A program made the translations under genes and the position numbers. Of a stretch of 64,000 bases of DNA, positions 1 through 64,000 are shown piece by piece (the stretch's first letter is position 1; every line of letters begins with the position of its first letter). The stretch is from contig NZ_QPJK01000002.1 of NCBI RefSeq assembly GCF_003337555.1, positions 868,001 to 932,000 on the forward strand, read 5' to 3'. The notes under the pieces are model-generated. The model made no database searches, was not told the origin of the DNA, and saw only the letters and a program-made list of their open reading frames with translations. The stretch is from Pseudorhodoferax soli. Its GTDB lineage: Bacteria > Pseudomonadota > Gammaproteobacteria > Burkholderiales > Burkholderiaceae_C.

Positions 1-1
1 C

Positions 2-2194
2 GGCACGCACGAGACGCTGCTGGCCTACCTGGTGCGCCGCCTGCTGGAGAACGGCGCCAACACCTCGTTCGTGAACCAGATCGCCGACCCGCGCGTGCCT
101 GTCGATGCGCTGGTCGCCGACCCGATCGACGCGGCCGAACGCGCGCAGCCGCTGGGCGCGCCGCACGAGCGCATCCCGCTGCCGCGCGACCTGTACCGCG
201 ACGCCGACGGCGGCGGCCGCGACAACTCCGCCGGGCTGGACCTGTCCAACGAGCAACGACTGGCCTCGCTGGCCACCGCCTTGCTGGGCAGCACCGCGCG
301 CCCGGGACCAGGTTGGCAGGCCGGCCCCACCGGCAGCGACTGGGATGCCGGCCGCGCCCAGCCCGTGCGCAACCCGGCCGACCGGCGCGACGTGGTGGGC
401 CAGGTGGTCGAGGCCAGCGAAGCGCAGGTCGATGCCGCGCTGGCCGCCGCGGCCGACGCGGCGCCGATCTGGCAGTCCACCCCGCCGCCCGAGCGCGCGC
501 GCTGCCTGGAGCGCGCCGCCGACGCACTGGAGGCGCAGATGCAGGCGCTGCTGGGCCTGATCGTGCGCGAGGCCGGCAAGACCCTGCCCAATGCCATTGC
601 CGAGGTGCGCGAGGCGGTCGACTTCCTGCGCTACTACGCGGCCCAGGCCCGCACCGAGCTGGCCGCCGGCACGGAGTTGCCGCTGGGCCCGGTGCTGTGC
701 ATCAGCCCCTGGAACTTCCCGCTGGCGATCTTCACGGGCCAGCTGGCCGCGGCATTGGCCGCCGGCAACGTGGTGCTGGCCAAGCCGGCAGAGCAGACCC
801 CGCTGATCGCCGCCTGCGCCGTGGACATCCTGCATGCCGCGGGCGTGCCGCACGGCGCGCTGCAGCTGCTGCCCGGCGCCGGCGAGACCGTGGGCGCACG
901 CCTGGTGTCCGACGCCCGCGTGCGCGGCGTGATGTTCACCGGCTCCACCGACGTGGCGCGGCTGATCGCCCGCCAGCTGGCCGAGCGGCTGGACGACCAG
1001 GGCCGCACCATCCCGCTGATCGCCGAGACCGGCGGCCAGAACGCCATGGTGGTCGATTCCTCCGCGCTGCCCGAGCAGGTGGTGCTGGACGTGCTGCAGT
1101 CCGCCTATGACTCGGCCGGCCAGCGCTGCTCGGCGCTGCGCCTCCTGTGCCTGCAGGAAGACGTGGCCGACCGCATGCTGGCCATGCTGCGCGGCGCGCT
1201 GCACGAGCTGGCCGTGGGCAACCCCGACCGGCTGGAGACCGACGTGGGCCCGGTCATCGACGAGGCCGCGCGCGAGGCCATCGAGAAGCACGTGGCCGCC
1301 ATGGCCGCAGCGGGCTGCAAGGTCGAACGGCTCCCCTTGCCACCGGCCTGCGCGGCCGGCAGCTTCGTCGCGCCCGCCTTGATCGAGATCGACAGCCCGG
1401 CGCAGCTCGAACGCGAGGTGTTCGGCCCCGTGCTGCACGTGCTGCGCTGGCGGCGCGAAGGCCTGCCCGCGCTGATCGACGCCATCAACGCAACCGGCTA
1501 CGGCCTGACCTTCGGCCTGCACACGCGCATCGACGAGACCATCGCGCAGGTGACGGCGCGCATCCACGCCGGCAACGTGTACGTGAACCGCAACGTGGTC
1601 GGCGCCGTGGTCGGCGTGCAGCCCTTCGGCGGCGAAGGCCTGTCGGGCACCGGCCCCAAGGCCGGCGGCCCGCTCTACCTGCACCGCTTGCTGAGCGCAG
1701 GGCCGCGCCCCGCGCTGCGCCTGGGCGAGCCCACCGTGCTGCCCGGCCCGACGGGCGAGCGCAACCTCTACAGCCTGGCGCCGCGCGGCACCGTGCTGTG
1801 TGTGGCGGCCACGGCGGCCGGTGCCCGGGCCCAATGGGAAGCCGTGCGCGCCACCGGCAACCGCGCGCTGTGGACCGACACGCCGGCCGCCCAGGCCCAC
1901 GTGGCGCAGCTGTCCGAGGCCGACCGCGGCCTGGCACGCGTGGCCGGCGAAGCGCAGGCCCTGGCCGGCGAAGTCCACGCCGCCCTGTTCGAAGGCGACC
2001 CCGACGCGCTGCGTGCGCTGAACCGTGAGCTGGCCGCGCGCAACGGCCCCATCGTCTCGGTGCAGGGCCTGGCCAGCGACGAGATCGCCAGCGGCCGCGG
2101 CCGCTACGCGCTGGAGCGCCTGGTCGTCGAGCGCGCCGTCAGCACCAACACCGCGGCGGCCGGCGGCAACGCCTCGCTCATGGCCATCGGCTGA
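2..2194 (+). CDS. putA: Bifunctional proline dehydrogenase / L-glutamate gamma-semialdehyde dehydrogenase PutA, C-terminal part
   Basis: Oxidises proline to glutamate in two steps. The gene is cut by the window start; 730 codons remain, in frame from base 2. The first residues (LLENGANTSFVNQIAD) are the end of the proline dehydrogenase barrel. An aldehyde dehydrogenase domain follows, with the ETGGQNA glutamate motif and the catalytic cysteine in SAGQRCSALR, then the C-terminal region typical of long PutA proteins. Any N-terminal DNA-binding domain lies outside the window. It converges on livF with only 12 bases between them. Confidence 0.95.
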   Translation, partial: GTHETLLAYLVRRLLENGANTSFVNQIADPRVPVDALVADPIDAAERAQPLGAPHERIPLPRDLYRDADGGGRDNSAGLDLSNEQRLASLATALLGSTARPGPGWQAGPTGSDWDAGRAQPVRNPADRRDVVGQVVEASEAQVDAALAAAADAAPIWQSTPPPERARCLERAADALEAQMQALLGLIVREAGKTLPNAIAEVREAVDFLRYYAAQARTELAAGTELPLGPVLCISPWNFPLAIFTGQLAAALAAGNVVLAKPAEQTPLIAACAVDILHAAGVPHGALQLLPGAGETVGARLVSDARVRGVMFTGSTDVARLIARQLAERLDDQGRTIPLIAETGGQNAMVVDSSALPEQVVLDVLQSAYDSAGQRCSALRLLCLQEDVADRMLAMLRGALHELAVGNPDRLETDVGPVIDEAAREAIEKHVAAMAAAGCKVERLPLPPACAAGSFVAPALIEIDSPAQLEREVFGPVLHVLRWRREGLPALIDAINATGYGLTFGLHTRIDETIAQVTARIHAGNVYVNRNVVGAVVGVQPFGGEGLSGTGPKAGGPLYLHRLLSAGPRPALRLGEPTVLPGPTGERNLYSLAPRGTVLCVAATAAGARAQWEAVRATGNRALWTDTPAAQAHVAQLSEADRGLARVAGEAQALAGEVHAALFEGDPDALRALNRELAARNGPIVSVQGLASDEIASGRGRYALERLVVERAVSTNTAAAGGNASLMAIG

Positions 2195-2206
2195 CCGCGC
2201 ACGCGT

Positions 2207-2897
2207 TCAACCGCCCAGGTAGGCCGCCCGCACGCCCTCGTTGGCCAGCATCTCCGCGCCCGTGCCCTGGCTCACGATGCGGCCGTTGGTCAGCAGGTAG
2301 GCGCGGTTGCACATCTGCAGGGCCGCATAGGCGTTCTGCTCGACCATCAGCACCGTCGTGCCCTCGCGCCGCACCTCCTGCACCAGCGCGAAGATCATCT
2401 CGACGAAGTTGGGTGCCAGGCCCAGCGAGGGCTCGTCGAACATCACCAGGCGCGGGCGCGACATCAACGCGCGCGCGATGGCCAGCATCTGCTGCTCGCC
2501 GCCGGACAGCGTGCCGGCGGCCTGGCCGGCGCGTTCGCGCAGCCGCGGGAACTTGTCGAACATGCGCTCCATGTCCTGGCGCATGCGCTGGCGGTCGGTG
2601 CGGCGGTAGCCGCCCATCTCCAGGTTCTCGCGCACCGTCAACTGCGGGAACACACGGCGCCCCTCGGGGCAGTGGGCGATGCCGCGGTCGATGATCTGGG
2701 CCGGCATGGCGCCCGATATCCTGTGGCCGTCGAAGTGGATGCTGCCGCCGGCGAGCGGCTCCAGCCCGCTGATCGCGCGCAGCGTGGTCGACTTGCCGGC
2801 GCCGTTGGCGCCGATCAGCACCACCAGTTCGCCCTCCTGCACCTCCAGCGTGATGCGGTCCACACCCAGGGTGGCGCCGTAGCGCACGGAGACTTGT

Positions 2898-2911
<14 letters not shown>
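2207..2911 (-). CDS. livF: Branched-chain-type ABC transporter ATP-binding protein LivF
   Basis: One of the two cytoplasmic ATPases of a high-affinity amino-acid-type (HAAT) importer. The 234 residues include Walker A GANGAGKST, signature LSGGEQQM and Walker B LVMFDEPSLGL, the usual LivF length and order. The ATG lies 14 bases inside the end of livG, implying translational coupling. It is the last gene of the minus-strand operon. The Liv family also carries aromatic acids, amides and urea, so the substrate here is probably set by the linked hydroxylase locus rather than being leucine. Confidence 0.93.
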
Positions 2912-3673
<762 letters not shown>

Positions 3674-3677
<4 letters not shown>

Positions 3678-4714
3678 GTCGCCTCCCCTGCCACGGCCGC
3701 GCGCGGCGCCGTCGCCTTCGCCACCGGCCGCTTGCGCACCAGCGCGGCAAGCGACGGCACGATGCCGCGCGGCATGAAGATCAGGATCACCACCATCAGC
3801 GCGCCGTACAGCATCCACTGCACCTCGGGCCGCAGCGTGCCGCGCAGCAGTTCGGGCAGAAGACCGAACAGCAGCCCGCCCACCACCGGCCCGGCCAGCG
3901 TGCCCTTGCCGCCGACGATGACCATGATCACCATGGTGATGGTGAACATGAACATGAACACGTCGGGGTCGATGATGCGCACCGTGTGCGCGTACAGCCC
4001 CCCCGCGGCGCCGGCGATGGCAGCAGCGCCCACGGCCGCGATGCCCAGGTAGTGCGTGACCGGCACGCCGATGGAGCGCGCCAGCGTCTCGTTCTCGCGC
4101 AGCGCCACCATGGCACGGCCGGTGCGGCTGTGCACCAGCGCGGCCACGACCAGCCAGGCCAGCACGGCCACCGCCAGCACCAGCCAGTAGGTCTGCGCCT
4201 TGGTCACGAGATCCACCGTGCCGCCCGGCGTCCACAGCGTCAGCGGCGGGATGTTGTTGAGCGCCATCGGGCCCTCGGTCAGGTCGACCCAGTTGGTGGC
4301 GACCATGCGCATCACCTGCGCGAAGCTGATGGTCACGATCACGAAGTAGGCGCCGCGCACGCGGAAAGCCAGCTTGCCGACGAACCAGCCGAACAGGCCA
4401 GCGACCACGATGCCGGCCGTGAAGGCCAGCCACACCGGCTGGGGCGCCATGACCAGGGGATCGCTCAAGCCGGGCAGCGACACGTCGAAGCCCAGCGACA
4501 GCAGCGCGCTGGTGTACGCGCCGATGCCGAAGAAGGCCACGTGGCCCAGGCTCAGCTGGCCGGTGTAGCCCAACAACAGATTCAGGCTGATGGCCGCGAC
4601 GATGAAGATGCCGGCCGAGCCGACGACCGACAGCACATAGGGATCGGGCCACCAGAGCGGCAGGCCGGCCAGCACCAGCACGCTGGCGAGGAACAGGATG
4701 GTGGAGGGTTTCAT
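3674..4714 (-). CDS. livM: Branched-chain-type ABC transporter permease LivM
   Basis: Inner-membrane permease of 346 residues with many hydrophobic segments and the LivM-type loop containing GAYFVIVTISFAQVMRM. An N-terminal membrane anchor (ILFLASVLVLAGLPLW) is clear. It lies one base downstream of livH and overlaps livG by four bases. A methionine-rich membrane segment (FMFMFTITMVIMVIVGG) gives a repetitive ATG-rich DNA stretch near 3925-3960 that is simply coding. Confidence 0.93.
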
Positions 4715-4715
4715 A

Positions 4716-5588
4716 TCAACCCACTCTTTCTTTGAGGGTGAACAGGCCCTGCGGGCGGAACACCATCACCACCAGGATCACGAGGAAGCCGATCGCATCG
4801 CGGTAGGCGGTGGAGATGTAGCCGGCGCCGAACTCCTCGATCAGCGCCAGCGCGAAGCCGCCCAGCGCGGCGCCGGCCAGGTTGCCGAGGCCACCCAGGA
4901 TCACGATGGCGAAGGCCTTCAGGCTGGCCAGGTCGCCCATGGTCGGGTTGACCACGAACACCGGCGCCAGCAGCGCACCGGCCACCGCCGCCAGGCACGA
5001 GCCCAGCGCGAAGGTCAGCGTGTAGATGCGCGAGACGTTGACGCCGACGATCTTGGCGGCGTCCTTGTCCTGGAAGGTGGCGCGCATCGACAGCCCCAGG
5101 CGCGAGCGTTCGATGAGCAGGTAGAACGACACCAGCAGCACCAGCGCCGTGGCCAGCACGAACAGGCGGATCGGCGAGACCGAGACCGCGCCGAACACCA
5201 CCGGCTCCTGCGAGAACGGCGAGGGCACGGCCTTGGCCACGCCGCCCCAGGCCAGCAGCTCGGCGTTCTGCAGCACGATCATCACGCCGATCATGATCAG
5301 CATGACTTCGTCGATGGCGGCGAGGTTGCGCCGGCGCAGCAGCAGCCACTCGATGGCCGCGCCGGCCACCAGGCCGACCACGGCCGCCATCAGCACCGAG
5401 CCGAAGTAGTTCAGGCCCAGCAGCGAGACGAAACCGAAGGCCACGTAGGCGCCCAGCGTGTACAGCTCGCCGTGCGCCATGTTGACCACCTTCATGATGC
5501 CGAAGATCAGCGTCAGGCCGATCCCCAGCAGCGCATAGGTGGCCCCCAGCACGAGGCCGTTGAGCAAATGTTGGAGGAACTGGTCCAC
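4716..5588 (-). CDS. livH: Branched-chain-type ABC transporter permease LivH
   Basis: Second inner-membrane permease, 290 residues. The LivH hallmark near the N terminus (LNGLVLGATYALLGIGLTLI, then GIMKVVNMAHGE) is present, as is the cytoplasmic coupling segment around RATFQDKDAAKIVGVN. The start is the GTG at 5588, 15 bases after the binding-protein stop. It forms the channel heterodimer with LivM. Confidence 0.93.
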   Translation of the reverse strand: MDQFLQHLLNGLVLGATYALLGIGLTLIFGIMKVVNMAHGELYTLGAYVAFGFVSLLGLNYFGSVLMAAVVGLVAGAAIEWLLLRRRNLAAIDEVMLIMIGVMIVLQNAELLAWGGVAKAVPSPFSQEPVVFGAVSVSPIRLFVLATALVLLVSFYLLIERSRLGLSMRATFQDKDAAKIVGVNVSRIYTLTFALGSCLAAVAGALLAPVFVVNPTMGDLASLKAFAIVILGGLGNLAGAALGGFALALIEEFGAGYISTAYRDAIGFLVILVVMVFRPQGLFTLKERVG

Positions 5589-5603
5589 GGGGCGCCCTGT
5601 TGC

Positions 5604-6761
5604 TTACTTGACGGAGACCTGGCCGTCCTTGAGTTCCACCACGTAGATGGCGGGCTCGTTCTGGCCGCTCTCCTTGCCGGCCGGGCCTTCCTTGACGAAG
5701 CCGATGTCGCCGTTCACGCCCTTGGCCTTGACCTTCCACAGCGCATCGCGGATGGCGGTGGGTTCGGCCTTGCCGGCGATCTTGATGGCCTCGACGATGG
5801 TCAGGATGCCGTCATAGCCGCGAAAGCCTTCGGTCTGGCCGGCGAAGTCGAGCTTCTTGGCCTCCCAGGCATCGGCGAACTCCTTGGCCACCTCGGGGTA
5901 CTGCGCGCGCTTGACTTCCCAGGGTGCGAAGAACAGCAGGTGCTGGCTGGCATAGCCCTTGGGGCCGGGCGTCTTGAGCAACGGTTCGGGGAAGGAGCCG
6001 CCCGTGGTGATGATGCGCTGCGGCAGGCGCTGCTCGCCGGCCTGGCGGATCGCCAGCGTGAGCTGCTCGATGCCGGAGGTGACGATCACCGTGTCAGAAC
6101 CCGTGGCCTTCAGCGCGGCCAGCTGGGCCGACAGGTCGGTCGCGTCGGGCGCCATGGTCTCGGTGCGGCCCACGGCCACGCCCTTGGCCTCGAACATCTT
6201 CTTGAACTCGGCCGCGGCGCCCAGGCCCCAGTCGTTGTTGACGGAGAGGAAATCGACCTTCTTGATCGCTGGCGCGAACGAGTCGATCTTCTTGCCGAAG
6301 GCGCTGGCCTCCATCGCCGAGGTCGGGCTGATGCGGAAGATCCAGGGGTTGCCGGCCGTGGTGATCTTGCCCGACGAGGCGGTCTCCACCACCATGGGCA
6401 CGCCGTACTCCATGAGCTTGGGCATCACCGCCAGCGTGAAGGTGGAGCTCCAGGCGCCCATGATCACGGGCACCTTGTCCTTGAGGATCAGCTTCTCGGC
6501 CGAGTTGACGGCTTCGCGCGGGTTGGACTTGTTGTCCTCGATGACGAGCTCGATGGGCTTGCCCAGCACGCCGCCCTTCTTGTTGATGACCTCGGCCGCG
6601 ATGCGCGCGCCGTTGGTCACGTAGGTGCCGGAGGCCGCCACGGGGCCGGTCAGCGGCTGGGAGACGCCGATCTTGATGGTGTCCTGCGCCAGCGCAGGGA
6701 CGGTGAGGGCCGCGAGGCTGGCCGCGGCCAGCGCGGTGCGCAAGATGTTGAGCGAGGTCAT
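5604..6761 (-). CDS. ABC transporter substrate-binding protein, Leu/Ile/Val-binding family
   Basis: Periplasmic binding protein of 385 residues. The signal peptide ends near LTVPALA-QD, and the mature protein begins DTIKIGVSQPLTGP, typical of type I periplasmic binding proteins of HAAT systems. It follows the CoxG-like gene by 39 bases on the same strand and precedes livH, so importer and hydroxylase genes form one transcription unit. That arrangement suggests the importer brings in the substrate of the molybdenum hydroxylase; the ligand cannot be read from sequence. Confidence 0.9.
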   Translation of the reverse strand: MTSLNILRTALAAASLAALTVPALAQDTIKIGVSQPLTGPVAASGTYVTNGARIAAEVINKKGGVLGKPIELVIEDNKSNPREAVNSAEKLILKDKVPVIMGAWSSTFTLAVMPKLMEYGVPMVVETASSGKITTAGNPWIFRISPTSAMEASAFGKKIDSFAPAIKKVDFLSVNNDWGLGAAAEFKKMFEAKGVAVGRTETMAPDATDLSAQLAALKATGSDTVIVTSGIEQLTLAIRQAGEQRLPQRIITTGGSFPEPLLKTPGPKGYASQHLLFFAPWEVKRAQYPEVAKEFADAWEAKKLDFAGQTEGFRGYDGILTIVEAIKIAGKAEPTAIRDALWKVKAKGVNGDIGFVKEGPAGKESGQNEPAIYVVELKDGQVSVK

Positions 6762-6800
6762 GGCGATGCTTCCTTGGGGACGTTGGGGAATCGGGGGAGA

Positions 6801-7487
6801 TCAGCCGCGGCGTGCGAACAGACCACGGAACCAGAGCTTGAGCAGGCTCCAGAGGTCGATGGCGGCGTCCGGCGCCGGGGCGGCAGCACGCGGCTTGCTG
6901 GCGGGCGCGGCAGGCAGGGCGCCGGGGAAGACCGTGGGCGCGCAGCCCACCGAGGCCTCGGCCGCGAGCGACTCCGCGGTCTGCGGCGCGGCCTCCTGCG
7001 TCCCCGCCTGCGCCTGCGCCTGCTCCGGCACGTCTTGCGGCAGCCGCGCCTGCAGGTTGTCGGCGAACTGCTTGGTCAACTGCTCGGCCAGCGCACGCAC
7101 GATGCCTTCGCGGCTGAACTGGGCGAGCGCGCCGGTGATCGCGAATTCCACGGTCAGCGTGACGCGCGTGCCGACCGGATCGGGCAGCAGCGCGAAGCGC
7201 GCCTGGCCCTTCACGCGGCTGTTGGTCTTGGCGTCGACGGCGCCACCGGCGAAGCTGCCGGCCTGGCTGCCTTCGTCCAGCGTCAGCTGCCCCTGGCCCG
7301 CGAAGCCGGCCGCGATCGGGCCGAGCTTGATCTTGAACAGCAGCGGGATTTCGGCACCTTCGGCGATCTCCGCACCGGGTTTGATCGACGCGCCGGGCAG
7401 GCACTCGACCAGCAGGCGCACGTCGTGGAAGGCCTGCCAGACGCGTGCGGGCGCGGCGGCCAGCGTGAAGGCTTGCTCAAGCTGCAT
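6801..7487 (-). CDS. CoxG-like SRPBCC-family protein
   Basis: 228 residues. The first 150 or so form a START/SRPBCC domain like CoxG (carbon monoxide dehydrogenase subunit G), with the motif FHDVRLLVECLPGA. An Ala/Pro/Gln-rich linker follows, and the protein ends in a hydrophobic-basic tail (LWSLLKLWFRGLFARRG) that could anchor it to the inner membrane. In Cox systems CoxG is thought to attach the enzyme to the membrane. It overlaps the iron-sulfur subunit gene by 11 bases, so it belongs to the same enzyme. Genuine CO oxidation is unlikely (see the large subunit). Confidence 0.85.
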   Translation of the reverse strand: MQLEQAFTLAAAPARVWQAFHDVRLLVECLPGASIKPGAEIAEGAEIPLLFKIKLGPIAAGFAGQGQLTLDEGSQAGSFAGGAVDAKTNSRVKGQARFALLPDPVGTRVTLTVEFAITGALAQFSREGIVRALAEQLTKQFADNLQARLPQDVPEQAQAQAGTQEAAPQTAESLAAEASVGCAPTVFPGALPAAPASKPRAAAPAPDAAIDLWSLLKLWFRGLFARRG

Positions 7488-8010
7488 GCGCAGTCTCCTC
7501 GGTGGTGGTGTCGGTGCGTTCGCGCAGCACGCGCTGGATCGCCTGCACGATGCCCTGGTAGCCCGTGCAGCGGCACAGGTTGCCGGCCAGCTCCTCGCGG
7601 ATGCGCGCTTCGTCGGCCTGGGGCAGCCGCAGCACGATGTCGCGCGCCGTCATCAGCATGCCGGGCGTGCAGTAGCCGCACTGCAGCGCGTGCTCGGCCG
7701 AGAAGGCGGCGCGCAGCTGCGCCATCACGGCGTCGTCGTCGAAGGCCTCCAGCGTGCGGATCGGCCGGCCGACGAAGCGCACGGCCGACTGCAGGCAGCT
7801 GCGCTGCGGCGCGCCGTCCACCTCCACGGTGCAGGCGCCGCAGACGCCGTGCTCGCAGCCCAGGTGGGTGGCGGTCAGGCCGCAGTGCTCGCGCAACGCG
7901 TCGGCCAGGTGGGTGCGCGGCTCGAGTTCGAGCTGGTGCCGGCGGCCGTTCACGTCGAGCGCGAAGCGTTCGGTGGCCACCGGCGGGAAGTCGAGGAAGG
8001 GCGTGGTCAT
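7477..8010 (-). CDS. Molybdenum hydroxylase, small [2Fe-2S] subunit (CoxS/XdhC type)
   Basis: Electron-transfer subunit of 177 residues. The plant-type ferredoxin cluster motif is CEHGVCGACTVEVDG with a later Cys in QRSCLQ. The helical second cluster is marked by CGYCTPGM and GNLCRCTGY. Both [2Fe-2S] sites are therefore intact. It overlaps the FAD subunit by four bases (ATGA). The family passes electrons from Mo-pterin to FAD. Confidence 0.92.
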   Translation of the reverse strand: MTTPFLDFPPVATERFALDVNGRRHQLELEPRTHLADALREHCGLTATHLGCEHGVCGACTVEVDGAPQRSCLQSAVRFVGRPIRTLEAFDDDAVMAQLRAAFSAEHALQCGYCTPGMLMTARDIVLRLPQADEARIREELAGNLCRCTGYQGIVQAIQRVLRERTDTTTEETAHAA

Positions 8011-8825
8011 CGTGCGGTCTCCAGGTCACGCAGGGCCAGCCGCAGCATCTCGGCCAGCATGGATTGGCGGGTCTCGTCCAGGCCCAGGTCCTGCGCGGCG
8101 AGCCAGCGCGCGCGCTCGGTGTCGGTCGCCAGGCGCGCCAGCAGGCCCGCCTCTTCGACCACGTGCGGCGCGCCGTCCAGCGCGCCGAGCACCACGCGCT
8201 CGGTGCCGTCGGCGGGGTCGAGCAGGCAGGCGGCCAGCGCGTTGGCGAACTCGCCCGTCTTGCGGCAGAACTTGCGGTAGGCCCAGCGCGTGGCGGCCGA
8301 GCGGCGCGGCACCTGCACGGCGGTCAGCAATTCGCCCTCGCCCAGCGCGGTCTCGAAGGCCGAGGCCATGAAGCCGGCGGCGGGCACCTCGCGCGTGCCA
8401 TCGGGGCCGGCGACAAGGCAGGTGGCGCCCAGCAGCGGCATGGCGTTGACCCAGTCGGCGGCCGGGTCGGCATGGCACAGGCTGCCGCCCAGCGTGCCGC
8501 GGTTGCGCACGGCACGGTAGGCGATGCCGCGCGCCACGAAGGGCATGAGGCCGCGCGTGGGGTCCGGCACGCGGCCGTCTTCGATCTGCGCGTGGGTGAC
8601 CATGGCGCCGAAGCGCACTGCGTCAGCGGTTTCGTGCACTGCGCGCAGCTCGGCCAGTGCGTCAAGATCCAGCAAAGTCTCGGGCTGGGCCAGGCGCAGG
8701 TTCAGCATGGCGCCCAGCGACTGGCCGCCCGCGATGGGCTTGACGCCCCAGCCGCCATCGGCCAGGCGCGTGTTCAGGGCGGCCAGCGCGGCCGGCCGCT
8801 CCAGGGTGTAGGCCGCTGCTTTCAT
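8007..8825 (-). CDS. Molybdenum hydroxylase, FAD-binding medium subunit (CoxM type)
   Basis: 272-residue FAD subunit. The start is set at the ATG at 8825 (MKAAAYTLERP), which overlaps the large-subunit stop as ATGA; upstream in-frame codons do not resemble the family. FAD contacts are visible as GGQSLGAMLNLRL and RGTLGGSLCHADPAADW. No extra [4Fe-4S] cysteine insert is present, unlike the second medium subunit at 21.2 kb. Confidence 0.9.
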   Translation of the reverse strand: MKAAAYTLERPAALAALNTRLADGGWGVKPIAGGQSLGAMLNLRLAQPETLLDLDALAELRAVHETADAVRFGAMVTHAQIEDGRVPDPTRGLMPFVARGIAYRAVRNRGTLGGSLCHADPAADWVNAMPLLGATCLVAGPDGTREVPAAGFMASAFETALGEGELLTAVQVPRRSAATRWAYRKFCRKTGEFANALAACLLDPADGTERVVLGALDGAPHVVEEAGLLARLATDTERARWLAAQDLGLDETRQSMLAEMLRLALRDLETAR

Positions 8826-11221
8826 GCCTTCGCTCCCGCAGCGGCCAGCGCCGCCAGCACGCGCTCGGGGCTGGCCGGGCATTCGGTCAGCTCGGCACCC
8901 AGCGCGAACAGCGCGTCGTTGACCGCGTTGATGATCGCGGCCGGCGGCGCGATGGCCCCGCCCTCGCCGATGCCCTTCTGCCCGAACAGCGTGTGCGGGC
9001 TCGGCGTTTCCATGTGGCTGATCTTGAGCGGCGGCATCTCGCCGGCGCCGGGCAGGATGTAGTCGGCCAGCGTGGAAGCCAAGGGCTGGCCTTCGGCATC
9101 GAACGGCATCTCTTCATACAGCGCGGTGCCGATGCCCTGCGCCAGGCCGCCGATCAGCTGGCCCTCGACGATCAGCGGGTTCAGCAGCACGCCGCCGTCC
9201 TCGCAGATCGCGTAGTCGAGCAGGCGCACCTGGCCGGTGGCGGTGTCCACTTCCACCGCACAGGCGTGGCAGGCGTAGCTGAAGGTGCCGGTGTCGGGCT
9301 GGGTCTTGTAGCCCACCACGATCTCCAGGCCGCCGGGGTCGATGCCGGGCGGGATCTTCTGCGGCGCGCGGTACCAGGTGCGGGCGATCTCGGCCAGCGT
9401 CAACGCGCTGGCGCCGTCCGCGGTGTGGAAGCTGCCGCCCTCCAGGCGCAGCGTGTCTGCCGGCGCCTCCAGCAGCACTGCCGCCATGGCGCGCATGCGC
9501 TCGGCCAGCGCCTTGGCGGCCGTGCCCACGGCGCCGCCGGACATCACGGCGCAGCGCGAGCCCCAGGTGCCGGTGGAATACGGCGACTGCGCCGTGTCGC
9601 CATGCACGAGGCGCACCTGCGCGATGGGAATGCTCAGCACGGTGTGCGCGACCTGGGCCATCGAGGTCTCCATGCCCTGGCCGTGCGAGTGAGCGCCCAG
9701 GCGCAGTTCGAGCACGCCATCGGGCGTGAAGCGCGCGGCGCATTGCTCGTAGCCCGGCACCATGGGAATGCCCCAGCCGTGGTAGACCGAGGTGCCATGG
9801 GCGCCCTGCTCGCAGAACACCGCCAGGCCCAGACCGATGCGGCGGGTGGCAGGCCGGCCATCGGCCGTGCCGTGGGCGGCCTGCTGGCGCTGGCGCCAGC
9901 CGTCCCAGTCCAGCGCGGCCACGGCCCGGTCCATCGCCTGCTGGTAGTCGCCCGAATCGAACAGCTTGTTGGTGATGTTGGTGTACGGCATGGCCGCGGC
10001 GGGCACCAGGCTCCTGGCGCGCAGCGCATGCGGCTCGATGCCGAGGTCGCGCGCGGCGGCGTCGAGCATGAGTTCGAGCGCGAAGCACACGCCCGTGCGC
10101 GCCACGCCGCGGTACGGCAGGATCGGCGGCTTGTTGGTGGCGGCCGAACGCGTGCGGCAGCGGAACCAGTCCATCCGGTAGGGGCCGGGCAGGATGGAGC
10201 CGACCTGCGCGGCCTCCAGGCAGGCGCTGAAGGGGTAGGACGAATAGGCGCCGGAATCGACCACCGCGTCGCATTCGATGCCGACGAGCCGGCCATCCGC
10301 CTCGACGGTGACCGCGATGTCGTAGGCATGCTCGCGGCAGTTGGCGTTGGCGCTGAGCTGCTCGCGACGGTCTTCCAGCCAGCGCACCGGGCGGCCCAGG
10401 TGCCGAGCCAGCCAGGCGCAGCAGATCTCCTCGGGCAGCAGCAGGCCCTTGTAGCCGAAGCCTCCGCCCACGTCGGGCGAGATGACGCGCACCTGGCCCT
10501 GGTCCAGGCCCAGGCACTCCGCCAGGCCGGTGCGGTTGATGTGCGGCAGCTGCGCGGCCGAGTACATCACCAGCTGGTCCATGCGGTGGTCCCACCAGCA
10601 CAGCACGGCGCGGCCTTCGAGCGGCATCATGCATTGGCGCGCCGTGCGCAGCTTGCGCCGCACGGTGTGGGTGGACTGGCTCGATTCGGCCACGCGCCGG
10701 TCCACGTTGGTTTCGGCGAACACGTTGTCGGCCCAGTCGTCGTGCAGGCGGGTCGGCGAGGCCATGGCGGCGTGCATGTCGGCCAGCACCGGCAGTTCGG
10801 CGTAGTCGACCTCGACCCCGGCGGCGATGTCTTCGGCGCGGGCACGCGTGGGCGCCACGCACGCGGCCACCAGTTCGCCCACGTGGCGCACCTTCTCATG
10901 CGCCAGCGGCCACTGCACCGAGCGCTTGAAGCCCGGCAGCGCCGAGGCCGCCAGGATCGGCTGCACGCCCACCAGGTCGGCCATGGTGTAGACCATGTTC
11001 TCGTAGCCGGCCGGCTTGGCGATGCCGTTGATGCGGGCATGCGCCAGCGGCGCGCGCACGAAGGCCACGTCCAGCATGTCGGGCATGCGGATGTCGCCGA
11101 CGAACTGGCCGCGGCCGAGCAGCAGGCGCTGGTCTTCCTTGCGCTGCACGCGCTGGCCGACGCCTTGGCCGGCAGAGACAGCGGGCGGCTGCAGCAGATG
11201 GGGCGAAGTGGGTGCGTTCAT
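8822..11221 (-). CDS. Molybdenum hydroxylase, large molybdopterin-binding subunit (xanthine dehydrogenase superfamily)
   Basis: Catalytic subunit of about 799 residues. The loop that separates true CO dehydrogenases (AYxCSFR) from other members reads PYRGVAR here, so this is a hydroxylase of the broad xanthine dehydrogenase/form II class. The active-site Glu is present in GQKGIGEGG near the C terminus. A GTG start at 11260 is possible, but the ATG at 11221 (MNAPTSPHL) is preferred because the longer version would run over a palindromic site and the end of the previous gene. Operon order L-M-S-G suggests hydroxylation of an N-heterocycle or aldehyde with CoxG-assisted membrane coupling. Confidence 0.9.
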   Translation of the reverse strand: MNAPTSPHLLQPPAVSAGQGVGQRVQRKEDQRLLLGRGQFVGDIRMPDMLDVAFVRAPLAHARINGIAKPAGYENMVYTMADLVGVQPILAASALPGFKRSVQWPLAHEKVRHVGELVAACVAPTRARAEDIAAGVEVDYAELPVLADMHAAMASPTRLHDDWADNVFAETNVDRRVAESSQSTHTVRRKLRTARQCMMPLEGRAVLCWWDHRMDQLVMYSAAQLPHINRTGLAECLGLDQGQVRVISPDVGGGFGYKGLLLPEEICCAWLARHLGRPVRWLEDRREQLSANANCREHAYDIAVTVEADGRLVGIECDAVVDSGAYSSYPFSACLEAAQVGSILPGPYRMDWFRCRTRSAATNKPPILPYRGVARTGVCFALELMLDAAARDLGIEPHALRARSLVPAAAMPYTNITNKLFDSGDYQQAMDRAVAALDWDGWRQRQQAAHGTADGRPATRRIGLGLAVFCEQGAHGTSVYHGWGIPMVPGYEQCAARFTPDGVLELRLGAHSHGQGMETSMAQVAHTVLSIPIAQVRLVHGDTAQSPYSTGTWGSRCAVMSGGAVGTAAKALAERMRAMAAVLLEAPADTLRLEGGSFHTADGASALTLAEIARTWYRAPQKIPPGIDPGGLEIVVGYKTQPDTGTFSYACHACAVEVDTATGQVRLLDYAICEDGGVLLNPLIVEGQLIGGLAQGIGTALYEEMPFDAEGQPLASTLADYILPGAGEMPPLKISHMETPSPHTLFGQKGIGEGGAIAPPAAIINAVNDALFALGAELTECPASPERVLAALAAAGAKA

Positions 11222-11229
11222 CGTGTTAG

Positions 11230-11241
11230 GTGGTGTGCCAC
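11230..11241. promoter_or_regulatory. Putative MarR operator, copy 1 (upstream of Mo-hydroxylase large subunit)
   Basis: GTGGTGTGCCAC followed by ATAT matches the palindrome at 13123 in 10 of 12 positions. It sits in the short gap between the oxygenase gene and the hydroxylase large-subunit ATG, where an internal promoter could lie. Confidence 0.5.
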
Positions 11242-11252
11242 ATATTTGGTCG

Positions 11253-12236
11253 TCAGACACGGGTCTGCTGGTACTTCTCGGTGCGGTAGTCGCCCGAGCG
11301 CACCGGCGGGTACTTGGCTTCGCCGGGCGGTGCCACGCACTCCACCAGCGCGTCGTAGTTCGGGTGGTGGAAGAACGCGATCGAGATGCGCTGCGCCGCA
11401 GGGCCCGCCTCGGCCGGCGGGTTGACGACGCGGTGCACGTTGGAAACCCAGCGGTCGTTGGTCCAGCGCATCAAGAGGTCGCCGATGTTGACGACGAAGG
11501 TGTCCGGCGCCGTCTCCACCGGCAGCCAGTCGCCCTGGCGCGTGCAGACCTGCAGGCCACCGGCGGTGTTCTCGCCGTTCAGGATGGTCAACAGGCCGTA
11601 GTCGGTGTGGGCCCCGGCGCGCAGCTGGCCCGGCTCGGGCGCCACGGTCTGCTCCGGGTAGAAGTTGATGCGCATCGCCGTGATGTGGCGGTCGATCTTG
11701 TCGTCGAAGAAGTCCTCGTCGATGCCCAGCGCCAGGGCGACCAGCGACATCATCTCGCCCGTCAGCCGCTCCATGTGCGCGTAGTAGGCGGCGGCGGCTT
11801 CGGCGAAGCCTGCAGGCGCGGCCGGCCAGCGGTTGGGGATGAAGTAGCGGCGGCCCTCCTCGCCCGTGAAGTAGGGCGCGTCGGGCCACTGCTCGCGGCC
11901 GAAGTGGTAGTACTCCTTGAGGTCGCCGGGCGCTGCGCCTGCCACGCCCACATTCGCGCGCGACAGCGCGTCGAAGCCCAGCGCACGGTAGCCCCGCGGC
12001 ACGGCCGGGTCCGCCGGCGCGGCCTCGCGTTTGGTGGCCAGCGGCAGGTTGAAGAAGTGCCTGGCGTGGCTGCGCAGCGTGTCGATGGTCGCCAGCGGCA
12101 CGCCGTGGCCGCGCACGGTGAAGAAGCCGATGTCGGTGCAGGCCGCTTCCATGGCGCGGGCGGCGCGCAGGCGCTCGTCGGCGCGGCCGTGCAGCGCGGC
12201 GGACAGGTCGATGACGGGGATGGCGCTGGTCGTCAT
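11253..12236 (-). CDS. Isopenicillin N synthase family 2-oxoglutarate/Fe(II)-type oxygenase
   Basis: 327-residue non-heme iron oxygenase. The N-terminal DIOX_N region (IPVIDLSAALHG) precedes the jelly-roll core. The iron ligands are His and Asp in GAHTDYGLLTIL and a distal His in VHRVVNPP; RISIAFFHHP carries the Arg/Ser that bind 2-oxoglutarate in relatives. It lies 8 bases after the SDR gene. Members hydroxylate or desaturate small molecules; together with the SDR this suggests a second oxidative step on the same compound. The substrate is unknown. Confidence 0.88.
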   Translation of the reverse strand: MTTSAIPVIDLSAALHGRADERLRAARAMEAACTDIGFFTVRGHGVPLATIDTLRSHARHFFNLPLATKREAAPADPAVPRGYRALGFDALSRANVGVAGAAPGDLKEYYHFGREQWPDAPYFTGEEGRRYFIPNRWPAAPAGFAEAAAAYYAHMERLTGEMMSLVALALGIDEDFFDDKIDRHITAMRINFYPEQTVAPEPGQLRAGAHTDYGLLTILNGENTAGGLQVCTRQGDWLPVETAPDTFVVNIGDLLMRWTNDRWVSNVHRVVNPPAEAGPAAQRISIAFFHHPNYDALVECVAPPGEAKYPPVRSGDYRTEKYQQTRV

Positions 12237-12244
12237 GGCCGGCC

Positions 12245-13000
12245 TCAGTGGAAGTAGGCGCCGCCGTCCACCACCAGCGTCTGCCCGGTGATGAAGGCCG
12301 AGGGCGCGTCGGCGAAGAACTCGATGGCGCCGATCACGTCATCGGGCAGCATGTCGCGTGCCAGCACCCGGCCGCGCAGCGAGGGGCCCTTGACGCCCTC
12401 GACCAGCACCGGGTTGGCCAGCGCGCCGTCGCTGAGCGTGAAGCCCGGCGCCACGCTGTTGACCAGCACCTTGTGCACGCCCAGCTCGGTGGCCAGCGCC
12501 CGCGTGAGCGAGATCACCGCGCCCTTGCTGGCCACGTAGTGCGCCATGCCCGGGTTGCCCTTGAACGCCACGCCCGAGGAGATGTTGACGATGCGCCCGC
12601 CGCCCGCGCGCTGGAAGGCCGGCAGCACCGCCTTGCACGTGAGGAACACGCCAACCACGTTGACGTTCAGCACCTGCTGCCACTCCTGCACCGTGAGCTG
12701 CTCGAAGGGCTTGGGGGTCAGCGACGAATAGATGCCGGCGTTGTTGACCAGCACGTCGATGCGGCCGTACAGCGCCTCGGCCTGTGCGGCCATGGCCTCG
12801 ACCTGCTCGGGGCTGGAGACGTCGACGGCGACACCCAGCGCATCGATGCCCTGGGCCTGCAGCTTCGCTGCGGCAGCCTCGGCGCCGTTGCGGTCGGCCA
12901 CGACGACCTTGGCGCCGCGCGCACCGAAGCGCTGCGCGACGGCGTAGCCGATGCCCTGTGCTGCCCCTGTGACGATCGCCACCGACTGTTCGAGACCCAT
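12245..13000 (-). CDS. Short-chain dehydrogenase/reductase (SDR) family oxidoreductase
   Basis: 251-residue classical SDR. The NAD(P) motif is TGAAQGIG, NNAG is present, and the catalytic Ser (NISSG) and YVASK are intact. The start at 13000 (MGLEQSVAIVTG) is preferred over the longer frame because homology begins there. VVADRN after the second strand suggests NAD(H) preference. It is first in the minus-strand operon, behind a 229-base leader that contains a palindromic operator. Confidence 0.9.
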   Translation of the reverse strand: MGLEQSVAIVTGAAQGIGYAVAQRFGARGAKVVVADRNGAEAAAAKLQAQGIDALGVAVDVSSPEQVEAMAAQAEALYGRIDVLVNNAGIYSSLTPKPFEQLTVQEWQQVLNVNVVGVFLTCKAVLPAFQRAGGGRIVNISSGVAFKGNPGMAHYVASKGAVISLTRALATELGVHKVLVNSVAPGFTLSDGALANPVLVEGVKGPSLRGRVLARDMLPDDVIGAIEFFADAPSAFITGQTLVVDGGAYFH

Positions 13001-13122
13001 GTTCACCGTGCTCCTGTAGGTTGCACGACGACAGAGCAACTGCCATGCCACTAGTGCATCGGCGTCACACCGTCACTGATCCAGGTCATTGAAACAGAAG
13101 GGGAATTTCAGCCCATAACTAC

Positions 13123-13134
13123 GTGGTGCACCAC
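13123..13134. promoter_or_regulatory. Putative MarR operator, copy 2 (perfect 12-bp palindrome upstream of the SDR operon)
   Basis: GTGGTGCACCAC is a perfect palindrome flanked on the right by ATATATAG. It lies in the 229-base space (13001-13229) between marR and the SDR gene. The rest of that spacer shows no ORF or other clear feature. Related sites occur at 11230 and 13809. Confidence 0.6.
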
Positions 13135-13229
13135 ATATATAGGGGAAGACCAGCGCTGGATGCCGCACCATTGCGGAGCGCCGGCGGCGCGATCAAACCA
13201 AAACGGGGCACACCACCGGAGCGGCGGCG

Positions 13230-13739
13230 TCAGCGCAGTTTCCAGGGCACCACGCTGGTGTCGTTGTGCGACTCGACCAGCTGGATCAACTGCAGCATGA
13301 AGCGCTCGCGCTCGCTCTCGGGCAGGTAGGCGATGGTGCGGTCGTGCGCGCGCTGCGCCGCGCCGTCCATGCGCTTGGCGAGCGCACGGCCCTTGCGCGC
13401 GATGCGCACCAGCTTCACGCGCCGATCGGCATCCGATTGCCGGCGCTCGACCAGGCCACGCGCCTCCAGACGGGGCAGCACCTCGGCCACGCTGGTGCGC
13501 TCCAGGCCGACCTCATAGGCCAGCGTGTTCTGGTCCATCTCTCCGTGTTCGGCCAGCACCGTCAGCAGGCTGTACTGCACCGGCGTGACGTTGTACTGCT
13601 GGGTTTCCTCGGTGAACAGCCAGGTGTGGATCTGGTGCAGCCGCCGGATCAGGAATCCGGGCCGGGCAAACAGCGCAGAGCGCTCGCAGTAGTGGTCCAA
13701 CTGCGCCCGCACGGGCTGGGGATGGTCTTCTTCTGTCAT
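13230..13739 (-). CDS. MarR family transcriptional regulator
   Basis: 169-residue winged-helix regulator. The central region (QYNVTPVQYSLLTVLAEHG, then LAYEVGLERTSVAEVLPRLEARGLVERRQ) is the MarR DNA-binding core, followed by the basic wing (DADRRVKLVRIARKGRAL). The ATG at 13739 (MTEEDHPQP) is preferred over an in-frame TTG at 13745. It is divergent from the amidohydrolase gene; the 121-base intergenic region holds a site related to the palindromes at 11230 and 13123. MarR proteins usually bind such dyads and release on ligand binding, so it is the likely local repressor. Confidence 0.9.
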   Translation of the reverse strand: MTEEDHPQPVRAQLDHYCERSALFARPGFLIRRLHQIHTWLFTEETQQYNVTPVQYSLLTVLAEHGEMDQNTLAYEVGLERTSVAEVLPRLEARGLVERRQSDADRRVKLVRIARKGRALAKRMDGAAQRAHDRTIAYLPESERERFMLQLIQLVESHNDTSVVPWKLR

Positions 13740-13808
13740 GCGCAAAGTCTAGCCGCGCCCGATCCCCAGGCTGCACCAGATCGGCGCCTTCCGGCTGGCA
13801 CAAATTAT

Positions 13809-13820
13809 GCGGTACACCAC
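13809..13820. promoter_or_regulatory. Putative MarR operator, copy 3 (marR / amidohydrolase divergent promoter)
   Basis: GCGGTACACCAC followed by CTATC matches the perfect palindrome at 13123 in 10 of 12 positions. It lies about 40 bases upstream of the amidohydrolase ATG and 70 bases upstream of marR, well placed for autoregulation and control of the plus-strand operon. Confidence 0.5.
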
Positions 13821-13860
13821 CTATCAGTTCTCACCACCGCACAGGAAGCAGGCAAGACAA

Positions 13861-15129
13861 ATGACCAGCATGGTTCTGCAAGGGGGCCGGGTGATCGACC
13901 CCGGCGCCGGCCGCGACGGCCTATTCGACGTTCTCGTGACCGACGGCCGGATTGCCGCCATCGCCGACGACCTGGGCGCGGCCGTGCCGGCCGACGCCCA
14001 GCGCGTGGACTGCCGCGGCAAGCTGGTGCTGCCCGGCCTGATCGACACGCACGGCCATGTCTACCAGGGCGTGACCGGCCGCTTCGGCATGAACGCCGAC
14101 CTGTGCGGCGTGCGCTCGGGCGTGACCACGCTGATCGACCAGGGCGGCCCCAGCTGCATCACGCTGCCGGGCTTTCGCCAGTACGTGGCCGAGCCCTCGC
14201 ACACGCGCGTGCTGGCTTTCCTGTCGGCCTACCTGGCCGGCGGGCTGGAGGGCCACTACTACCCCGAGATGTACCGGCCCGATTGCCTGGACGTGGACGC
14301 CACCGTGAAATCCGCGCGCCAGAACCGCGACCTGGTGCGCGGCCTGAAGGCGCACGCCGAGATCGGCGGCTTCGCGCGCTGGGGCGTGGACGTGATGCGC
14401 CTGGCCTCGCGCATGGGCCGCGAGGCCGAGCTGCCGGTCTACATCCACTTCGGCCAGCTGTGGCCCAAGCCGGGCGACGGCGGCCTGCCCGTGAACCCCG
14501 ATTCGATCTTCAACCAGGTAGTGGAGATGCTCAAGCCGGGCGACATCCTGGCGCACCCGTTCAGCCGCCACCCGGGCGGTTTCGTGGAAGAGAACGGCAA
14601 GCTGCACCCGCTGGTGCCCGAGGCGGTGGCGCGCGGGCTCAAGATCGACGTGGGCCACGGCTCGCACTTCAGCTACAAGACCGCGCGCATCGTGCTGGAC
14701 GCCGGCATCGTGCCCGACACGCTGGGCGCCGACATGCACGGCTACAACACGGCCGTGCCCCAGCCGGCCGGCACCCCCGACAGCCACCCCGACGAAGAAG
14801 ACCACATGTTCAAGGGCAAGACGCGCTTCGGCCTGGTGTCGGCCATGACCAGCATGCTGGCGCTGGGCCTGCCGCTCGCCCACGTGGTGGACATGGTCAC
14901 GCGCAACGCGGCGCGCATGGCGCGCATGGAGGGCGAGCTGGGCACGCTGACCATCGGCGGCGTGGCCGACATCAGCGTGCTCAACGACGAGCGCGGGCGC
15001 TGGCGCATGACGGACAACGAGGGCACCGAGGTCTTCACCGAGCAGCTGCTGACGCCGGCGTTCTGCCTGCGCGCGGGCCGGCGCTTCGAGGCCGACGCGT
15101 CGATCCTGCCGGTGGCGCAGGAGGCCTGA
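13861..15129 (+). CDS. Amidohydrolase superfamily metallo-hydrolase (amidohydrolase/deacetylase type)
   Basis: 422-residue TIM-barrel metal-dependent hydrolase. The first metal ligands are H64 and H66 in GLIDTHGHVYQG. Later metal and substrate residues lie in GLKAHAEIGG, VYIHFGQ, ILAHPFSRHP, DVGHGSHFSY and DMHGYN. The start at 13861 (MTSMVLQGGRVIDPG) begins the typical N-terminal beta-sandwich. Relatives hydrolyse cyclic amides, N-acyl groups or esters. Beside a Mo hydroxylase, a ring-opening or deacylating step is a reasonable inference but unproven. Confidence 0.88.
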   Translation: MTSMVLQGGRVIDPGAGRDGLFDVLVTDGRIAAIADDLGAAVPADAQRVDCRGKLVLPGLIDTHGHVYQGVTGRFGMNADLCGVRSGVTTLIDQGGPSCITLPGFRQYVAEPSHTRVLAFLSAYLAGGLEGHYYPEMYRPDCLDVDATVKSARQNRDLVRGLKAHAEIGGFARWGVDVMRLASRMGREAELPVYIHFGQLWPKPGDGGLPVNPDSIFNQVVEMLKPGDILAHPFSRHPGGFVEENGKLHPLVPEAVARGLKIDVGHGSHFSYKTARIVLDAGIVPDTLGADMHGYNTAVPQPAGTPDSHPDEEDHMFKGKTRFGLVSAMTSMLALGLPLAHVVDMVTRNAARMARMEGELGTLTIGGVADISVLNDERGRWRMTDNEGTEVFTEQLLTPAFCLRAGRRFEADASILPVAQEA

Positions 15130-15186
15130 CGGTGTTGGCGCGCTGCTTGCTGCAGTCCGGCATCTCCGACTGAGGAACCCTTTCCC

Positions 15187-16788
15187 ATGACACAGCCCGT
15201 ACGAGGCCGCCGCGGCATGGCGGTCGCGCCCCACGCACTCGCCTCGCAATCGGCCCTGGCCGTGCTGCGCGAAGGCGGCAACGCGGTCGAGGCCATGGTG
15301 GCTGCGGCCGCCACCATCGCCGTGGCCTACCCGCACATGAACGGCATCGGCGGCGACAGCTTCTGGCTGGTCGGCATGCCGGGCGCCAGCGGCACCGAGG
15401 TGGTAGGCATCGACGCCTGCGGCGCCAGCGCCGCGGCCGTGCGCCGCGAGGACTACGCCGGCCGCCCCGCCATCCCGTTCCGCGGCGGCACGGCCGCGAT
15501 CACCGTGGCCGGCACGCTGTCGGGCTGGGACCAGGCGCTGGCCCTGAGCCGCACGCGGCTGGGCGGCCGGATGCCGCTGGACCGGCTGCTGGCCGACGCC
15601 ATCGATGGTGCGCGCCACGGCGTGCCCGTGACCGTGAGCCAGCACCGCAACAGCGCGGCCAAGCAGGCCGAGCTGCAGGCCATTCCCGGCTTTGCCGAGA
15701 CCTTCCTGCCGGGCGGCGGGGCACCGGCGGTGGGCAGCCTGTTCCGCCAGCCGCGGCTGGCCGCCACCTTCGAGCACTTGGCCCGCGCCGGGCTCGACGA
15801 CTTCTACCGCGGCGACCTGGCGCGCAGCCTGGCGCGCGACCTGCAGGCCGTGGGCAGCCCGCTGGCGCTGGACGACCTGGCCCAGCACCGCGCGCTGCTG
15901 CGCCAGCCGCTGCAGCTGGCGCACCGCGCCGGCACCGTCTACAACATGCCGCCGCCCACGCAGGGCCTGGTGTCGCTGATCATTTTGGGCCTGATGGACC
16001 GGCTGGGCGTGGAGCGCTTCGACCACCTGGGCGCCGACTACGTGCACGCAGCGGCCGAGTCGGTCAAGCAGGCCTTCAGCGTGCGCGACGGCCACATCAC
16101 CGACCCCGGCTGCATGACGGTGGACCCGGCCAGCTTCCTGCAGCCGGCCGCGCTGGACGCCATGGCCGCGCGCATCGACATGGGCCGCGCGGCGGCCTGG
16201 GGGCAAGGCAAGGGCCCGGCCGACACCATCTGGATGGGCGTGGTCGACGGCCAGGGCAACGCGGTCTCGATGATCCAGAGCATCTACCACGAGTTCGGCT
16301 CGGGCGTGGTGCTGCAGGGCAGCGGCGTGAACTGGCAGAACCGCGGCGCGTCGTTCTCGCTCGACCCGGGCCACATCAACACGCTGGCACCGCGCAAGAA
16401 GCCCTTCCACACGCTGAACCCGGCGCTGGCGCTGCTGAACGACGGCCGCACCATGGTCTACGGCAACATGGGCGGCGACGGCCAGCCGCAAAGCCAGTCG
16501 GCCGTGTTCACGCGCTGCGTGGTGCACGGGCTCGATCCGCAGGCCGCCATCGCCGCGCCGCGCTGGCTGCTGGGCCGCACCTGGGGCCAGAGCAGCGACT
16601 CGCTGAAGCTCGAAAGCCGCTTTCCCGATGCCACGGTGCAGGAACTGCGCGCGCGTGGCCACGCCGTCGAAGTGCTGGGCGCCTTCGACGAGACCTTCGG
16701 CCATGCCGGCTGCATCCTGCGCGACGCGGCAGGCACCTGCACCGGCGGCTTCGACCCCCGCTCCGACGGCAGCGTTGCCGCGTATTGA
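15187..16788 (+). CDS. Gamma-glutamyltransferase family N-terminal-nucleophile hydrolase
   Basis: 533-residue Ntn-hydrolase precursor. The expected self-cleavage site precedes T347 in GPADTIWMGVVDGQGNAV, where Thr becomes the N-terminal nucleophile. No signal peptide is seen (MTQPVRGRRGMAVAPHALAS), so it is probably cytoplasmic, unlike classical periplasmic GGT. In catabolic clusters such proteins act on amides or on glutamylated intermediates. Its stop overlaps the DUF1116 start (TGATG), so the two are coupled. Confidence 0.88.
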   Translation: MTQPVRGRRGMAVAPHALASQSALAVLREGGNAVEAMVAAAATIAVAYPHMNGIGGDSFWLVGMPGASGTEVVGIDACGASAAAVRREDYAGRPAIPFRGGTAAITVAGTLSGWDQALALSRTRLGGRMPLDRLLADAIDGARHGVPVTVSQHRNSAAKQAELQAIPGFAETFLPGGGAPAVGSLFRQPRLAATFEHLARAGLDDFYRGDLARSLARDLQAVGSPLALDDLAQHRALLRQPLQLAHRAGTVYNMPPPTQGLVSLIILGLMDRLGVERFDHLGADYVHAAAESVKQAFSVRDGHITDPGCMTVDPASFLQPAALDAMAARIDMGRAAAWGQGKGPADTIWMGVVDGQGNAVSMIQSIYHEFGSGVVLQGSGVNWQNRGASFSLDPGHINTLAPRKKPFHTLNPALALLNDGRTMVYGNMGGDGQPQSQSAVFTRCVVHGLDPQAAIAAPRWLLGRTWGQSSDSLKLESRFPDATVQELRARGHAVEVLGAFDETFGHAGCILRDAAGTCTGGFDPRSDGSVAAY

Positions 16789-17906
16789 TGGACACACCGA
16801 CCGACTTCTCCGCCTGGGCCGCGCCCTTCGCCGGCGCCGCCTGGCGCAACGTGGTGCGCCGCCGCGTGGCGCTGCCGCACCTGGGCCGCGACGTGCTGCT
16901 GCACGCCGGCCCGCCGTTCGACGGCCCGCCGCCCGCTCCGGTGCGCCAGGCGGCAGTCCAGGCCGTGCTGTTCGAGGGACTGGCCGACGACGTGGCCGGC
17001 GCCCAGGCGCTGCTGGCCACGGGCGCCGTGCGGTTGCTCCCCGCGCAGGACCATGGCGTGGCCACGCCGCTGGCGCAGGTGGTCTCGGCCGCGATGCCGC
17101 TGGCCGAGGTCGGCGATGGCGCCACGCAGGCCTGGGCGCCGCTGGTGGAGGGCCCGCCGCCCGCGCTGCGCTTCGGCACCAGCGACCCGGCCGCGCTGCC
17201 GCGCCTGCAGGCCATCACCGAGCTGGGTCTGCAGCGCCTGGCGCCGCTGCTGCAGGCCAGGCCGCTGGTGCTGGCACCCGTCATCGCCCAGGCGTTGGCC
17301 GAGGGCGACGAATGCCACGGGCGCACCGGCGCCGCCAACGCCGCGCTGCTGGCCCGGCTCGATGGCCTGGCGGACGACGACCGCGCGCTGCTGGCCGGCA
17401 GCCCCGGCTTCGTGCTGACCATCCTGATGGCCGCCGCTGCCTGGCGCCTGCGCCATGGCGGTGGGCGCATCGCGGCCGTGGGCGGCAACGGCCTGCGCTT
17501 CGGCCTGCGGCTGCGCGGCGATGCCGGCTGGCGCGCCATCGATGCCACACCGCCCACCGGCACGCGCTTTCCCCAGCATGCCGGCGCCACCGCGCTGGGG
17601 GCCATCGGCGACAGCGCCGTGCTCGATTTCTGCGGCCTGGGCGGCCAGGCCTTGCCGGCCGCGCCCGCGCTGTGCGATGAGTGGCAGGCCTCGCTGCCGA
17701 CCGACCTGGCGCAGCGCCGCGCGCTGGTGAGCGACACCGTCTCGGGCCTGGTCGATCCCACGCGCGTGGCCGCCAGCGGCCTGCCGCCGCTGGTCAACCT
17801 GGCCGTGCTGGACGCCTCCGGCGAGGCCGGGCTCATCGGCCGCGGCTGGTATGCGCCCGACCCTGCCTTGTTCTTTCCCTCTGCATCCGAAAGGCCCACC
17901 CCATGA
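16788..17906 (+). CDS. DUF1116 family protein (AllG/YlbE-like)
   Basis: 372 residues. DUF1116 features are visible: WRNVVRRRVALPHLGRDVLLHAGPP near the N terminus is split by family-typical residues, followed by LLPAQDHGVATPL and the GDECHGRTGAANAALL segment. DUF1116 includes AllG/YlbE, part of the FdrA-YlbE-YlbF set assigned to oxamate carbamoyl transfer in allantoin degradation. Neither an FdrA- nor a YlbF-like partner is present. The ATG at 16788 (one codon after an in-frame TTG) overlaps the upstream stop, and its stop overlaps the next ATG (ATGA). Confidence 0.8.
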   Translation: MDTPTDFSAWAAPFAGAAWRNVVRRRVALPHLGRDVLLHAGPPFDGPPPAPVRQAAVQAVLFEGLADDVAGAQALLATGAVRLLPAQDHGVATPLAQVVSAAMPLAEVGDGATQAWAPLVEGPPPALRFGTSDPAALPRLQAITELGLQRLAPLLQARPLVLAPVIAQALAEGDECHGRTGAANAALLARLDGLADDDRALLAGSPGFVLTILMAAAAWRLRHGGGRIAAVGGNGLRFGLRLRGDAGWRAIDATPPTGTRFPQHAGATALGAIGDSAVLDFCGLGGQALPAAPALCDEWQASLPTDLAQRRALVSDTVSGLVDPTRVAASGLPPLVNLAVLDASGEAGLIGRGWYAPDPALFFPSASERPTP

Positions 17907-18937
17907 AGCTGCCTGCCCTCTCCCGCATCCGCACCGGCGCCCTGCTGGCATGGGCCGCGCTGGCCTGCGCCAGCCACGCCCAGCAGCCCACCAAGATCCG
18001 CTTCGCGCTCGATTGGGTGTTCCAGGGCCCGCAGGCGCCGTTCCTGGTGCCGCACGAGAACGGCTGCTACAAGAAGGCCGGCCTGGACGTGACGACGGAC
18101 CGCGGCTTCGGCTCGGGCGACACGGTCATCAAGGTCGGCGCCGGCACCTACGACGTGGGCTTTGCCGACATCAACGCGATGGTTGAATACAACGCCAAGC
18201 AGGCCAAGCCCGAAGACCGGCTGATCGCCTTCTTCATGGTCTACGACGGCGCCTCGCTGTCCATCATCACGCGCAAGGACACCGGCGTGACCAAGCCCGC
18301 CGACCTGGTGGGCAAATCGATCGCCGCGCCGCCGGGCGACGCCTCGCGCCGGCTGTTCCCGATCCTGGCCAGGGCCAACGGCATCGACCCGGCCAGCGTG
18401 AACTGGATCAACGTGTCGCCCGAGATGCGCGAAACCATGCTGGCGCGCAAGCAGGCCGATGCGATCAGCGGCGCGGCCTTCACGGGCTACATGGGCGTGC
18501 GCGCGGTGGGCGTGCCGGCCGAGGACATCGTGGTCATGCGCTTTCCGCAGTACGGCGCCTCGCTGTACGGCAGCGCGCTGGTGGTCAAGCGCAGCTTCGC
18601 GCAGGCCCATGCCCAGGCCATCACGGCGCTCACGCAGTGCGTGGCCGACGGCATCGTCACCAGCATCCAGAAACCCGAGGTGGCCATCGAGGCACTCGCG
18701 CAGCGCGACGGCCTGGTCAACCGCAAAGTGGAGCAAGAGCGCATGCAGTTGTCGCTGGACTGGTCCATCGTGACGCCCTGGGTGCGCGAGAAGGGGCTGG
18801 GCCAGGTCGACCCCGCGCGCCTGCGCAAGTCGATGCAGGACGTGTCCGCGGCGCTGGGAATTGCGGCACCGGACATCGCCGATGTGTTCACGGCGCAGTA
18901 TTTGCCGGCGGCTGACAGGCTGATGGTGCCGAAGTGA
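17903..18937 (+). CDS. ABC transporter substrate-binding protein, NMT1/THI5 (SsuA/NitT) type
   Basis: 344-residue periplasmic protein. The signal peptide (LLAWAALACASHA-QQ) is followed by TKIRFALDWVFQGPQAPFLV, the NMT1-type opening of pyrimidine-precursor and sulfonate binders. The start overlaps the DUF1116 stop as ATGA, so it is co-translated with the enzymes. No permease or ATPase of this transporter class lies nearby, so it must use components encoded elsewhere or act another way. Confidence 0.88.
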   Translation: MKLPALSRIRTGALLAWAALACASHAQQPTKIRFALDWVFQGPQAPFLVPHENGCYKKAGLDVTTDRGFGSGDTVIKVGAGTYDVGFADINAMVEYNAKQAKPEDRLIAFFMVYDGASLSIITRKDTGVTKPADLVGKSIAAPPGDASRRLFPILARANGIDPASVNWINVSPEMRETMLARKQADAISGAAFTGYMGVRAVGVPAEDIVVMRFPQYGASLYGSALVVKRSFAQAHAQAITALTQCVADGIVTSIQKPEVAIEALAQRDGLVNRKVEQERMQLSLDWSIVTPWVREKGLGQVDPARLRKSMQDVSAALGIAAPDIADVFTAQYLPAADRLMVPK

Positions 18938-18952
18938 AGGGTTCCTGCTTCT

Positions 18953-19002
18953 GAAGTCGAAAGCGCCGCGCCGCAAGAAGAGCGGTGCGGCGCTTGGACT
19001 TC
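18953..19002 (+). terminator. Strong hairpin downstream of the NMT1-type binding-protein gene
   Basis: GAAGTC at the base pairs with GACTTC, and AAGCGCCGC pairs with GCGGCGCTT with a further CCGC/GCGG inside, enclosing an A-rich loop. It begins 15 bases after the stop codon. There is no clear T-run, so termination is probable but not certain. Confidence 0.55.
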
Positions 19003-19375
19003 TTCCGCGAGGTGGACACCCGCGCGGACTTTGCCAATGTCTTGCGGCTGTGGGTTGTGTATTGGTTTGAACGGCAGCGACAAGAGTCGCTAGGGGCTGC
19101 CGGTCACGGGCTGCAGACGGCCATCAGCGGACTCACACGAATGTCCGGTTTGCGACGCCGAAAGTGCGCAACAGTGGGCGGCGAACGCCTCGGGAAAAAT
19201 TCGCGTTGCCGTCACCGGCCGTAGCAATCGGCAGCCTCCTTCACCTTCACACCTGCGGCGACGCGAAGGCACTGTCGCGGACTGCCTTCATCGGGAGCGT
19301 CTCGCAGCACCATCGCACTGCGGTCATGCCGAGGGGAAGCATACGATGCCCCGGTGGGCAAAAGCTACGCCAACA
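19003..19375. other. Intergenic region without a supported gene
   Basis: Convergent space between the plus-strand catabolic operon and the AraC gene. I see one small alternative hairpin (AGCGAC/GTCGCT or GGCAGC/GCTGCC at 19071-19099) and short ORFs that look spurious. The text has a degraded, repeat-like character, but no family could be recognised. Confidence 0.5.
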
Positions 19376-20455
19376 TTACGCACCAGGGCTGGATCCCGTC
19401 CCGCTTTTCGATTGCGCCAAACGGACCGCCTGTGGCGTCGATCCGGTCCACGTCTGGAAGGCTCGCACGAAGGAGTTGGGATCCTCGAAGCCGAGCAGAA
19501 ACGAGATCTCCGTGCCGGACAACGAAGTGCTGTGCAGGTAATGGTGCGCCAGTGAATTGCGCACAGCGTCGAGCGTCTGCTGGAAGCTGCTCCCCTCTTC
19601 CTGCAGCCTGCGTTGCAGGGTGCGCGTGCTGACTCCGAGTCTTCTACACACCGCCGGCATCGACACTTCGCCAGCGGGCAGCGCCTCCACTAGCGCACTG
19701 CGCAAGCGTTCGACAGTGCTGGCGTTCTTCTCCAGATCGTCCAGGCGCTGACGCAAGGCCGGTTCGAAGACCTTCCACATGCCATGGTTCGCCGTGAGGA
19801 ACGGGCGCTCAGCATCTTCGGCCGCGAAGACCACGGTGGGCAAAGGCATGTCTTCGACCGGAACGCCGAACCAGCTGGCGTAGGCGCGTGCATCGGAGGC
19901 CGAGAGGTCCGGCGAGGGCCAGCCGATGCGCAGTGGCTGCACCGGGCTGCGCGTGGCCAGGCGCGCGAGCTGCACGAAGAAGACCAGTTTGAACGCCATG
20001 AGCACCCGTGGGGGCGTCAGCGCGTCGTCAAGGAACTCCATGGCGGCCGTGGTGCCACGTGCACCGTGCTCGATCTTTAGCGCCATCGGCCCGCTCTTGT
20101 ATTTGGCGAGGCGGGCCAGCGCACTGTTCATGTCTTCGCTGCACAAGGCGACGAACAGTTCCAGATTGAACCAGTCGACCGACATCTTCTTCGCAAAGCG
20201 CAACGGCGCGGGCCCTCCCGCTTTCCCGGCCTCCTCGTCGATGGCCTCCCAGAGCCGGAAGTAGGTCGCGGCATCGAGCCGCACACTGTCACGTGCGAAC
20301 AGGTCGCCTGGCAGTTTCGCGCGGCGCAGCACGTTGGCGCGGTCCACCCCGGCGTCTTGCATCAGCACCTGCCAACCGGGCCAGACCCACAGGGAGCGGG
20401 AGTGGCTAGGGCGGTTGTCGGGAGCAGTCAGGTCGTCGATACGCTCATAAGGCAT
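19376..20455 (-). CDS. AraC family transcriptional regulator (arabinose_bd / OruR type)
   Basis: 359 residues. The N-terminal two-thirds matches the AraC-type arabinose_bd domain (WQVLMQDAGVDRANVLRRAKLPGDLF). The C-terminal HTH_18 region has VCRRLGVSTRTLQRRLQEEG and the second helix pair ending LLGFEDPNSFVRAFQTWTGSTP. It is divergent from the PaoABC-like operon across a 282-base gap containing direct repeats 21 bases apart, the usual AraC-type site geometry. It is probably the activator of that operon. Confidence 0.9.
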   Translation of the reverse strand: MPYERIDDLTAPDNRPSHSRSLWVWPGWQVLMQDAGVDRANVLRRAKLPGDLFARDSVRLDAATYFRLWEAIDEEAGKAGGPAPLRFAKKMSVDWFNLELFVALCSEDMNSALARLAKYKSGPMALKIEHGARGTTAAMEFLDDALTPPRVLMAFKLVFFVQLARLATRSPVQPLRIGWPSPDLSASDARAYASWFGVPVEDMPLPTVVFAAEDAERPFLTANHGMWKVFEPALRQRLDDLEKNASTVERLRSALVEALPAGEVSMPAVCRRLGVSTRTLQRRLQEEGSSFQQTLDAVRNSLAHHYLHSTSLSGTEISFLLGFEDPNSFVRAFQTWTGSTPQAVRLAQSKSGTGSSPGA

Positions 20456-20475
20456 CCGCCAAGTCTAGTGCGCGC

Positions 20476-20529
20476 ATCGCGCCAGCGCATCGGCGGATCG
20501 CGCCAACGAGGCAGAACCATGTTGGCGCG
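20476..20529. promoter_or_regulatory. Putative AraC-type operator: ATCGCGCCA direct repeat plus inverted copy
   Basis: ATCGCGCCA occurs at 20476 and again at 20497, spaced 21 bases (two helical turns), and an inverted TTGGCGCG follows at 20522. The repeats begin 21 bases upstream of the araC-type ATG and about 240 bases upstream of the oxidoreductase operon. The rest of the 282-base gap (20456-20737) holds no gene. Confidence 0.5.
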
Positions 20530-20737
20530 TTAGGCCGCCATTCTGGCGTCATCGGCTAGTGCGCGCAGCTTGCTCCGTCGAAACAATGACCCGGGGCATC
20601 GACAGCACAAGCGACATGGAGTCGGCCGTTGACAGAACGTCCGACACGATCGACGTCGAGCCTGAAACGCCTCTCCTCGAACGAGCGCAGCCTGTTTGCG
20701 GAGCTTCGTACCAACTCATCAAGATGGAGAAAAGCGA

Positions 20738-21199
20738 ATGAAGACACATGTGCTTTCGCTCACTGTGAACGGGGAGGCGCGAACCCTGACGCTTCTGCCC
20801 ACCGCCACGCTGCTCGATGTCCTGCGCGACGAGCTGCGGCTCACAGGCGTAAAGAAGGGCTGTGACCTGGGCGCCTGCGGGGCCTGCACGGTCTTGGCCG
20901 ACGGTAAGCGCATCAAAGCGTGCCTGGCGCTGGCGCATTCGTACTACGGCCGGGCGATCACAACGATCGAGGGGCTGGCCTCGGGCGGCTTGCTACACCC
21001 CTTGCAGGACGCTTTCATCCGCCACGATGCGCTGCAATGCGGCTATTGCACACCGGGCCAGATCTTGTCCGCCGTGGCGCTGCTGCAGGAAGGCGTCGAC
21101 AGTCGGGATGCGATCCGTGAGGGGCTGTCGGGCAATCTGTGCCGCTGCGGGGCCCAGCCCAACATCGTGGCCGCCGTCGCCGAGGTGGCGGGGTTATGA
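20738..21199 (+). CDS. Aldehyde-oxidoreductase-type [2Fe-2S] subunit (PaoA/YagT-like)
   Basis: 153-residue iron-sulfur subunit of a second molybdenum oxidoreductase. Cluster motifs are CDLGACGACTVLADG with KACLA, and CGYCTPGQ with GNLCRCGAQ. The start at 20738 (MKTHVLSLTVNG) follows an A/G-rich RBS-like stretch (ATGGAGAAAAGCGA). It lacks the Tat signal peptide carried by E. coli PaoA, so this enzyme is predicted to be cytoplasmic. It overlaps the FAD subunit as ATGA. Confidence 0.92.
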   Translation: MKTHVLSLTVNGEARTLTLLPTATLLDVLRDELRLTGVKKGCDLGACGACTVLADGKRIKACLALAHSYYGRAITTIEGLASGGLLHPLQDAFIRHDALQCGYCTPGQILSAVALLQEGVDSRDAIREGLSGNLCRCGAQPNIVAAVAEVAGL

Positions 21200-22176
21200 G
21201 CGGCGCCGTGTTCGACTACGCGCGGCCGGCCGACCTGGCTGAGGCGCTGGCCATGGGCGCTGAGACGGGGTCGATGTATTTGGCGGGTGGCACCGATCTG
21301 CTGCCGCTGTGGAAGGTTCGCGCCGAAGCGCTGGGCCGGGTCGTGGACATTTCGCGCCTGCCGCTGGCCGAGATCATGGCTGGGACCAGCTTGCAGCTGG
21401 GCGCCCTGTCAACGCTCAGCGAGGTTGCGACGGATCCGACCGTCAATGCCCGCTGGCCGCTGATCGCCGAGGCCATCAAGGCCAGCGCCTCGGGTCAGGT
21501 GCGAAACATGGCCACCGTTGGCGGCGCGCTGCTGCAGCGAACCCGCTGCGCCTATTTCCGCAACGACGCCCTGCCTTGCAACAAGCGCGAGCCCGGTTCG
21601 GGCTGCGGCGCGCGGACGGGCGAGAACCGTGGTCATGCCCTCTTTGGCGCCAGTGAGGCCTGCGTCGCCACCCACCCCTCGGACCTTGCCGTGGCGCTGA
21701 CTGCTCTCGATGCCGAGGTCTTGGTTGCGCACTCTGGCGGCAAGCGCCGCGTGCCCGCCGTGGATCTGTACCGGTTGCCCGGCGAAACGCCCCAACTCGA
21801 CACCGTACTGGAGCCGGGCGAGTTGATCGCCGCGGTCGAGGTCCCGGAGGGTGGCGGGGCGCGGTCGACCTACCTGAAGGTTCGCGACCGGGCCTCGTTC
21901 GAATTCGCAGTGGTTTCGGTGGCGGCCGTGCTGCGCGTCGAGGACGAACGGATCGCACATGTTCGGCTGGTCGCCGGCGGGGTCGCGTCCCGCCCCTGGC
22001 GACTGGCGCAATGCGAAGCGGCTCTGCTCGGGCAGCGACCGACGCAAGCAGTCTTCGAAGGCGCTGCGGCACTGGCAGTCGAGGGCGCTCAGCCGCTCGA
22101 ACACAACGGCTTCAAGATCGAGCTCCTGCAGCGCGCCGTGCGCCGGGCGCTCGACACGGTGGGAGGCACAACGTGA
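21196..22176 (+). CDS. FAD-binding subunit with extra cysteine cluster (PaoB/YagS-like)
   Basis: 326 residues. FAD contacts are GGTDLLPLWKVRA and ATVGGALLQRTRCAYF. Four cysteines in RTRCAYFR, LPCNKRE, GSGCGA and EACVATH match the additional [4Fe-4S] site known in PaoB of the E. coli periplasmic aldehyde oxidoreductase. That places this enzyme in the PaoABC/YagTSR branch, distinct from the Cox-like enzyme at 7.5-11.2 kb. The start at 21196 is coupled to the previous stop, and the stop is coupled to the next GTG. Confidence 0.92.
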   Translation: MSGAVFDYARPADLAEALAMGAETGSMYLAGGTDLLPLWKVRAEALGRVVDISRLPLAEIMAGTSLQLGALSTLSEVATDPTVNARWPLIAEAIKASASGQVRNMATVGGALLQRTRCAYFRNDALPCNKREPGSGCGARTGENRGHALFGASEACVATHPSDLAVALTALDAEVLVAHSGGKRRVPAVDLYRLPGETPQLDTVLEPGELIAAVEVPEGGGARSTYLKVRDRASFEFAVVSVAAVLRVEDERIAHVRLVAGGVASRPWRLAQCEAALLGQRPTQAVFEGAAALAVEGAQPLEHNGFKIELLQRAVRRALDTVGGTT

Positions 22177-24344
22177 CAGTTCATCAAAGTCCTGTTCGCC
22201 TGGAGGCCGCGCTCAAAGTAACGGGCCGCGCCGTCTACGAGGCGGAGACGCCGATGGCGGGGATGCTGCATGCAGCGCTGATCCAATCGCCGATCGCCAA
22301 GGGCCGACTGCTCGGCCTCGATATGGAGCCGGTTCGCGGCATGCCCGGCTTCGCCGATGTCGTCTCCCACGCCGAAGCCCAGGCACTGGCGCCATCGCCG
22401 CCGCTCGCCCTCGTCCGCGAATCCGCGATCCACTTCGCAGGCCAGCCTTTGGGCCTGGTGGTTGCCGAGACGCTGCAGGAAGCCGAGGCCTGCGCCCGCG
22501 CCGTCCCGCTCGAGCTGTCCTCCGAGCCCGCAGTCACGGCCATGAGCCAGGCGCTGGACACCGCCTTCGCCCCGGACCTTGCGGGCCGCTATCCGCCCAG
22601 CTCGCAGCGCGGGGATGCAGCGGCGGCGCTCGCAGCCGCGCACCTGGTCGTGCGTAACCGCTACGACACCGCGGTCAACAATCACCATCCGATGGAGCCG
22701 CACTCGGTCGTCTGCGCGTGGGAAGGCGACCGTGTTGTGGTTCACACCGGCACCCAGGCGATCTTCCTCACGCGGCGGATCGTGGCCCACAGCTTTCAGA
22801 TTCCCATGGAGCAAGTGAGGGTGGTCTCGCGCTTCATGGGTGGCGGCTTCGGTTGCAAAGGCCCCCTGTGGTTGCCTTGGCTGATGTGGGCGATCCTGGC
22901 GTCGCAGCGGACCGGCCGCCCGGTGCGCCTGGAACTCACCCGTGCCCAGCTGTTCAACCTGGTTGGCCGGCGGCAGGAGACGGTGCAGGACTTGGCCCTG
23001 GGCTTCGACGCCGACGGCCGGCTCACCGCCATCGACCACCAGGTGCTGGCCCAGACCGCCACACATGGTGACTACAGCGACGCCACCGCGACCACCGCGC
23101 GCTCGCTCTACGGCTGCGCAAACGTCACCACTGGACATCTTGTGGTGCGCACCAACGAGCCACTGCCCGCCCCGATGCGCGCACCCGGCGTGGCGCCCGG
23201 CACCTTCGCGCTGGAGTCGGCGATGGACGAGGCGGCTGAGGCACTGAGCATCGACCCCGTCGAGCTGCGGGTGCGCAACTATGCCGACCGCGACCTCGAT
23301 GCAGACAAGCCGTGGAGCAGCAACGGCCTGCTGGCGTGCTACGCCACCGCCGCCGAGCAGTTCGGTTGGGCGGGGCGGCCGGCGCCGGGGAAAGCCAGCG
23401 ACGGGCGCTGGCGGGTCGGGGTCGGCATGGCCTCATCCGTCTATCCGGTCCACCGGCAGCCCTGTCGGGTGAAGGTGCTCATCGACGCCGATGCGCGTTT
23501 GCTGGTCCAGTGCGGAACACAGGACTTCGGTCAGGGCCTTTACACAGCGATGGGCCAACTGGCCGCCGATGGACTGGGCATCGACATGGACCAGGTCCGG
23601 GTGGAATTGGGCGACACGGACCTGCCCGAGGGCCCCTTCACCGGTGGCTCGATGGTGACGGCGAGCTTTGCGCCAGCGGTCGAAGACGCTATGGCGGACC
23701 TGCGCGCGCGGCTGGCCGAACTGGCCGTAGCGGATGAGGCCTCGCCGCTGGCGGGCGCGGACGCCAGCGATCTGATCTTCGCTGGTGGGCTGGTCCGCAG
23801 CGGTAGCGGAAACGCCGCCGAGAGCTTGGCCGACCTGGTGGCCCGGTGTGCGCCGGAAGGCCTGGAGGCTGAGGGCGCCGCGACGCCGCCGGAAGCCCAG
23901 CCGTCCAGCGCCAATGGCTACGGTGCGGTCTTTGTGGAAGTGGGCGTCGATCCGGACCTCGGAGAAGTGCGCGTGCGTCGCTGTGTGGCCGCCTTCGCCG
24001 CCGGCCGCATCCTGAACGCCCGAATGGCCCACAGCCAGTACGTGGGTGGCCTGACCGGTGGTATCGGCATGGCCCTGCACGAGCACGTCGACACCGACAA
24101 GGCGACCGGTCGCATCGTGGGTGACAACCTCGCCGACTACCTGATCCCCACCCACGCCGACATGCCCGAGTTCGACATCACGATGCTGGACGAAGACGAC
24201 CCGCTGCTTCCATCCGGCATCAAGGGCATCGGCATGTTGGGCAGCGCAGGCATCCAGGCCGCCATTGCCAATGCCGTTCACGACGCCGTCGGTAGGCGCG
24301 TGCGACGGCTGCCGATCCGAATCGAGGACGTACTCGGTCAATGA
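22173..24344 (+). CDS. Molybdopterin-binding subunit (PaoC/YagR-like) with replaced catalytic glutamate
   Basis: 723-residue large subunit starting at a GTG that overlaps the FAD-subunit stop (GTGA). Mo-cofactor segments include FMGGGFGCKG, PMRAPGVAPGTFALE and GTQDFGQGLYTAMGQ. In the superfamily the C-terminal motif reads KGxGExG, and that Glu is the general base. Here the codons at 24223-24237 region read KGIGMLGSAG, so Met replaces Glu while the flanking residues (AAIANAVHDA) are conserved. The enzyme may be inactive or use different chemistry. The regulator is the divergent AraC protein. Confidence 0.88.
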   Translation: MTVHQSPVRLEAALKVTGRAVYEAETPMAGMLHAALIQSPIAKGRLLGLDMEPVRGMPGFADVVSHAEAQALAPSPPLALVRESAIHFAGQPLGLVVAETLQEAEACARAVPLELSSEPAVTAMSQALDTAFAPDLAGRYPPSSQRGDAAAALAAAHLVVRNRYDTAVNNHHPMEPHSVVCAWEGDRVVVHTGTQAIFLTRRIVAHSFQIPMEQVRVVSRFMGGGFGCKGPLWLPWLMWAILASQRTGRPVRLELTRAQLFNLVGRRQETVQDLALGFDADGRLTAIDHQVLAQTATHGDYSDATATTARSLYGCANVTTGHLVVRTNEPLPAPMRAPGVAPGTFALESAMDEAAEALSIDPVELRVRNYADRDLDADKPWSSNGLLACYATAAEQFGWAGRPAPGKASDGRWRVGVGMASSVYPVHRQPCRVKVLIDADARLLVQCGTQDFGQGLYTAMGQLAADGLGIDMDQVRVELGDTDLPEGPFTGGSMVTASFAPAVEDAMADLRARLAELAVADEASPLAGADASDLIFAGGLVRSGSGNAAESLADLVARCAPEGLEAEGAATPPEAQPSSANGYGAVFVEVGVDPDLGEVRVRRCVAAFAAGRILNARMAHSQYVGGLTGGIGMALHEHVDTDKATGRIVGDNLADYLIPTHADMPEFDITMLDEDDPLLPSGIKGIGMLGSAGIQAAIANAVHDAVGRRVRRLPIRIEDVLGQ

Positions 24345-24371
24345 AAAACCCACTGGCTGATCGGCGGCACG

Positions 24372-25280
24372 ATGCCTGTTGACACCGCCAAAAAGAAAGT
24401 AAATCGAGTGAACACGCAGACTACAAAGATGGCCCTGGCGAATACTGATGAAACCACCAGAACCGAACGCGCCAGAGCCAAGCAAGGCATCGACGCGCCC
24501 ACCGCCGTTCTTGTTGGGGCGACCGGCGGACTGGGCCACGCCCTTGCCAGGCTCCTCGCGGCCGAGGGCTTCCGGATCGTGCTCGCGGCGCGGCGCGAGC
24601 AAAACGCCGCGGTGGTGACCGACCGGAGCGACGGTTCGGCGATTTACCTGCGCGCGGATGTCACCGATCCGGCAAGCCTCCAGGAGTTGGCAACTGCGGC
24701 TTTCGAGCACCTCGGCCGGATCGATGCGGTGGTGAACCTCGCAGGCATCTCGCCGCGCAAGCCCCTTGAGGACTACACGACGGCCGACGTCGACGCACTG
24801 ATGGCGGTCAACGTGAAGGGGCCGATCTACTTGACCCAGGCATTCCTGCCGCGGCTGCTTAAGCAAAGCGGAGGTGCGGTGGTCGTCCACCTCGGTGGTG
24901 CCATGGACGGCCGGGTGGCGCTGCCGTTCATGAGCGCCTATGCGGCGACCCGCGGCGCGCTGGCGAGCTACGTTCAAGGCGCCAACCGCGAGCTGGCCGG
25001 AACCGACGTTGTGCTGTCCTTCTTCGGACCTGTGCCCTCCAACACCGAGTCGGAGTCTCCGTACTTCGACATGTGGCGCAAGATGGGCGTTGCTCTGTGC
25101 GAGCCCGACGTGGTCGCACGCGAGATTCTGGCCACCATCCGCCAGCGACGCCGCGCCCATGTCATGGGCGGCGGGCTACTCAAGATGCTCACACTTGCGA
25201 ACGCCGTGTCGCCGTCCATTGCCGACGCAATCGGTCTACGGCGATTCGGCAAGCTCATCAAGGAGCACAGCCCTCGCTGA
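24372..25280 (+). CDS. SDR-fold protein with non-canonical active site
   Basis: 302 residues at most. The nucleotide motif is intact (GATGGLGHALARLL). NNAG is NLAG. The catalytic positions are altered: the Ser segment reads VVHLGGAMDG (Gly instead of Ser) and YxxxK reads YAATR (Arg instead of Lys). The protein may bind NAD(P) but probably does not do standard SDR catalysis. The start is uncertain: ATG 24372, GTG 24408 or ATG 24429 (MALANTDETT), none with a strong RBS. It lies 27 bases after the molybdopterin subunit, likely in the same operon. Confidence 0.8.
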   Translation: MPVDTAKKKVNRVNTQTTKMALANTDETTRTERARAKQGIDAPTAVLVGATGGLGHALARLLAAEGFRIVLAARREQNAAVVTDRSDGSAIYLRADVTDPASLQELATAAFEHLGRIDAVVNLAGISPRKPLEDYTTADVDALMAVNVKGPIYLTQAFLPRLLKQSGGAVVVHLGGAMDGRVALPFMSAYAATRGALASYVQGANRELAGTDVVLSFFGPVPSNTESESPYFDMWRKMGVALCEPDVVAREILATIRQRRRAHVMGGGLLKMLTLANAVSPSIADAIGLRRFGKLIKEHSPR

Positions 25281-25322
25281 TCTCCGCACGCGGTGCCTCG
25301 CGCACGCCACCGGCTGTATGCA

Positions 25323-25340
25323 AAGGGGCTGTCGCCCCTT
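25323..25340 (+). terminator. Hairpin after the PaoABC-like/SDR operon
   Basis: AAGGGGC-TGTC-GCCCCTT is a perfect 7-bp stem with a 4-base loop, 42 bases after the SDR stop, followed by a short pyrimidine run (CTC). Termination is likely but not proven because there is no long T-tract. Confidence 0.55.
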
Positions 25341-25736
25341 CTCATCAGTCCGCCCCCGTGGTGTGGTTTGAACGAGGGCTTTGGTGCTGAAACGACGCCG
25401 ATTGCGAACGACCGCTTCAGGGCACAGTTTTTCGTACTTTCTCGGTCAGCTACGGGCGCACTACTGTCATCGGTGGAGACCCGCTGTCGGCCAGGAGCGG
25501 ACAACGGTCGCTCGCCCTGTCATTGCACACGTGCCCCTCAGCGCATGGGCAGGGGTGGCGCGGGGCCGGGAACGGCGCGTTGATGGCTTCCTTCTGGCGT
25601 GCCGGCTGACCACTGTCTGCATCCGGGGTGATTGCCGTTCTGCTCCCGCCCGATGAGCGCCAGGAGGCCCCTGTGCAAGGCGTTCGAGCGTCCCTGTAGA
25701 CTGGCTTTCCCATGGAAATTGCAGAGCTCCAGACGG
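25341..25736. other. Intergenic region without a supported gene
   Basis: About 400 bases between the SDR operon and the sensor kinase. Only short overlapping ORFs without recognisable domains are present. GC is visibly lower than in the flanking catabolic operons. The promoter of the kinase presumably lies here; I could not define it. Confidence 0.5.
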
Positions 25737-26849
25737 ATGAGGTTCGCTGACCACGACCGCCCATGGCGAGGCTATGCGCTGGCGTTCGTGGCTGTGGCCG
25801 CAGGCCTGCTGCTGCGGTACATCCTGTCGCCCCTGCTCGGCCAACAAGGGCCGTACCTGATCCTCACACTCTCCATCGTCCTGGCCGGACTTTACGGCGG
25901 CTTTGGTCCTGCAATCTTGGCGACGGCGCTGGGGACCATGGTAGGCACGTACCTCTTCATCGGCACGAAGCCCGGCTGGGAGAGCGTGCTGGAGTTGCCG
26001 AACATCACGCGAACTCTGCTCTTCGTGGCGATCGGCGTCAGCATCAGCGTGATCAGTGGACGGCTGAAAGCGTCTCGACGCGCGTTGGCCGCGAGCGTCC
26101 TCGAATTGCGCAAGAGCAATCGCGCAAAAGACCAGGTCCTGGCCACCGTCGCACACGAAATCCGCAACCCGCTGTCCGCGTTGACCTCTGCGATCACCGT
26201 CCTGGAGCGCGCTGGCACCGATCCAACGAAGCTGGCGCGGGCCACTGGGATCGTCGGCCGGCAAGTGGCTCAGATCTCGCGCCTGTCCGATGACCTGACC
26301 GAGGCCTCCAGCGTCCTGCATGGCCGTCTCGACATCCAGGCGAGTGCCCTCGATTTGCGATTCGTCCTGCGGCAGGCGCTTGAGCAGAGCAGTGCACTCA
26401 TGGTCAGCCGGCAGCATGAACTCACCAGCGAGATCCCCGGTGAGCCTGCACATGTGTGGGGCGATGCAGGCCGTCTCGTCCAGGTGTTCGCGAATCTGTT
26501 GAACAACGCTGTGAAGTACACCCCGCCTGGTGGGCGGATCACCCTGAAGCTATCGCGCGCCGGAAGTGAATGGGTGACCAGCATCACCGACAACGGCCAA
26601 GGCTTCGACAAGACAACGGAAGCCGAGATGTTCGAGCCGTTCGTTCAGGCACCTGCCGCGATCGGGAGCGAGAGCAGTGGCCTGGGGCTCGGCCTTGCCA
26701 TCGTCAAGCGGATCGTGGAACTGCATGACGGACAGGTCTTCGCAAACAGCCGGGGGCCCGGACAGGGCGCGACCTTCACCGTGCTGCTGCCGTTCGCTTC
26801 TTCGGAAGCGCCTGGAAGCATCGGCGACAAGGGCCCGTTGCAACCTTAG
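25737..26849 (+). CDS. Orphan sensor histidine kinase with DUF4118 membrane domain
   Basis: 370 residues from ATG 25737 (MRFADHDRPW); a longer in-frame start at 25632 is possible. The N-terminal 110 residues form closely packed membrane helices of the KdpD-type DUF4118 domain. A short coiled linker leads to the HisKA box VAHEIRNPLSALTSA with phospho-acceptor H140. The HATPase has N-box QVFANLLNNAVKY, G1 DNGQGFD and G2 GLGLGLAIVKRI. No response regulator is adjacent, so its partner is elsewhere. Confidence 0.88.
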   Translation: MRFADHDRPWRGYALAFVAVAAGLLLRYILSPLLGQQGPYLILTLSIVLAGLYGGFGPAILATALGTMVGTYLFIGTKPGWESVLELPNITRTLLFVAIGVSISVISGRLKASRRALAASVLELRKSNRAKDQVLATVAHEIRNPLSALTSAITVLERAGTDPTKLARATGIVGRQVAQISRLSDDLTEASSVLHGRLDIQASALDLRFVLRQALEQSSALMVSRQHELTSEIPGEPAHVWGDAGRLVQVFANLLNNAVKYTPPGGRITLKLSRAGSEWVTSITDNGQGFDKTTEAEMFEPFVQAPAAIGSESSGLGLGLAIVKRIVELHDGQVFANSRGPGQGATFTVLLPFASSEAPGSIGDKGPLQP

Positions 26850-27038
26850 CGGGCGCCAGGTCGACGGCCCGGCTGCGACCCCCGACGTCTGCTGTTGGGC
26901 GCATGCCTGCCCTTCCAGGCACCTTGCGCCAGCCCCGAGGGCCAGCAAGCCGGCTGGCACCGCGGCAGCCGCATCACCTACACGGGGCCGTGCGAGAGCG
27001 GCCTACAAAGCCAGCTGTCGCCGACCGGGAGCCCCACC

Positions 27039-27728
27039 ATGCAGCCTGCCCTCGACCTTGCCGCTCTTGGCAAGACCCCCTTCCCGGGCGCCTCGCCCGC
27101 CTACGAAGACGCCCGACGCGCCCTCCTGGCCGAGGAGATCGAATTCCGACGCCGCATGACGCGGCTCGTGGCGCAGCGCCGCGCGCTGCCGCCCGGCCCG
27201 GTGATCCGCAAGGACTACCGGTTCGAGGACGCGCGGGGCTCCGACGTGGGCCTGCGCGACCTGTTCGGCGACCACACCACGCTGGTCACCTACTTCTGGA
27301 TGTACGGCCCGCAGCGCGAGCGGCCCTGCCCCATGTGCACGAACTGGCTCGGCGCCGTGAACGGCAACGCGGCCGACATCCAGCAGCGCGTGGCGCTGAA
27401 GATCCTTGGCCGCTCGCCGGTGGAGCGCCAGCGCGCGTTCGCCCAGGAGCGCGGCTGGCGCGACCTGGACTTCGTGCAGACGCTGGGCGACGACTATGCG
27501 CGCGACCTCGGCGTGCTGATGGAGGACGGCAGCGAGTACCCGGCGCTGGTGGTCTACCGGCGCGACGGCGACACAGTCCGGCTGTTCTGGGCCAGCGAGA
27601 TGACCAAGGCCATGGCCGACCCCGGCGAAGACCCGCGCGACGCGCCGGACATCGCGGCGCTGTGGTCGATCCTGGACCTGACGCCCGAAGGCCGGCCCGC
27701 GGATTGGTACCCCAAGCTGCACTATTGA
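27039..27728 (+). CDS. DUF899 family thioredoxin-like protein
   Basis: 229 residues starting at 27039 (MQPALDLAALG) behind a GGGAG ribosome site; the longer frame lacks homology. The family-typical segment reads DYRFEDARGSDVGLRDLFGDHTTLVTYFWMYGP, split here by no gaps, and the CPMCTNW pair resembles a thioredoxin-fold CxxC. Function of DUF899 proteins is not established; a thiol-redox role is inferred from the fold. It stands alone; the 189 bases before it hold nothing recognisable. Confidence 0.8.
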   Translation: MQPALDLAALGKTPFPGASPAYEDARRALLAEEIEFRRRMTRLVAQRRALPPGPVIRKDYRFEDARGSDVGLRDLFGDHTTLVTYFWMYGPQRERPCPMCTNWLGAVNGNAADIQQRVALKILGRSPVERQRAFAQERGWRDLDFVQTLGDDYARDLGVLMEDGSEYPALVVYRRDGDTVRLFWASEMTKAMADPGEDPRDAPDIAALWSILDLTPEGRPADWYPKLHY

Positions 27729-27795
27729 GGCTGGATATATCTGCAGTATTCCGACGAAAAGCTGTATGCTTGAACAGCCAATCAAGGAGCTTTCG

Positions 27796-28101
27796 ATGGA
27801 CACCCTGCTCGACACCGCCTACCTGGTCGCACTGGTCGAACCGGCCTTGCCAGAGGCCGCCCGCATGCAAGCTGAACTGCGCTACTGTCGCGAACTGGAG
27901 CGCCGGCTGGGCACGCCCGATGACGTGGCGCACGCCCTGCGCGCGATTGCGCGCGTGGCCGCGCTTGAGGACGAACCCGGCGCCGAGGCCCAGACCCTTC
28001 TCGTCCAATGGCGGCTGGCCAACCACGCAGCGCGCCAGCTGGCCGTGCAGGACCTGCCACAGGCCGCCGCGCAGGCGCGGTTCGAGGTGCGGCTGGGGTG
28101 A
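27796..28101 (+). CDS. Small hypothetical protein
   Basis: 101 residues from ATG 27796 (MDTLLDTAYLV), chosen because AAGGAG lies six bases upstream. An in-frame ATG at 27766 has no such site. The product is alpha-helical in appearance, rich in Ala, Leu, Glu and Arg, with no signal peptide or membrane segment. I do not recognise a family. It sits alone between the DUF899 gene and the hybrid kinase. Confidence 0.6.
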   Translation: MDTLLDTAYLVALVEPALPEAARMQAELRYCRELERRLGTPDDVAHALRAIARVAALEDEPGAEAQTLLVQWRLANHAARQLAVQDLPQAAAQARFEVRLG

Positions 28102-28249
28102 GCGCCGGCGTCCACACTTCTGTGGATAGCCGATCGGCGCTCCCAGGCCAGCCTGCGCAAACCCTCGTTGTGCATTGGCACTGCCATCTCTACATTTGCC
28201 CGAATATATTGGTGCAACTTTCGAGCGAAGGGAGTCGCAAGAGCGAGCC

Positions 28250-31969
<3,720 letters not shown>

Positions 31970-31970
31970 C

Positions 31971-32010
31971 CTGCGCCACGCAGCGCGTGGGCGTTGCCCA
32001 CCGGGCGCAG
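31971..32010. terminator. Bidirectional hairpin between convergent genes
   Basis: Outer stem CTGCGCC/GGCGCAG and inner stem GTGGGC-GTT-GCCCAC form a nested hairpin in the 63-base gap between the hybrid kinase and ybeY, which converge. It is well placed to end both transcripts. Confidence 0.5.
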
Positions 32011-32032
32011 CGCGAGAGCGCCGCCCGCGGGC

Positions 32033-32491
32033 TCAGCGGTAGGGGTTCTGGAAGCCCAGCCGCTCCAGGATCTCGGCTTCGCGCGCTTCCATGGCCTCGG
32101 CGTCCTCTTCGCCGGTCTCGTGGTCCCAGCCCTGGGCGTGCAGCGTGCCGTGCACGAGCAGGTGGGCGTAATGCGCCTGCAGCGTCTTGCCGTTCTCGCG
32201 TGCCTCCTGCGCGACGACAGGCGCGCACAGCACGAGGTCGGCCGTGACCACGGGCTCCTGCGTGTAGTCGAAGGTCAGCACGTTGGTGGCGTAGTCGCGC
32301 TGGCGGTAGTCGCGGTTGAGCGCCTGGCCCTCCTCGGCGCCGACGATGCGCACGGTGATCTCGGCGTCCGTGTCGAGCGCGTGGCGGATCCAGCGCTGCA
32401 CCTTGTGGCGCGGCAGCGCGGCGCGGTGTTCGGCCACGCCGTCGAAAGCGGCGAATTGCAGCGACAGCTGCAGCCCGTTCAACACGCTCAT
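32033..32491 (-). CDS. ybeY: Endoribonuclease YbeY (rRNA maturation factor)
   Basis: 152-residue zinc-dependent single-strand RNase that matures the 16S rRNA 3' end and takes part in ribosome quality control. The metal motif [11 protein letters not shown] gives H114, H118 and H124. The start at 32491 ([12 protein letters not shown]) overlaps the phoH stop as ATGA; the longer open frame is a shadow inside phoH. The phoH-ybeY pair is a conserved bacterial arrangement. Confidence 0.95.
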
Positions 32492-33486
32492 CGTGCCCCC
32501 CGGCGCGCACGCACCACCTGCTCGGCCGCGTCGCGGCCGGTGGCGTCGGCATCGCCACCGCTGCCACGCGCGTCGTAGGCATCGACGATGCGCGCCACCA
32601 GCGGATGGCGCACCACGTCGGCGCTGGTCAGCCGCGTGATGGCGATGCCCTTGACGCGCTTCAGGACACGCTCGGCATCGATCAGGCCCGACAGCTGCTG
32701 CTTTGGCAGGTCGATCTGGCTCACGTCGCCCGTCACCACGGCCTTGGCGCCGAAGCCGATGCGCGTGAGGAACATCTTCATCTGCTCGGGCGTGGTGTTC
32801 TGCGCCTCGTCCAGGATCACGAAGGCGTTGTTCAGCGTGCGCCCGCGCATGAAGGCCAGCGGCGCGATCTCCAGTGCATTGCGCTCGAAGCACTTGGCCA
32901 CGCGCTCGGCACCCATGAGGTCGTACAGCGCGTCGTAGAGCGGGCGCAGGTAGGGGTCGATCTTCTGCGCCAGATCGCCGGGCAGAAAGCCCAGGCGCTC
33001 GCCGGCCTCGACGGCCGGGCGCGTGAGCACGATGCGCTGCACGGCCGAGCGCTCCAGCGCGTCGACGGCGCAGGCCACGGCCAGGTAGGTCTTGCCGGTG
33101 CCCGCCGGGCCGATGCCGAAGGTGATGTCGTGGCTGGCGATGTTGTCCAGGTAGGTGGCCTGGTTGAGCGTGCGCGCCTTGAGGTCGCTGCGGCGCGTCA
33201 GCAGCGAGGGGCCTTCCGGGCCGCCGGAGACATCGCCGTCGCCGGCCAGCATCAGCTGCACGGTGTCGGTGGCGATCGGGCGGGCGGCGATCTCGTACAT
33301 CGCCTGCAGCACCTCGAGCGCGCGCTGGGCCTTGGCCTTGGGGCCGTCGATCTTGAACTGCTCGTGGCGGTGGGCGATTTTGACCGCGAGCGCAGTCTCG
33401 ATCTGGCGCAGGTGCGCGTCCATGGGGCCGCACACGTGGTCCAGCCGGGTGTTGTTGGGGGGCGTGAAGTTGTGGCGGACGATCAT
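32488..33486 (-). CDS. phoH: PhoH-like ATPase
   Basis: 332-residue cytoplasmic P-loop ATPase linked to RNA metabolism. Walker A is GPAGTGKT and Walker B is [27 protein letters not shown] is family-typical. The start at 33486 ([12 protein letters not shown]) leaves only 32 bases to the divergent ruvA ATG, so the two genes share a compact promoter region. It is translationally coupled to ybeY. Confidence 0.94.
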
Positions 33487-33518
33487 GGCGCCATTGTCGC
33501 CCGCTACCATCGCCGCCC

Positions 33519-34094
33519 ATGATCGGACGACTGCAGGGCCTGCTGGCCGAAAAGAACCCACCCCAGGTGCTGGTGGATTGCCACGGCGTGGGCTATGAGG
33601 TCGACGTGCCCATGAGCACCTTCTACAACCTGCCCGCGCTGGGCGAACGGGTGACGCTGCTCACGCACTTCATCGTGCGCGAGGACGCGCAGCTGCTGTT
33701 CGGCTTCGGCACCGCGGCCGAGCGCAACACCTTCCGCCAGCTCATCAAGATCACCGGTGTGGGCCCGCGCACGGCGCTGGGTGTGCTGTCGGGCCTGGGC
33801 GTGGCCGACCTGGCGCAGGCCGTCACGCTGCAGGAAAGCGGCCGGCTCATCAAGGTGCCTGGCATCGGCAAGAAGATCGCCGAGCGGCTGCTGCTGGAGC
33901 TCAAGGGCAAGCTCGGCGCCGACATCGGCCCGCACCAGGGCGCCACCACCGACCACCAGGCCGACATCCTGCAGGCGCTGCTGGCGCTGGGCTACAGCGA
34001 CAAGGAAGCCGCCGCCGCGCTGAAGGCCCTGCCCCAGGACGTGGGTGTGAGCGAGGGCATCAAGCTCGCGCTGAAGGCCTTGTCCAAGGCCTAA
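33519..34094 (+). CDS. ruvA: Holliday junction branch migration protein RuvA
   Basis: 191-residue DNA-binding subunit of the RuvAB complex. An OB-fold begins [12 protein letters not shown]. Two helix-hairpin-helix motifs are clear ([16 protein letters not shown] and [16 protein letters not shown]), and domain III at the C terminus ([20 protein letters not shown]) contacts RuvB. ruvC is absent and ruvB lies about 12.5 kb away, beyond the sox island. Confidence 0.97.
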
Positions 34095-34200
34095 TTGCGG
34101 GTGGAGGAACCGCCCGCGCGCCCTGGCGCCGGGCTTGGCGCACCCGCCCGCTAAACTCGCCGGCTGCCCCCGCAGCCCCTTCTCGAGCCCGCCCGCCGCC

Positions 34201-35352
34201 ATGTTCGCCTCCACCGATCCCGCCACCATCGCCCGGACTGTCGTCATCGGCGGGCTGCTCATCGGCCTGGCCCTGGGCATCGTCGGCCAGGCGAGCCGCT
34301 TCTGCATCCGCGGCGCCATCGCCGACTGGGTGATCTTCCGCGGCCCGGCGCGGCTGGCCTCCTGGCTGCTGGCCATCGGTGTGGGAGCGCTGTGCGTGCA
34401 GGGCCTGGTCAGCGGCGGGCTGCTGGACGCCACGCGCACCATCGCCTGGTCGGACCGGCTGGCCTGGCTCTCCTGCGCGGTCGGCGGGCTGCTGTTCGGC
34501 TACGGGATGATCCTGTCCGGCGGCTGCCCGCAGCGGTGCCTCGTGAAGGCCGGCTCGGGCAGCCTCAAGGCCATGGTCGTGCTGGTGCTGGTGGCGATTG
34601 CCGCCCTCATGACGCTGCGCGGCGCCTTCGCCGGCCTGCGGGTGGATTACCTGGATGCAGCCGCGCTGCCGCTGGCCGGCCCGCAGGACCTGGGCGGCCT
34701 GCTGTCGCGCGCGTCCGGCGTGGGCGCCGCGGGCCTGCGCTGGGCCCTGGCCGGGCTGATCGCTGCGGGCGCCTTCGCTTTCGCCTGGCGCGCACGCCAG
34801 CGCCTGGACGCCGTGCACTGGGTCGGCGGCATCGGCGTGGGCCTGCTCCTGGGCGTGGCGCTGTTCATCACCGGCCACCTGGGCTTCCTGGCGGAACACC
34901 CGGAGACGCTGGAATCGGCCTGGCTGGGCACGCAGTCGCGCCGGCCCGAGGGCCTGTCGTTCGCCGCGCCCATGGCCGCCGCGCTGGATCTGCTCACGCT
35001 GTGGACCGACCGCGCCACCGTGTTGACCTTCGGCGTGGCCGTGGCGCTGGGCGTGCTGGTGGGCAGCCACATCAGCGCGCGGCTGCGCGGCGAATTCCGC
35101 CTGGAATCCTTCACCACGCCGGGCGAGCTGGCATCGCACAGCGCCGGCGCGCTGCTGATGGGCTTCGGCGGCGTGACGGCCCTGGGCTGCTCGGTCGGCA
35201 ATGGGGTCACCGGGCTGGCGCTGCAGTCGGCCGGCTCGGTGCTGGCCGTGGCCGGCATCGTGGCCGGCGCCTGCCTGGCGCTGCTCGTGCAGGACCGGCA
35301 CAGCGCGGCGCGCGGCATCGGCACGCCGGTGGCGCCGAGCGCAAGCCGCTGA
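34201..35352 (+). CDS. YeeE/YedE family (DUF395) sulfur-compound transporter
   Basis: 383-residue inner-membrane protein with about nine hydrophobic segments arranged as two related halves. Cysteine-bearing motifs GGCPQRCLVKAGSG and GFGGVTALGCSVGNGVTG match the family that includes the thiosulfate channel TsuA. It ends 7 bases from convergent soxB. Next to a Sox cluster, import of thiosulfate or another reduced sulfur species is the likely role. The ATG at 34201 is chosen because upstream codons do not match the family. The 106 bases between it and ruvA show no clear feature. Confidence 0.85.
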   Translation: MFASTDPATIARTVVIGGLLIGLALGIVGQASRFCIRGAIADWVIFRGPARLASWLLAIGVGALCVQGLVSGGLLDATRTIAWSDRLAWLSCAVGGLLFGYGMILSGGCPQRCLVKAGSGSLKAMVVLVLVAIAALMTLRGAFAGLRVDYLDAAALPLAGPQDLGGLLSRASGVGAAGLRWALAGLIAAGAFAFAWRARQRLDAVHWVGGIGVGLLLGVALFITGHLGFLAEHPETLESAWLGTQSRRPEGLSFAAPMAAALDLLTLWTDRATVLTFGVAVALGVLVGSHISARLRGEFRLESFTTPGELASHSAGALLMGFGGVTALGCSVGNGVTGLALQSAGSVLAVAGIVAGACLALLVQDRHSAARGIGTPVAPSASR

Positions 35353-35359
35353 GCGCCGT

Positions 35360-37093
35360 TCAGGCGGCGTAGCCGGGGTTGGGCAACCCGCCCGTGAGCC
35401 TGGGCTGGTTCACCTTGCGCGGCGTGACCTTGCCGCCCTGCGCCTGGAGCCATTGCTCCACCACCTCCCAGACGGGCCGGTTGCCGGCCCTGGCGGCCTC
35501 CTCCGCCACCGGGGCCCAGCCGGCCACCTTGTAGCTGCGGCCGGCCTCGATGGGCTTGCCGTGCAGCCGCATGTCCTCGATGCGCCTGCCGGCTGCCGCC
35601 AGGGGGTTGCAGCTGTACTGCAGCCCGCCGACGCGCACCATGTCGCCGCCCTGCTGGTAGTAGGGATCGGGGTTGAACAGGTTGTCGCAGACGTCTTCCA
35701 GCACGGTCTTGAGCATCTCGCCAGACATCGCCGTCACGGTGGCGTACGAGTAGGTGGTGGCGGTCATGTCCATGAGCCACTCGCGCGTGATGGCCTGGCC
35801 CGACAGCAGGCTGGTGCCCCAGCGAAAGCCGGGAGAGAACGCGATCTCGGCACCCTGCACGTCCATCAGCGCGTCCAGCAGCAGCTGGTCGCCCGAGCCG
35901 TTGAAGTTGCCGCGCCGGTAGAGCAGGCCCTCCGTGTGGGCCAGCGTTTCACCGAGCTTTGCTTCGTAGGGCGCGCGGATCTTCGTGATCAGCGCGTCCA
36001 TGGCGGGGTCGGCCGGCAGCATGTTGGCGAACACGGGCAGCAGCCGGTAGCGGAAGTCCGCCACTTTGCCGTCCTTGACGTCGAAGTCCAGCACCCCGAG
36101 GAACTTGCCGTTGGAGCCGGCGTTGGTGACGATGGTCTTGCCGCCACGGTTCTCGACCAGCGAGGCGACCGGCATGCCGTCGTGCGTGTGGCCACCCAGG
36201 ATGGCGTCCACACCGCTCACGCGGCCGGCCATCTTCAGATCGACGTCCATGCCGTTGTGGCTCAGTACCACGACCACCTGCGCACCCTTGGCGCGCGCCT
36301 CGTCCACCATCTTCTGCAGGTTCTCGTCCTGGATGCCGAACTCCCAGTCGGCCACGAGGTAGCGCGGGTTGGCGATCGGCGTGTAGGGAAAGGCCTGGCC
36401 GATGATGGCGCAGGGCACGCCGTTGATGGGGCGGATCACGTAGGGCTTGAAGACCGGGTCGCCGAAGTCGGTGGTCTTGACGTTCTGTGCGACGAAGTCG
36501 ACCTGGCCCGCGAAGTCCTTGTCGATGATCTCCTTCACGCGCTCCATGCCCAGCGTGAACTCCCAGTGCCCCGTCATCACGTCCACGCCGAGCAGCTTGG
36601 CGGCGTCCACCATGTCCTGGCCTTTGGTCCACAGCGCCGTGGCCGAACCCTGCCAGGTGTCGCCGCCGTCGAGCAGCAGTGCGCCGGGCCGGCTCGCACG
36701 CATGCGCTTGACGAGCGTGGACAGGTGCGCGAAGCCGCCGACCTTGCCGTAGCGGCGCGCCGCCTGGTCGAAGTCGAGGTAGGTCAGCGCGTGGGCCTGG
36801 GCGCTGCCCGGCGGCACCCTGGCGGCCTTGAGCAGATGCTCGCCCACCAGGTGCGGCAGCCGGCCCTGCATGCCGGCGATGCCCAGGTTCACGCTGGGTT
36901 CGCGGAAGTGGATGGGTTTGAGCTGCGCGTGGCAGTCGGTCATGTGCAGGAAGGACACATTGCCGAAGCGCGGCAACTCGTACAGCGCCAAGGACGCGGC
37001 CGCAGCGTCGGCCTCGCTCCACCGTCCCAGGCCCATGCCGGCCACCGAAGCGGCGCCCATGACCTGCAGGAACTCACGCTTGGTCAGATTCAT
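35360..37093 (-). CDS. soxB: Thiosulfohydrolase SoxB
   Basis: 577-residue periplasmic di-manganese enzyme that releases sulfate from the SoxY-bound cysteine-S-thiosulfonate. The N terminus (TKREFLQVMGAASVAGMG) is Tat-like, with KR in place of RR. Metallophosphoesterase motifs are HMTDCHAQ, LLDGGDTWQGSA, VMTGHWEF, VVLSHNGMDVD and GGHTHDG. It is last in the sox operon, preceded by an intrinsic terminator (37124-37147); no obvious ribosome site is seen before its ATG. Confidence 0.96.
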   Translation of the reverse strand: MNLTKREFLQVMGAASVAGMGLGRWSEADAAAASLALYELPRFGNVSFLHMTDCHAQLKPIHFREPSVNLGIAGMQGRLPHLVGEHLLKAARVPPGSAQAHALTYLDFDQAARRYGKVGGFAHLSTLVKRMRASRPGALLLDGGDTWQGSATALWTKGQDMVDAAKLLGVDVMTGHWEFTLGMERVKEIIDKDFAGQVDFVAQNVKTTDFGDPVFKPYVIRPINGVPCAIIGQAFPYTPIANPRYLVADWEFGIQDENLQKMVDEARAKGAQVVVVLSHNGMDVDLKMAGRVSGVDAILGGHTHDGMPVASLVENRGGKTIVTNAGSNGKFLGVLDFDVKDGKVADFRYRLLPVFANMLPADPAMDALITKIRAPYEAKLGETLAHTEGLLYRRGNFNGSGDQLLLDALMDVQGAEIAFSPGFRWGTSLLSGQAITREWLMDMTATTYSYATVTAMSGEMLKTVLEDVCDNLFNPDPYYQQGGDMVRVGGLQYSCNPLAAAGRRIEDMRLHGKPIEAGRSYKVAGWAPVAEEAARAGNRPVWEVVEQWLQAQGGKVTPRKVNQPRLTGGLPNPGYAA

Positions 37094-37123
37094 GAATCAG
37101 CAGTTGCTTATGGATGGGAGATG

Positions 37124-37147
37124 AAAAAGGCCTGGGATTCCCAGGCC
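37124..37147 (-). terminator. Intrinsic terminator or attenuator between soxX and soxB
   Basis: On the minus strand GGCCTGGG-AAT-CCCAGGCC is a perfect 8-bp stem followed directly by TTTTT. It lies after the soxX stop and 31 bases before the soxB start, within an otherwise continuous operon. Confidence 0.75.
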
Positions 37148-37154
37148 CGCAGGC

Positions 37155-37817
37155 TCATTGATTGACCGGTGAGGCCGGGTCGAGCAGCAGCGCCATGATG
37201 TCGCGCACCTGCGCCTCGGTCAGGTTGCCCATGTGGCCCGAACGCGGCATGTTGGAGCAGGCGTTGTAGGCCTTGGCGTTCCAGATCTTGCCCCAGGTGT
37301 ATTCCACGATGGGCTTGGCCGCCGCGCCGGAAGGATCGGTCACGCCGCGCAGCTTGCCGTAGTGGTACAGGCTTGGGCCGATGGTGCCGAAGGAAATCTC
37401 CTCCTTGGCGATCTGGTGGCAGTTGTAGCAGTTGCCGCCATTCACGGTGCCCGCCGCATCGGTCCAGGTCTGGCCCCGGCCGCTCTGGGCGATCCTCTCG
37501 CCCTCTTTCCAGTCGCCCAGGAACCGGCCGTCGGCAGGCCACTTCACGGCCTTGAGGTTCTCGGCCTCGATGCGCCTGGCCACCTCGGGCGCCAGCGGCT
37601 TGCCGGCGACGTCTGCCGCGTTGCACAGCTTCAAGGTCTCGTCGATGCCGGTGACCCGGTCGACCGTGGCGATGCCCTGGGCGCGGAAGCCGGCCTTGAC
37701 CATGTCTGCGGCCACCTGGTCGGCGTCGGTGGCGGCGCCGCCCATGCGGCTGGCGCAGCCCACCAGGACGGCTGCCGAGGCCAGCGCCGCGGCCATGACG
37801 ATGCGTGTCTTGTTCAT
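37155..37817 (-). CDS. soxX: Sulfur-oxidising c-type cytochrome SoxX
   Basis: 220-residue monoheme cytochrome of the SoxAX complex. The N terminus ends in a lipobox (VLVGCAS), suggesting a lipoprotein. Heme attachment is at NCYNCHQ. The probable distal Met lies in ACSNMPRSGHMG. It is longer than minimal SoxX proteins because of about 90 extra residues before the heme. The start at 37817 (MNKTRIVMAAALAS) gives a normal signal sequence. It lies 13 bases after soxA. Confidence 0.93.
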   Translation of the reverse strand: MNKTRIVMAAALASAAVLVGCASRMGGAATDADQVAADMVKAGFRAQGIATVDRVTGIDETLKLCNAADVAGKPLAPEVARRIEAENLKAVKWPADGRFLGDWKEGERIAQSGRGQTWTDAAGTVNGGNCYNCHQIAKEEISFGTIGPSLYHYGKLRGVTDPSGAAAKPIVEYTWGKIWNAKAYNACSNMPRSGHMGNLTEAQVRDIMALLLDPASPVNQ

Positions 37818-37830
37818 GCCTGCTCCTGCT

Positions 37831-38637
37831 TCAGCGCTTGATGGCGGGTGCGGCGGACTTGGCACCCCTGGCGTTGACGCCGAGGTAGGTGCTCAACGCC
37901 GTCAGCGCATCGGCGCCGAACTCCGGATAGGGAAAGCGCTGCTGGCGATAGCAGTCGTTCAGGCGCAACTGCATGCTCCACATCTGCCCGTTGGAGACGC
38001 GGTAGGCCGGCCACGCCGCGAAGCCGACGCCGTCGCCGGGGTTCTTGGTCAGATTGGGCAGGTCCTGCAGGCGGATGCGCTTGCCGTCCTCGCCATGGCA
38101 GGAGGCGCAGGCGAAATCGTGGGTGCCGCCGCGCATGAAGAACAGGCGCTTGCCCGCCTCGTAGTAGGTCTTCTCCTGGGCGTGGTTCTGCGGCAGGTTG
38201 AACGGCAGCCCCTTGGACTCGGCGGCCACGTAAGTGGCCAGCGCCGTCACATTGGCCATCTCGCCGCGGCCGAACGGCGTCTTGGCGATCTCGGCGGCAT
38301 CGAAGCCCTGCTGCTGCTGCATGCAGGTGACGAGCCGCGTCTCCAGGTCCTGGACCTTGCCGGTGTCGGCGAAGTAGCGCGGCAGCTCGACGAAGGCGCC
38401 CTTGACCACGCCCGGGCCCTTGCCCAGGTCGCAGCCCTGCAGCGAAGCGTTCCGGGGCCCGCGCTTGCTCTTCCACAGCTCCTCGCCCTTGGCTTCGAAG
38501 AGGTCCGCCGGATTGCCGTCTTCCAGCATCTTGCGGTACTCCTCGATCGATTCGGTCGTGGTCTTCTGGGCGAACGCGCCCGGCGCTGCGGCGAGGCCCA
38601 GCAGCACGGCCCAGAGTGTTGTCTTCGTTGTTGTCAT
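37831..38637 (-). CDS. soxA: L-cysteine S-thiosulfotransferase, diheme-type family SoxA
   Basis: 268 residues with a signal peptide ending AAPGAFA-QK. SoxAX oxidatively couples thiosulfate to SoxY. Only one CxxCH (CASCHGED) is present; the position of the first heme in two-heme SoxA reads LQGCDLGKG without CxxCH. The catalytic persulfide Cys is in NDCYRQQRFPYPEFG. It is preceded by a 266-base structured spacer rather than the short gap typical of the other sox genes here. Confidence 0.93.
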   Translation of the reverse strand: MTTTKTTLWAVLLGLAAAPGAFAQKTTTESIEEYRKMLEDGNPADLFEAKGEELWKSKRGPRNASLQGCDLGKGPGVVKGAFVELPRYFADTGKVQDLETRLVTCMQQQQGFDAAEIAKTPFGRGEMANVTALATYVAAESKGLPFNLPQNHAQEKTYYEAGKRLFFMRGGTHDFACASCHGEDGKRIRLQDLPNLTKNPGDGVGFAAWPAYRVSNGQMWSMQLRLNDCYRQQRFPYPEFGADALTALSTYLGVNARGAKSAAPAIKR

Positions 38638-38683
38638 GCGTTCCACTCGTTGTCGACAAGCCCTGTGGGGAGGGGGAAGGCTC

Positions 38684-38904
38684 AGAAGCTGTGAATGAAT
38701 CGATCGCGGCCACGACGGGGTGCGCCGGGCCACAGGCGTAGGCGCAGGCCGCCGCCCGGGCTCGTGCCCGGGCAAGGCCTGCAACGCCCGCATGTGGGCT
38801 GGCGTGCCCCGGCCCGAAGGGCGAGGCCCCTGGCGCGACGAAGGCGATGGAAGCTGGCTGTCATGGGGCCTCGCGTGGTCGTGAGGGATTCGTTCACAGC
38901 TTCT
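38684..38904. repeat. Structured insert with 18-bp terminal inverted repeats between soxZ and soxA
   Basis: AGAAGCTGTGAATGAATC (38684-38701) is inverted at 38887-38904 with one mismatch, the right copy starting at the soxZ stop codon. Inside are two strong hairpins: GCAGGCC/GGCCTGC around GCCCGGGC-TCGT-GCCCGGGC (38744-38782) and CGAGGCCCC/GGGGCCTCG (38822-38873). No ORF is supported. It could be a miniature mobile element or a structured mRNA segment. Confidence 0.65.
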
Positions 38905-39215
38905 CAGGACACGGTCGCTTCGTCCGTGCGCGTGTCGCCCTTGTTGTCCTTCCAGGTGACCGAGACCTTGTCGCCGGCCTTGGCACCCTTCAGTGTGAAT
39001 TGCATGAAGGGATTCTTGGAGACCGCGGGGCCCCACTCTGCGCTCAGCACCGGCTTGCCGTTGTGGGCCGCGGTGACTTCGGTGATGTGCCAGGCGGGGA
39101 TGGTCTTGCCCGCGCTGTCCTTGCGCTGGCCGGTTTCCATTTCGTGGCTCATGAGGACGCGGACGACGGCATTGCCGCCGTTGGCCTGCGCGCGGATGCG
39201 CATCGGATCTGCCAT
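38904..39215 (-). CDS. soxZ: Thiosulfate oxidation carrier complex protein SoxZ
   Basis: 103-residue immunoglobulin-like partner of SoxY. The start at 39215 (MADPMRIRAQANGG) matches SoxZ, and family residues such as VLMSHEMETGQRKDSAG and NPFMQFTLKGAKAGD are present. No signal peptide is seen, as usual: it is exported bound to SoxY through the SoxY Tat signal. It lies 46 bases after soxY. Confidence 0.95.
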   Translation of the reverse strand: MADPMRIRAQANGGNAVVRVLMSHEMETGQRKDSAGKTIPAWHITEVTAAHNGKPVLSAEWGPAVSKNPFMQFTLKGAKAGDKVSVTWKDNKGDTRTDEATVS

Positions 39216-39261
39216 GGTGCTGTGCTCCTGGATGTCTGGATGGGATGAAGTCTTGCGCCGC

Positions 39262-39717
39262 TCAGCCGCCGCAGCCGCCGAGCGTGACCTTGACTTCCTT
39301 CTTCGCGTACAGCGCCTTGCCGTCGTTGGTGATCGCCACGGCGTACACATCGGAGGTCTGGCCCATCTTGGCGCGCGTGGAGAAGCTGGGCTCGACCGCG
39401 TCGGACACGTTGAACATCGCGACCAGCGCGTTCGGGTTCTTCTCGACCAGTACCAGCAGGTGCTTGAGGTTGGGCAGCGTGGAGGCCACGGCCATCGGCA
39501 CGACGGCGCCGTTCTCGGCGATGTCGGGTGCGGTCAGGGTCACGTCCTTGCTCTCGGCGGGCGCGCTGCCGCCGAAGGCCTTGGCCGCGTCGGCGATGCT
39601 CTTGGCTTCGAAAGCCGTCTTGTTGAACGCGAACGCATCGCGCGGAAGGAGGCCGGCAGCGGCCAGAAGGCCGGCCACCGCCATGGATTGCTGCAAGGTA
39701 TCGCGTCGGGTTTGCAT
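39262..39717 (-). CDS. soxY: Thiosulfate oxidation carrier protein SoxY
   Basis: 151-residue carrier whose C-terminal GGCGG swinging arm (C149) holds the sulfur substrate through the Sox cycle. The N terminus has a twin-arginine motif (QTRRDTLQQSMAVAGLL), so it is exported folded. The ATG at 39717 is preferred. The 78-base gap after soxD is AT-richer than its surroundings and could hold a secondary promoter. Confidence 0.96.
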   Translation of the reverse strand: MQTRRDTLQQSMAVAGLLAAAGLLPRDAFAFNKTAFEAKSIADAAKAFGGSAPAESKDVTLTAPDIAENGAVVPMAVASTLPNLKHLLVLVEKNPNALVAMFNVSDAVEPSFSTRAKMGQTSDVYAVAITNDGKALYAKKEVKVTLGGCGG

Positions 39718-39795
39718 CGCGGCTCCAGATGACTCGTTAGTTAAGCAGATACTAATGTGATGGGGGTCACGCACTATCGGGAATATCCCTGTCGG

Positions 39796-40842
39796 TCAGC
39801 GGCTTGCGCCGCTGGCGAGCCAGCCGGCGATTCTCTGCGCATCCTCGGCGGAGATCTCCTGCGGCGGCATCGGCATGCTGCCCCACACGCCGGCCCCGCC
39901 CGACTTGATCTTGCCGGCCAGGTACGCGCCCTGGCCTGCGTGCCTGGCCGCGATCTCGGCCCAGCTCGGCCCGATGGTCTTGCGGTCGGGCGCGTGGCAG
40001 GCCGTGCAGCTGTTCCTCGCCAGCAGCTCGCCGGGCATGGCGGAGCCAGCGGCAGCCGGCGCGCCCGTGGCAACACCCGCGGTCGCGCCCGTGGCAGCGC
40101 CACGCTGGGCGCCGACCAGGCGGTTCTGCTCGGCCAGGTTGCCATGCGCATTGCGCGCGAAGTCGGGCAGGCTGGAGGCGACCCGGCCCTCGACCGGGCA
40201 ATCCTTCATGCAGGCCGTGGCCGCCAAGTCGGGCCGGGCCGCGGTGCCGGCGATGCCGCTGCCGGGCCACAGGGCATGGGCCGTGGCCATGCCGTTGCGG
40301 TTGGGCATGCGCTGCTGCACCTCGGCGATGTTGCGGTCGCTGAGCACGTAGTCGTCGGGCACCACACCGGCGAGATTGAGCATGAAGGCGGTCACCGCGT
40401 AGACCTCCTCGGTCGACAGCGACTTGGGCTGGTTCCACGGCATGGCCCGGTTGATGTAGTCCCACAGCGTGGAGACGGTGGCCACCTTCATCATCGTGGT
40501 GCGGCCGGGGTAGTCGGTGCGCCGCAGGTTGGCCACGCGGCCGGACTGGATGTCCGCAGCCGTGGTGCCGCCGACCAGCGGGTTGAACACCTCGTTGGAC
40601 TCGCCGAACACACCGTGGCAGGAGGCGCACTTGGCCTCCCACACGTCCTGCCCCTTCGCCACCGAACCTGCGCCCTTGGGCAGGCCCTTGAAGTCGGGGC
40701 GCACGTCGATGTCCCAGGCGGCCACCTCGGCCGGCGTGGCCGCGCGGCCCAGGCCCGGGAAGCGCTCCGCAGGCTGGGCCTGCACGGCCGCCGCGCCGGC
40801 CAGCAGCACCAGGGCGGCAGCCAGTTCACGCAGTCTGGACAT
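39796..40842 (-). CDS. soxD: Diheme cytochrome c SoxD, sulfur dehydrogenase subunit
   Basis: 348 residues with a signal peptide (LVLLAGAAAVQA-QP). Two heme sites, CASCHGVFG in the N-terminal domain and CTACHAPD in the C-terminal domain, flank an Ala/Gly-rich linker. SoxD is the electron acceptor for SoxC in the Sox(CD)2 complex that oxidises SoxY-bound sulfane sulfur. Presence of soxCD predicts complete oxidation of thiosulfate to sulfate without stored sulfur globules. It overlaps the soxC end by 17 bases. Confidence 0.93.
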   Translation of the reverse strand: MSRLRELAAALVLLAGAAAVQAQPAERFPGLGRAATPAEVAAWDIDVRPDFKGLPKGAGSVAKGQDVWEAKCASCHGVFGESNEVFNPLVGGTTAADIQSGRVANLRRTDYPGRTTMMKVATVSTLWDYINRAMPWNQPKSLSTEEVYAVTAFMLNLAGVVPDDYVLSDRNIAEVQQRMPNRNGMATAHALWPGSGIAGTAARPDLAATACMKDCPVEGRVASSLPDFARNAHGNLAEQNRLVGAQRGAATGATAGVATGAPAAAGSAMPGELLARNSCTACHAPDRKTIGPSWAEIAARHAGQGAYLAGKIKSGGAGVWGSMPMPPQEISAEDAQRIAGWLASGASR

Positions 40843-42187
40843 TCTTCACCTCCCCGCTCTCCTGCACCAGCCAGGACTGGACCGCGTTGTTGTGGTAGAT
40901 CGAGCGCGTGCCCCGCACCGCGCGCAGCTGGCGGTAGCCGGGCTGCACGTAGCCGGTCTCGTCCATGGCGCGGCTCTGCACGATGGCGGGCTTGCCATCC
41001 CAGACCCAGTCGATGTCGAAGCGCGTGAGGCACCTGTCCATGACGGGGCCTTGCAGCCGCGCGGTGCGCCAGTTGCGCCCCCCATCGACCGACACGTCCA
41101 CGCGCTTGACCTTCCCACGGCCCGACCAGGCCAGGCCGGTGATGCTGTAGAAGCCCTTGTCCAGTAGCACCTGGCCGCCCGAAGGCGTGGTGACCACGCT
41201 CTTGCACTCCTGGATGCTGGTGTACTGGCGGTGCTGCCCGTCGGGCATGAGGTCGATGTAGTGCACGGCCTCGTCCTTGGCGCCCCAGGGCTGGTCGCCG
41301 ACCTCGATGCGCCGCAGGTACTTGACCCAGCTGACGCCCTGCACGCCGGGCACCACCAGGCGCAGCGGGTAGCCGTTCTCGGGCCGCAGCATCTCGCCGT
41401 TCTGTCCGTAGGCGACCAGCACGGCGCCCGAGCGCACCATGTCCATCGGGATGGTGCGGGTCATGGACGAACCATCGGCGCCCTCGGCCAGCACGAACTG
41501 GCCACGCTGCAGGTCGGCTCCGGCCATCTCCAGCAAGGTGATGAGCGGCACGCCGGTGAACTCGCTGCACGAGAGCATGCCGTGCGAGTACTGGCACGTC
41601 GGCACGGCCACGTTGCCCCACTCCATGCCGGTGTTGGCGCCGCATTCGATGAAATGGAAGCGCGAGACCGAGGGCAGCCGCATGAGCTCGTCCATGGTGA
41701 ACACCTTGGCCTGCTTGACCATGCCGTTGAGCATGAGGCGGTGCCGGGACGGGTCGACATCCCACCAGCCCTGGTGGTGCCGTTCGAAGTGCAGGCCGCT
41801 CGGCGTGACGATGCCGAACAGGGACTGCAGCGGCGCGAACGACACCGAGGCCTGCGCGGTCTGCGTGAGGCCCGGGCTCTGGCGCCGCTGCACATTGCGC
41901 TCGTACCTGGAGGGTTTGCCGTAGCCATCGGTCACCACCGGCTGGCCCAGGCCCGTGGAGTGCTCGGGCAGTTGCAGGATGGCCGGATCGCCGTCCTGCA
42001 CGGTGGACGCCCCCTGGGCCAGCGCCAGCGGTGCGGCCGCGCCCGCCGCAGCGGCCGCGAAGGCACCACGGATGAAGTCGCGCCTGCCGTTGCGCGCCTC
42101 CTGCACCACGCTGGCCAGGCCGGCGCGGTCCAGGAAATTCTCGGGCGCCTTGCGCAGGCGGCCGGGCTCGATGCCTTGCTTGTCCAT
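40826..42187 (-). CDS. soxC: Sulfane dehydrogenase molybdenum subunit SoxC
   Basis: 453-residue sulfite-oxidase-family enzyme. A Tat signal is visible (NGRRDFIRGAFAAAAAG). The Mo-coordinating Cys is in FHFIECGANTGMEWG, and the C-terminal Mo-co dimerisation domain holds RVDVSVDGGRNW. The start at 42187 (MDKQGIEPGRLRK) is supported by AAAGGA just upstream; a longer frame would overlap soxR. It is the first structural gene after soxR. Confidence 0.95.
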   Translation of the reverse strand: MDKQGIEPGRLRKAPENFLDRAGLASVVQEARNGRRDFIRGAFAAAAAGAAAPLALAQGASTVQDGDPAILQLPEHSTGLGQPVVTDGYGKPSRYERNVQRRQSPGLTQTAQASVSFAPLQSLFGIVTPSGLHFERHHQGWWDVDPSRHRLMLNGMVKQAKVFTMDELMRLPSVSRFHFIECGANTGMEWGNVAVPTCQYSHGMLSCSEFTGVPLITLLEMAGADLQRGQFVLAEGADGSSMTRTIPMDMVRSGAVLVAYGQNGEMLRPENGYPLRLVVPGVQGVSWVKYLRRIEVGDQPWGAKDEAVHYIDLMPDGQHRQYTSIQECKSVVTTPSGGQVLLDKGFYSITGLAWSGRGKVKRVDVSVDGGRNWRTARLQGPVMDRCLTRFDIDWVWDGKPAIVQSRAMDETGYVQPGYRQLRAVRGTRSIYHNNAVQSWLVQESGEVKNVQTA

Positions 42188-42218
42188 CTCGGTCCTTTCG
42201 CTCACCGCGAACACTTCT

Positions 42219-42578
42219 TCATGTGCCAGCACCCCCGTCCACCATGCGGCGCACGGCTTCGCACAGCAGGCCGCCGTGCACGGGATGGACGGCGTAGAAC
42301 ACCTGCGCGCCCTTGCGCTGGCGCGTTAGCACACCGCAGCGGTGCAGCGTGGCCAGGTGCTGCGAGACGCTGGACCGGGCGCTGCCCAGTGCCGCCCGCA
42401 GTTCGCCCACGTTCATCTCGCTGCGGCACAGCCGCTGCAGGATGCGCAACCGCAGCGGCGTGCCCAGCAGCGCGAACAGCTCCGCCGCGCGCTCGAACAC
42501 CCGGGCCGAAGCCATGTCTCCCGCCCCCGCATCGCCCTGCGCGGCCGGCGTCTCGCTGGTGGTCGGTGCGCGCCTCAT
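42219..42578 (-). CDS. soxR: ArsR-family regulator SoxR
   Basis: 119-residue winged-helix repressor from ATG 42578 (MRRAPTTSET). The HTH is MNVGELRAALGSARSSVSQHLATL. Cysteines at C51 and C106 correspond in position to the sulfur-sensing pair of SoxR/SqrR-type ArsR proteins, with a further C81. Its ATG overlaps the stop of a 16-codon leader ORF, which alone carries the strong ribosome site. A GTG at 42614 is possible but less likely. A TTCGAA-containing dyad upstream is the probable operator. Confidence 0.88.
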   Translation of the reverse strand: MRRAPTTSETPAAQGDAGAGDMASARVFERAAELFALLGTPLRLRILQRLCRSEMNVGELRAALGSARSSVSQHLATLHRCGVLTRQRKGAQVFYAVHPVHGGLLCEAVRRMVDGGAGT

Positions 42579-42625
42579 GCCCCGGCCATGGCCGAGACCG
42601 CCAGCGCGAGACACGCGAGCTTCAT
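42575..42625 (-). CDS. 16-codon leader ORF translationally coupled to soxR
   Basis: MKLACLALAVSAMAGA, preceded by a near-perfect AAGGAGG at 7 bases spacing, ends in TGA that overlaps the soxR ATG (ATGA). soxR itself has no comparable ribosome site. The peptide resembles an isolated signal sequence with a single Cys, so it could be a leader peptide or a relic of a secreted protein. Too short for homology; expression is inferred from the ribosome site. Confidence 0.55.
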   Translation of the reverse strand: MKLACLALAVSAMAGA

Positions 42626-42650
42626 GGGGCTGCCTCCTTGTACGTTTATT

Positions 42651-42670
42651 TCGAATATCAGCATGTTCGA
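42651..42670. promoter_or_regulatory. Putative SoxR operator
   Basis: TCGAATAT-CAGC-ATGTTCGA is an inverted repeat (7 of 8 pairs) lying about 25-45 bases upstream of the leader ORF. TTCGAAT occurs at both ends. ArsR-family repressors typically bind such AT-rich dyads over the promoter. Confidence 0.5.
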
Positions 42671-42712
42671 ATGTAATGGAGGCAGACCGGCGATGCCATC
42701 CTTGCGCCCCCG

Positions 42713-42722
42713 GGGAAAACCC
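42713..42722 (-). other. GGGTTTTCCC motif, copy 1 (between soxW-like gene and the soxR promoter)
   Basis: On the minus strand the text is GGGTTTTCCCCGGGGGCGCA, closely similar to the copy at 45101. One of four intergenic occurrences in the window. Confidence 0.4.
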
Positions 42723-42737
42723 TGGAAGCGTGCCGCT

Positions 42738-43190
42738 TCAGCCGCGCAGCGCCTGCCGCGCCGTGTCGATGCGTGCGTCGAGGTAGGCGCCGTAGAAGTC
42801 GGCGCTGGACATGCCACGCAGGCGCGGCGCCAGTTCGCGTCCGGCATGGCCCAGGAACAGCAGCGTCGGTGCGGCATCGACCCGCCAGGCGCGCACCAGC
42901 TGCGCGTGGGTGCGCTCCTGCCCGTCGGCGTCGACAACGCGCCTGGCACTGCGCATGTCCACCTGGACCACGGGCAGGCCGCCGTGGCGGCGCAGCGGCA
43001 CGAGGTGGTGGTCGCGCACGGTGCGGCAGTAGGCGCAGCCGTCCAGGCTCACCATGACCACGAGCGGCTGGCCGGCACCCAGCGCGGCCACGGTTTCGGC
43101 AGGCAGAGACGCGGCCAGCGGCAGCGCCGGCTGGGCGTGCAAGGGCAGCGCCTGCCCCCACGCACTGGCCAGGAGCAGCCGGCGCTTCAT
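42738..43190 (-). CDS. SoxW-like periplasmic thioredoxin
   Basis: 150 residues with a signal peptide (LLLASAWGQALPLHA-QP) and a thioredoxin-fold domain whose active site is CAYC in VSLDGCAYCRTVRDHH. Periplasmic thioredoxins of this type (SoxW) keep Sox-pathway cysteines reduced. The start at 43190 (MKRRLLLAS) overlaps the upstream metallo-hydrolase stop as ATGA, so the pair is coupled. A much longer open frame upstream is a shadow. Confidence 0.8.
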   Translation of the reverse strand: MKRRLLLASAWGQALPLHAQPALPLAASLPAETVAALGAGQPLVVMVSLDGCAYCRTVRDHHLVPLRRHGGLPVVQVDMRSARRVVDADGQERTHAQLVRAWRVDAAPTLLFLGHAGRELAPRLRGMSSADFYGAYLDARIDTARQALRG

Positions 43191-44134
43191 CGGTCTTCGC
43201 GCTCCATCAGCAGGTAGGTGTTGTACGCGTTCATGCGGTTGGCCGCGCCGAACAAGGGCAGGTGCGCGAAGCGTGACCAATCGGTGCGGGCGTAGGCTTC
43301 GTCGAAGGGCTCCATGTCGCGCGCGGCCCGGCCCATGGTCTCGCGCAGGTAGGCCAGGTAGTCGCGCGTGAGTTCCATGTCGGCGCGCGCGTCGCGCGAC
43401 ACCGGGCCGTGGCCGGGCACCACCGCCTGGGCGTCGAGCGCCAGCAGGCGGGTGAGCGCCTCGATCCATTCGCCGCTGCGGGCCTGGCCGACGAAAGGCA
43501 CGCGCCCACGGAACACCAGGTCGCCAGCGAACAGGAGCTTTTGCGATGGCACGAACACCGCCAGGTCTTCCGGCGTGTGCGCCGGACCGACCGGCATGAG
43601 CACGAATCGCAGCTTGCCCACCACCAGCTCGCGCGGGCCGTCGATCCACTCGTCCGCCGGCACCAAGTGCGTCTGCGCGTCGATCCAGGGTGCGAGCTCG
43701 GTGCGGGAGGCCGCCAGGCGCGACGCCGCCAGCTCGGAATGCAGGTACTCCAGGCCCCCGCGGTGGGCGACGATGCGCGCGCCGGCACGCTGGAACTCCT
43801 GCAGGCCGTAGATGTGGTCGGCGTGGTAGTGCGTGACGATCACGTGCGTCACGGCCTTGCCGGTGACGCGGCGGATCTCCTGCATGAACGCGCGCGCCAG
43901 CTGCGGCGAGCCCAGCGCATCGATGGCCACCACGCCGTCGTCGGTCGCGACGAAACCGGCATTGGAGATGAAGTTGCGGTTCTGCGGGCTGCCCAGCGCC
44001 GACATGCCTTGCACATACCAGGCCGCTGGCGCCACCCGCTCGGCCACCAGCGCCGGCTGGGCCCACCCGGTACAGGCCAGGCAGAGCAACGCCAGCACAG
44101 CGGCACGTCCGCACAACGCATCCAAATAAGCCAT
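43187..44134 (-). CDS. SoxH-like metallo-beta-lactamase fold hydrolase
   Basis: 315 residues with a signal peptide ending LACTGWA-QP. The metal motif is VTHYHADHIYG, with later ligands in GPAHTPEDL, LFAGDLVF and VPGHGPVS. Similar periplasmic MBL proteins occur in sox clusters as SoxH and in quinoprotein clusters as relay hydrolases; the substrate is unknown. The ATG lies in the loop of a perfect 8-bp inverted repeat and has no Shine-Dalgarno sequence, so its translation or transcription is probably controlled in an unusual way. Confidence 0.82.
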   Translation of the reverse strand: MAYLDALCGRAAVLALLCLACTGWAQPALVAERVAPAAWYVQGMSALGSPQNRNFISNAGFVATDDGVVAIDALGSPQLARAFMQEIRRVTGKAVTHVIVTHYHADHIYGLQEFQRAGARIVAHRGGLEYLHSELAASRLAASRTELAPWIDAQTHLVPADEWIDGPRELVVGKLRFVLMPVGPAHTPEDLAVFVPSQKLLFAGDLVFRGRVPFVGQARSGEWIEALTRLLALDAQAVVPGHGPVSRDARADMELTRDYLAYLRETMGRAARDMEPFDEAYARTDWSRFAHLPLFGAANRMNAYNTYLLMEREDR

Positions 44135-44143
44135 TGCTTATTT
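44124..44143. promoter_or_regulatory. Inverted repeat straddling the soxH-like start codon
   Basis: AAATAAGC-CATT-GCTTATTT is a perfect 8-bp inverted repeat whose loop contains the complement of the ATG at 44134. It may be the operator of the ArsR-type repressor encoded just upstream or an RNA hairpin that hides the start codon. Confidence 0.55.
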
Positions 44144-44181
44144 TAAAGACGAAGTTGCGGGCGCGCGAAGCGGGCCGGGCC

Positions 44182-44523
44182 CTACTGCAGATCCGATTCG
44201 ATGGCGATCTGCGTGCACACCGCCCGGCACAGCGTGACCACGCGGTCGTTGTTGATGCGGTAGTAGATCTGCACGCCTTCGCGGCGCTTGGCCAGCACGC
44301 CGGCCTGGTACAGCGTGTTGAGGTGCTGCGACATATTGGGCTGGGTGGTGTCGATCTCTTCGAGCAGCTGGGTGACGTTCTTCTCGCCATTGCACAGCGC
44401 GCTGATGATCTTGAGCCGCATGGGCGCAGACATCACGCGGAACACCTCGGCGGCCAGCTCGAACACCTCGTCCGACTCCGCCGGAGCGGCCGCCTTCACT
44501 GCACCCATTGCCCGCTTCACCAT
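44182..44523 (-). CDS. ArsR-family regulator, BigR/SqrR-like persulfide sensor candidate
   Basis: 113 residues. The winged helix reads NVTQLLEEIDTTQPNMSQHLNTLYQAG, broken here by the usual turn. C44 (SALCNGEKN) and C99/C103 (TLCRAVC) are placed like the two redox cysteines of SqrR/BigR proteins that sense reactive sulfur. It lies 47 bases upstream of the soxH-like gene and probably controls it through the overlapping inverted repeat. It is distinct from soxR. Confidence 0.85.
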   Translation of the reverse strand: MVKRAMGAVKAAAPAESDEVFELAAEVFRVMSAPMRLKIISALCNGEKNVTQLLEEIDTTQPNMSQHLNTLYQAGVLAKRREGVQIYYRINNDRVVTLCRAVCTQIAIESDLQ

Positions 44524-44614
44524 GATGAGTCCTTGCCCTTCGTGCCTATATTAACAACGGGCGATGTTTGCCGCACCAGCCATTGTGCGCCGGCACGGCA
44601 CGGGGCGATGGCGC

Positions 44615-45043
44615 TCAGGGCTTGATGTAGACGAAGCCCTCGCGCGCCTGCAGCCGCGCCACGCGCACCACGCCGGAGGGCGTGAAGTCCGCGTCCATGG
44701 TGAACTGGTCCTTCTTGAGATTGCGGTTGCGCAGCGTGATCTCGCAGACCTCGAAGCGCACGCCGCGCGCCTTCAGTGCACTGACCAGGGCGCCGTAGTC
44801 GATGTCGGGGTTCTTCGCATCGCGCGCGCCCTCCATCAGGAAGTCGATGCCTTCGGCATGCGTGACCACCACGATGGTGGTGTCCGGTGCCACGTCCAGG
44901 TGGTTGCGGATGTTGCGCAGCCCCTTGGTGGCCTGCGCCGCCGCATTGTCGATGTGGTAGACGACCTTGTCCTGGGCCAGCGCCGCACCGCACAGCAGCA
45001 CCAGGCCCGCCAGCACGCCCAGCAGCCTTCTCGTGGTCTTCAT
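44615..45043 (-). CDS. Periplasmic DsrE-family protein
   Basis: 142 residues. A signal peptide (LLGVLAGLVLLCGAALA-QD) precedes a DsrE/DsrF-like fold (KVVYHIDNAAAQATKGLRN, TTIVVVTHAEGIDFLM). One Cys in RFEVCEITL is at the position used for sulfur binding in relatives. The start at 45043 has GAAGGA upstream. Location by the Sox genes suggests a sulfur carrier or trafficking role in the periplasm. Confidence 0.82.
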   Translation of the reverse strand: MKTTRRLLGVLAGLVLLCGAALAQDKVVYHIDNAAAQATKGLRNIRNHLDVAPDTTIVVVTHAEGIDFLMEGARDAKNPDIDYGALVSALKARGVRFEVCEITLRNRNLKKDQFTMDADFTPSGVVRVARLQAREGFVYIKP

Positions 45044-45100
45044 GGGAATCCTTCTTTCATGAAGCATCAGTCTCGACGCATCGATGGTCGCCGCCCGTAC

Positions 45101-45110
45101 GGGTTTTCCC
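45101..45110 (+). other. GGGTTTTCCC motif, copy 2 (between dsrE-like and carbonic-anhydrase-like genes)
   Basis: GGGTTTTCCCCTTGGACGCA resembles the minus-strand text at 42713 over about 20 bases. It is preceded by the palindrome CCCGTACGGG. Confidence 0.4.
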
Positions 45111-45167
45111 CTTGGACGCACCGCGACGGGGCGGCCGGGGAAATCAACGCCGGCTGATGGATCGGCG

Positions 45168-46463
45168 TTACTGCGCGTCGCGCACGATGCGCCCGTTGAG
45201 CGCCTGCACCGGCCGGGCGTTGGCCGGGAACATCTGCGCGAACAGGCGCAACTGCTCGGCGCTCAGCGTCACGGGCTGCTTGAGCACCATCCACAGCACG
45301 CCCTCGGTGCAGGGCGGCTGCGTCAGCGAGCCGAAGAACTGGTAGTAGCGCTGGTCCTTGGGCAGCAGCGCGGACAGGTCGAGCCAGCCCAGCGGCATGC
45401 GCACCATGTCGCCGGCGTCCAGCGGGATGTAGGTCCAGACCCGGTCGATGAAGGGGTTCTGCTCGCCCGGCTGCAGCAGCACGGCCACGATGGCGGTCTG
45501 GCCTTCAGCGTTGCGGTGCACCAGGTGCACGCCCATGGCGAAGCCGCTGTGGTCGACGACCTCCCCGGCCGGGTGCTGGAAGTCGAAGGACTCCAGCCGC
45601 CAGCTGCTGCCGCGCACCTGCAGCAGGTTCTCGCCCTGCACCTCCACGCGGATGGTGCGCCCGTCGTGCACCACGGTGCCGGTGCTGGGCCGGTAGTCGA
45701 AACCCAGCGCCTCGTTCGGCCCCTGCAGGGCTGCCGACGCTTCGATGTGGATGGGCGACTGGCGCTGCCCGCTGCCGCACAGCTGGTACTCGGGCTGCAG
45801 GCGGGCCCAGGCCTGCGGGCCACCCGGGCCCCTGTACGACCAGGGCGGTGGCGGGCCTGCGGGCTTGCGCTCCTCGGGCGGCGCAGCGTCGCGCGGCGGG
45901 CGGGCTTGGACCGGGATCGGCAGACCCAGCGCGATGGCCCGGGCGCGCTCGTACTGGCGCTGGACCTGCTCCTCGCTGGCACGTGCCGGCGGCCGGGCGT
46001 TCACCAGCGGCGCGGCGCCAGCGGCACGTGCCGCCGGTGCAGCGGCCGGTGCGGTCCGCGGCGGCGGCACCTCGTCCTGGGCGATGGCCTGGGCCTGGCG
46101 CGCCGGGGCGGCGGCTGGCGCCCTCGATGCACTCGACGCAGTCGACGGACCGGACGCGCTCGCTGCACGCTGTGCGCTCGGCGCCGTGGGCGGTGTGGGG
46201 ACCACGCGCAAGGCGCCGCCCTGCCCTACGTTGACGGTGACGCTGGGGATCGGCGCAACCGGCGGCGGCTGGCCCTTGGCGGGCCGCGTGGTCGGCGGGG
46301 TGCGCTGGCCATTGGCCCGCTCGATGGCCTCACGCAGTTGCTGCGACATGCGTTCGTTGCCGCCCTCGGCTGGCTGGGCCTGGGCCGCCGAACCCACGGA
46401 CGCCAGCGCGCCGCACAGCAGGACGACAAGGGGAAAACGGGGCAATGGCAAGGCAATGGGCAT
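45168..46463 (-). CDS. Alpha-carbonic-anhydrase-like protein lacking two zinc ligands
   Basis: 431 residues from ATG 46463. A signal peptide (LVVLLCGALASVGSAAQA) is followed by about 170 residues of Ala/Pro-rich low-complexity linker and then an alpha-carbonic anhydrase domain (QRQSPIHIE through GVLWMVLKQPVTLS). In active enzymes two zinc His lie in FHFHxPSE; here the segment is FDFQHPAGE, so Asp and Gln replace them. The third His (VHLVH) is kept. Canonical zinc catalysis is therefore unlikely; a binding or structural role is possible. Confidence 0.85.
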   Translation of the reverse strand: MPIALPLPRFPLVVLLCGALASVGSAAQAQPAEGGNERMSQQLREAIERANGQRTPPTTRPAKGQPPPVAPIPSVTVNVGQGGALRVVPTPPTAPSAQRAASASGPSTASSASRAPAAAPARQAQAIAQDEVPPPRTAPAAAPAARAAGAAPLVNARPPARASEEQVQRQYERARAIALGLPIPVQARPPRDAAPPEERKPAGPPPPWSYRGPGGPQAWARLQPEYQLCGSGQRQSPIHIEASAALQGPNEALGFDYRPSTGTVVHDGRTIRVEVQGENLLQVRGSSWRLESFDFQHPAGEVVDHSGFAMGVHLVHRNAEGQTAIVAVLLQPGEQNPFIDRVWTYIPLDAGDMVRMPLGWLDLSALLPKDQRYYQFFGSLTQPPCTEGVLWMVLKQPVTLSAEQLRLFAQMFPANARPVQALNGRIVRDAQ

Positions 46464-46615
46464 GGTGGGTGGATGGCGCTTGCGGCACCCTGCTGCTGTA
46501 TCGGCGCGGATGGCCGCGACTTGAGCGCGGCAATGTGCAAATCGCGTCCGCAAACCGGTCGGATGCCGGGCTATAGTGCCCGTTTTCGTGCCTGCCTTTC
46601 CCTTGCGCATTCCCC

Positions 46616-47671
46616 GTGTCCATCCAGACTGACAACTTCGCCATGCCGCCGGAGCGCCGTGTGGTGTCGGCCGCGCCCGCCTCGCCCAACGAAGAGGCGA
46701 TCGAGCGCGCGCTGCGCCCCAAGCTGCTCGACGAGTACGTCGGCCAGGCCAAGGCGCGCGAGCAGCTGGAGATCTTCATCGGCGCGGCCAAGAAGCGCAC
46801 CGAGGCACTGGACCACGTGCTGCTGTTCGGCCCGCCGGGCCTGGGCAAGACCACGCTGTCGCACATCATTGCCCAGGAGCTCGGCGTGAACATGCGCCAG
46901 ACCAGCGGCCCGGTGCTGGAGAAGCCCAAGGACCTGGCGGCGCTGCTGACCAACCTGGAGCGCAACGACGTTCTGTTCATCGACGAGATCCACCGGCTGA
47001 GCCCGCTGGTCGAGGAAATCCTCTACCCGGCGCTGGAGGACTACCAGATCGACATCATGATCGGCGAGGGGCCGGCCGCGCGCAGCATCAAGCTGGACCT
47101 GCAGCCGTTCACGCTGGTCGGCGCCACCACGCGCGCCGGCATGCTGACCAACCCGCTGCGCGACCGCTTCGGCATCGTGGCGCGGCTGGAGTTCTACACG
47201 GCCGAGGAGCTCTCGCGCATCGTCACGCGCAGCGCTGGCCTGTTGAAGGTGCCGATCGAGGCACAGGGCAGCCTGGAGATCGCCACGCGCTCGCGCGGCA
47301 CGCCACGCATCGCCAACCGGCTGCTGCGCCGCGTGCGCGACTACGCCGACGTGAAGGGCAACGGCACCATCACCCAGGACATCGCCAACCGCGCGCTGGC
47401 GCTGCTCGACGTCGATCCGCAGGGCTTCGACGTGATGGACCGCAAGCTGCTGGAGGCGGTGATCCACCGCTTCGACGGCGGCCCCGTGGGGCTGGACAAC
47501 ATCGCCGCCAGCATCGGCGAGGAAGCCGGCACCATCGAGGATGTGATCGAGCCCTACCTGATCCAGCAGGGCTTCCTGCAGCGCACGCCGCGCGGGCGCA
47601 TCGCCACGCAGGCCGCGTTCCGCCACCTGGGCGTGACGCCGCCACAGACTGCGCCCGACCTGTTCGCCTGA
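46616..47671 (+). CDS. ruvB: Holliday junction branch migration DNA helicase RuvB
   Basis: 351-residue AAA+ motor. Walker A is GPPGLGKTT, Walker B is [10 protein letters not shown], sensor I is [11 protein letters not shown] and the arginine finger region is [11 protein letters not shown]. The C-terminal winged helix ends in [17 protein letters not shown]. The start is taken as GTG 46616 ([15 protein letters not shown]); ATG 46643 is an alternative. Its stop overlaps the next ATG by one base (TGATG). Confidence 0.97.
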
Positions 47672-49398
47672 TGCAGCAGGACGCGCCCGACACCGGGCTG
47701 TTCACCCCGCTCGAATTCGCGCCCACCCGCCGGCGCCAGAACCTGCTGGTGGCCGGGCTGCTGGTGCTGGCCGGCCCGGCCCTGGCCTGGGCCGCGGCGG
47801 CGCAACTGCCCGGCATGGCACTGGGCTGGCGCGTGCTGGCCGGCGTGGCCGTGCTGTTGTCGTGCCTGTGGCTGGCGCGCACGCTGTGGCGCCATGCCGC
47901 CAGCAGTGCGCCCGTGCTGCGGCTGGACGGGCGCGGCATCTCCGGCGCCACGCTGCAGCCGCCCGTGCCCTGGCATGTGCTGGAAGACGCTCAGCTCGAG
48001 CGCGGCGGCCTGCTGCGCCTGCAGCGCCGGCCCGATGGCGCGCACCCGGACCAGCCCCAGGGCTGGCTGCGCCGCAACCCGGCGCGCCCACGCGTGAGCC
48101 TGCACTTGCTGAGCCCGCGCCAGCAGGACATCGCCTACGACGCCATCCACGCCCGGCTGGACGTGCTGCGCCTGCGCGCCGGCACCGGCGAGGCCGCCAG
48201 CCGGCGCGCCGCGCGCGACGAGGACGCCTTCGAGAGCCACCTGGACACCCTGGTGCCCACGCCCTGGGCGCTCTACGTGGTGGTGGCCGCCAACGTGCTG
48301 GTCTGGGCCATGAACTGGGCAGCCGGCCTGAGCCCGCTCAAGCCGGCCTCCACCGAGTTGTTCGCCTGGGGTGCCAACGCGGCCTCGGCCGTGGTGCTGG
48401 ACGGCCAGTGGTGGCGGCTGCTGACCGCCGCCTTCCTGCATGGCGGCATCGTGCACCTGACATTCAACATGCTGGGCCTGTGGGAGGCCGGCAAGCAGCT
48501 GTGCCGGCTGCTCGGCAATGGCCAGTTCGGGCTGGTCTACCTCGCCAGTGCGCTGGCCGGCAGCGCCGCCAGCCTGCACTACGCGGCCCAGAACTCGGTC
48601 TCGGTCGGCGCCTCGGGTGCGGTGTTCGGCGTGCTGGGCGCGCTGGTCACGGCCAGCTGGCACTACCGCCACCTGGTGCCCGCCACCAATTTGCGCCGGC
48701 TGTGGACCGGGCTCGGCTTTTTCATCGGCTATTCGCTGCTGCACGGCTTCACGCAGGAGAACGTGGACAACGCCGCCCACGTCGGCGGCCTGGCCTGCGG
48801 CATGCTGCTGGGCCTGGTGCTGCTGGCGCCGATCGACCGGCAGGCCGCAGCCAGCCGCCGCCACAAGCGCGCCGCCGCCATGGGCCTGCTGGCGCTGGCG
48901 GCGGTCGGCTACGCCGTGCTGGCCACACCGGTGCCACGGGTCTGGCACGCGCAGATGTACGCCGCGCAGGAACTGCTGCCCGAGGTCGCGCGCCGCTTCG
49001 ACCAGGGCTTTCGCCAGATGGCACTGGAGGCGCAGCGCCTGCAGCGCGGCGAGATCCGCCAGCCGGTGTTCCTGCAGAACGCCGAGCGCGCGATCAGCCC
49101 GGCCTGCAGCGCCATCACGGAGGAGCTGGCGCCGCTGCGCGTGCCGCGCTGGGAGCAGACCGGCCGCCTGGTCCACATGTACCTGCAGATCTGCGCGCTC
49201 ACCACCCGCTCGCTGGCGCTGGAGCAGGCCATGCTGCGGCGCGACCCCGACCTGCCGGCCGACGCGGCGGCGCAGCTGGCGCAACTGTCCGGCCAGATGC
49301 AGCTGGCCCTGCGCGAGCTGGCCGACGCCGTGCGCCGCGCTCCCGTTCCCGTTCCCGTGCCCCGAAAGCCTGCGCGTGCACCCCAAGCCCCAACCTGA
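47671..49398 (+). CDS. Rhomboid family intramembrane serine protease
   Basis: 575 residues. Two N-terminal membrane helices and a soluble beta-rich segment (about residues 75-190) precede the rhomboid core. The catalytic dyad is S315 in GASGAVFG and H370 in NAAHVGGLACG; the family WR motif is seen as QWWRLLTAAFLHGG. About 165 C-terminal residues after the last helix form a soluble domain of unknown function. It is coupled to ruvB, and the next gene starts inside its end. Confidence 0.9.
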   Translation: MQQDAPDTGLFTPLEFAPTRRRQNLLVAGLLVLAGPALAWAAAAQLPGMALGWRVLAGVAVLLSCLWLARTLWRHAASSAPVLRLDGRGISGATLQPPVPWHVLEDAQLERGGLLRLQRRPDGAHPDQPQGWLRRNPARPRVSLHLLSPRQQDIAYDAIHARLDVLRLRAGTGEAASRRAARDEDAFESHLDTLVPTPWALYVVVAANVLVWAMNWAAGLSPLKPASTELFAWGANAASAVVLDGQWWRLLTAAFLHGGIVHLTFNMLGLWEAGKQLCRLLGNGQFGLVYLASALAGSAASLHYAAQNSVSVGASGAVFGVLGALVTASWHYRHLVPATNLRRLWTGLGFFIGYSLLHGFTQENVDNAAHVGGLACGMLLGLVLLAPIDRQAAASRRHKRAAAMGLLALAAVGYAVLATPVPRVWHAQMYAAQELLPEVARRFDQGFRQMALEAQRLQRGEIRQPVFLQNAERAISPACSAITEELAPLRVPRWEQTGRLVHMYLQICALTTRSLALEQAMLRRDPDLPADAAAQLAQLSGQMQLALRELADAVRRAPVPVPVPRKPARAPQAPT

Positions 49399-49939
49399 AC
49401 CCCGCCCACGCCGCAGCGGTGTGCTGCTGCTGGCCGCGCTGCTGGTTGTGGCCGCCCTGTTGTGGACGGGCCGCGCCGAACTGCCGGCCCAGCTGGCGCG
49501 CTGGACCGGCGCCGCCACCCGCCCGACCGCCACGCTGGACTACGCCCGCCTCTCGCCTTCACTGGACGCCGCCGCACTGGGCCGGCAACTCGGTGGCCTG
49601 TCGCTGCCTTGCCAGCCACAGGCCGAAGGCAGCGTCTGCGAAGCCGCGCTGGCCGAGGCCAACGGCGTGGCCGCCGCGTTGCTGCGCGCCCGCTGGCATC
49701 AGGGCACGCTGCAGTCCGTGGACTTGCTGCTGCCCTGGTGGGAACACCACCGTGCGGTCGGCATGCTGACCGAACGCCTGGGCGCGCCGGGTGGCAACGA
49801 AGTCGTCACTGCCGACGGCCAGCGTCTGGCCGCGCTGCGCTGGAGCCTGCCCGAAGGCACGGTGCAGATGGCGCGCGCGCCAGGCTGGAACCCGCTGCAC
49901 TGGGCCACCGTGCGCTGGGACGCCGCGCCGCCGCGCTGA
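49376..49939 (+). CDS. Hypothetical single-pass membrane protein
   Basis: 187 residues from GTG 49376 (VHPKPQPEPRPRRSG), overlapping the rhomboid gene by 23 bases in another frame. One N-terminal helix (SGVLLLAALLVVAALLW) is preceded by arginines, predicting a cytoplasmic N terminus and a periplasmic domain of about 150 residues with two cysteines (LPCQPQAEGSVCEAA) that could form a disulfide. I do not recognise the family. Coupling suggests it could be a partner or substrate of the rhomboid protease. Confidence 0.65.
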   Translation: MHPKPQPEPRPRRSGVLLLAALLVVAALLWTGRAELPAQLARWTGAATRPTATLDYARLSPSLDAAALGRQLGGLSLPCQPQAEGSVCEAALAEANGVAAALLRARWHQGTLQSVDLLLPWWEHHRAVGMLTERLGAPGGNEVVTADGQRLAALRWSLPEGTVQMARAPGWNPLHWATVRWDAAPPR

Positions 49940-49983
49940 GCGTGGCTGCAGGGAACGCGCGCGCATGGTAAGGTCGCGCGCTC

Positions 49984-49993
49984 GGGTTTTCCC
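49984..49993 (+). other. GGGTTTTCCC motif, copy 3 (upstream of the MFS gene)
   Basis: GGGTTTTCCCCTAGAAACCC lies 58 bases before the MFS start, in a 111-base intergenic region. Confidence 0.4.
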
Positions 49994-50050
49994 CTAGAAA
50001 CCCCACCGACCGGCCCGCGCAGCGCGGTCCGCGCCCAGGAGTCTCCCGCC

Positions 50051-51298
50051 TTGAACAACCTCCCCACCGCCGAAGGCACCGCCACGCCTGGCGCGGCCAC
50101 CACAGGCTTTGCCCGCGCCGTCTTCTCGCTCGGCGTGGGCGGCTTCGCCATCGGCACCGGCGAGTTCGTGATCATGGGCCTGCTGCCCGAAGTGGCCGCC
50201 GACATCGGCACCACCATCCCGCAGGCCGGCCACGTGATCAGCGCCTATGCGCTGGGCGTGGTGATCGGCGCGCCTGTGCTGGCCGTGCTGGCCGCCGGCA
50301 TGGGCCGGCGCGCGCTACTGGTCGCGCTGATGGCCGTGTTCGCCCTGGGCAACTTCGCCAGCGCTGCCGCGCCGGGCTATTGGTCGCTGAACCTGCTGCG
50401 CTTCGCGGCCGGCCTGCCGCACGGCACCTACTTCGGCGTGGCCGCCCTCGTGGCGGCCGCGCTCGCGCCGCCCGGCCGGCGGGCCCAGGCCGTCGGCCTC
50501 GTGATGCTGGGCCTGACCAGCGCCACGCTGGTCGGTGTGCCCATCGCCGCGGCACTGGGCCAGTGGCTGGGCTGGCGCGCGGCCTTCGTGCTGGTCGGCG
50601 TGATTGCGCTGGCCGCCGCCGTGCTGGTGCAGCGCAACGTGCCCGACCTGCAGCCCGACGCCGGCGCCAGCCCGCTGCGCGAACTCGGCGCCCTGGCCAA
50701 GCCGCAGGTCTGGCTCACGCTGGGCATCGGCGCCATCGGCTTCGGCGGCATGTTCGCGGTGTTCAGCTACATCAAGCCCACGCTGCTCGAAGTGGCCGGC
50801 ATGCCGCTGTCGTGGGTGCCCGTGGTGCTGGCCTTGTTCGGCCTGGGCATGGTGGCCGGCAACCTGGCGGGCGCGCGCCTGGCGGACCGCGCGCTGATGC
50901 GCACCATCGGCACCATGCTGGTCTGGTCCGGCCTGGTGCTGGCGCTGTTCACGGTGATGGCGCACCACCCGGTCACGGCCGCGCTGAACCTCTTCATGGT
51001 GGGCACCATCGTGGCCATCGGCCCGGCGCTGCAAGTGCGGCTGATGGACGTGGCGGGCGACGCGCAGACGCTGGCTGCCGCGCTCAACCACTCGGCCTTC
51101 AACGTGGCCAACGCCGTGGGCGCCTGGCTCGGCGGCGTGGCGATCAGCGCGGGCTTCGGCTGGACGTCCACAGGCTGGGTCGGCGTGGCACTGGCCATGG
51201 CCGGGCTGGCGGTGTACTTCTGGGCGCTGTCGAATGCGCGCGCCCATGCGCGCCGCAACGCAGTGGCGCCGCAGAACTGCGCCGAGCAAGCGGGCTGA
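50051..51298 (+). CDS. Major facilitator superfamily transporter (AraJ/YdhP-like)
   Basis: 415-residue, 12-helix MFS protein. The first helix (LGVGGFAIGTGEFVIMGLLPEV, shown in part) with GEFVIMGLLPEVA is characteristic of the DHA1 drug/sugar efflux group; the loop after helix 2 contains AAGMGRRALL. The start is TTG 50051, supported by AGGAG eight bases upstream. No regulator is adjacent. The substrate is not predictable. Confidence 0.85.
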   Translation: MNNLPTAEGTATPGAATTGFARAVFSLGVGGFAIGTGEFVIMGLLPEVAADIGTTIPQAGHVISAYALGVVIGAPVLAVLAAGMGRRALLVALMAVFALGNFASAAAPGYWSLNLLRFAAGLPHGTYFGVAALVAAALAPPGRRAQAVGLVMLGLTSATLVGVPIAAALGQWLGWRAAFVLVGVIALAAAVLVQRNVPDLQPDAGASPLRELGALAKPQVWLTLGIGAIGFGGMFAVFSYIKPTLLEVAGMPLSWVPVVLALFGLGMVAGNLAGARLADRALMRTIGTMLVWSGLVLALFTVMAHHPVTAALNLFMVGTIVAIGPALQVRLMDVAGDAQTLAAALNHSAFNVANAVGAWLGGVAISAGFGWTSTGWVGVALAMAGLAVYFWALSNARAHARRNAVAPQNCAEQAG

Positions 51299-51318
51299 TC
51301 AGGCCCGCGCGGCCAGCC

Positions 51319-52296
51319 TCATCGCTGGCGGCGGCGGCGCACCCACAGCATGGCCAGCCCGCCGCTCAGCACCAGCAAGGCGCTGGCCGGCTCCGGCACC
51401 TCGGACAGGGCCAGCTGCTGGTACGCCAGCTCCTGCATCCTGCGGGCCTGCGCACCGGTGATGCCCAGCGCGGCCGCCGCCGTCTCGGATGAGCCCAGGC
51501 TGCGCGGGTCCAGCCCCGTGACCTGGCCGAAGACCACCAGGGCTTCCAGGTAGCTGCCGTACTGGCTGGCGTGGTAGCTGTCGCTGGCCCACAGGTTGAC
51601 GAGGCCAGGCGCGATGCCGTCGTAGGGGTTGGGATCGGCGAAGCCCTGCGCCATGGCCATGTTCCAGGCCAGGCCCACGGGGATCACGCCGTGGATGTTG
51701 TCGGACGCCGCGTCCGCCAGCGCATAGCCCGCGTACACGTCCAGCGCCATCTGGTAGATGGATTCGCCATACCAGGGCCGGCCGGCCGGGTAGGTCTGGT
51801 CGGCACGCGACCAGGTCGCCATCAGCTGCACGTTCACATCCGCGTTCTGCGCGACGAACATGTCGGCCAGCAGGCTGGAGTACTGCAGCAGCTTGGTCGG
51901 ATCGCCGGGAGCGGCGGCGTCCAGCGTGCTGAAGGTGTGCATCACCACGTTGTCCCATGGCTTGTTGATCAGCGCCTGCTTGGTGTTGTAGTGCAGGTCC
52001 AGCCCGCTGCCGCCCACGGTCTCCAGGCTCACGTTGTAGCTGAGCCCGGCCTGCTGCGTGAAGGCCTTGAACAGCGCAGGTATGCCGCCGATGCCGCCGC
52101 CGTTCAGGTCGGTCACCGTGTTCGGCTGGTAGGTCTGCACGGCCGAACCCTGGCCGTAGGTGAAGCTGTTGCCGATGAACAGGATGGAGGGCGCGGCACA
52201 GGCGCCGACGCCGGCCGCGCCAAGCGAGAGCGCCAGAGCCGCCTGGGCGGCGCGGCGCCACAACCGGGACGATGGAAAGAGCGAGCCGTTGCGCAT
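51319..52296 (-). CDS. PEP-CTERM SGNH-hydrolase-like protein
   Basis: 325 residues. A signal peptide (ALALSLGAAGVGACA) is followed by ILFIGNSFTYGQG, an SGNH/GDSL nucleophile-type motif, and a C-terminal SDSYHAS that could supply the catalytic Asp-His. The protein ends VPEPASALLVLSGGLAMLW plus RRRRQR, a textbook PEP-CTERM sorting signal. It should be processed by an exosortase, which is not in this window. The ATG at 52296 is chosen to give a normal signal sequence. Confidence 0.85.
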   Translation of the reverse strand: MRNGSLFPSSRLWRRAAQAALALSLGAAGVGACAAPSILFIGNSFTYGQGSAVQTYQPNTVTDLNGGGIGGIPALFKAFTQQAGLSYNVSLETVGGSGLDLHYNTKQALINKPWDNVVMHTFSTLDAAAPGDPTKLLQYSSLLADMFVAQNADVNVQLMATWSRADQTYPAGRPWYGESIYQMALDVYAGYALADAASDNIHGVIPVGLAWNMAMAQGFADPNPYDGIAPGLVNLWASDSYHASQYGSYLEALVVFGQVTGLDPRSLGSSETAAAALGITGAQARRMQELAYQQLALSEVPEPASALLVLSGGLAMLWVRRRRQR

Positions 52297-52405
52297 GCGG
52301 TGTGGCTCCTGTCTGGATTGGGGCGCCGAATATACGAATGAATGCGCCATTCGCGCGCAGATCGTTACGAATTGTTGCGACAACGGAGGCCCAGGGAGAG
52401 CAGCC

Positions 52406-52425
52406 GGCGCGGCGCTCGCCGCGCC
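52406..52425 (-). terminator. GC hairpin abutting the deacylase stop codon
   Basis: GGCGCGGC and GCCGCGCC form an 8-bp stem with a 4-base loop, starting immediately after the TAG of the minus-strand deacylase gene. No T-run follows, so it may act as a 3' stabiliser or Rho-aided terminator. Confidence 0.4.
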
Positions 52426-53886
52426 CTACGCCTTGCCGCGTTCCAGCATGCGGCCTTCGCGCGCCGACACCTCCAGCACGCCCTCGCGGTAGGCGCAGCG
52501 CCCGTTCACATAGACCGCCACCACCCCCACGCTGGCCTGCACCGGCTGGTCGTAAGTGGCCATGTCGGCGATGCGCGCGGGATCGAACACCACCACGTCG
52601 CCGGCATGGCCCACCCGCAGCAGGCCGCGGCCTGCGAGACGGAAGTTCTTCGCCGTCATGCCGGTCATCTTGTGCACGGTCTGCTCCAGCGTGAACAGGC
52701 CGCGGCCGCGCCAGTAGCGCGCGAACACACGCGGGAAGGCGCCCCACAAACGCGGGTGCGGGTGCCGGTCGTGCGGCAGGCCGTCGCTGCCGACCATGGC
52801 CAGCGGATGGGCGATGACGCGCTCCACGTCGTCCTCGCGCATCTGGAAGTAGCAGGCGCCGCCCGGCATGAGCCGCCGCGCCGCGGCCTTCTGGTCCACG
52901 CCCCACTCGGCCGCGATGTCGGCCAGCAGGCGGCCGGTGAACTCGGGGTGCGTGTCGCTCCAGGTGAGGAGCACGTCGATCACGCCGTCGACCAGGTCTT
53001 CGCGCAGCACGGTGGAGCCGGCCACGTAGGGGTAGACGTCGAGCGCCACGTCCTGGCGCTGGGCCAGCTGGTCCACCAGCGGGAGCGTCTCGCGCGTGCG
53101 CCCCCATTGCGTGGGGCCGGCGCACTTGTGGTGGGACAGCACGAGCGGCACGCCCGCATCGAAGGCGCAGTCGCCCGCCTCGTGCATGGCTTCCAGGATG
53201 GACTGCATTTCGCTGCGCAGGTGCGTGGCGTAGACGCCGCCGTGTCGCGCGACGACGCGGGCCAGGTCTGTCACCTCGTCGGCCGGCGCCGCGAAGGCTT
53301 CCTCGTAGAACAGGCCCGAGGACAGCCCCAGCGCCCCCTCGGCCATGGCCGCATCGAGCAGCGCGGCCATGGCGGCGCGCTCCTCGCCGCTGGCGGCGCG
53401 CGTGAGGTCGTCCATCGCCGCGAAGCGCAGCGTGGTGTGGCCGATCAGCGCGGCCACGTTGAGCGCGGGCCGCGCCAGGTGCACGGCCTCGCGGTAGGCG
53501 GCCAGCGTGGCGTAGCGGAACGAGTCGCCCCCCAGCAAGGTGAGCGGCGGCTTGGCCTGGGCCGTGGCATAGGGCGCCAGCGAGATGCCGCAGTTGCCCG
53601 TGACCACGGTGGTGATGCCCTGCGACAGCTTGGCCAGGTACTCGGGCGTGCGCAGCACGATGGCGTCGTCGTGCGTGTGGCAGTCGATGAAGCCTGGCGC
53701 CACGGCCTGGCCGGTGCAGTCCATCACCGCCACGTCGGCGATGTCCAGGCCGGCCGGCAGGCGCTGGCGCAGGCCAACACCCGACGCGGCGATGCGGCCG
53801 TCCACGAGCAGCAGGTCGCCGGTCCACGACGGGCCGCCCGAGCCGTCGACGATGAGGCCGTTCTCCAGCAGGGTGACTTCAGCCAC
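52426..53886 (-). CDS. N-acyl-D-amino-acid deacylase (D-aminoacylase family)
   Basis: 486-residue amidohydrolase that removes the acyl group from N-acyl-D-amino acids. Metal motifs are GFIDCHTHDD, YATHLRSE and LSHHKCAG; VGSDGLPHDRHPHPR and GLFTLEQTVHKMTG are family-typical. The start is taken as GTG 53886 because GGAGGAG lies six bases upstream; ATG 53904 is the alternative. It overlaps the rpiR-type regulator end by 8 bases. It should feed free D-amino acids to the adjacent deaminase-like enzyme. Confidence 0.88.
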   Translation of the reverse strand: MAEVTLLENGLIVDGSGGPSWTGDLLLVDGRIAASGVGLRQRLPAGLDIADVAVMDCTGQAVAPGFIDCHTHDDAIVLRTPEYLAKLSQGITTVVTGNCGISLAPYATAQAKPPLTLLGGDSFRYATLAAYREAVHLARPALNVAALIGHTTLRFAAMDDLTRAASGEERAAMAALLDAAMAEGALGLSSGLFYEEAFAAPADEVTDLARVVARHGGVYATHLRSEMQSILEAMHEAGDCAFDAGVPLVLSHHKCAGPTQWGRTRETLPLVDQLAQRQDVALDVYPYVAGSTVLREDLVDGVIDVLLTWSDTHPEFTGRLLADIAAEWGVDQKAAARRLMPGGACYFQMREDDVERVIAHPLAMVGSDGLPHDRHPHPRLWGAFPRVFARYWRGRGLFTLEQTVHKMTGMTAKNFRLAGRGLLRVGHAGDVVVFDPARIADMATYDQPVQASVGVVAVYVNGRCAYREGVLEVSAREGRMLERGKA

Positions 53887-54784
53887 GTTGCACTCCTCCG
53901 CCATCCCAGCTCTGCAGCGGATGGCTCTGCACGTCGATGCCATGGCGCTGCAACGCCTCGCGCACGCCGCGCAAACGGCGCACGGCGGGCTCGCCCACGC
54001 GCTGGGCCACCAGCACGGTCAGGATCTCGATCAGGGTCAGGTGCACCAGGTAGGCATCGATGCCCACGTGCATCACCGCGTCGTCCGGCACGGTCAGGCC
54101 CAGCAGCCAGTCGGCCCGCGCGGCCAGCGGCGTGCCGGGCCGCGTGATGGCCACCACCTTGGCACCCTGCGCGCGCGCGATGTCCACCGCGTCGAGCAGG
54201 CTGGGCATGCCGCCCACGTGCGTGAAGGCGATGACCACGCCGCCGGCCTTCTGCGCGCCGGCCGCCACCTGTTGCAGGTGGTAGTCGGCCCAGGCCGTGG
54301 CCGACAGGCCCAGGCGGAACAGCCGCGCCTGCAAGTCCATGGCCATGAACCAGGAGGTGTTGCCGGCGCCGACGATGTCGATGTGTGTCGCCGTGGCGAT
54401 GGCGTCCACCGCGGCCTGCAGCACGTCCATGTCGAGCTGGTTGCGCACGCCGGCCACCGAGGCCGCGGCGCTGCGCGCGATCTTGCCGACCACCTCGTCG
54501 GCGGCATCGGCGATGTTCACGCGGCGGTGCAGCGGCGAGCCGCCCAGCGCCAACTCTTGCGCCAAGGCAAGCTTGAACTCGCGCAGGCCGGCGAAACCCA
54601 GGTCGCGGCAGGTGCGCATGATGGTGGGCACCGAACTGCCGCTGCGCTCGGCCAGCTGCTCGAAGCTTTCCTCGAGCGTGCGGTCGGGGTCCTCCAGCAT
54701 GGCTTGCAGGATGGCGCGGCGCGTGGCCGGCGCCGCCTCGCGCGCCAGCGCGATGCGTTCGAGCAGGGAGGGCGAGTTGTTCAT
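53879..54784 (-). CDS. RpiR family transcriptional regulator (HTH + SIS domain)
   Basis: 301 residues. The N-terminal HTH_6 domain (FEQLAERSGSSVPTIMRTCR) is followed by a SIS sugar-isomerase-type ligand domain (IDIVGAGNTSWFMAMDLQAR, VVIAFTHVGGMPSLLDAV). Embedded between the deaminase and deacylase genes, it is the likely regulator of the whole D-amino-acid locus. RpiR-like dyads (TGAAA-N5-TTTCA) occur in the divergent promoter at 61.7-61.8 kb. Its ATG overlaps the upstream stop by one base. Confidence 0.88.
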   Translation of the reverse strand: MNNSPSLLERIALAREAAPATRRAILQAMLEDPDRTLEESFEQLAERSGSSVPTIMRTCRDLGFAGLREFKLALAQELALGGSPLHRRVNIADAADEVVGKIARSAAASVAGVRNQLDMDVLQAAVDAIATATHIDIVGAGNTSWFMAMDLQARLFRLGLSATAWADYHLQQVAAGAQKAGGVVIAFTHVGGMPSLLDAVDIARAQGAKVVAITRPGTPLAARADWLLGLTVPDDAVMHVGIDAYLVHLTLIEILTVLVAQRVGEPAVRRLRGVREALQRHGIDVQSHPLQSWDGGGVQRG

Positions 54785-56058
54785 CAGAAGTGCAGCGTGA
54801 CGGCATCCGTCACGCGGTAGTCGTCCTCGACGATGGGCATCCAGTGCCATTTGTCGAAGGTGGTGCAGGGATGCGAGATGCCGAGGCCGACGCGCTCGCC
54901 GACCACCGGGGCCGTGGCCTCGTCGGCGGCGTCCCAACGCAGGAAGGCGTGCTGGTCGTTGAGCGCCGTGACCGTCCAGCTCGCGGGGATCGCCTGCGGC
55001 GCCGGCATGCCGCGCGGTGCGCGCGCAAACGGGATCGGCATCTCCTGGTCGTAGGAGATGTCGCGCCGCCCGCAGGTCAGGATCGCCAGGCCCGGCTCGG
55101 GCCGCGACTGCACGGCGGCCCAGACTTCGAGCGCAGGCTGCAGCGTTTCGGTGAAGCCGCAGCGCTCGGCCACCGAGGCCAGCAGGCGCTTGTAGTTGCC
55201 ATGGTCGTGCGTGATGTAGCAGCCCGAGCGCAGCAACCCGCGCACGGGCCGGCCCAGCAGCGGCGTGAGGCGCCCGGCCACCAGGTCGAAGATGGCCGAG
55301 CCGCCGGCCGAGAGCAACACCTCGTCGTGCGCGAACAGGCTGTCCTCTGCGCACAGCTTGGCGATGGCCTCGACGCGGGTCATCAGCGCGTCGGCGTAGG
55401 CCGCGTCGTGCTCGGTGCGACCGGTGGCGCCCATGCCCTCGTAGCACTCGATGCCGGCCAGCCGCGTGGCCGGGCTGGCGTGCAGCGCGCGGGCCAGTGC
55501 GGTGGCCTCCTCGTGCGTGCGGCAGCCGGTGCGGGCGCCGGGCACGCCGATCTCCAGCATCACCTCGAACGGCTGGCTGCCGGGGTGCGCGGCGAACCAT
55601 TGTTCGATCAGCGCAAGCTGGGCGGTCGAATCGACGAGGAACACCACGCGCAGACTGGCATGTGCGGCCAACAGCGCCTGGATGCCGGCCAGGTCGTCGT
55701 CGGTCACGACCTGGTTGGCGATCAGCGTGCGGCGCGCGCCGGCCTGCACGCCGACGGCGAGCTGCGTGACGGTGGCGAAGCTCAGGCCCCAGGCGCCGGT
55801 GTCGAGCTGGCGCGTGAACAACTGGGGCGACATGGTGGTCTTGCCATGCGGCGCGAGGTCGATGCCGCGCTCGCGCACGAAGGCCTGCATCCAGGCCAGG
55901 TTGTGGCTCAGCGCGCTGCGTTTGAGGACGGCCAGGGGGAGAGGCAAGCGGCCATCGAGCACGTGCCAGCCGGCGCTGCCGATGGTGCTGAGCGCACGGG
56001 GTGCTTCGGTGCGTGGGTAGCCCTTGTAGCCGGGGTCGAGGATGGGGTCAGTGGTCAT
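54784..56058 (-). CDS. D-serine/D-threonine deaminase-like PLP enzyme (DSD1/alanine-racemase fold)
   Basis: 424 residues. The alanine-racemase-type N-terminal barrel has the PLP lysine K73 in APHGKTTMSPQ. The C-terminal domain has the metal-binding pair H396/C398 in GISHPCTTFDKW, characteristic of zinc-dependent D-serine dehydratase/D-threonine aldolase-type enzymes. It would convert D-amino acids to keto acids via enamine/imine intermediates, consistent with a RidA gene in the same locus. Exact substrate preference is not decided by sequence. Confidence 0.87.
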   Translation of the reverse strand: MTTDPILDPGYKGYPRTEAPRALSTIGSAGWHVLDGRLPLPLAVLKRSALSHNLAWMQAFVRERGIDLAPHGKTTMSPQLFTRQLDTGAWGLSFATVTQLAVGVQAGARRTLIANQVVTDDDLAGIQALLAAHASLRVVFLVDSTAQLALIEQWFAAHPGSQPFEVMLEIGVPGARTGCRTHEEATALARALHASPATRLAGIECYEGMGATGRTEHDAAYADALMTRVEAIAKLCAEDSLFAHDEVLLSAGGSAIFDLVAGRLTPLLGRPVRGLLRSGCYITHDHGNYKRLLASVAERCGFTETLQPALEVWAAVQSRPEPGLAILTCGRRDISYDQEMPIPFARAPRGMPAPQAIPASWTVTALNDQHAFLRWDAADEATAPVVGERVGLGISHPCTTFDKWHWMPIVEDDYRVTDAVTLHF

Positions 56059-56091
56059 GGTTCAGATTCATCGGTACAGAGGTTGCGCGTG

Positions 56092-56198
56092 GGTCGCGGC
56101 CACCGGGTGGCCCCTTCCGCGAATGTCCCCCGCCAGGGCCGCAGGCGGCCCTGGCTCCTCCTTTATTTCGCTGCAGGGGCCACCCGATACCCTCGACC
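56092..56198 (-). repeat. Structured repeat element, copy A
   Basis: Outer stem 56092-56114 / 56176-56198 (19 of 23 Watson-Crick, with a perfect 10-bp GGGTGGCCCC/GGGGCCACCC core). Inner stem GCCAGGGCCG/CGGCCCTGGC (56132-56155) with a 4-base loop. Between the stems lie two segments identical to copy B: on the minus strand GCAGCGAAATAAAGGAGGA and GGGGGACATTCGCGGA. The minus strand is given as sense because two of the four non-pairs become G-U there. Confidence 0.7.
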
Positions 56199-56205
56199 TT
56201 GGACA

Positions 56206-56237
56206 CGTCGCGTCGTGCGGGGGCGTGCGACGCGACG
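56206..56237. repeat. Hairpin between structured repeats A and B
   Basis: CGTCGCGTCG (56206-56215) and CGACGCGACG (56228-56237) form a perfect 10-bp stem with a 12-base G-rich loop. It separates the two head-to-head structured repeats. Confidence 0.6.
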
Positions 56238-56243
56238 TTGATG

Positions 56244-56374
56244 GACCGCGTCGATGGTGTGCTCCACGCAGCGAAATAAAGGAGGAGGCCTTGCCCGCCT
56301 TGCCGGCCCCAAGGCCGGCAAGGCGGGCAAGGCCGGGGGACATTCGCGGAGTGGAGTACACCGTCGGCGCGGTC
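56244..56374 (+). repeat. Structured repeat element, copy B
   Basis: Outer stem 56244-56267 / 56351-56374: 21 of 24 Watson-Crick pairs, and the other three are G-U pairs on the plus strand. Inner stem 56288-56308 / 56313-56333 is a perfect 21-bp GC-rich helix with loop CCAA. Internal-loop strands GCAGCGAAATAAAGGAGGA and GGGGGACATTCGCGGA are identical to copy A although both stems differ in sequence. The rest of 56059-56402 holds no gene. Confidence 0.7.
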
Positions 56375-56402
56375 GCGCGCCCCGCCCGAACAAGATCGCA
56401 TC

Positions 56403-58295
<1,893 letters not shown>

Positions 58296-58297
58296 GG

Positions 58298-59131
58298 TCA
58301 AGCCGCCTTCTTGAGTTTGGGATCGAGCATGTCGCGCACACCGTCGCCCAGCAGTTGCAGCGACAGCGCGGTCAGGATGATGGCCAGGCCCGGGAACAGC
58401 ACGACCCAGAACGCGCGCTCGGCGTACTGCTGGCTGCCCGCGACCATGGTGCCCCAGGTCGGGATCTCCGGCGGCACGCCCACGCCCAGGAACGACAAGC
58501 CAGCCTCGGCCAGGATCGCGTAGGCGAAGATGAACGAGCCCTGCACCAGGATGGGCGACAGCAAATTGGGCAACACGTGGTGCCACAGGATGTGGGGCGT
58601 GCGCGCGCCGATGGCGCGGGCCGCCTCCACGAACAGCAGCTCGCGCACCACCAGCGTGGAGGCCCGCACCACGCGCGCCACGCGCGGTGTGTAGACCAGC
58701 ACCAGGGCCAGCACCACGTTGGTCAGCGAGGCGCCGAGGATGGCCACCAGCGCGATGGCCAAGAGGATGTCGGGGAAGGACATCATGGCGTCGACCACGC
58801 GCATCAGCGGCGCGTCGAGCCGGCGGAAGAAGCCGGCGACCAGGCCGACAAAGGTGCCGAACACGATGGAGCCCACGGCCGTCATCGCGGCGATGGACAG
58901 CGAGTAGCGCGCGCCATGCACCACGCGGGCATACAGGTCGCGGCCGAGTTCGTCGGTGCCGAGCAGGTGCTCGGCGCTGGGTGCCTTGAGGCGGTCGAGC
59001 ACGGCCGTGTCGTTGGGGTCGGCGCTGGCGAACACCGAGGCGCCCAGCGCCAACACGGTGATCAGCACCAGCACGATGGCCGACAGCAGCACGATGCGGC
59101 GGCGGAACAAGCGGGTCAGAACGGCTTTCAT
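58298..59131 (-). CDS. Oligopeptide-type ABC transporter permease (DppC/GsiD-like)
   Basis: 277-residue inner-membrane permease. The N-terminal helix ([19 protein letters not shown]), then [21 protein letters not shown] and the EAA loop [21 protein letters not shown], are typical of DppC. It is 4 bases from its partner permease and 2 from the ATPase, forming a tight operon. Confidence 0.92.
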
Positions 59132-59135
59132 GGCC

Positions 59136-60077
59136 TCACACCTTCACGCGCGGATCGACGACCGCGTACAGCATGTCGATCGCGAAGTTGATGAACACGT
59201 AGATCGCCGCAATGACCAAGAGCGCGCCCTGGATCACCGGGTAGTCGCGCCGCAGCACGGCGCCCACCACCAGGTTGCCGACCCCGGGCAGGCCGAACAC
59301 GGTCTCGGTGACGACGGCGCCGCCGATCATCAGCGCCGTGGTCAGGCCCACCACGGTGACGATGGGCACCATGGCATTGCGCAGCGCATGCTTGAGCACG
59401 ACGACACCCTCACCCAGGCCCTTGGCGCGCGCGGTGCGCACGTAGTCCTCTCCCAGCACGTCGAGCATCGAGGCGCGCGTGAAGCGCGTGATCAGCGCCG
59501 AGTTGAGCAGGCCCAGCACGGTGGCCGGCAGCACCAGCGTGTGCAGGCGTTCGGCCAGCGAGGCGCCGGGCTCGCCGTAGCCCGAGACCGGGAACCAGCC
59601 CATCTTCACAGCGAAGAACTGGATCAGCACGATGCCCAGCCAGAAGCTCGGCACGCTAGCACCCAGCATGGCGATGCCGGTGAAGGCCTGGTCCACCGCC
59701 TTGCCGCGGTACACGGCAGAGACGATGCCGCAGGGGATGCCGATCAACGCGGCCAGCGCCACGGCCATCAGCGTCAGCAAGGCCGTGGGCTCGGCCCGCT
59801 CGGCCAATGCCTGGGTGACGGGCCGCTGCAGGAAGATCGAGTCGCCCAGGTTGCCCTGCAGCACTTCGCGCAGCCAGTAGCCGAACTGCACCGGCAGCGG
59901 CTTGTCGAGCCCGTACTGCTGCTGCACGCGGGCGATGTCGGCGGCCGTGGCCTGGTCGCCCAGGAGCACGGCGACCGGGTCGCCCGAGGCGGCGCGCGTG
60001 AGCACGAACACCAGCACGGCGACGATGGCCAGCACGGCCAGCATGCCGGCGGCCTTGGAGAGGATGAAACGGTACAT
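59136..60077 (-). CDS. Oligopeptide-type ABC transporter permease (DppB/GsiC-like)
   Basis: 313-residue permease starting at 60077 (MYRFILSKAAGML). DppB features include VLLGDQATAADIARVQQQYGL, the RxxxLDVLGEDYVRTARAKGL cytoplasmic loop and GLPGVGNLVVGAVLRRDYP. A longer open frame upstream overlaps the binding-protein gene and is spurious. Confidence 0.92.
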   Translation of the reverse strand: MYRFILSKAAGMLAVLAIVAVLVFVLTRAASGDPVAVLLGDQATAADIARVQQQYGLDKPLPVQFGYWLREVLQGNLGDSIFLQRPVTQALAERAEPTALLTLMAVALAALIGIPCGIVSAVYRGKAVDQAFTGIAMLGASVPSFWLGIVLIQFFAVKMGWFPVSGYGEPGASLAERLHTLVLPATVLGLLNSALITRFTRASMLDVLGEDYVRTARAKGLGEGVVVLKHALRNAMVPIVTVVGLTTALMIGGAVVTETVFGLPGVGNLVVGAVLRRDYPVIQGALLVIAAIYVFINFAIDMLYAVVDPRVKV

Positions 60078-60111
60078 GACCGGCTTTCGTGGGGGTTCGC
60101 TGCAGCAGGCC

Positions 60112-61665
60112 TTACTTGATCCTGGCGTTCCAGAAGAACGGCCAGGTCGCGGGCGTGTAGTTCTCCAGCGCCGGGCTCTTCGCCGACAGGCCGCTGAACT
60201 TGCCGACGTTGATGTAGGGCACCTCGTCGTAGACCAGCTGCTGCACCTTGCCCCACAGCGCGCCACGCTTGGCCGGGTCGGTCTCGGCGTTGAAGGCTGC
60301 CAGCGCGGCCTGCTTGGCCGGCGTCTCCCACCAGCCGGGCGCACCGTCGCCCAGTTGCGGCGGCGACAGCATGGGCTCGGGGAACTGGCCCGAGTGGGTG
60401 ACGTAGATGTCCCAGAGCTTGGCGTCGTTGCGGCGCTGCACCAGCGTGGCCCAGTCGACGACGTTGAGGTCGGCTTTGAAGCCGGCGCGCTTGAGCTGCT
60501 CGGCCATCAGCAGCGCCATGTTGTAGTGGAAGTCGTACTGGCGGCTGGTCAGCACGCGGATCGGCTCGCCCTTGTAGCCGGCCTTGGCCGCCAGTTCCTT
60601 GGCCTTGGCCGCGTTGCGCTGGTTGTACTGGTCGGTGCCGGCCGTGGCGTAGAACGGCGAGCCCTTGGGAAAGTGGTTGCCTTCCACCGTGAAGAAGCGC
60701 GTGTCGCCGAAGCCGGCCGCCAGCATCTCACCCTCGCCCAGTGCGGTCTGCAGCGCCTGGCGCAGCGGCTGGTTGGCCATCACCCCCTCCTTGGTGTTGA
60801 GCACCAGGTAGGGGAAGCCGAAGGACGGCGTCAGCACCGGCACGGTCTTGCCGGCGGCCTTCTCCAGGCGGCTCAAGGCCTCGGTGGGCAGCAGGTCGGC
60901 GAAGTCGTACTGGCCGGCCAGCGCGCCCTCCACGCGCGTGTTGGCATTGGGCACGGGCACGAAGCGCAGTTCGGCGATCAGCGCCTCGCGCTTGCCGCCG
61001 TAGCCGTTCGCGGGCTCCTTGCGCGCGGCGTACTGGGCGAAGCGCTCCAGCAGCAGGTACTGGTCAGGCCGGCGCTCCTTGAACTTGTAGGGGCCGGTGC
61101 CGACGAAGTCCTTGAGCGGCGTGGCGATGGACTCCTTGGCCATGATGGCGGCCATGCCACTGGGCAGGGCCAGTTGGGCCAGCAGCGGCGCATAGGGCGC
61201 GGTCAGTGCGATCTCCACCGTGCCCGGGCCCTTGGCCTGGATGTGGGCGAGTTGCTTGCCCACGGCCTTGCCGCGCGGCGCCTGCTCGACCCAGCGCTGC
61301 AGGCTGGCGACCACGTCGTCGGCGCTCAAAGCGCGGCCGTTGTGCAATTGCACGTCCTTGCGCAGCGTGATGGTGTAGACCTTGCCGTCGGCCGAGATCC
61401 TGGGCGCCGCCTCGGCCAGCATGGGCACCACGTTCCACTTGGCGTCGAAGGTGTAGAGCGTCTCGTAGACGTGCTGCATGATGGTGCCGACCAGGTCGGC
61501 CGTGCTGGCCATCGGGTCCAGCGTCTGCGGCTCGGCCACCATGGCCAGCGTGGCGTGCGCGCGTGGCGCCTGTGCCAGGGCCTGCTGGGCGGCGGGCAGC
61601 AGCAGGGCCAGGGCCGCGGCGGCATGCACCAGATGGCGGCGACGGAGGGTGGGGATCATGCTCAT
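60112..61665 (-). CDS. Oligopeptide-type ABC transporter substrate-binding protein (SBP family 5)
   Basis: 517-residue periplasmic binding protein. A basic, Tat-like start (LRRRHLVHAAAALALLLPA) ends near QQALA-QAP. The mature domain shows VAEPQTLDPMASTADLVG, LRKDVQLHNGRALSADDVV and VGTGPYKFKE, all typical of family 5. ATG 61665 is preferred because AGGAG lies upstream; ATG 61659 is an alternative. It is divergent from ridA across a promoter containing two RpiR-like dyads. Confidence 0.92.
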   Translation of the reverse strand: MSMIPTLRRRHLVHAAAALALLLPAAQQALAQAPRAHATLAMVAEPQTLDPMASTADLVGTIMQHVYETLYTFDAKWNVVPMLAEAAPRISADGKVYTITLRKDVQLHNGRALSADDVVASLQRWVEQAPRGKAVGKQLAHIQAKGPGTVEIALTAPYAPLLAQLALPSGMAAIMAKESIATPLKDFVGTGPYKFKERRPDQYLLLERFAQYAARKEPANGYGGKREALIAELRFVPVPNANTRVEGALAGQYDFADLLPTEALSRLEKAAGKTVPVLTPSFGFPYLVLNTKEGVMANQPLRQALQTALGEGEMLAAGFGDTRFFTVEGNHFPKGSPFYATAGTDQYNQRNAAKAKELAAKAGYKGEPIRVLTSRQYDFHYNMALLMAEQLKRAGFKADLNVVDWATLVQRRNDAKLWDIYVTHSGQFPEPMLSPPQLGDGAPGWWETPAKQAALAAFNAETDPAKRGALWGKVQQLVYDEVPYINVGKFSGLSAKSPALENYTPATWPFFWNARIK

Positions 61666-61702
61666 CGAGGCTCTCCTGTGGGGTCCGGATGCACCGGAAG
61701 TG

Positions 61703-61717
61703 TGAAAGTAAATTTCA
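61703..61717. promoter_or_regulatory. Putative RpiR operator, copy 1
   Basis: TGAAA-GTAAA-TTTCA is a perfect dyad 38 bases upstream of the binding-protein ATG. Together with the flanks it is inversely repeated by the site at 61787 (14 of 16 positions). Confidence 0.55.
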
Positions 61718-61757
61718 GACAAACGAACTTTGCGTGAGGACTGCAAGATCCGCACCA

Positions 61758-61767
61758 GGGTTTTCCC
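61758..61767 (+). other. GGGTTTTCCC motif, copy 4 (binding protein / ridA divergent promoter)
   Basis: GGGTTTTCCC lies between the two RpiR-like dyads, about 60 bases before the ridA ATG. Fourth intergenic copy in the window. Confidence 0.4.
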
Positions 61768-61786
61768 GGTGTTCTGGTCGAGAATC

Positions 61787-61801
61787 TGAAATAAACTTTC
61801 T
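61787..61801. promoter_or_regulatory. Putative RpiR operator, copy 2
   Basis: TGAAA-TAAAC-TTTCT lies 26 bases upstream of the ridA ATG. GAAAGT(AA/TT)ATTTCAGA-type text is shared with copy 1 in the opposite orientation, which fits control of both divergent transcripts. Confidence 0.55.
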
Positions 61802-61826
61802 CCATTTTTCAAAAGGAGCGCCACAC

Positions 61827-62216
61827 ATGCCACTCGAATACCTGGGCAACCCGCCCGCCGCATCCGACCGCCAGCCCCGTCCGTTCTCGCCTGCCGTGCG
61901 CGCCGGCGACTTCATCTATGTGTCGGGCCAGGTGCCCGCCAATGCCCAGGGCGAGATCGTCGTGGGCGGCATCGAGGCGCAGACGCGCCAGGTCATGGAG
62001 AACCTGAAGGCCGCGCTGGCGCTGGCCGGCGCCACGCTGGACGATGTCTGCAAAAGCAACTGCTGGCTGCACGACGCGCGCGACTTCGGCGCATTCAACC
62101 GCATCTACCTGGAGTACTTCCCCAACGGCAAGCCGGCGCGTTCGACGACCGAGGCGCGCCTGATGGTCGACGCCAAGGTCGAGATCGACGTGATCGCGTA
62201 CAAGCCGAAGGGCTGA
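61827..62216 (+). CDS. RidA family protein (reactive enamine/imine deaminase)
   Basis: 129 residues from ATG 61827 behind AAAAGGAG. Rid-family features are YVSGQVPANAQGEIV, QVMENLKAALALAGA and the Arg-containing KPARSTTEARL, although the residues around that Arg differ slightly from archetypal RidA. RidA proteins hydrolyse the 2-aminoacrylate-type enamines released by PLP dehydratases, matching the D-serine-dehydratase-like enzyme of this locus. Confidence 0.88.
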   Translation: MPLEYLGNPPAASDRQPRPFSPAVRAGDFIYVSGQVPANAQGEIVVGGIEAQTRQVMENLKAALALAGATLDDVCKSNCWLHDARDFGAFNRIYLEYFPNGKPARSTTEARLMVDAKVEIDVIAYKPKG

Positions 62217-62222
62217 CAGGGC

Positions 62223-63599
62223 TCAGACCAGCCGCGCGACGCGCCGCTTGCGCCACACGCCCTGGAAGTACGCGGCGTTGAGCGCCAGCATGGCCGCAAA
62301 GGTGACGGGATAGCTGATCCACACCCCCTGCAGGCCGAGCGGCCCGGACAGCCCATAGGCCACGGGCAGTTCGACCAGGGCGATGCAGGCCACGCCGATC
62401 AGCATGGGCACCATCACCGTGCCCGAGGCGCGCATCACGCCGCCCAGCACGCTGGCCCAGCCGTACAGCAGCAGGCTCCACAGCAGGATGTGCAGCAGCG
62501 ACTGCGCCAGCGCGATGACCTCGGGCTGCGTGATGAACACGCCCAGCAACGGCGCCGACAGCGCATAGCCCAGCAGCACCAGCGCGCCGGTGATGGCGAG
62601 GTTGAGCCAGAGCGCCGTCCGCGTGATGGCGCCCAGGCGCTCGGCCCGGCCCGCGCCGATGGCCTGGGCGCACAGGATGGACGCAGTGATCGCGATCGAC
62701 ATGGCCGGGAACTGCACGTAGTTGACGATCTGGTTCACGGCGCCGTAGGCCGCCACGGCATCGGGGCCATGGCCGTTGACGAGCGCCAGCAGCACGATCT
62801 CGGCCAGCGAGACCACGATCATCTGCACGCCGGCCGGCATGCCGATGCGCAGCATGAGCCGCAGCGTGGGGCCGTGCGGGCGCATCTCGCGCAGCAACGG
62901 CGCTCCGAGCGCCAGCGGGTGCTGGCGCCGCCGCAGGTACCAGGCCAGCCAGGCCAGCGCGCCCACATAGGAGGCCACCGTGGCCACGGCCGCGCTGACC
63001 AGGCCCAGCTGCGGCAGGCCGCCCCAGCCGCGGATCAGCGCGGGCGTCAGCACGCAGGACAGCGCCGTGGACAGCAACATGGCCACCATGGGCGAGAAGG
63101 TGTCGCCCACGCCGCGCAGCAGCTGCGAGAACAGGATGAACAGCAGCAGCCCCGGCATGGCCAGCATCAGCGTGCGCGCGTAGAGCACGGCATCGGCCAG
63201 CACCTCGGGCGGCGTGCGCAGTGCGCGCAGCACGGGTTCGGCGAACACGCCGCCGAGCACGGCCGCGAGCAGCCCGACGACCAGGCCGGCCAGCAGCGCG
63301 TTGCCGGCGATGTGGCGCACCTTGTGCGGCTCGCGCGCGCCCCATGCCTGGCCGATCAGGATGGACGCGCCCGCGCCGACGCCGATGACCAGCGACACCA
63401 GGAAGAACACGACCGGGAACATGCCGGCCGTGGCCGCCAGGGCGTGCGTGCCCAGCATCTGGCCCACGAAGATGCCGTTGAGCGTGCCCTGCATGCCTTG
63501 CAGCACGTTGCCCAGGACCATGGGGCCGAGGAAGGCCAGGAACGTGCGCCACAGCGGGCGCGGGTCGGCGGTGGGCGCAGGCATCGCCATGGCCTTCAC
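62223..63599 (-). CDS. MATE family efflux transporter
   Basis: 458-residue 12-helix exporter. Two related halves are visible, with GPMVLGNVLQGMQGTLNGIF and GVGAGASILIGQAWGA in the first and GMPAGVQMIVVSLAEIVLL with SILCAQAIGAGRAERLG in the second. It uses Na+ or H+ gradients to expel cationic compounds or metabolites. GTG 63599 overlaps the upstream stop as GTGA; ATG 63590 or 63584 are alternatives. It converges on ridA with 6 bases between them. Confidence 0.9.
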   Translation of the reverse strand: MKAMAMPAPTADPRPLWRTFLAFLGPMVLGNVLQGMQGTLNGIFVGQMLGTHALAATAGMFPVVFFLVSLVIGVGAGASILIGQAWGAREPHKVRHIAGNALLAGLVVGLLAAVLGGVFAEPVLRALRTPPEVLADAVLYARTLMLAMPGLLLFILFSQLLRGVGDTFSPMVAMLLSTALSCVLTPALIRGWGGLPQLGLVSAAVATVASYVGALAWLAWYLRRRQHPLALGAPLLREMRPHGPTLRLMLRIGMPAGVQMIVVSLAEIVLLALVNGHGPDAVAAYGAVNQIVNYVQFPAMSIAITASILCAQAIGAGRAERLGAITRTALWLNLAITGALVLLGYALSAPLLGVFITQPEVIALAQSLLHILLWSLLLYGWASVLGGVMRASGTVMVPMLIGVACIALVELPVAYGLSGPLGLQGVWISYPVTFAAMLALNAAYFQGVWRKRRVARLV

Positions 63600-64000
63600 G
63601 CTTGCGGCGCGCCGAAGGCGCCTTCGGCGAGCCGCTGGCCGTGGGCCAGCACATCGGACGGCCAGCCCGCCGTGGCAGCGTCGAAACCGGCCCGGTCACC
63701 GCGGAACAGCGCGCGCAGCGCCTCCTCGTAGCCCGGCAGGTCGCCGGCGATGGCGCGCAGGAACTGGTAACAGCGCTCCTGCGCGGCGCGCTGGGCGTCC
63801 TGCCCTGCCAGCGTGCGGCGCGCCTCGTGCACCAGCTTGCGCAGCGCAACGGAGGCGCCACCCGGCTGCAGCGCGAGCCACTCCCAGTGCTGAGGCAAGA
63901 GAGTCACTTCGCGCGCGACCACGCCGAGCCGCGGACGGCCGGGCGGCGGTGGCGGCGCGGCCGCTTCAACCTGCGCCGCCGCGGTGGCGGGGACGCGGCC
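63596..64000 (-). CDS. DUF2239 family protein, C-terminal part
   Basis: The last 134 codons of a gene that runs off the window end. A Pro/Ala-rich linker (EAAAPPPPPGRPRLGV) leads into REVTLLPQHWEWLALQPGGASVALRKLV, diagnostic for DUF2239. The function of the family is unknown. It is coupled to the MATE gene by a 4-base overlap. Confidence 0.85.
   Translation of the reverse strand, partial: GRVPATAAAQVEAAAPPPPPGRPRLGVVAREVTLLPQHWEWLALQPGGASVALRKLVHEARRTLAGQDAQRAAQERCYQFLRAIAGDLPGYEEALRALFRGDRAGFDAATAGWPSDVLAHGQRLAEGAFGAPQA

What the first reader, a model, noticed from the sequence alone, without database searches (positions are those of the whole stretch)
56092..56374. Two head-to-head copies of a covarying structured element with conserved internal loops
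Seen directly: copy A (56092-56198) and copy B (56244-56374), inverted relative to each other, share two identical segments (GCAGCGAAATAAAGGAGGA and GGGGGACATTCGCGGA). The sequences around them differ yet still pair. The inner stem is 10 bp in A and a perfect 21 bp in B, with unrelated sequence. The outer stem is 23 positions in A and 24 in B. When each copy is read with GCAGCGAAA first, the non-Watson-Crick positions favour G-U: all three in B and two of four in A. Strand-consistent wobbles plus changed but paired stems are signs of selection on RNA structure. The first loop holds AAAGGAGG, complementary to the 16S rRNA 3' end. Inference: an unclassified structured RNA, or a palindromic (REP/BIME-like) mobile repeat acting between the ABC and deaminase operons.
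Basis: partly seen in the sequence, partly recalled or inferred. Interest (0 to 1): 0.8.

Follow-up and report, generated by a model that had tools for sequence, protein, structure and literature searches.

The report
Orientation-locked folded-DNA repeat between operon genes
A dispersed bacterial DNA repeat, made of two back-to-back hairpin arms whose stems change while staying paired, sits just after genes in a nearly fixed direction and looks built to fold as single-stranded DNA rather than to work as one RNA.

Summary
The window element (56092-56374) is one of 16 two-arm copies in this genome, probably a Pseudorhodoferax. The arm model finds 93 of 200 family genomes and 3 of 274 in a class sample, own genome included in both. 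Covariation is very strong: all 24 outer-stem pairs change on both sides, score 0.740 against 0.202 shuffled. The arms fold on opposite strands, each reading outward. In both, G-T far exceeds A-C (340 to 23); in tandem gene pairs this holds for sense arms (87 to 2) and antisense arms (108 to 11) without any stem filter, so one sense RNA cannot explain it. Inner loops are mostly C(GNA)G triloops (172 of 295 arms), a known ultra-stable DNA mini-hairpin. Elements follow stop codons; 69 of 72 mixed-type tandem pairs have one orientation. Empty sites exist at two loci. Best reading: a non-autonomous, REPIN-like repeat whose arms act as folded single-stranded DNA for an unidentified protein. It fails REP and attC membership tests. 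Function is inferred; no enzyme or expression evidence was found.

The parts
56092..56198 (-). Arm A, the downstream (type 0) arm; on the - strand it is sense for the flanking genes and reads motif 1 - inner hairpin - motif 2
   Evidence: CM R1 87.5 bits; DNA fold z -8.3
56156..56174 (-). Conserved motif 1 of arm A, GCAGCGAAATAAAGGAGGA
56132..56155 (-). Inner hairpin of arm A, 10-bp stem with CCTG loop
56116..56131 (-). Conserved motif 2 of arm A, GGGGGACATTCGCGGA
56199..56243 (.). 45-bp centre; hairpin at about 56205-56238 (CGTCGCGTCG ... CGACGCGACG), seen by eye in this genus only
   Evidence: sequence
56244..56374 (+). Arm B, the upstream (type 1) arm; antisense to the flanking genes
   Evidence: CM R1 93.1 bits; DNA fold z -14.8
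56268..56286 (+). Conserved motif 1 of arm B
56287..56334 (+). Inner hairpin of arm B, 22-bp perfect stem
56335..56350 (+). Conserved motif 2 of arm B
56403..58586 (-). Upstream gene: ABC transporter ATPase; its stop lies 28 bp from the element
   Evidence: longest ORF given, the script's start is 58211
54784..56058 (-). Downstream gene: D-serine-dehydratase-domain protein (PF14031); its start lies 33 bp from the element

Best explanation
A family of non-autonomous, REPIN/MITE-like dispersed repeats whose two inverted arms work as folded single-stranded DNA. Shown: each arm is a long covarying stem, a short conserved middle stem, a nearly invariant purine-rich internal loop (AAGGAGGA / GGGGGACA) and a variable inner hairpin; the arms are of two distinct types and carry the wobble bias on opposite strands; elements lie just after stop codons in a nearly fixed orientation; most copies looked at in the genus are stable at their sites, but empty sites exist. 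Inferred: a protein acting in trans recognises the purine loop when each arm is extruded as a hairpin (replication, transcription-driven supercoiling or repair) and has spread copies at low rate into gene junctions, where they do least harm; copies then persist vertically and may exchange hairpins by gene conversion. The protein is not identified.
For: Covariation: 29 of 33 pairs changed on both sides, 96.5% of 1510 cells paired, score 0.740 against 0.202 shuffled and at most 0.139 when slid. At orthologous sites inside the genus, 27 two-sided paired-to-paired changes against 8 single and 3 double paired-to-unpaired (24 arm comparisons, several sharing one reference arm). Strand: G-T 340, A-C 23 over 145 arms found by the two motifs only; 702 to 60 over 308 arms without a stem filter; tandem sense arms 87:2 and antisense arms 108:11, 39 each, unfiltered, 181:9 and 210:12, 80 each, in the larger filtered set. 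295 of 295 arms fold better on the motif-first strand with DNA parameters, 294 of 295 for the outer stem alone. DNA-type loops: 172 of 295 arms C(GNA)G; GNRA or UNCG tetraloops in 5 of 295; GCGAAGC is the inner hairpin of 24 of 295. Location and orientation: 69 of 72 mixed-type tandem pairs; of 77 independent loci, 41 purely consistent, 4 consistent plus another label, 3 against, the rest without a test. Empty sites at glpR-glpK in 5 of 5 congeners, and at the acyl-CoA dehydrogenase-carboxylase junction in 3 of 5, one being filled and one undetermined. Inner hairpins differ as whole units between orthologous sites.
Against: No transposase or recombinase was recognised inside or beside the elements looked at. 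Y1_Tnp (RAYT) presence is independent of the arms (72 of 93 against 75 of 107, p 0.26). No general target-site duplication (longest shared flank word 5.94 against 5.62 shuffled, 99 elements). No phylogeny shows that insertion, not loss, is the direction of change. G-U also fits RNA, so DNA rests on strand symmetry and loop type, both indirect. 12 of 108 pairs have two arms of one type. Most genus copies looked at are old and at conserved sites, which also fits a host function.
Confidence: 0.5

Rival explanations
1. Two divergent structured RNAs. A bidirectional start in the centre makes one RNA per arm, each reading outward; the sense one becomes a 5' leader of the downstream gene, the other is antisense to the upstream gene's 3' end.
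For: Both arms carry the wobble bias in the outward reading, and G-U tolerance is classic for RNA. In 69 of 72 mixed-type tandem pairs the same arm type lies near the downstream start.
Against: The centre is only 40-54 bp in 51 of 52 pairs (30 in one) and differs between genera by eye; no Rfam family reaches gathering; GNA triloops dominate while RNA-type GNRA/UNCG tetraloops are rare, 5 of 295; convergent sites lack a downstream gene to lead into, yet carry whole elements (19 pairs).
Confidence: 0.18
2. A host-useful intercistronic element (ERIC-like or malE-malF REP-like): the arms tune the relative stability or expression of the operon genes on either side, and orientation is kept by selection.
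For: 15 of 15 intact own-genome copies lie between co-directional genes in one orientation, at junctions such as ABC permease/ATPase or amidase/AtzH-like; 16 of 18 congener loci fetched are at the site of an own copy, and some sites are shared with more distant family members (for example G233 and Variovorax locus L079, flanks 82-83% identical; whether these are different genera was not determined). The ERIC effect on mRNA depends on orientation (PMC2229807, passages).
Against: As sense RNA the upstream arm would carry its wobbles as A-C mismatches (108 against 11 in tandem pairs), so its selected form is not the mRNA. Mixed-type convergent pairs (10 against 7) show no orientation rule.
Confidence: 0.2
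3. An integron-like (attC-like) folded recombination site placed after each gene.
For: Folded single strand, low sequence conservation of stems, fixed position after a stop codon; integron integrase family found in the own genome and in 101 of 200 family genomes at E 1e-30.
Against: attC R-box pair present in 2 of 295 arms; arms are paired head-to-head; the own-genome neighbours are metabolic and transport genes; integrase and arms co-occur weakly (53 of 93 against 48 of 107, p 0.09).
Confidence: 0.04

Closest known systems
REP doublets / REPINs with RAYT transposases
   Same: Two inverted hairpin units with a spacer, extragenic, non-autonomous, predicted to fold in ssDNA or mRNA; compensatory changes are reported in the REPIN hairpin (PMC3116915, passages)
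   Different: Arms of 90-131 nt, not about 20-60; no GTAG/CGTC foot tag; two distinct arm types in a fixed order; conserved internal loops with variable stems, where REP sequences themselves are conserved; no Y1/RAYT association
YPAL/RU-2 and ERIC/RU-1 (Yersinia and enterobacterial MITE-like repeats)
   Same: Small palindromic elements with filled and empty sites (YPAL); orientation matters for ERIC (PMC2229807, passages)
   Different: No clear target-site duplication here; covarying stems around fixed loops and wobble bias on opposite strands. No sequence comparison with them was made
Integron attC sites
   Same: Structure rather than sequence is kept and the site works as a folded single strand (PMC2727003, start of abstract in the listing); placed after a stop codon (recalled)
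   Different: No R boxes, paired head-to-head, not in cassette arrays in the own genome
d(GCGAAGC)-type GNA mini-hairpin DNA
   Same: The inner hairpin of 24 of 295 arms is exactly GCGAAGC; 172 of 295 have a C(GNA)G loop
   Different: In print as a stabilising motif for DNA aptamers (PMC4686876, passages); here it caps a natural repeat

Membership tests
REP / REPIN | GTAG (or GGAG) or CGTC tag at the hairpin foot | tested here: not met
   GTAG or GGAG at the outer foot in 1 of 295 arms, CGTC in 0; GTAG at the start of motif 1 in 8, GCAG in 269
REP / REPIN | Unit of about 20-60 bp | tested here: not met
   Arms 90-131 nt
REP / REPIN | Two units in inverted order | tested here: met
   52 of 55 neighbouring arm pairs head-to-head within 130 bp
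REP / REPIN | Associated RAYT transposase | tested here: not met
   72 of 93 arm genomes and 75 of 107 others carry Y1_Tnp, p 0.26; 21 arm genomes have no Y1 match; own Y1 locus L163 has no motif 1 within 5 substitutions
REP / REPIN | Hundreds of copies | tested here: not met
   32 arms in the own genome
MITE (ERIC/YPAL type) | Presence/absence polymorphism at one site | tested here: met
   L022 and L018 sites
MITE (ERIC/YPAL type) | Target-site duplication | tested here: inconclusive
   Suggestive 9 bp at L019 and a partial one at L018; no clear excess over 99 elements
Integron attC | RYYYAAC / GTTRRRY boxes (recalled consensus) | tested here: not met
   2 of 295 arms
Integron attC | Integron integrase in the genome | tested here: inconclusive
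   53 of 93 against 48 of 107, p 0.09
Known structured RNA (Rfam 15) | Match at gathering score | tested here: not met
   0 in the window; the best of 16 sub-threshold matches, mir-5681, scores 37.7 against a cut-off of 88
Burkholderiales-1 motif (Weinberg 2010) | Its alignment | not testable with these tools
   Listed without an Rfam number in the table passage of PMC2864571; supplements not readable here
Folded-ssDNA element | Protein or enzyme acting on the folded strand | not testable with these tools
   needs bench work

The most novel reading that the evidence does not exclude
A previously undescribed class of genomic element that carries its information as folded single-stranded DNA: a natural DNA-aptamer-like module, its G-rich internal loop (GG-R-GG ... 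GG-R-GG, with A/G swaps between the two strands of the loop) possibly a two-layer quadruplex or purine clamp, present as two divergent, orientation-locked arms and read by an unknown recombinase or nucleoid protein.
Probability: 0.3. Interest if true: 0.85.

Novelty: new variant of a known kind. Interest (0 to 1): 0.62.

Why it matters
Clear covariation is normally read as RNA. Here the selected strand switches between the two arms of one element, which points to DNA that is selected for its own fold. With nearly 300 distinct natural arms at hand, the rules for folded-DNA recognition can be tested directly. The near-fixed orientation next to stop codons in metabolic operons also makes a testable case of how small repeats live with, or serve, operon expression in a large environmental family (Variovorax, Hydrogenophaga, Rhodoferax and relatives).

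Tried and rejected
One sense RNA: rejected by the wobble bias in the antisense arm. Target-site duplication: suggestive at single loci, not supported over 99 elements. RAYT as the mobilising enzyme: the flank of the own Y1 gene in L163 has a GGGGTCAG ... GGGGACAT stretch that looked like the arm loops; in the 17 of 21 Y1 loci whose flanks I printed, its layout did not match the arms by eye, so the likeness was dropped as weak; no co-occurrence. Integron attC: no R boxes. Autonomous copy: the two widely spaced arm pairs inspected (L075, L179) hold no ORF that I recognised as a recombinase by eye; these ORFs were not searched against a family library. G-quadruplex: ViennaRNA placed one in the best structure of 24 of 295 arms with either parameter set, so it stays a speculation. 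Phages: one query, no match. Viral contigs: exact motif 1 gave 0; looser patterns gave 7 stretches, of which 2 held an arm by CM. Plasmids: only Variovorax records matched three queries; the three regions opened carry no gene annotation here.

Limits. One search used stricter filters and scored 19 candidates per genome, so its copy counts are lower bounds. (42 of 199, own genome included) holds many weak matches near the cut-off. The 295-arm set required 16 of 24 outer positions paired with G-T counted as paired, which favours G-T; 13 of 308 arms were dropped by this, and without it G-T to A-C is 702 to 60. Genes were called by my own codon-usage script. Several arms are orthologous (108 pairs, 77 independent loci). 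The genome lists for the co-occurrence tests were copied.

Literature: the motif sequences gave two chance hits on one 13-mer, in papers on other subjects by their listings, and I saw nothing on such a repeat in these genera in the listings; papers under other licences were not searched.

Full report
What is there. Read motif-first, each copy ("arm") is: a 24-position outer stem; GCA/GGA; a middle stem GCGAA/TTCGC; an asymmetric purine loop (A[A/C]AAGGAGGA opposite GGGGGACA); and an inner hairpin of variable sequence. The arms are head-to-head, each reading outward, around a 45-bp centre. Single-strand DNA folding gives z -8.3 for A and -14.8 for B on the motif-first strands, against -5.7 and -11.8 for their complements.

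How many and where. The own genome (G000; genus Pseudorhodoferax, inferred because contig lengths of its congeners G002 and G003 equal those of Pseudorhodoferax sp. Leaf265 and P. aquiterrae) has 32 arms in 16 elements plus one reverse-strand echo of an arm. A covariance model from 46 diverse arms finds 93 of 200 family genomes. In a class sample it finds 3 of 274: the own genome, one more of the family (G118) and one of another family, G293, with 13 arms. A plain DNA query finds 42 of 199 relatives, own genome included, many weakly.

Structure is under selection. On the 46-arm alignment, 96.5% of 1510 cells pair, all 24 outer-stem pairs have two-sided changes, and the covariation score is 0.740 against 0.202 in shuffles and at most 0.139 in slid controls. 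The middle stem also covaries (GCGGC/GCCGC, GCGAC/GTCGC), and a frequent variant replaces two of its pairs by G-A/A-G together with A-to-G in the next loop base (24 of 295 arms). In the purine loop, A45/G78 swaps to G/A in 17 of 295 arms, A/A being seen in 5, and the Gs around them are nearly invariant. In G293 the GCA/GGA triplets are replaced in several arms by Watson-Crick triplets. At orthologous sites within the genus, 27 two-sided changes keep pairing, while 8 single and 3 double changes break it (24 comparisons), and inner hairpins differ as whole units. Eleven of 134 inner hairpin sequences occur in both arm types.

Which strand. In 145 arms collected by the two motifs alone, outer-stem non-Watson-Crick cells are G-T 340, A-C 23, other 140 of 3480, with the same bias for arms on either strand of the loci (165:11 and 175:12). 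A wider collection of 308 arms gives 702 to 60. K-means on outer stems splits the 295 arms that pass a pairing filter into two types, 148 and 147, and 96 of 108 pairs hold one of each. In tandem gene pairs of the unfiltered set, the arm on the sense strand has 87 G-T to 2 A-C and the arm on the antisense strand 108 to 11 (39 arms each); in the larger filtered set 181:9 and 210:12 (80 each). A single sense transcript would turn the antisense arm's wobbles into A-C mismatches, so the element is not selected as one mRNA segment. All 295 arms are more stable on the motif-first strand under DNA parameters.

DNA or RNA. The inner loops are triloops in 212 of 295 arms and C(GNA)G in 172; GNRA or UNCG tetraloops number 5. 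GNA and GNNA loops closed by G-C pairs make the extraordinarily stable mini-hairpin DNAs, with a Tm as high as 78 C for GCGAAGC (PMC4686876, passages seen), and GCGAAGC itself is the inner hairpin of 24 arms. Loop type has been used before to choose between DNA and RNA for a structured motif, there in favour of RNA (STAXI; PMC2864571, passage). This argument is indirect.

Location and orientation. In the first set of 52 paired elements, 39 lie between tandem genes, 10 between convergent genes, 1 between divergent genes with a gap of 842 bp, and 2 at an edge; no row lay inside a called gene. In the larger set, 69 of 72 mixed-type tandem pairs have the type-0 arm next to the downstream gene, 8 further tandem pairs had two arms of one type, mixed-type convergent pairs split 10 to 7, divergent sites number 2, and 7 were at an edge or far from a gene. 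Of 77 independent loci, 41 are purely consistent, 4 are consistent plus another label, 3 are against, and the others are convergent, same-type, divergent, far or edge. The element begins a median of 37 nt after a stop codon and ends a median of 49 nt before a start. Neighbours of the 15 own copies are mostly metabolic and transport genes.

Mobility. 16 of the 18 congener loci fetched align over their length with an own locus, at 8 own loci in all, so these copies are old residents. Two sites show gain or loss: glpR-glpK, filled in the own genome and without the element in five congeners (one of which, G002, has another 92-bp insert), and acyl-CoA dehydrogenase-carboxylase, filled in G000 and G005, empty in G002, G003 and G004, and undetermined in G001, with the compact junction CACTGACATGACC in G003. 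The differences of about 340 bp include 33-40 bp on the stop side and 47-48 bp on the start side beyond the stems. A general target duplication is not supported. A short tail like GCCCYGAA, up to one mismatch, follows 97 of 295 arms within 45 nt.

Verdict. The best reading is a REPIN/MITE-like, non-autonomous repeat whose arms are recognised as folded single-stranded DNA. Nothing here identifies the recognising protein: Y1 transposase presence is independent of the arms and integron integrase presence only weakly related. A host role at operon junctions and a pair of divergent RNAs remain open.

Noticed in passing
L250:2114-2816 and L251 (G003 and G002, ortholog of the L019 site): Where the own genome has the element, two congeners carry a different repeat-like insert of about 700 bp with large palindromes (CTTACTTTCTCTTGCTTCGCCAAGAGAAAGTAAG), so this junction may attract unrelated repeats.
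   Followed up: no
L234 (G002, glpR-glpK junction): A 92-bp insert of another kind at the site where the own genome has the element.
   Followed up: no
3' flanks of Variovorax arms, e.g. L101, L102, L082, L138: A tail like GCGCCCYGAACAACA appears repeated imperfectly about every 15 nt beyond some arms, by eye.
   Followed up: partly
L163 and most of L268-L287: Y1/RAYT genes of this family carry similar flanks (AATAATTGGGGTCAGATTCCAATT ... GGGGACATATCA) at the 3' side and in some cases the 5' side, a REP-like signature of their own.
   Followed up: partly
L066:1220-1308, L114:2316-2404: Hybrid arms with the 5' half of one type and the 3' half of the other, both in one MAG; recombination or an assembly artefact.
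   Followed up: no
many Variovorax loci, e.g. L057, L068, L091, L096: Single arms without a detected partner, often between convergent genes.
   Followed up: partly
G020: One family genome has 20 Y1_Tnp matches, several with identical scores, an apparent IS200-like burst, and is not among the arm-positive genomes.
   Followed up: no
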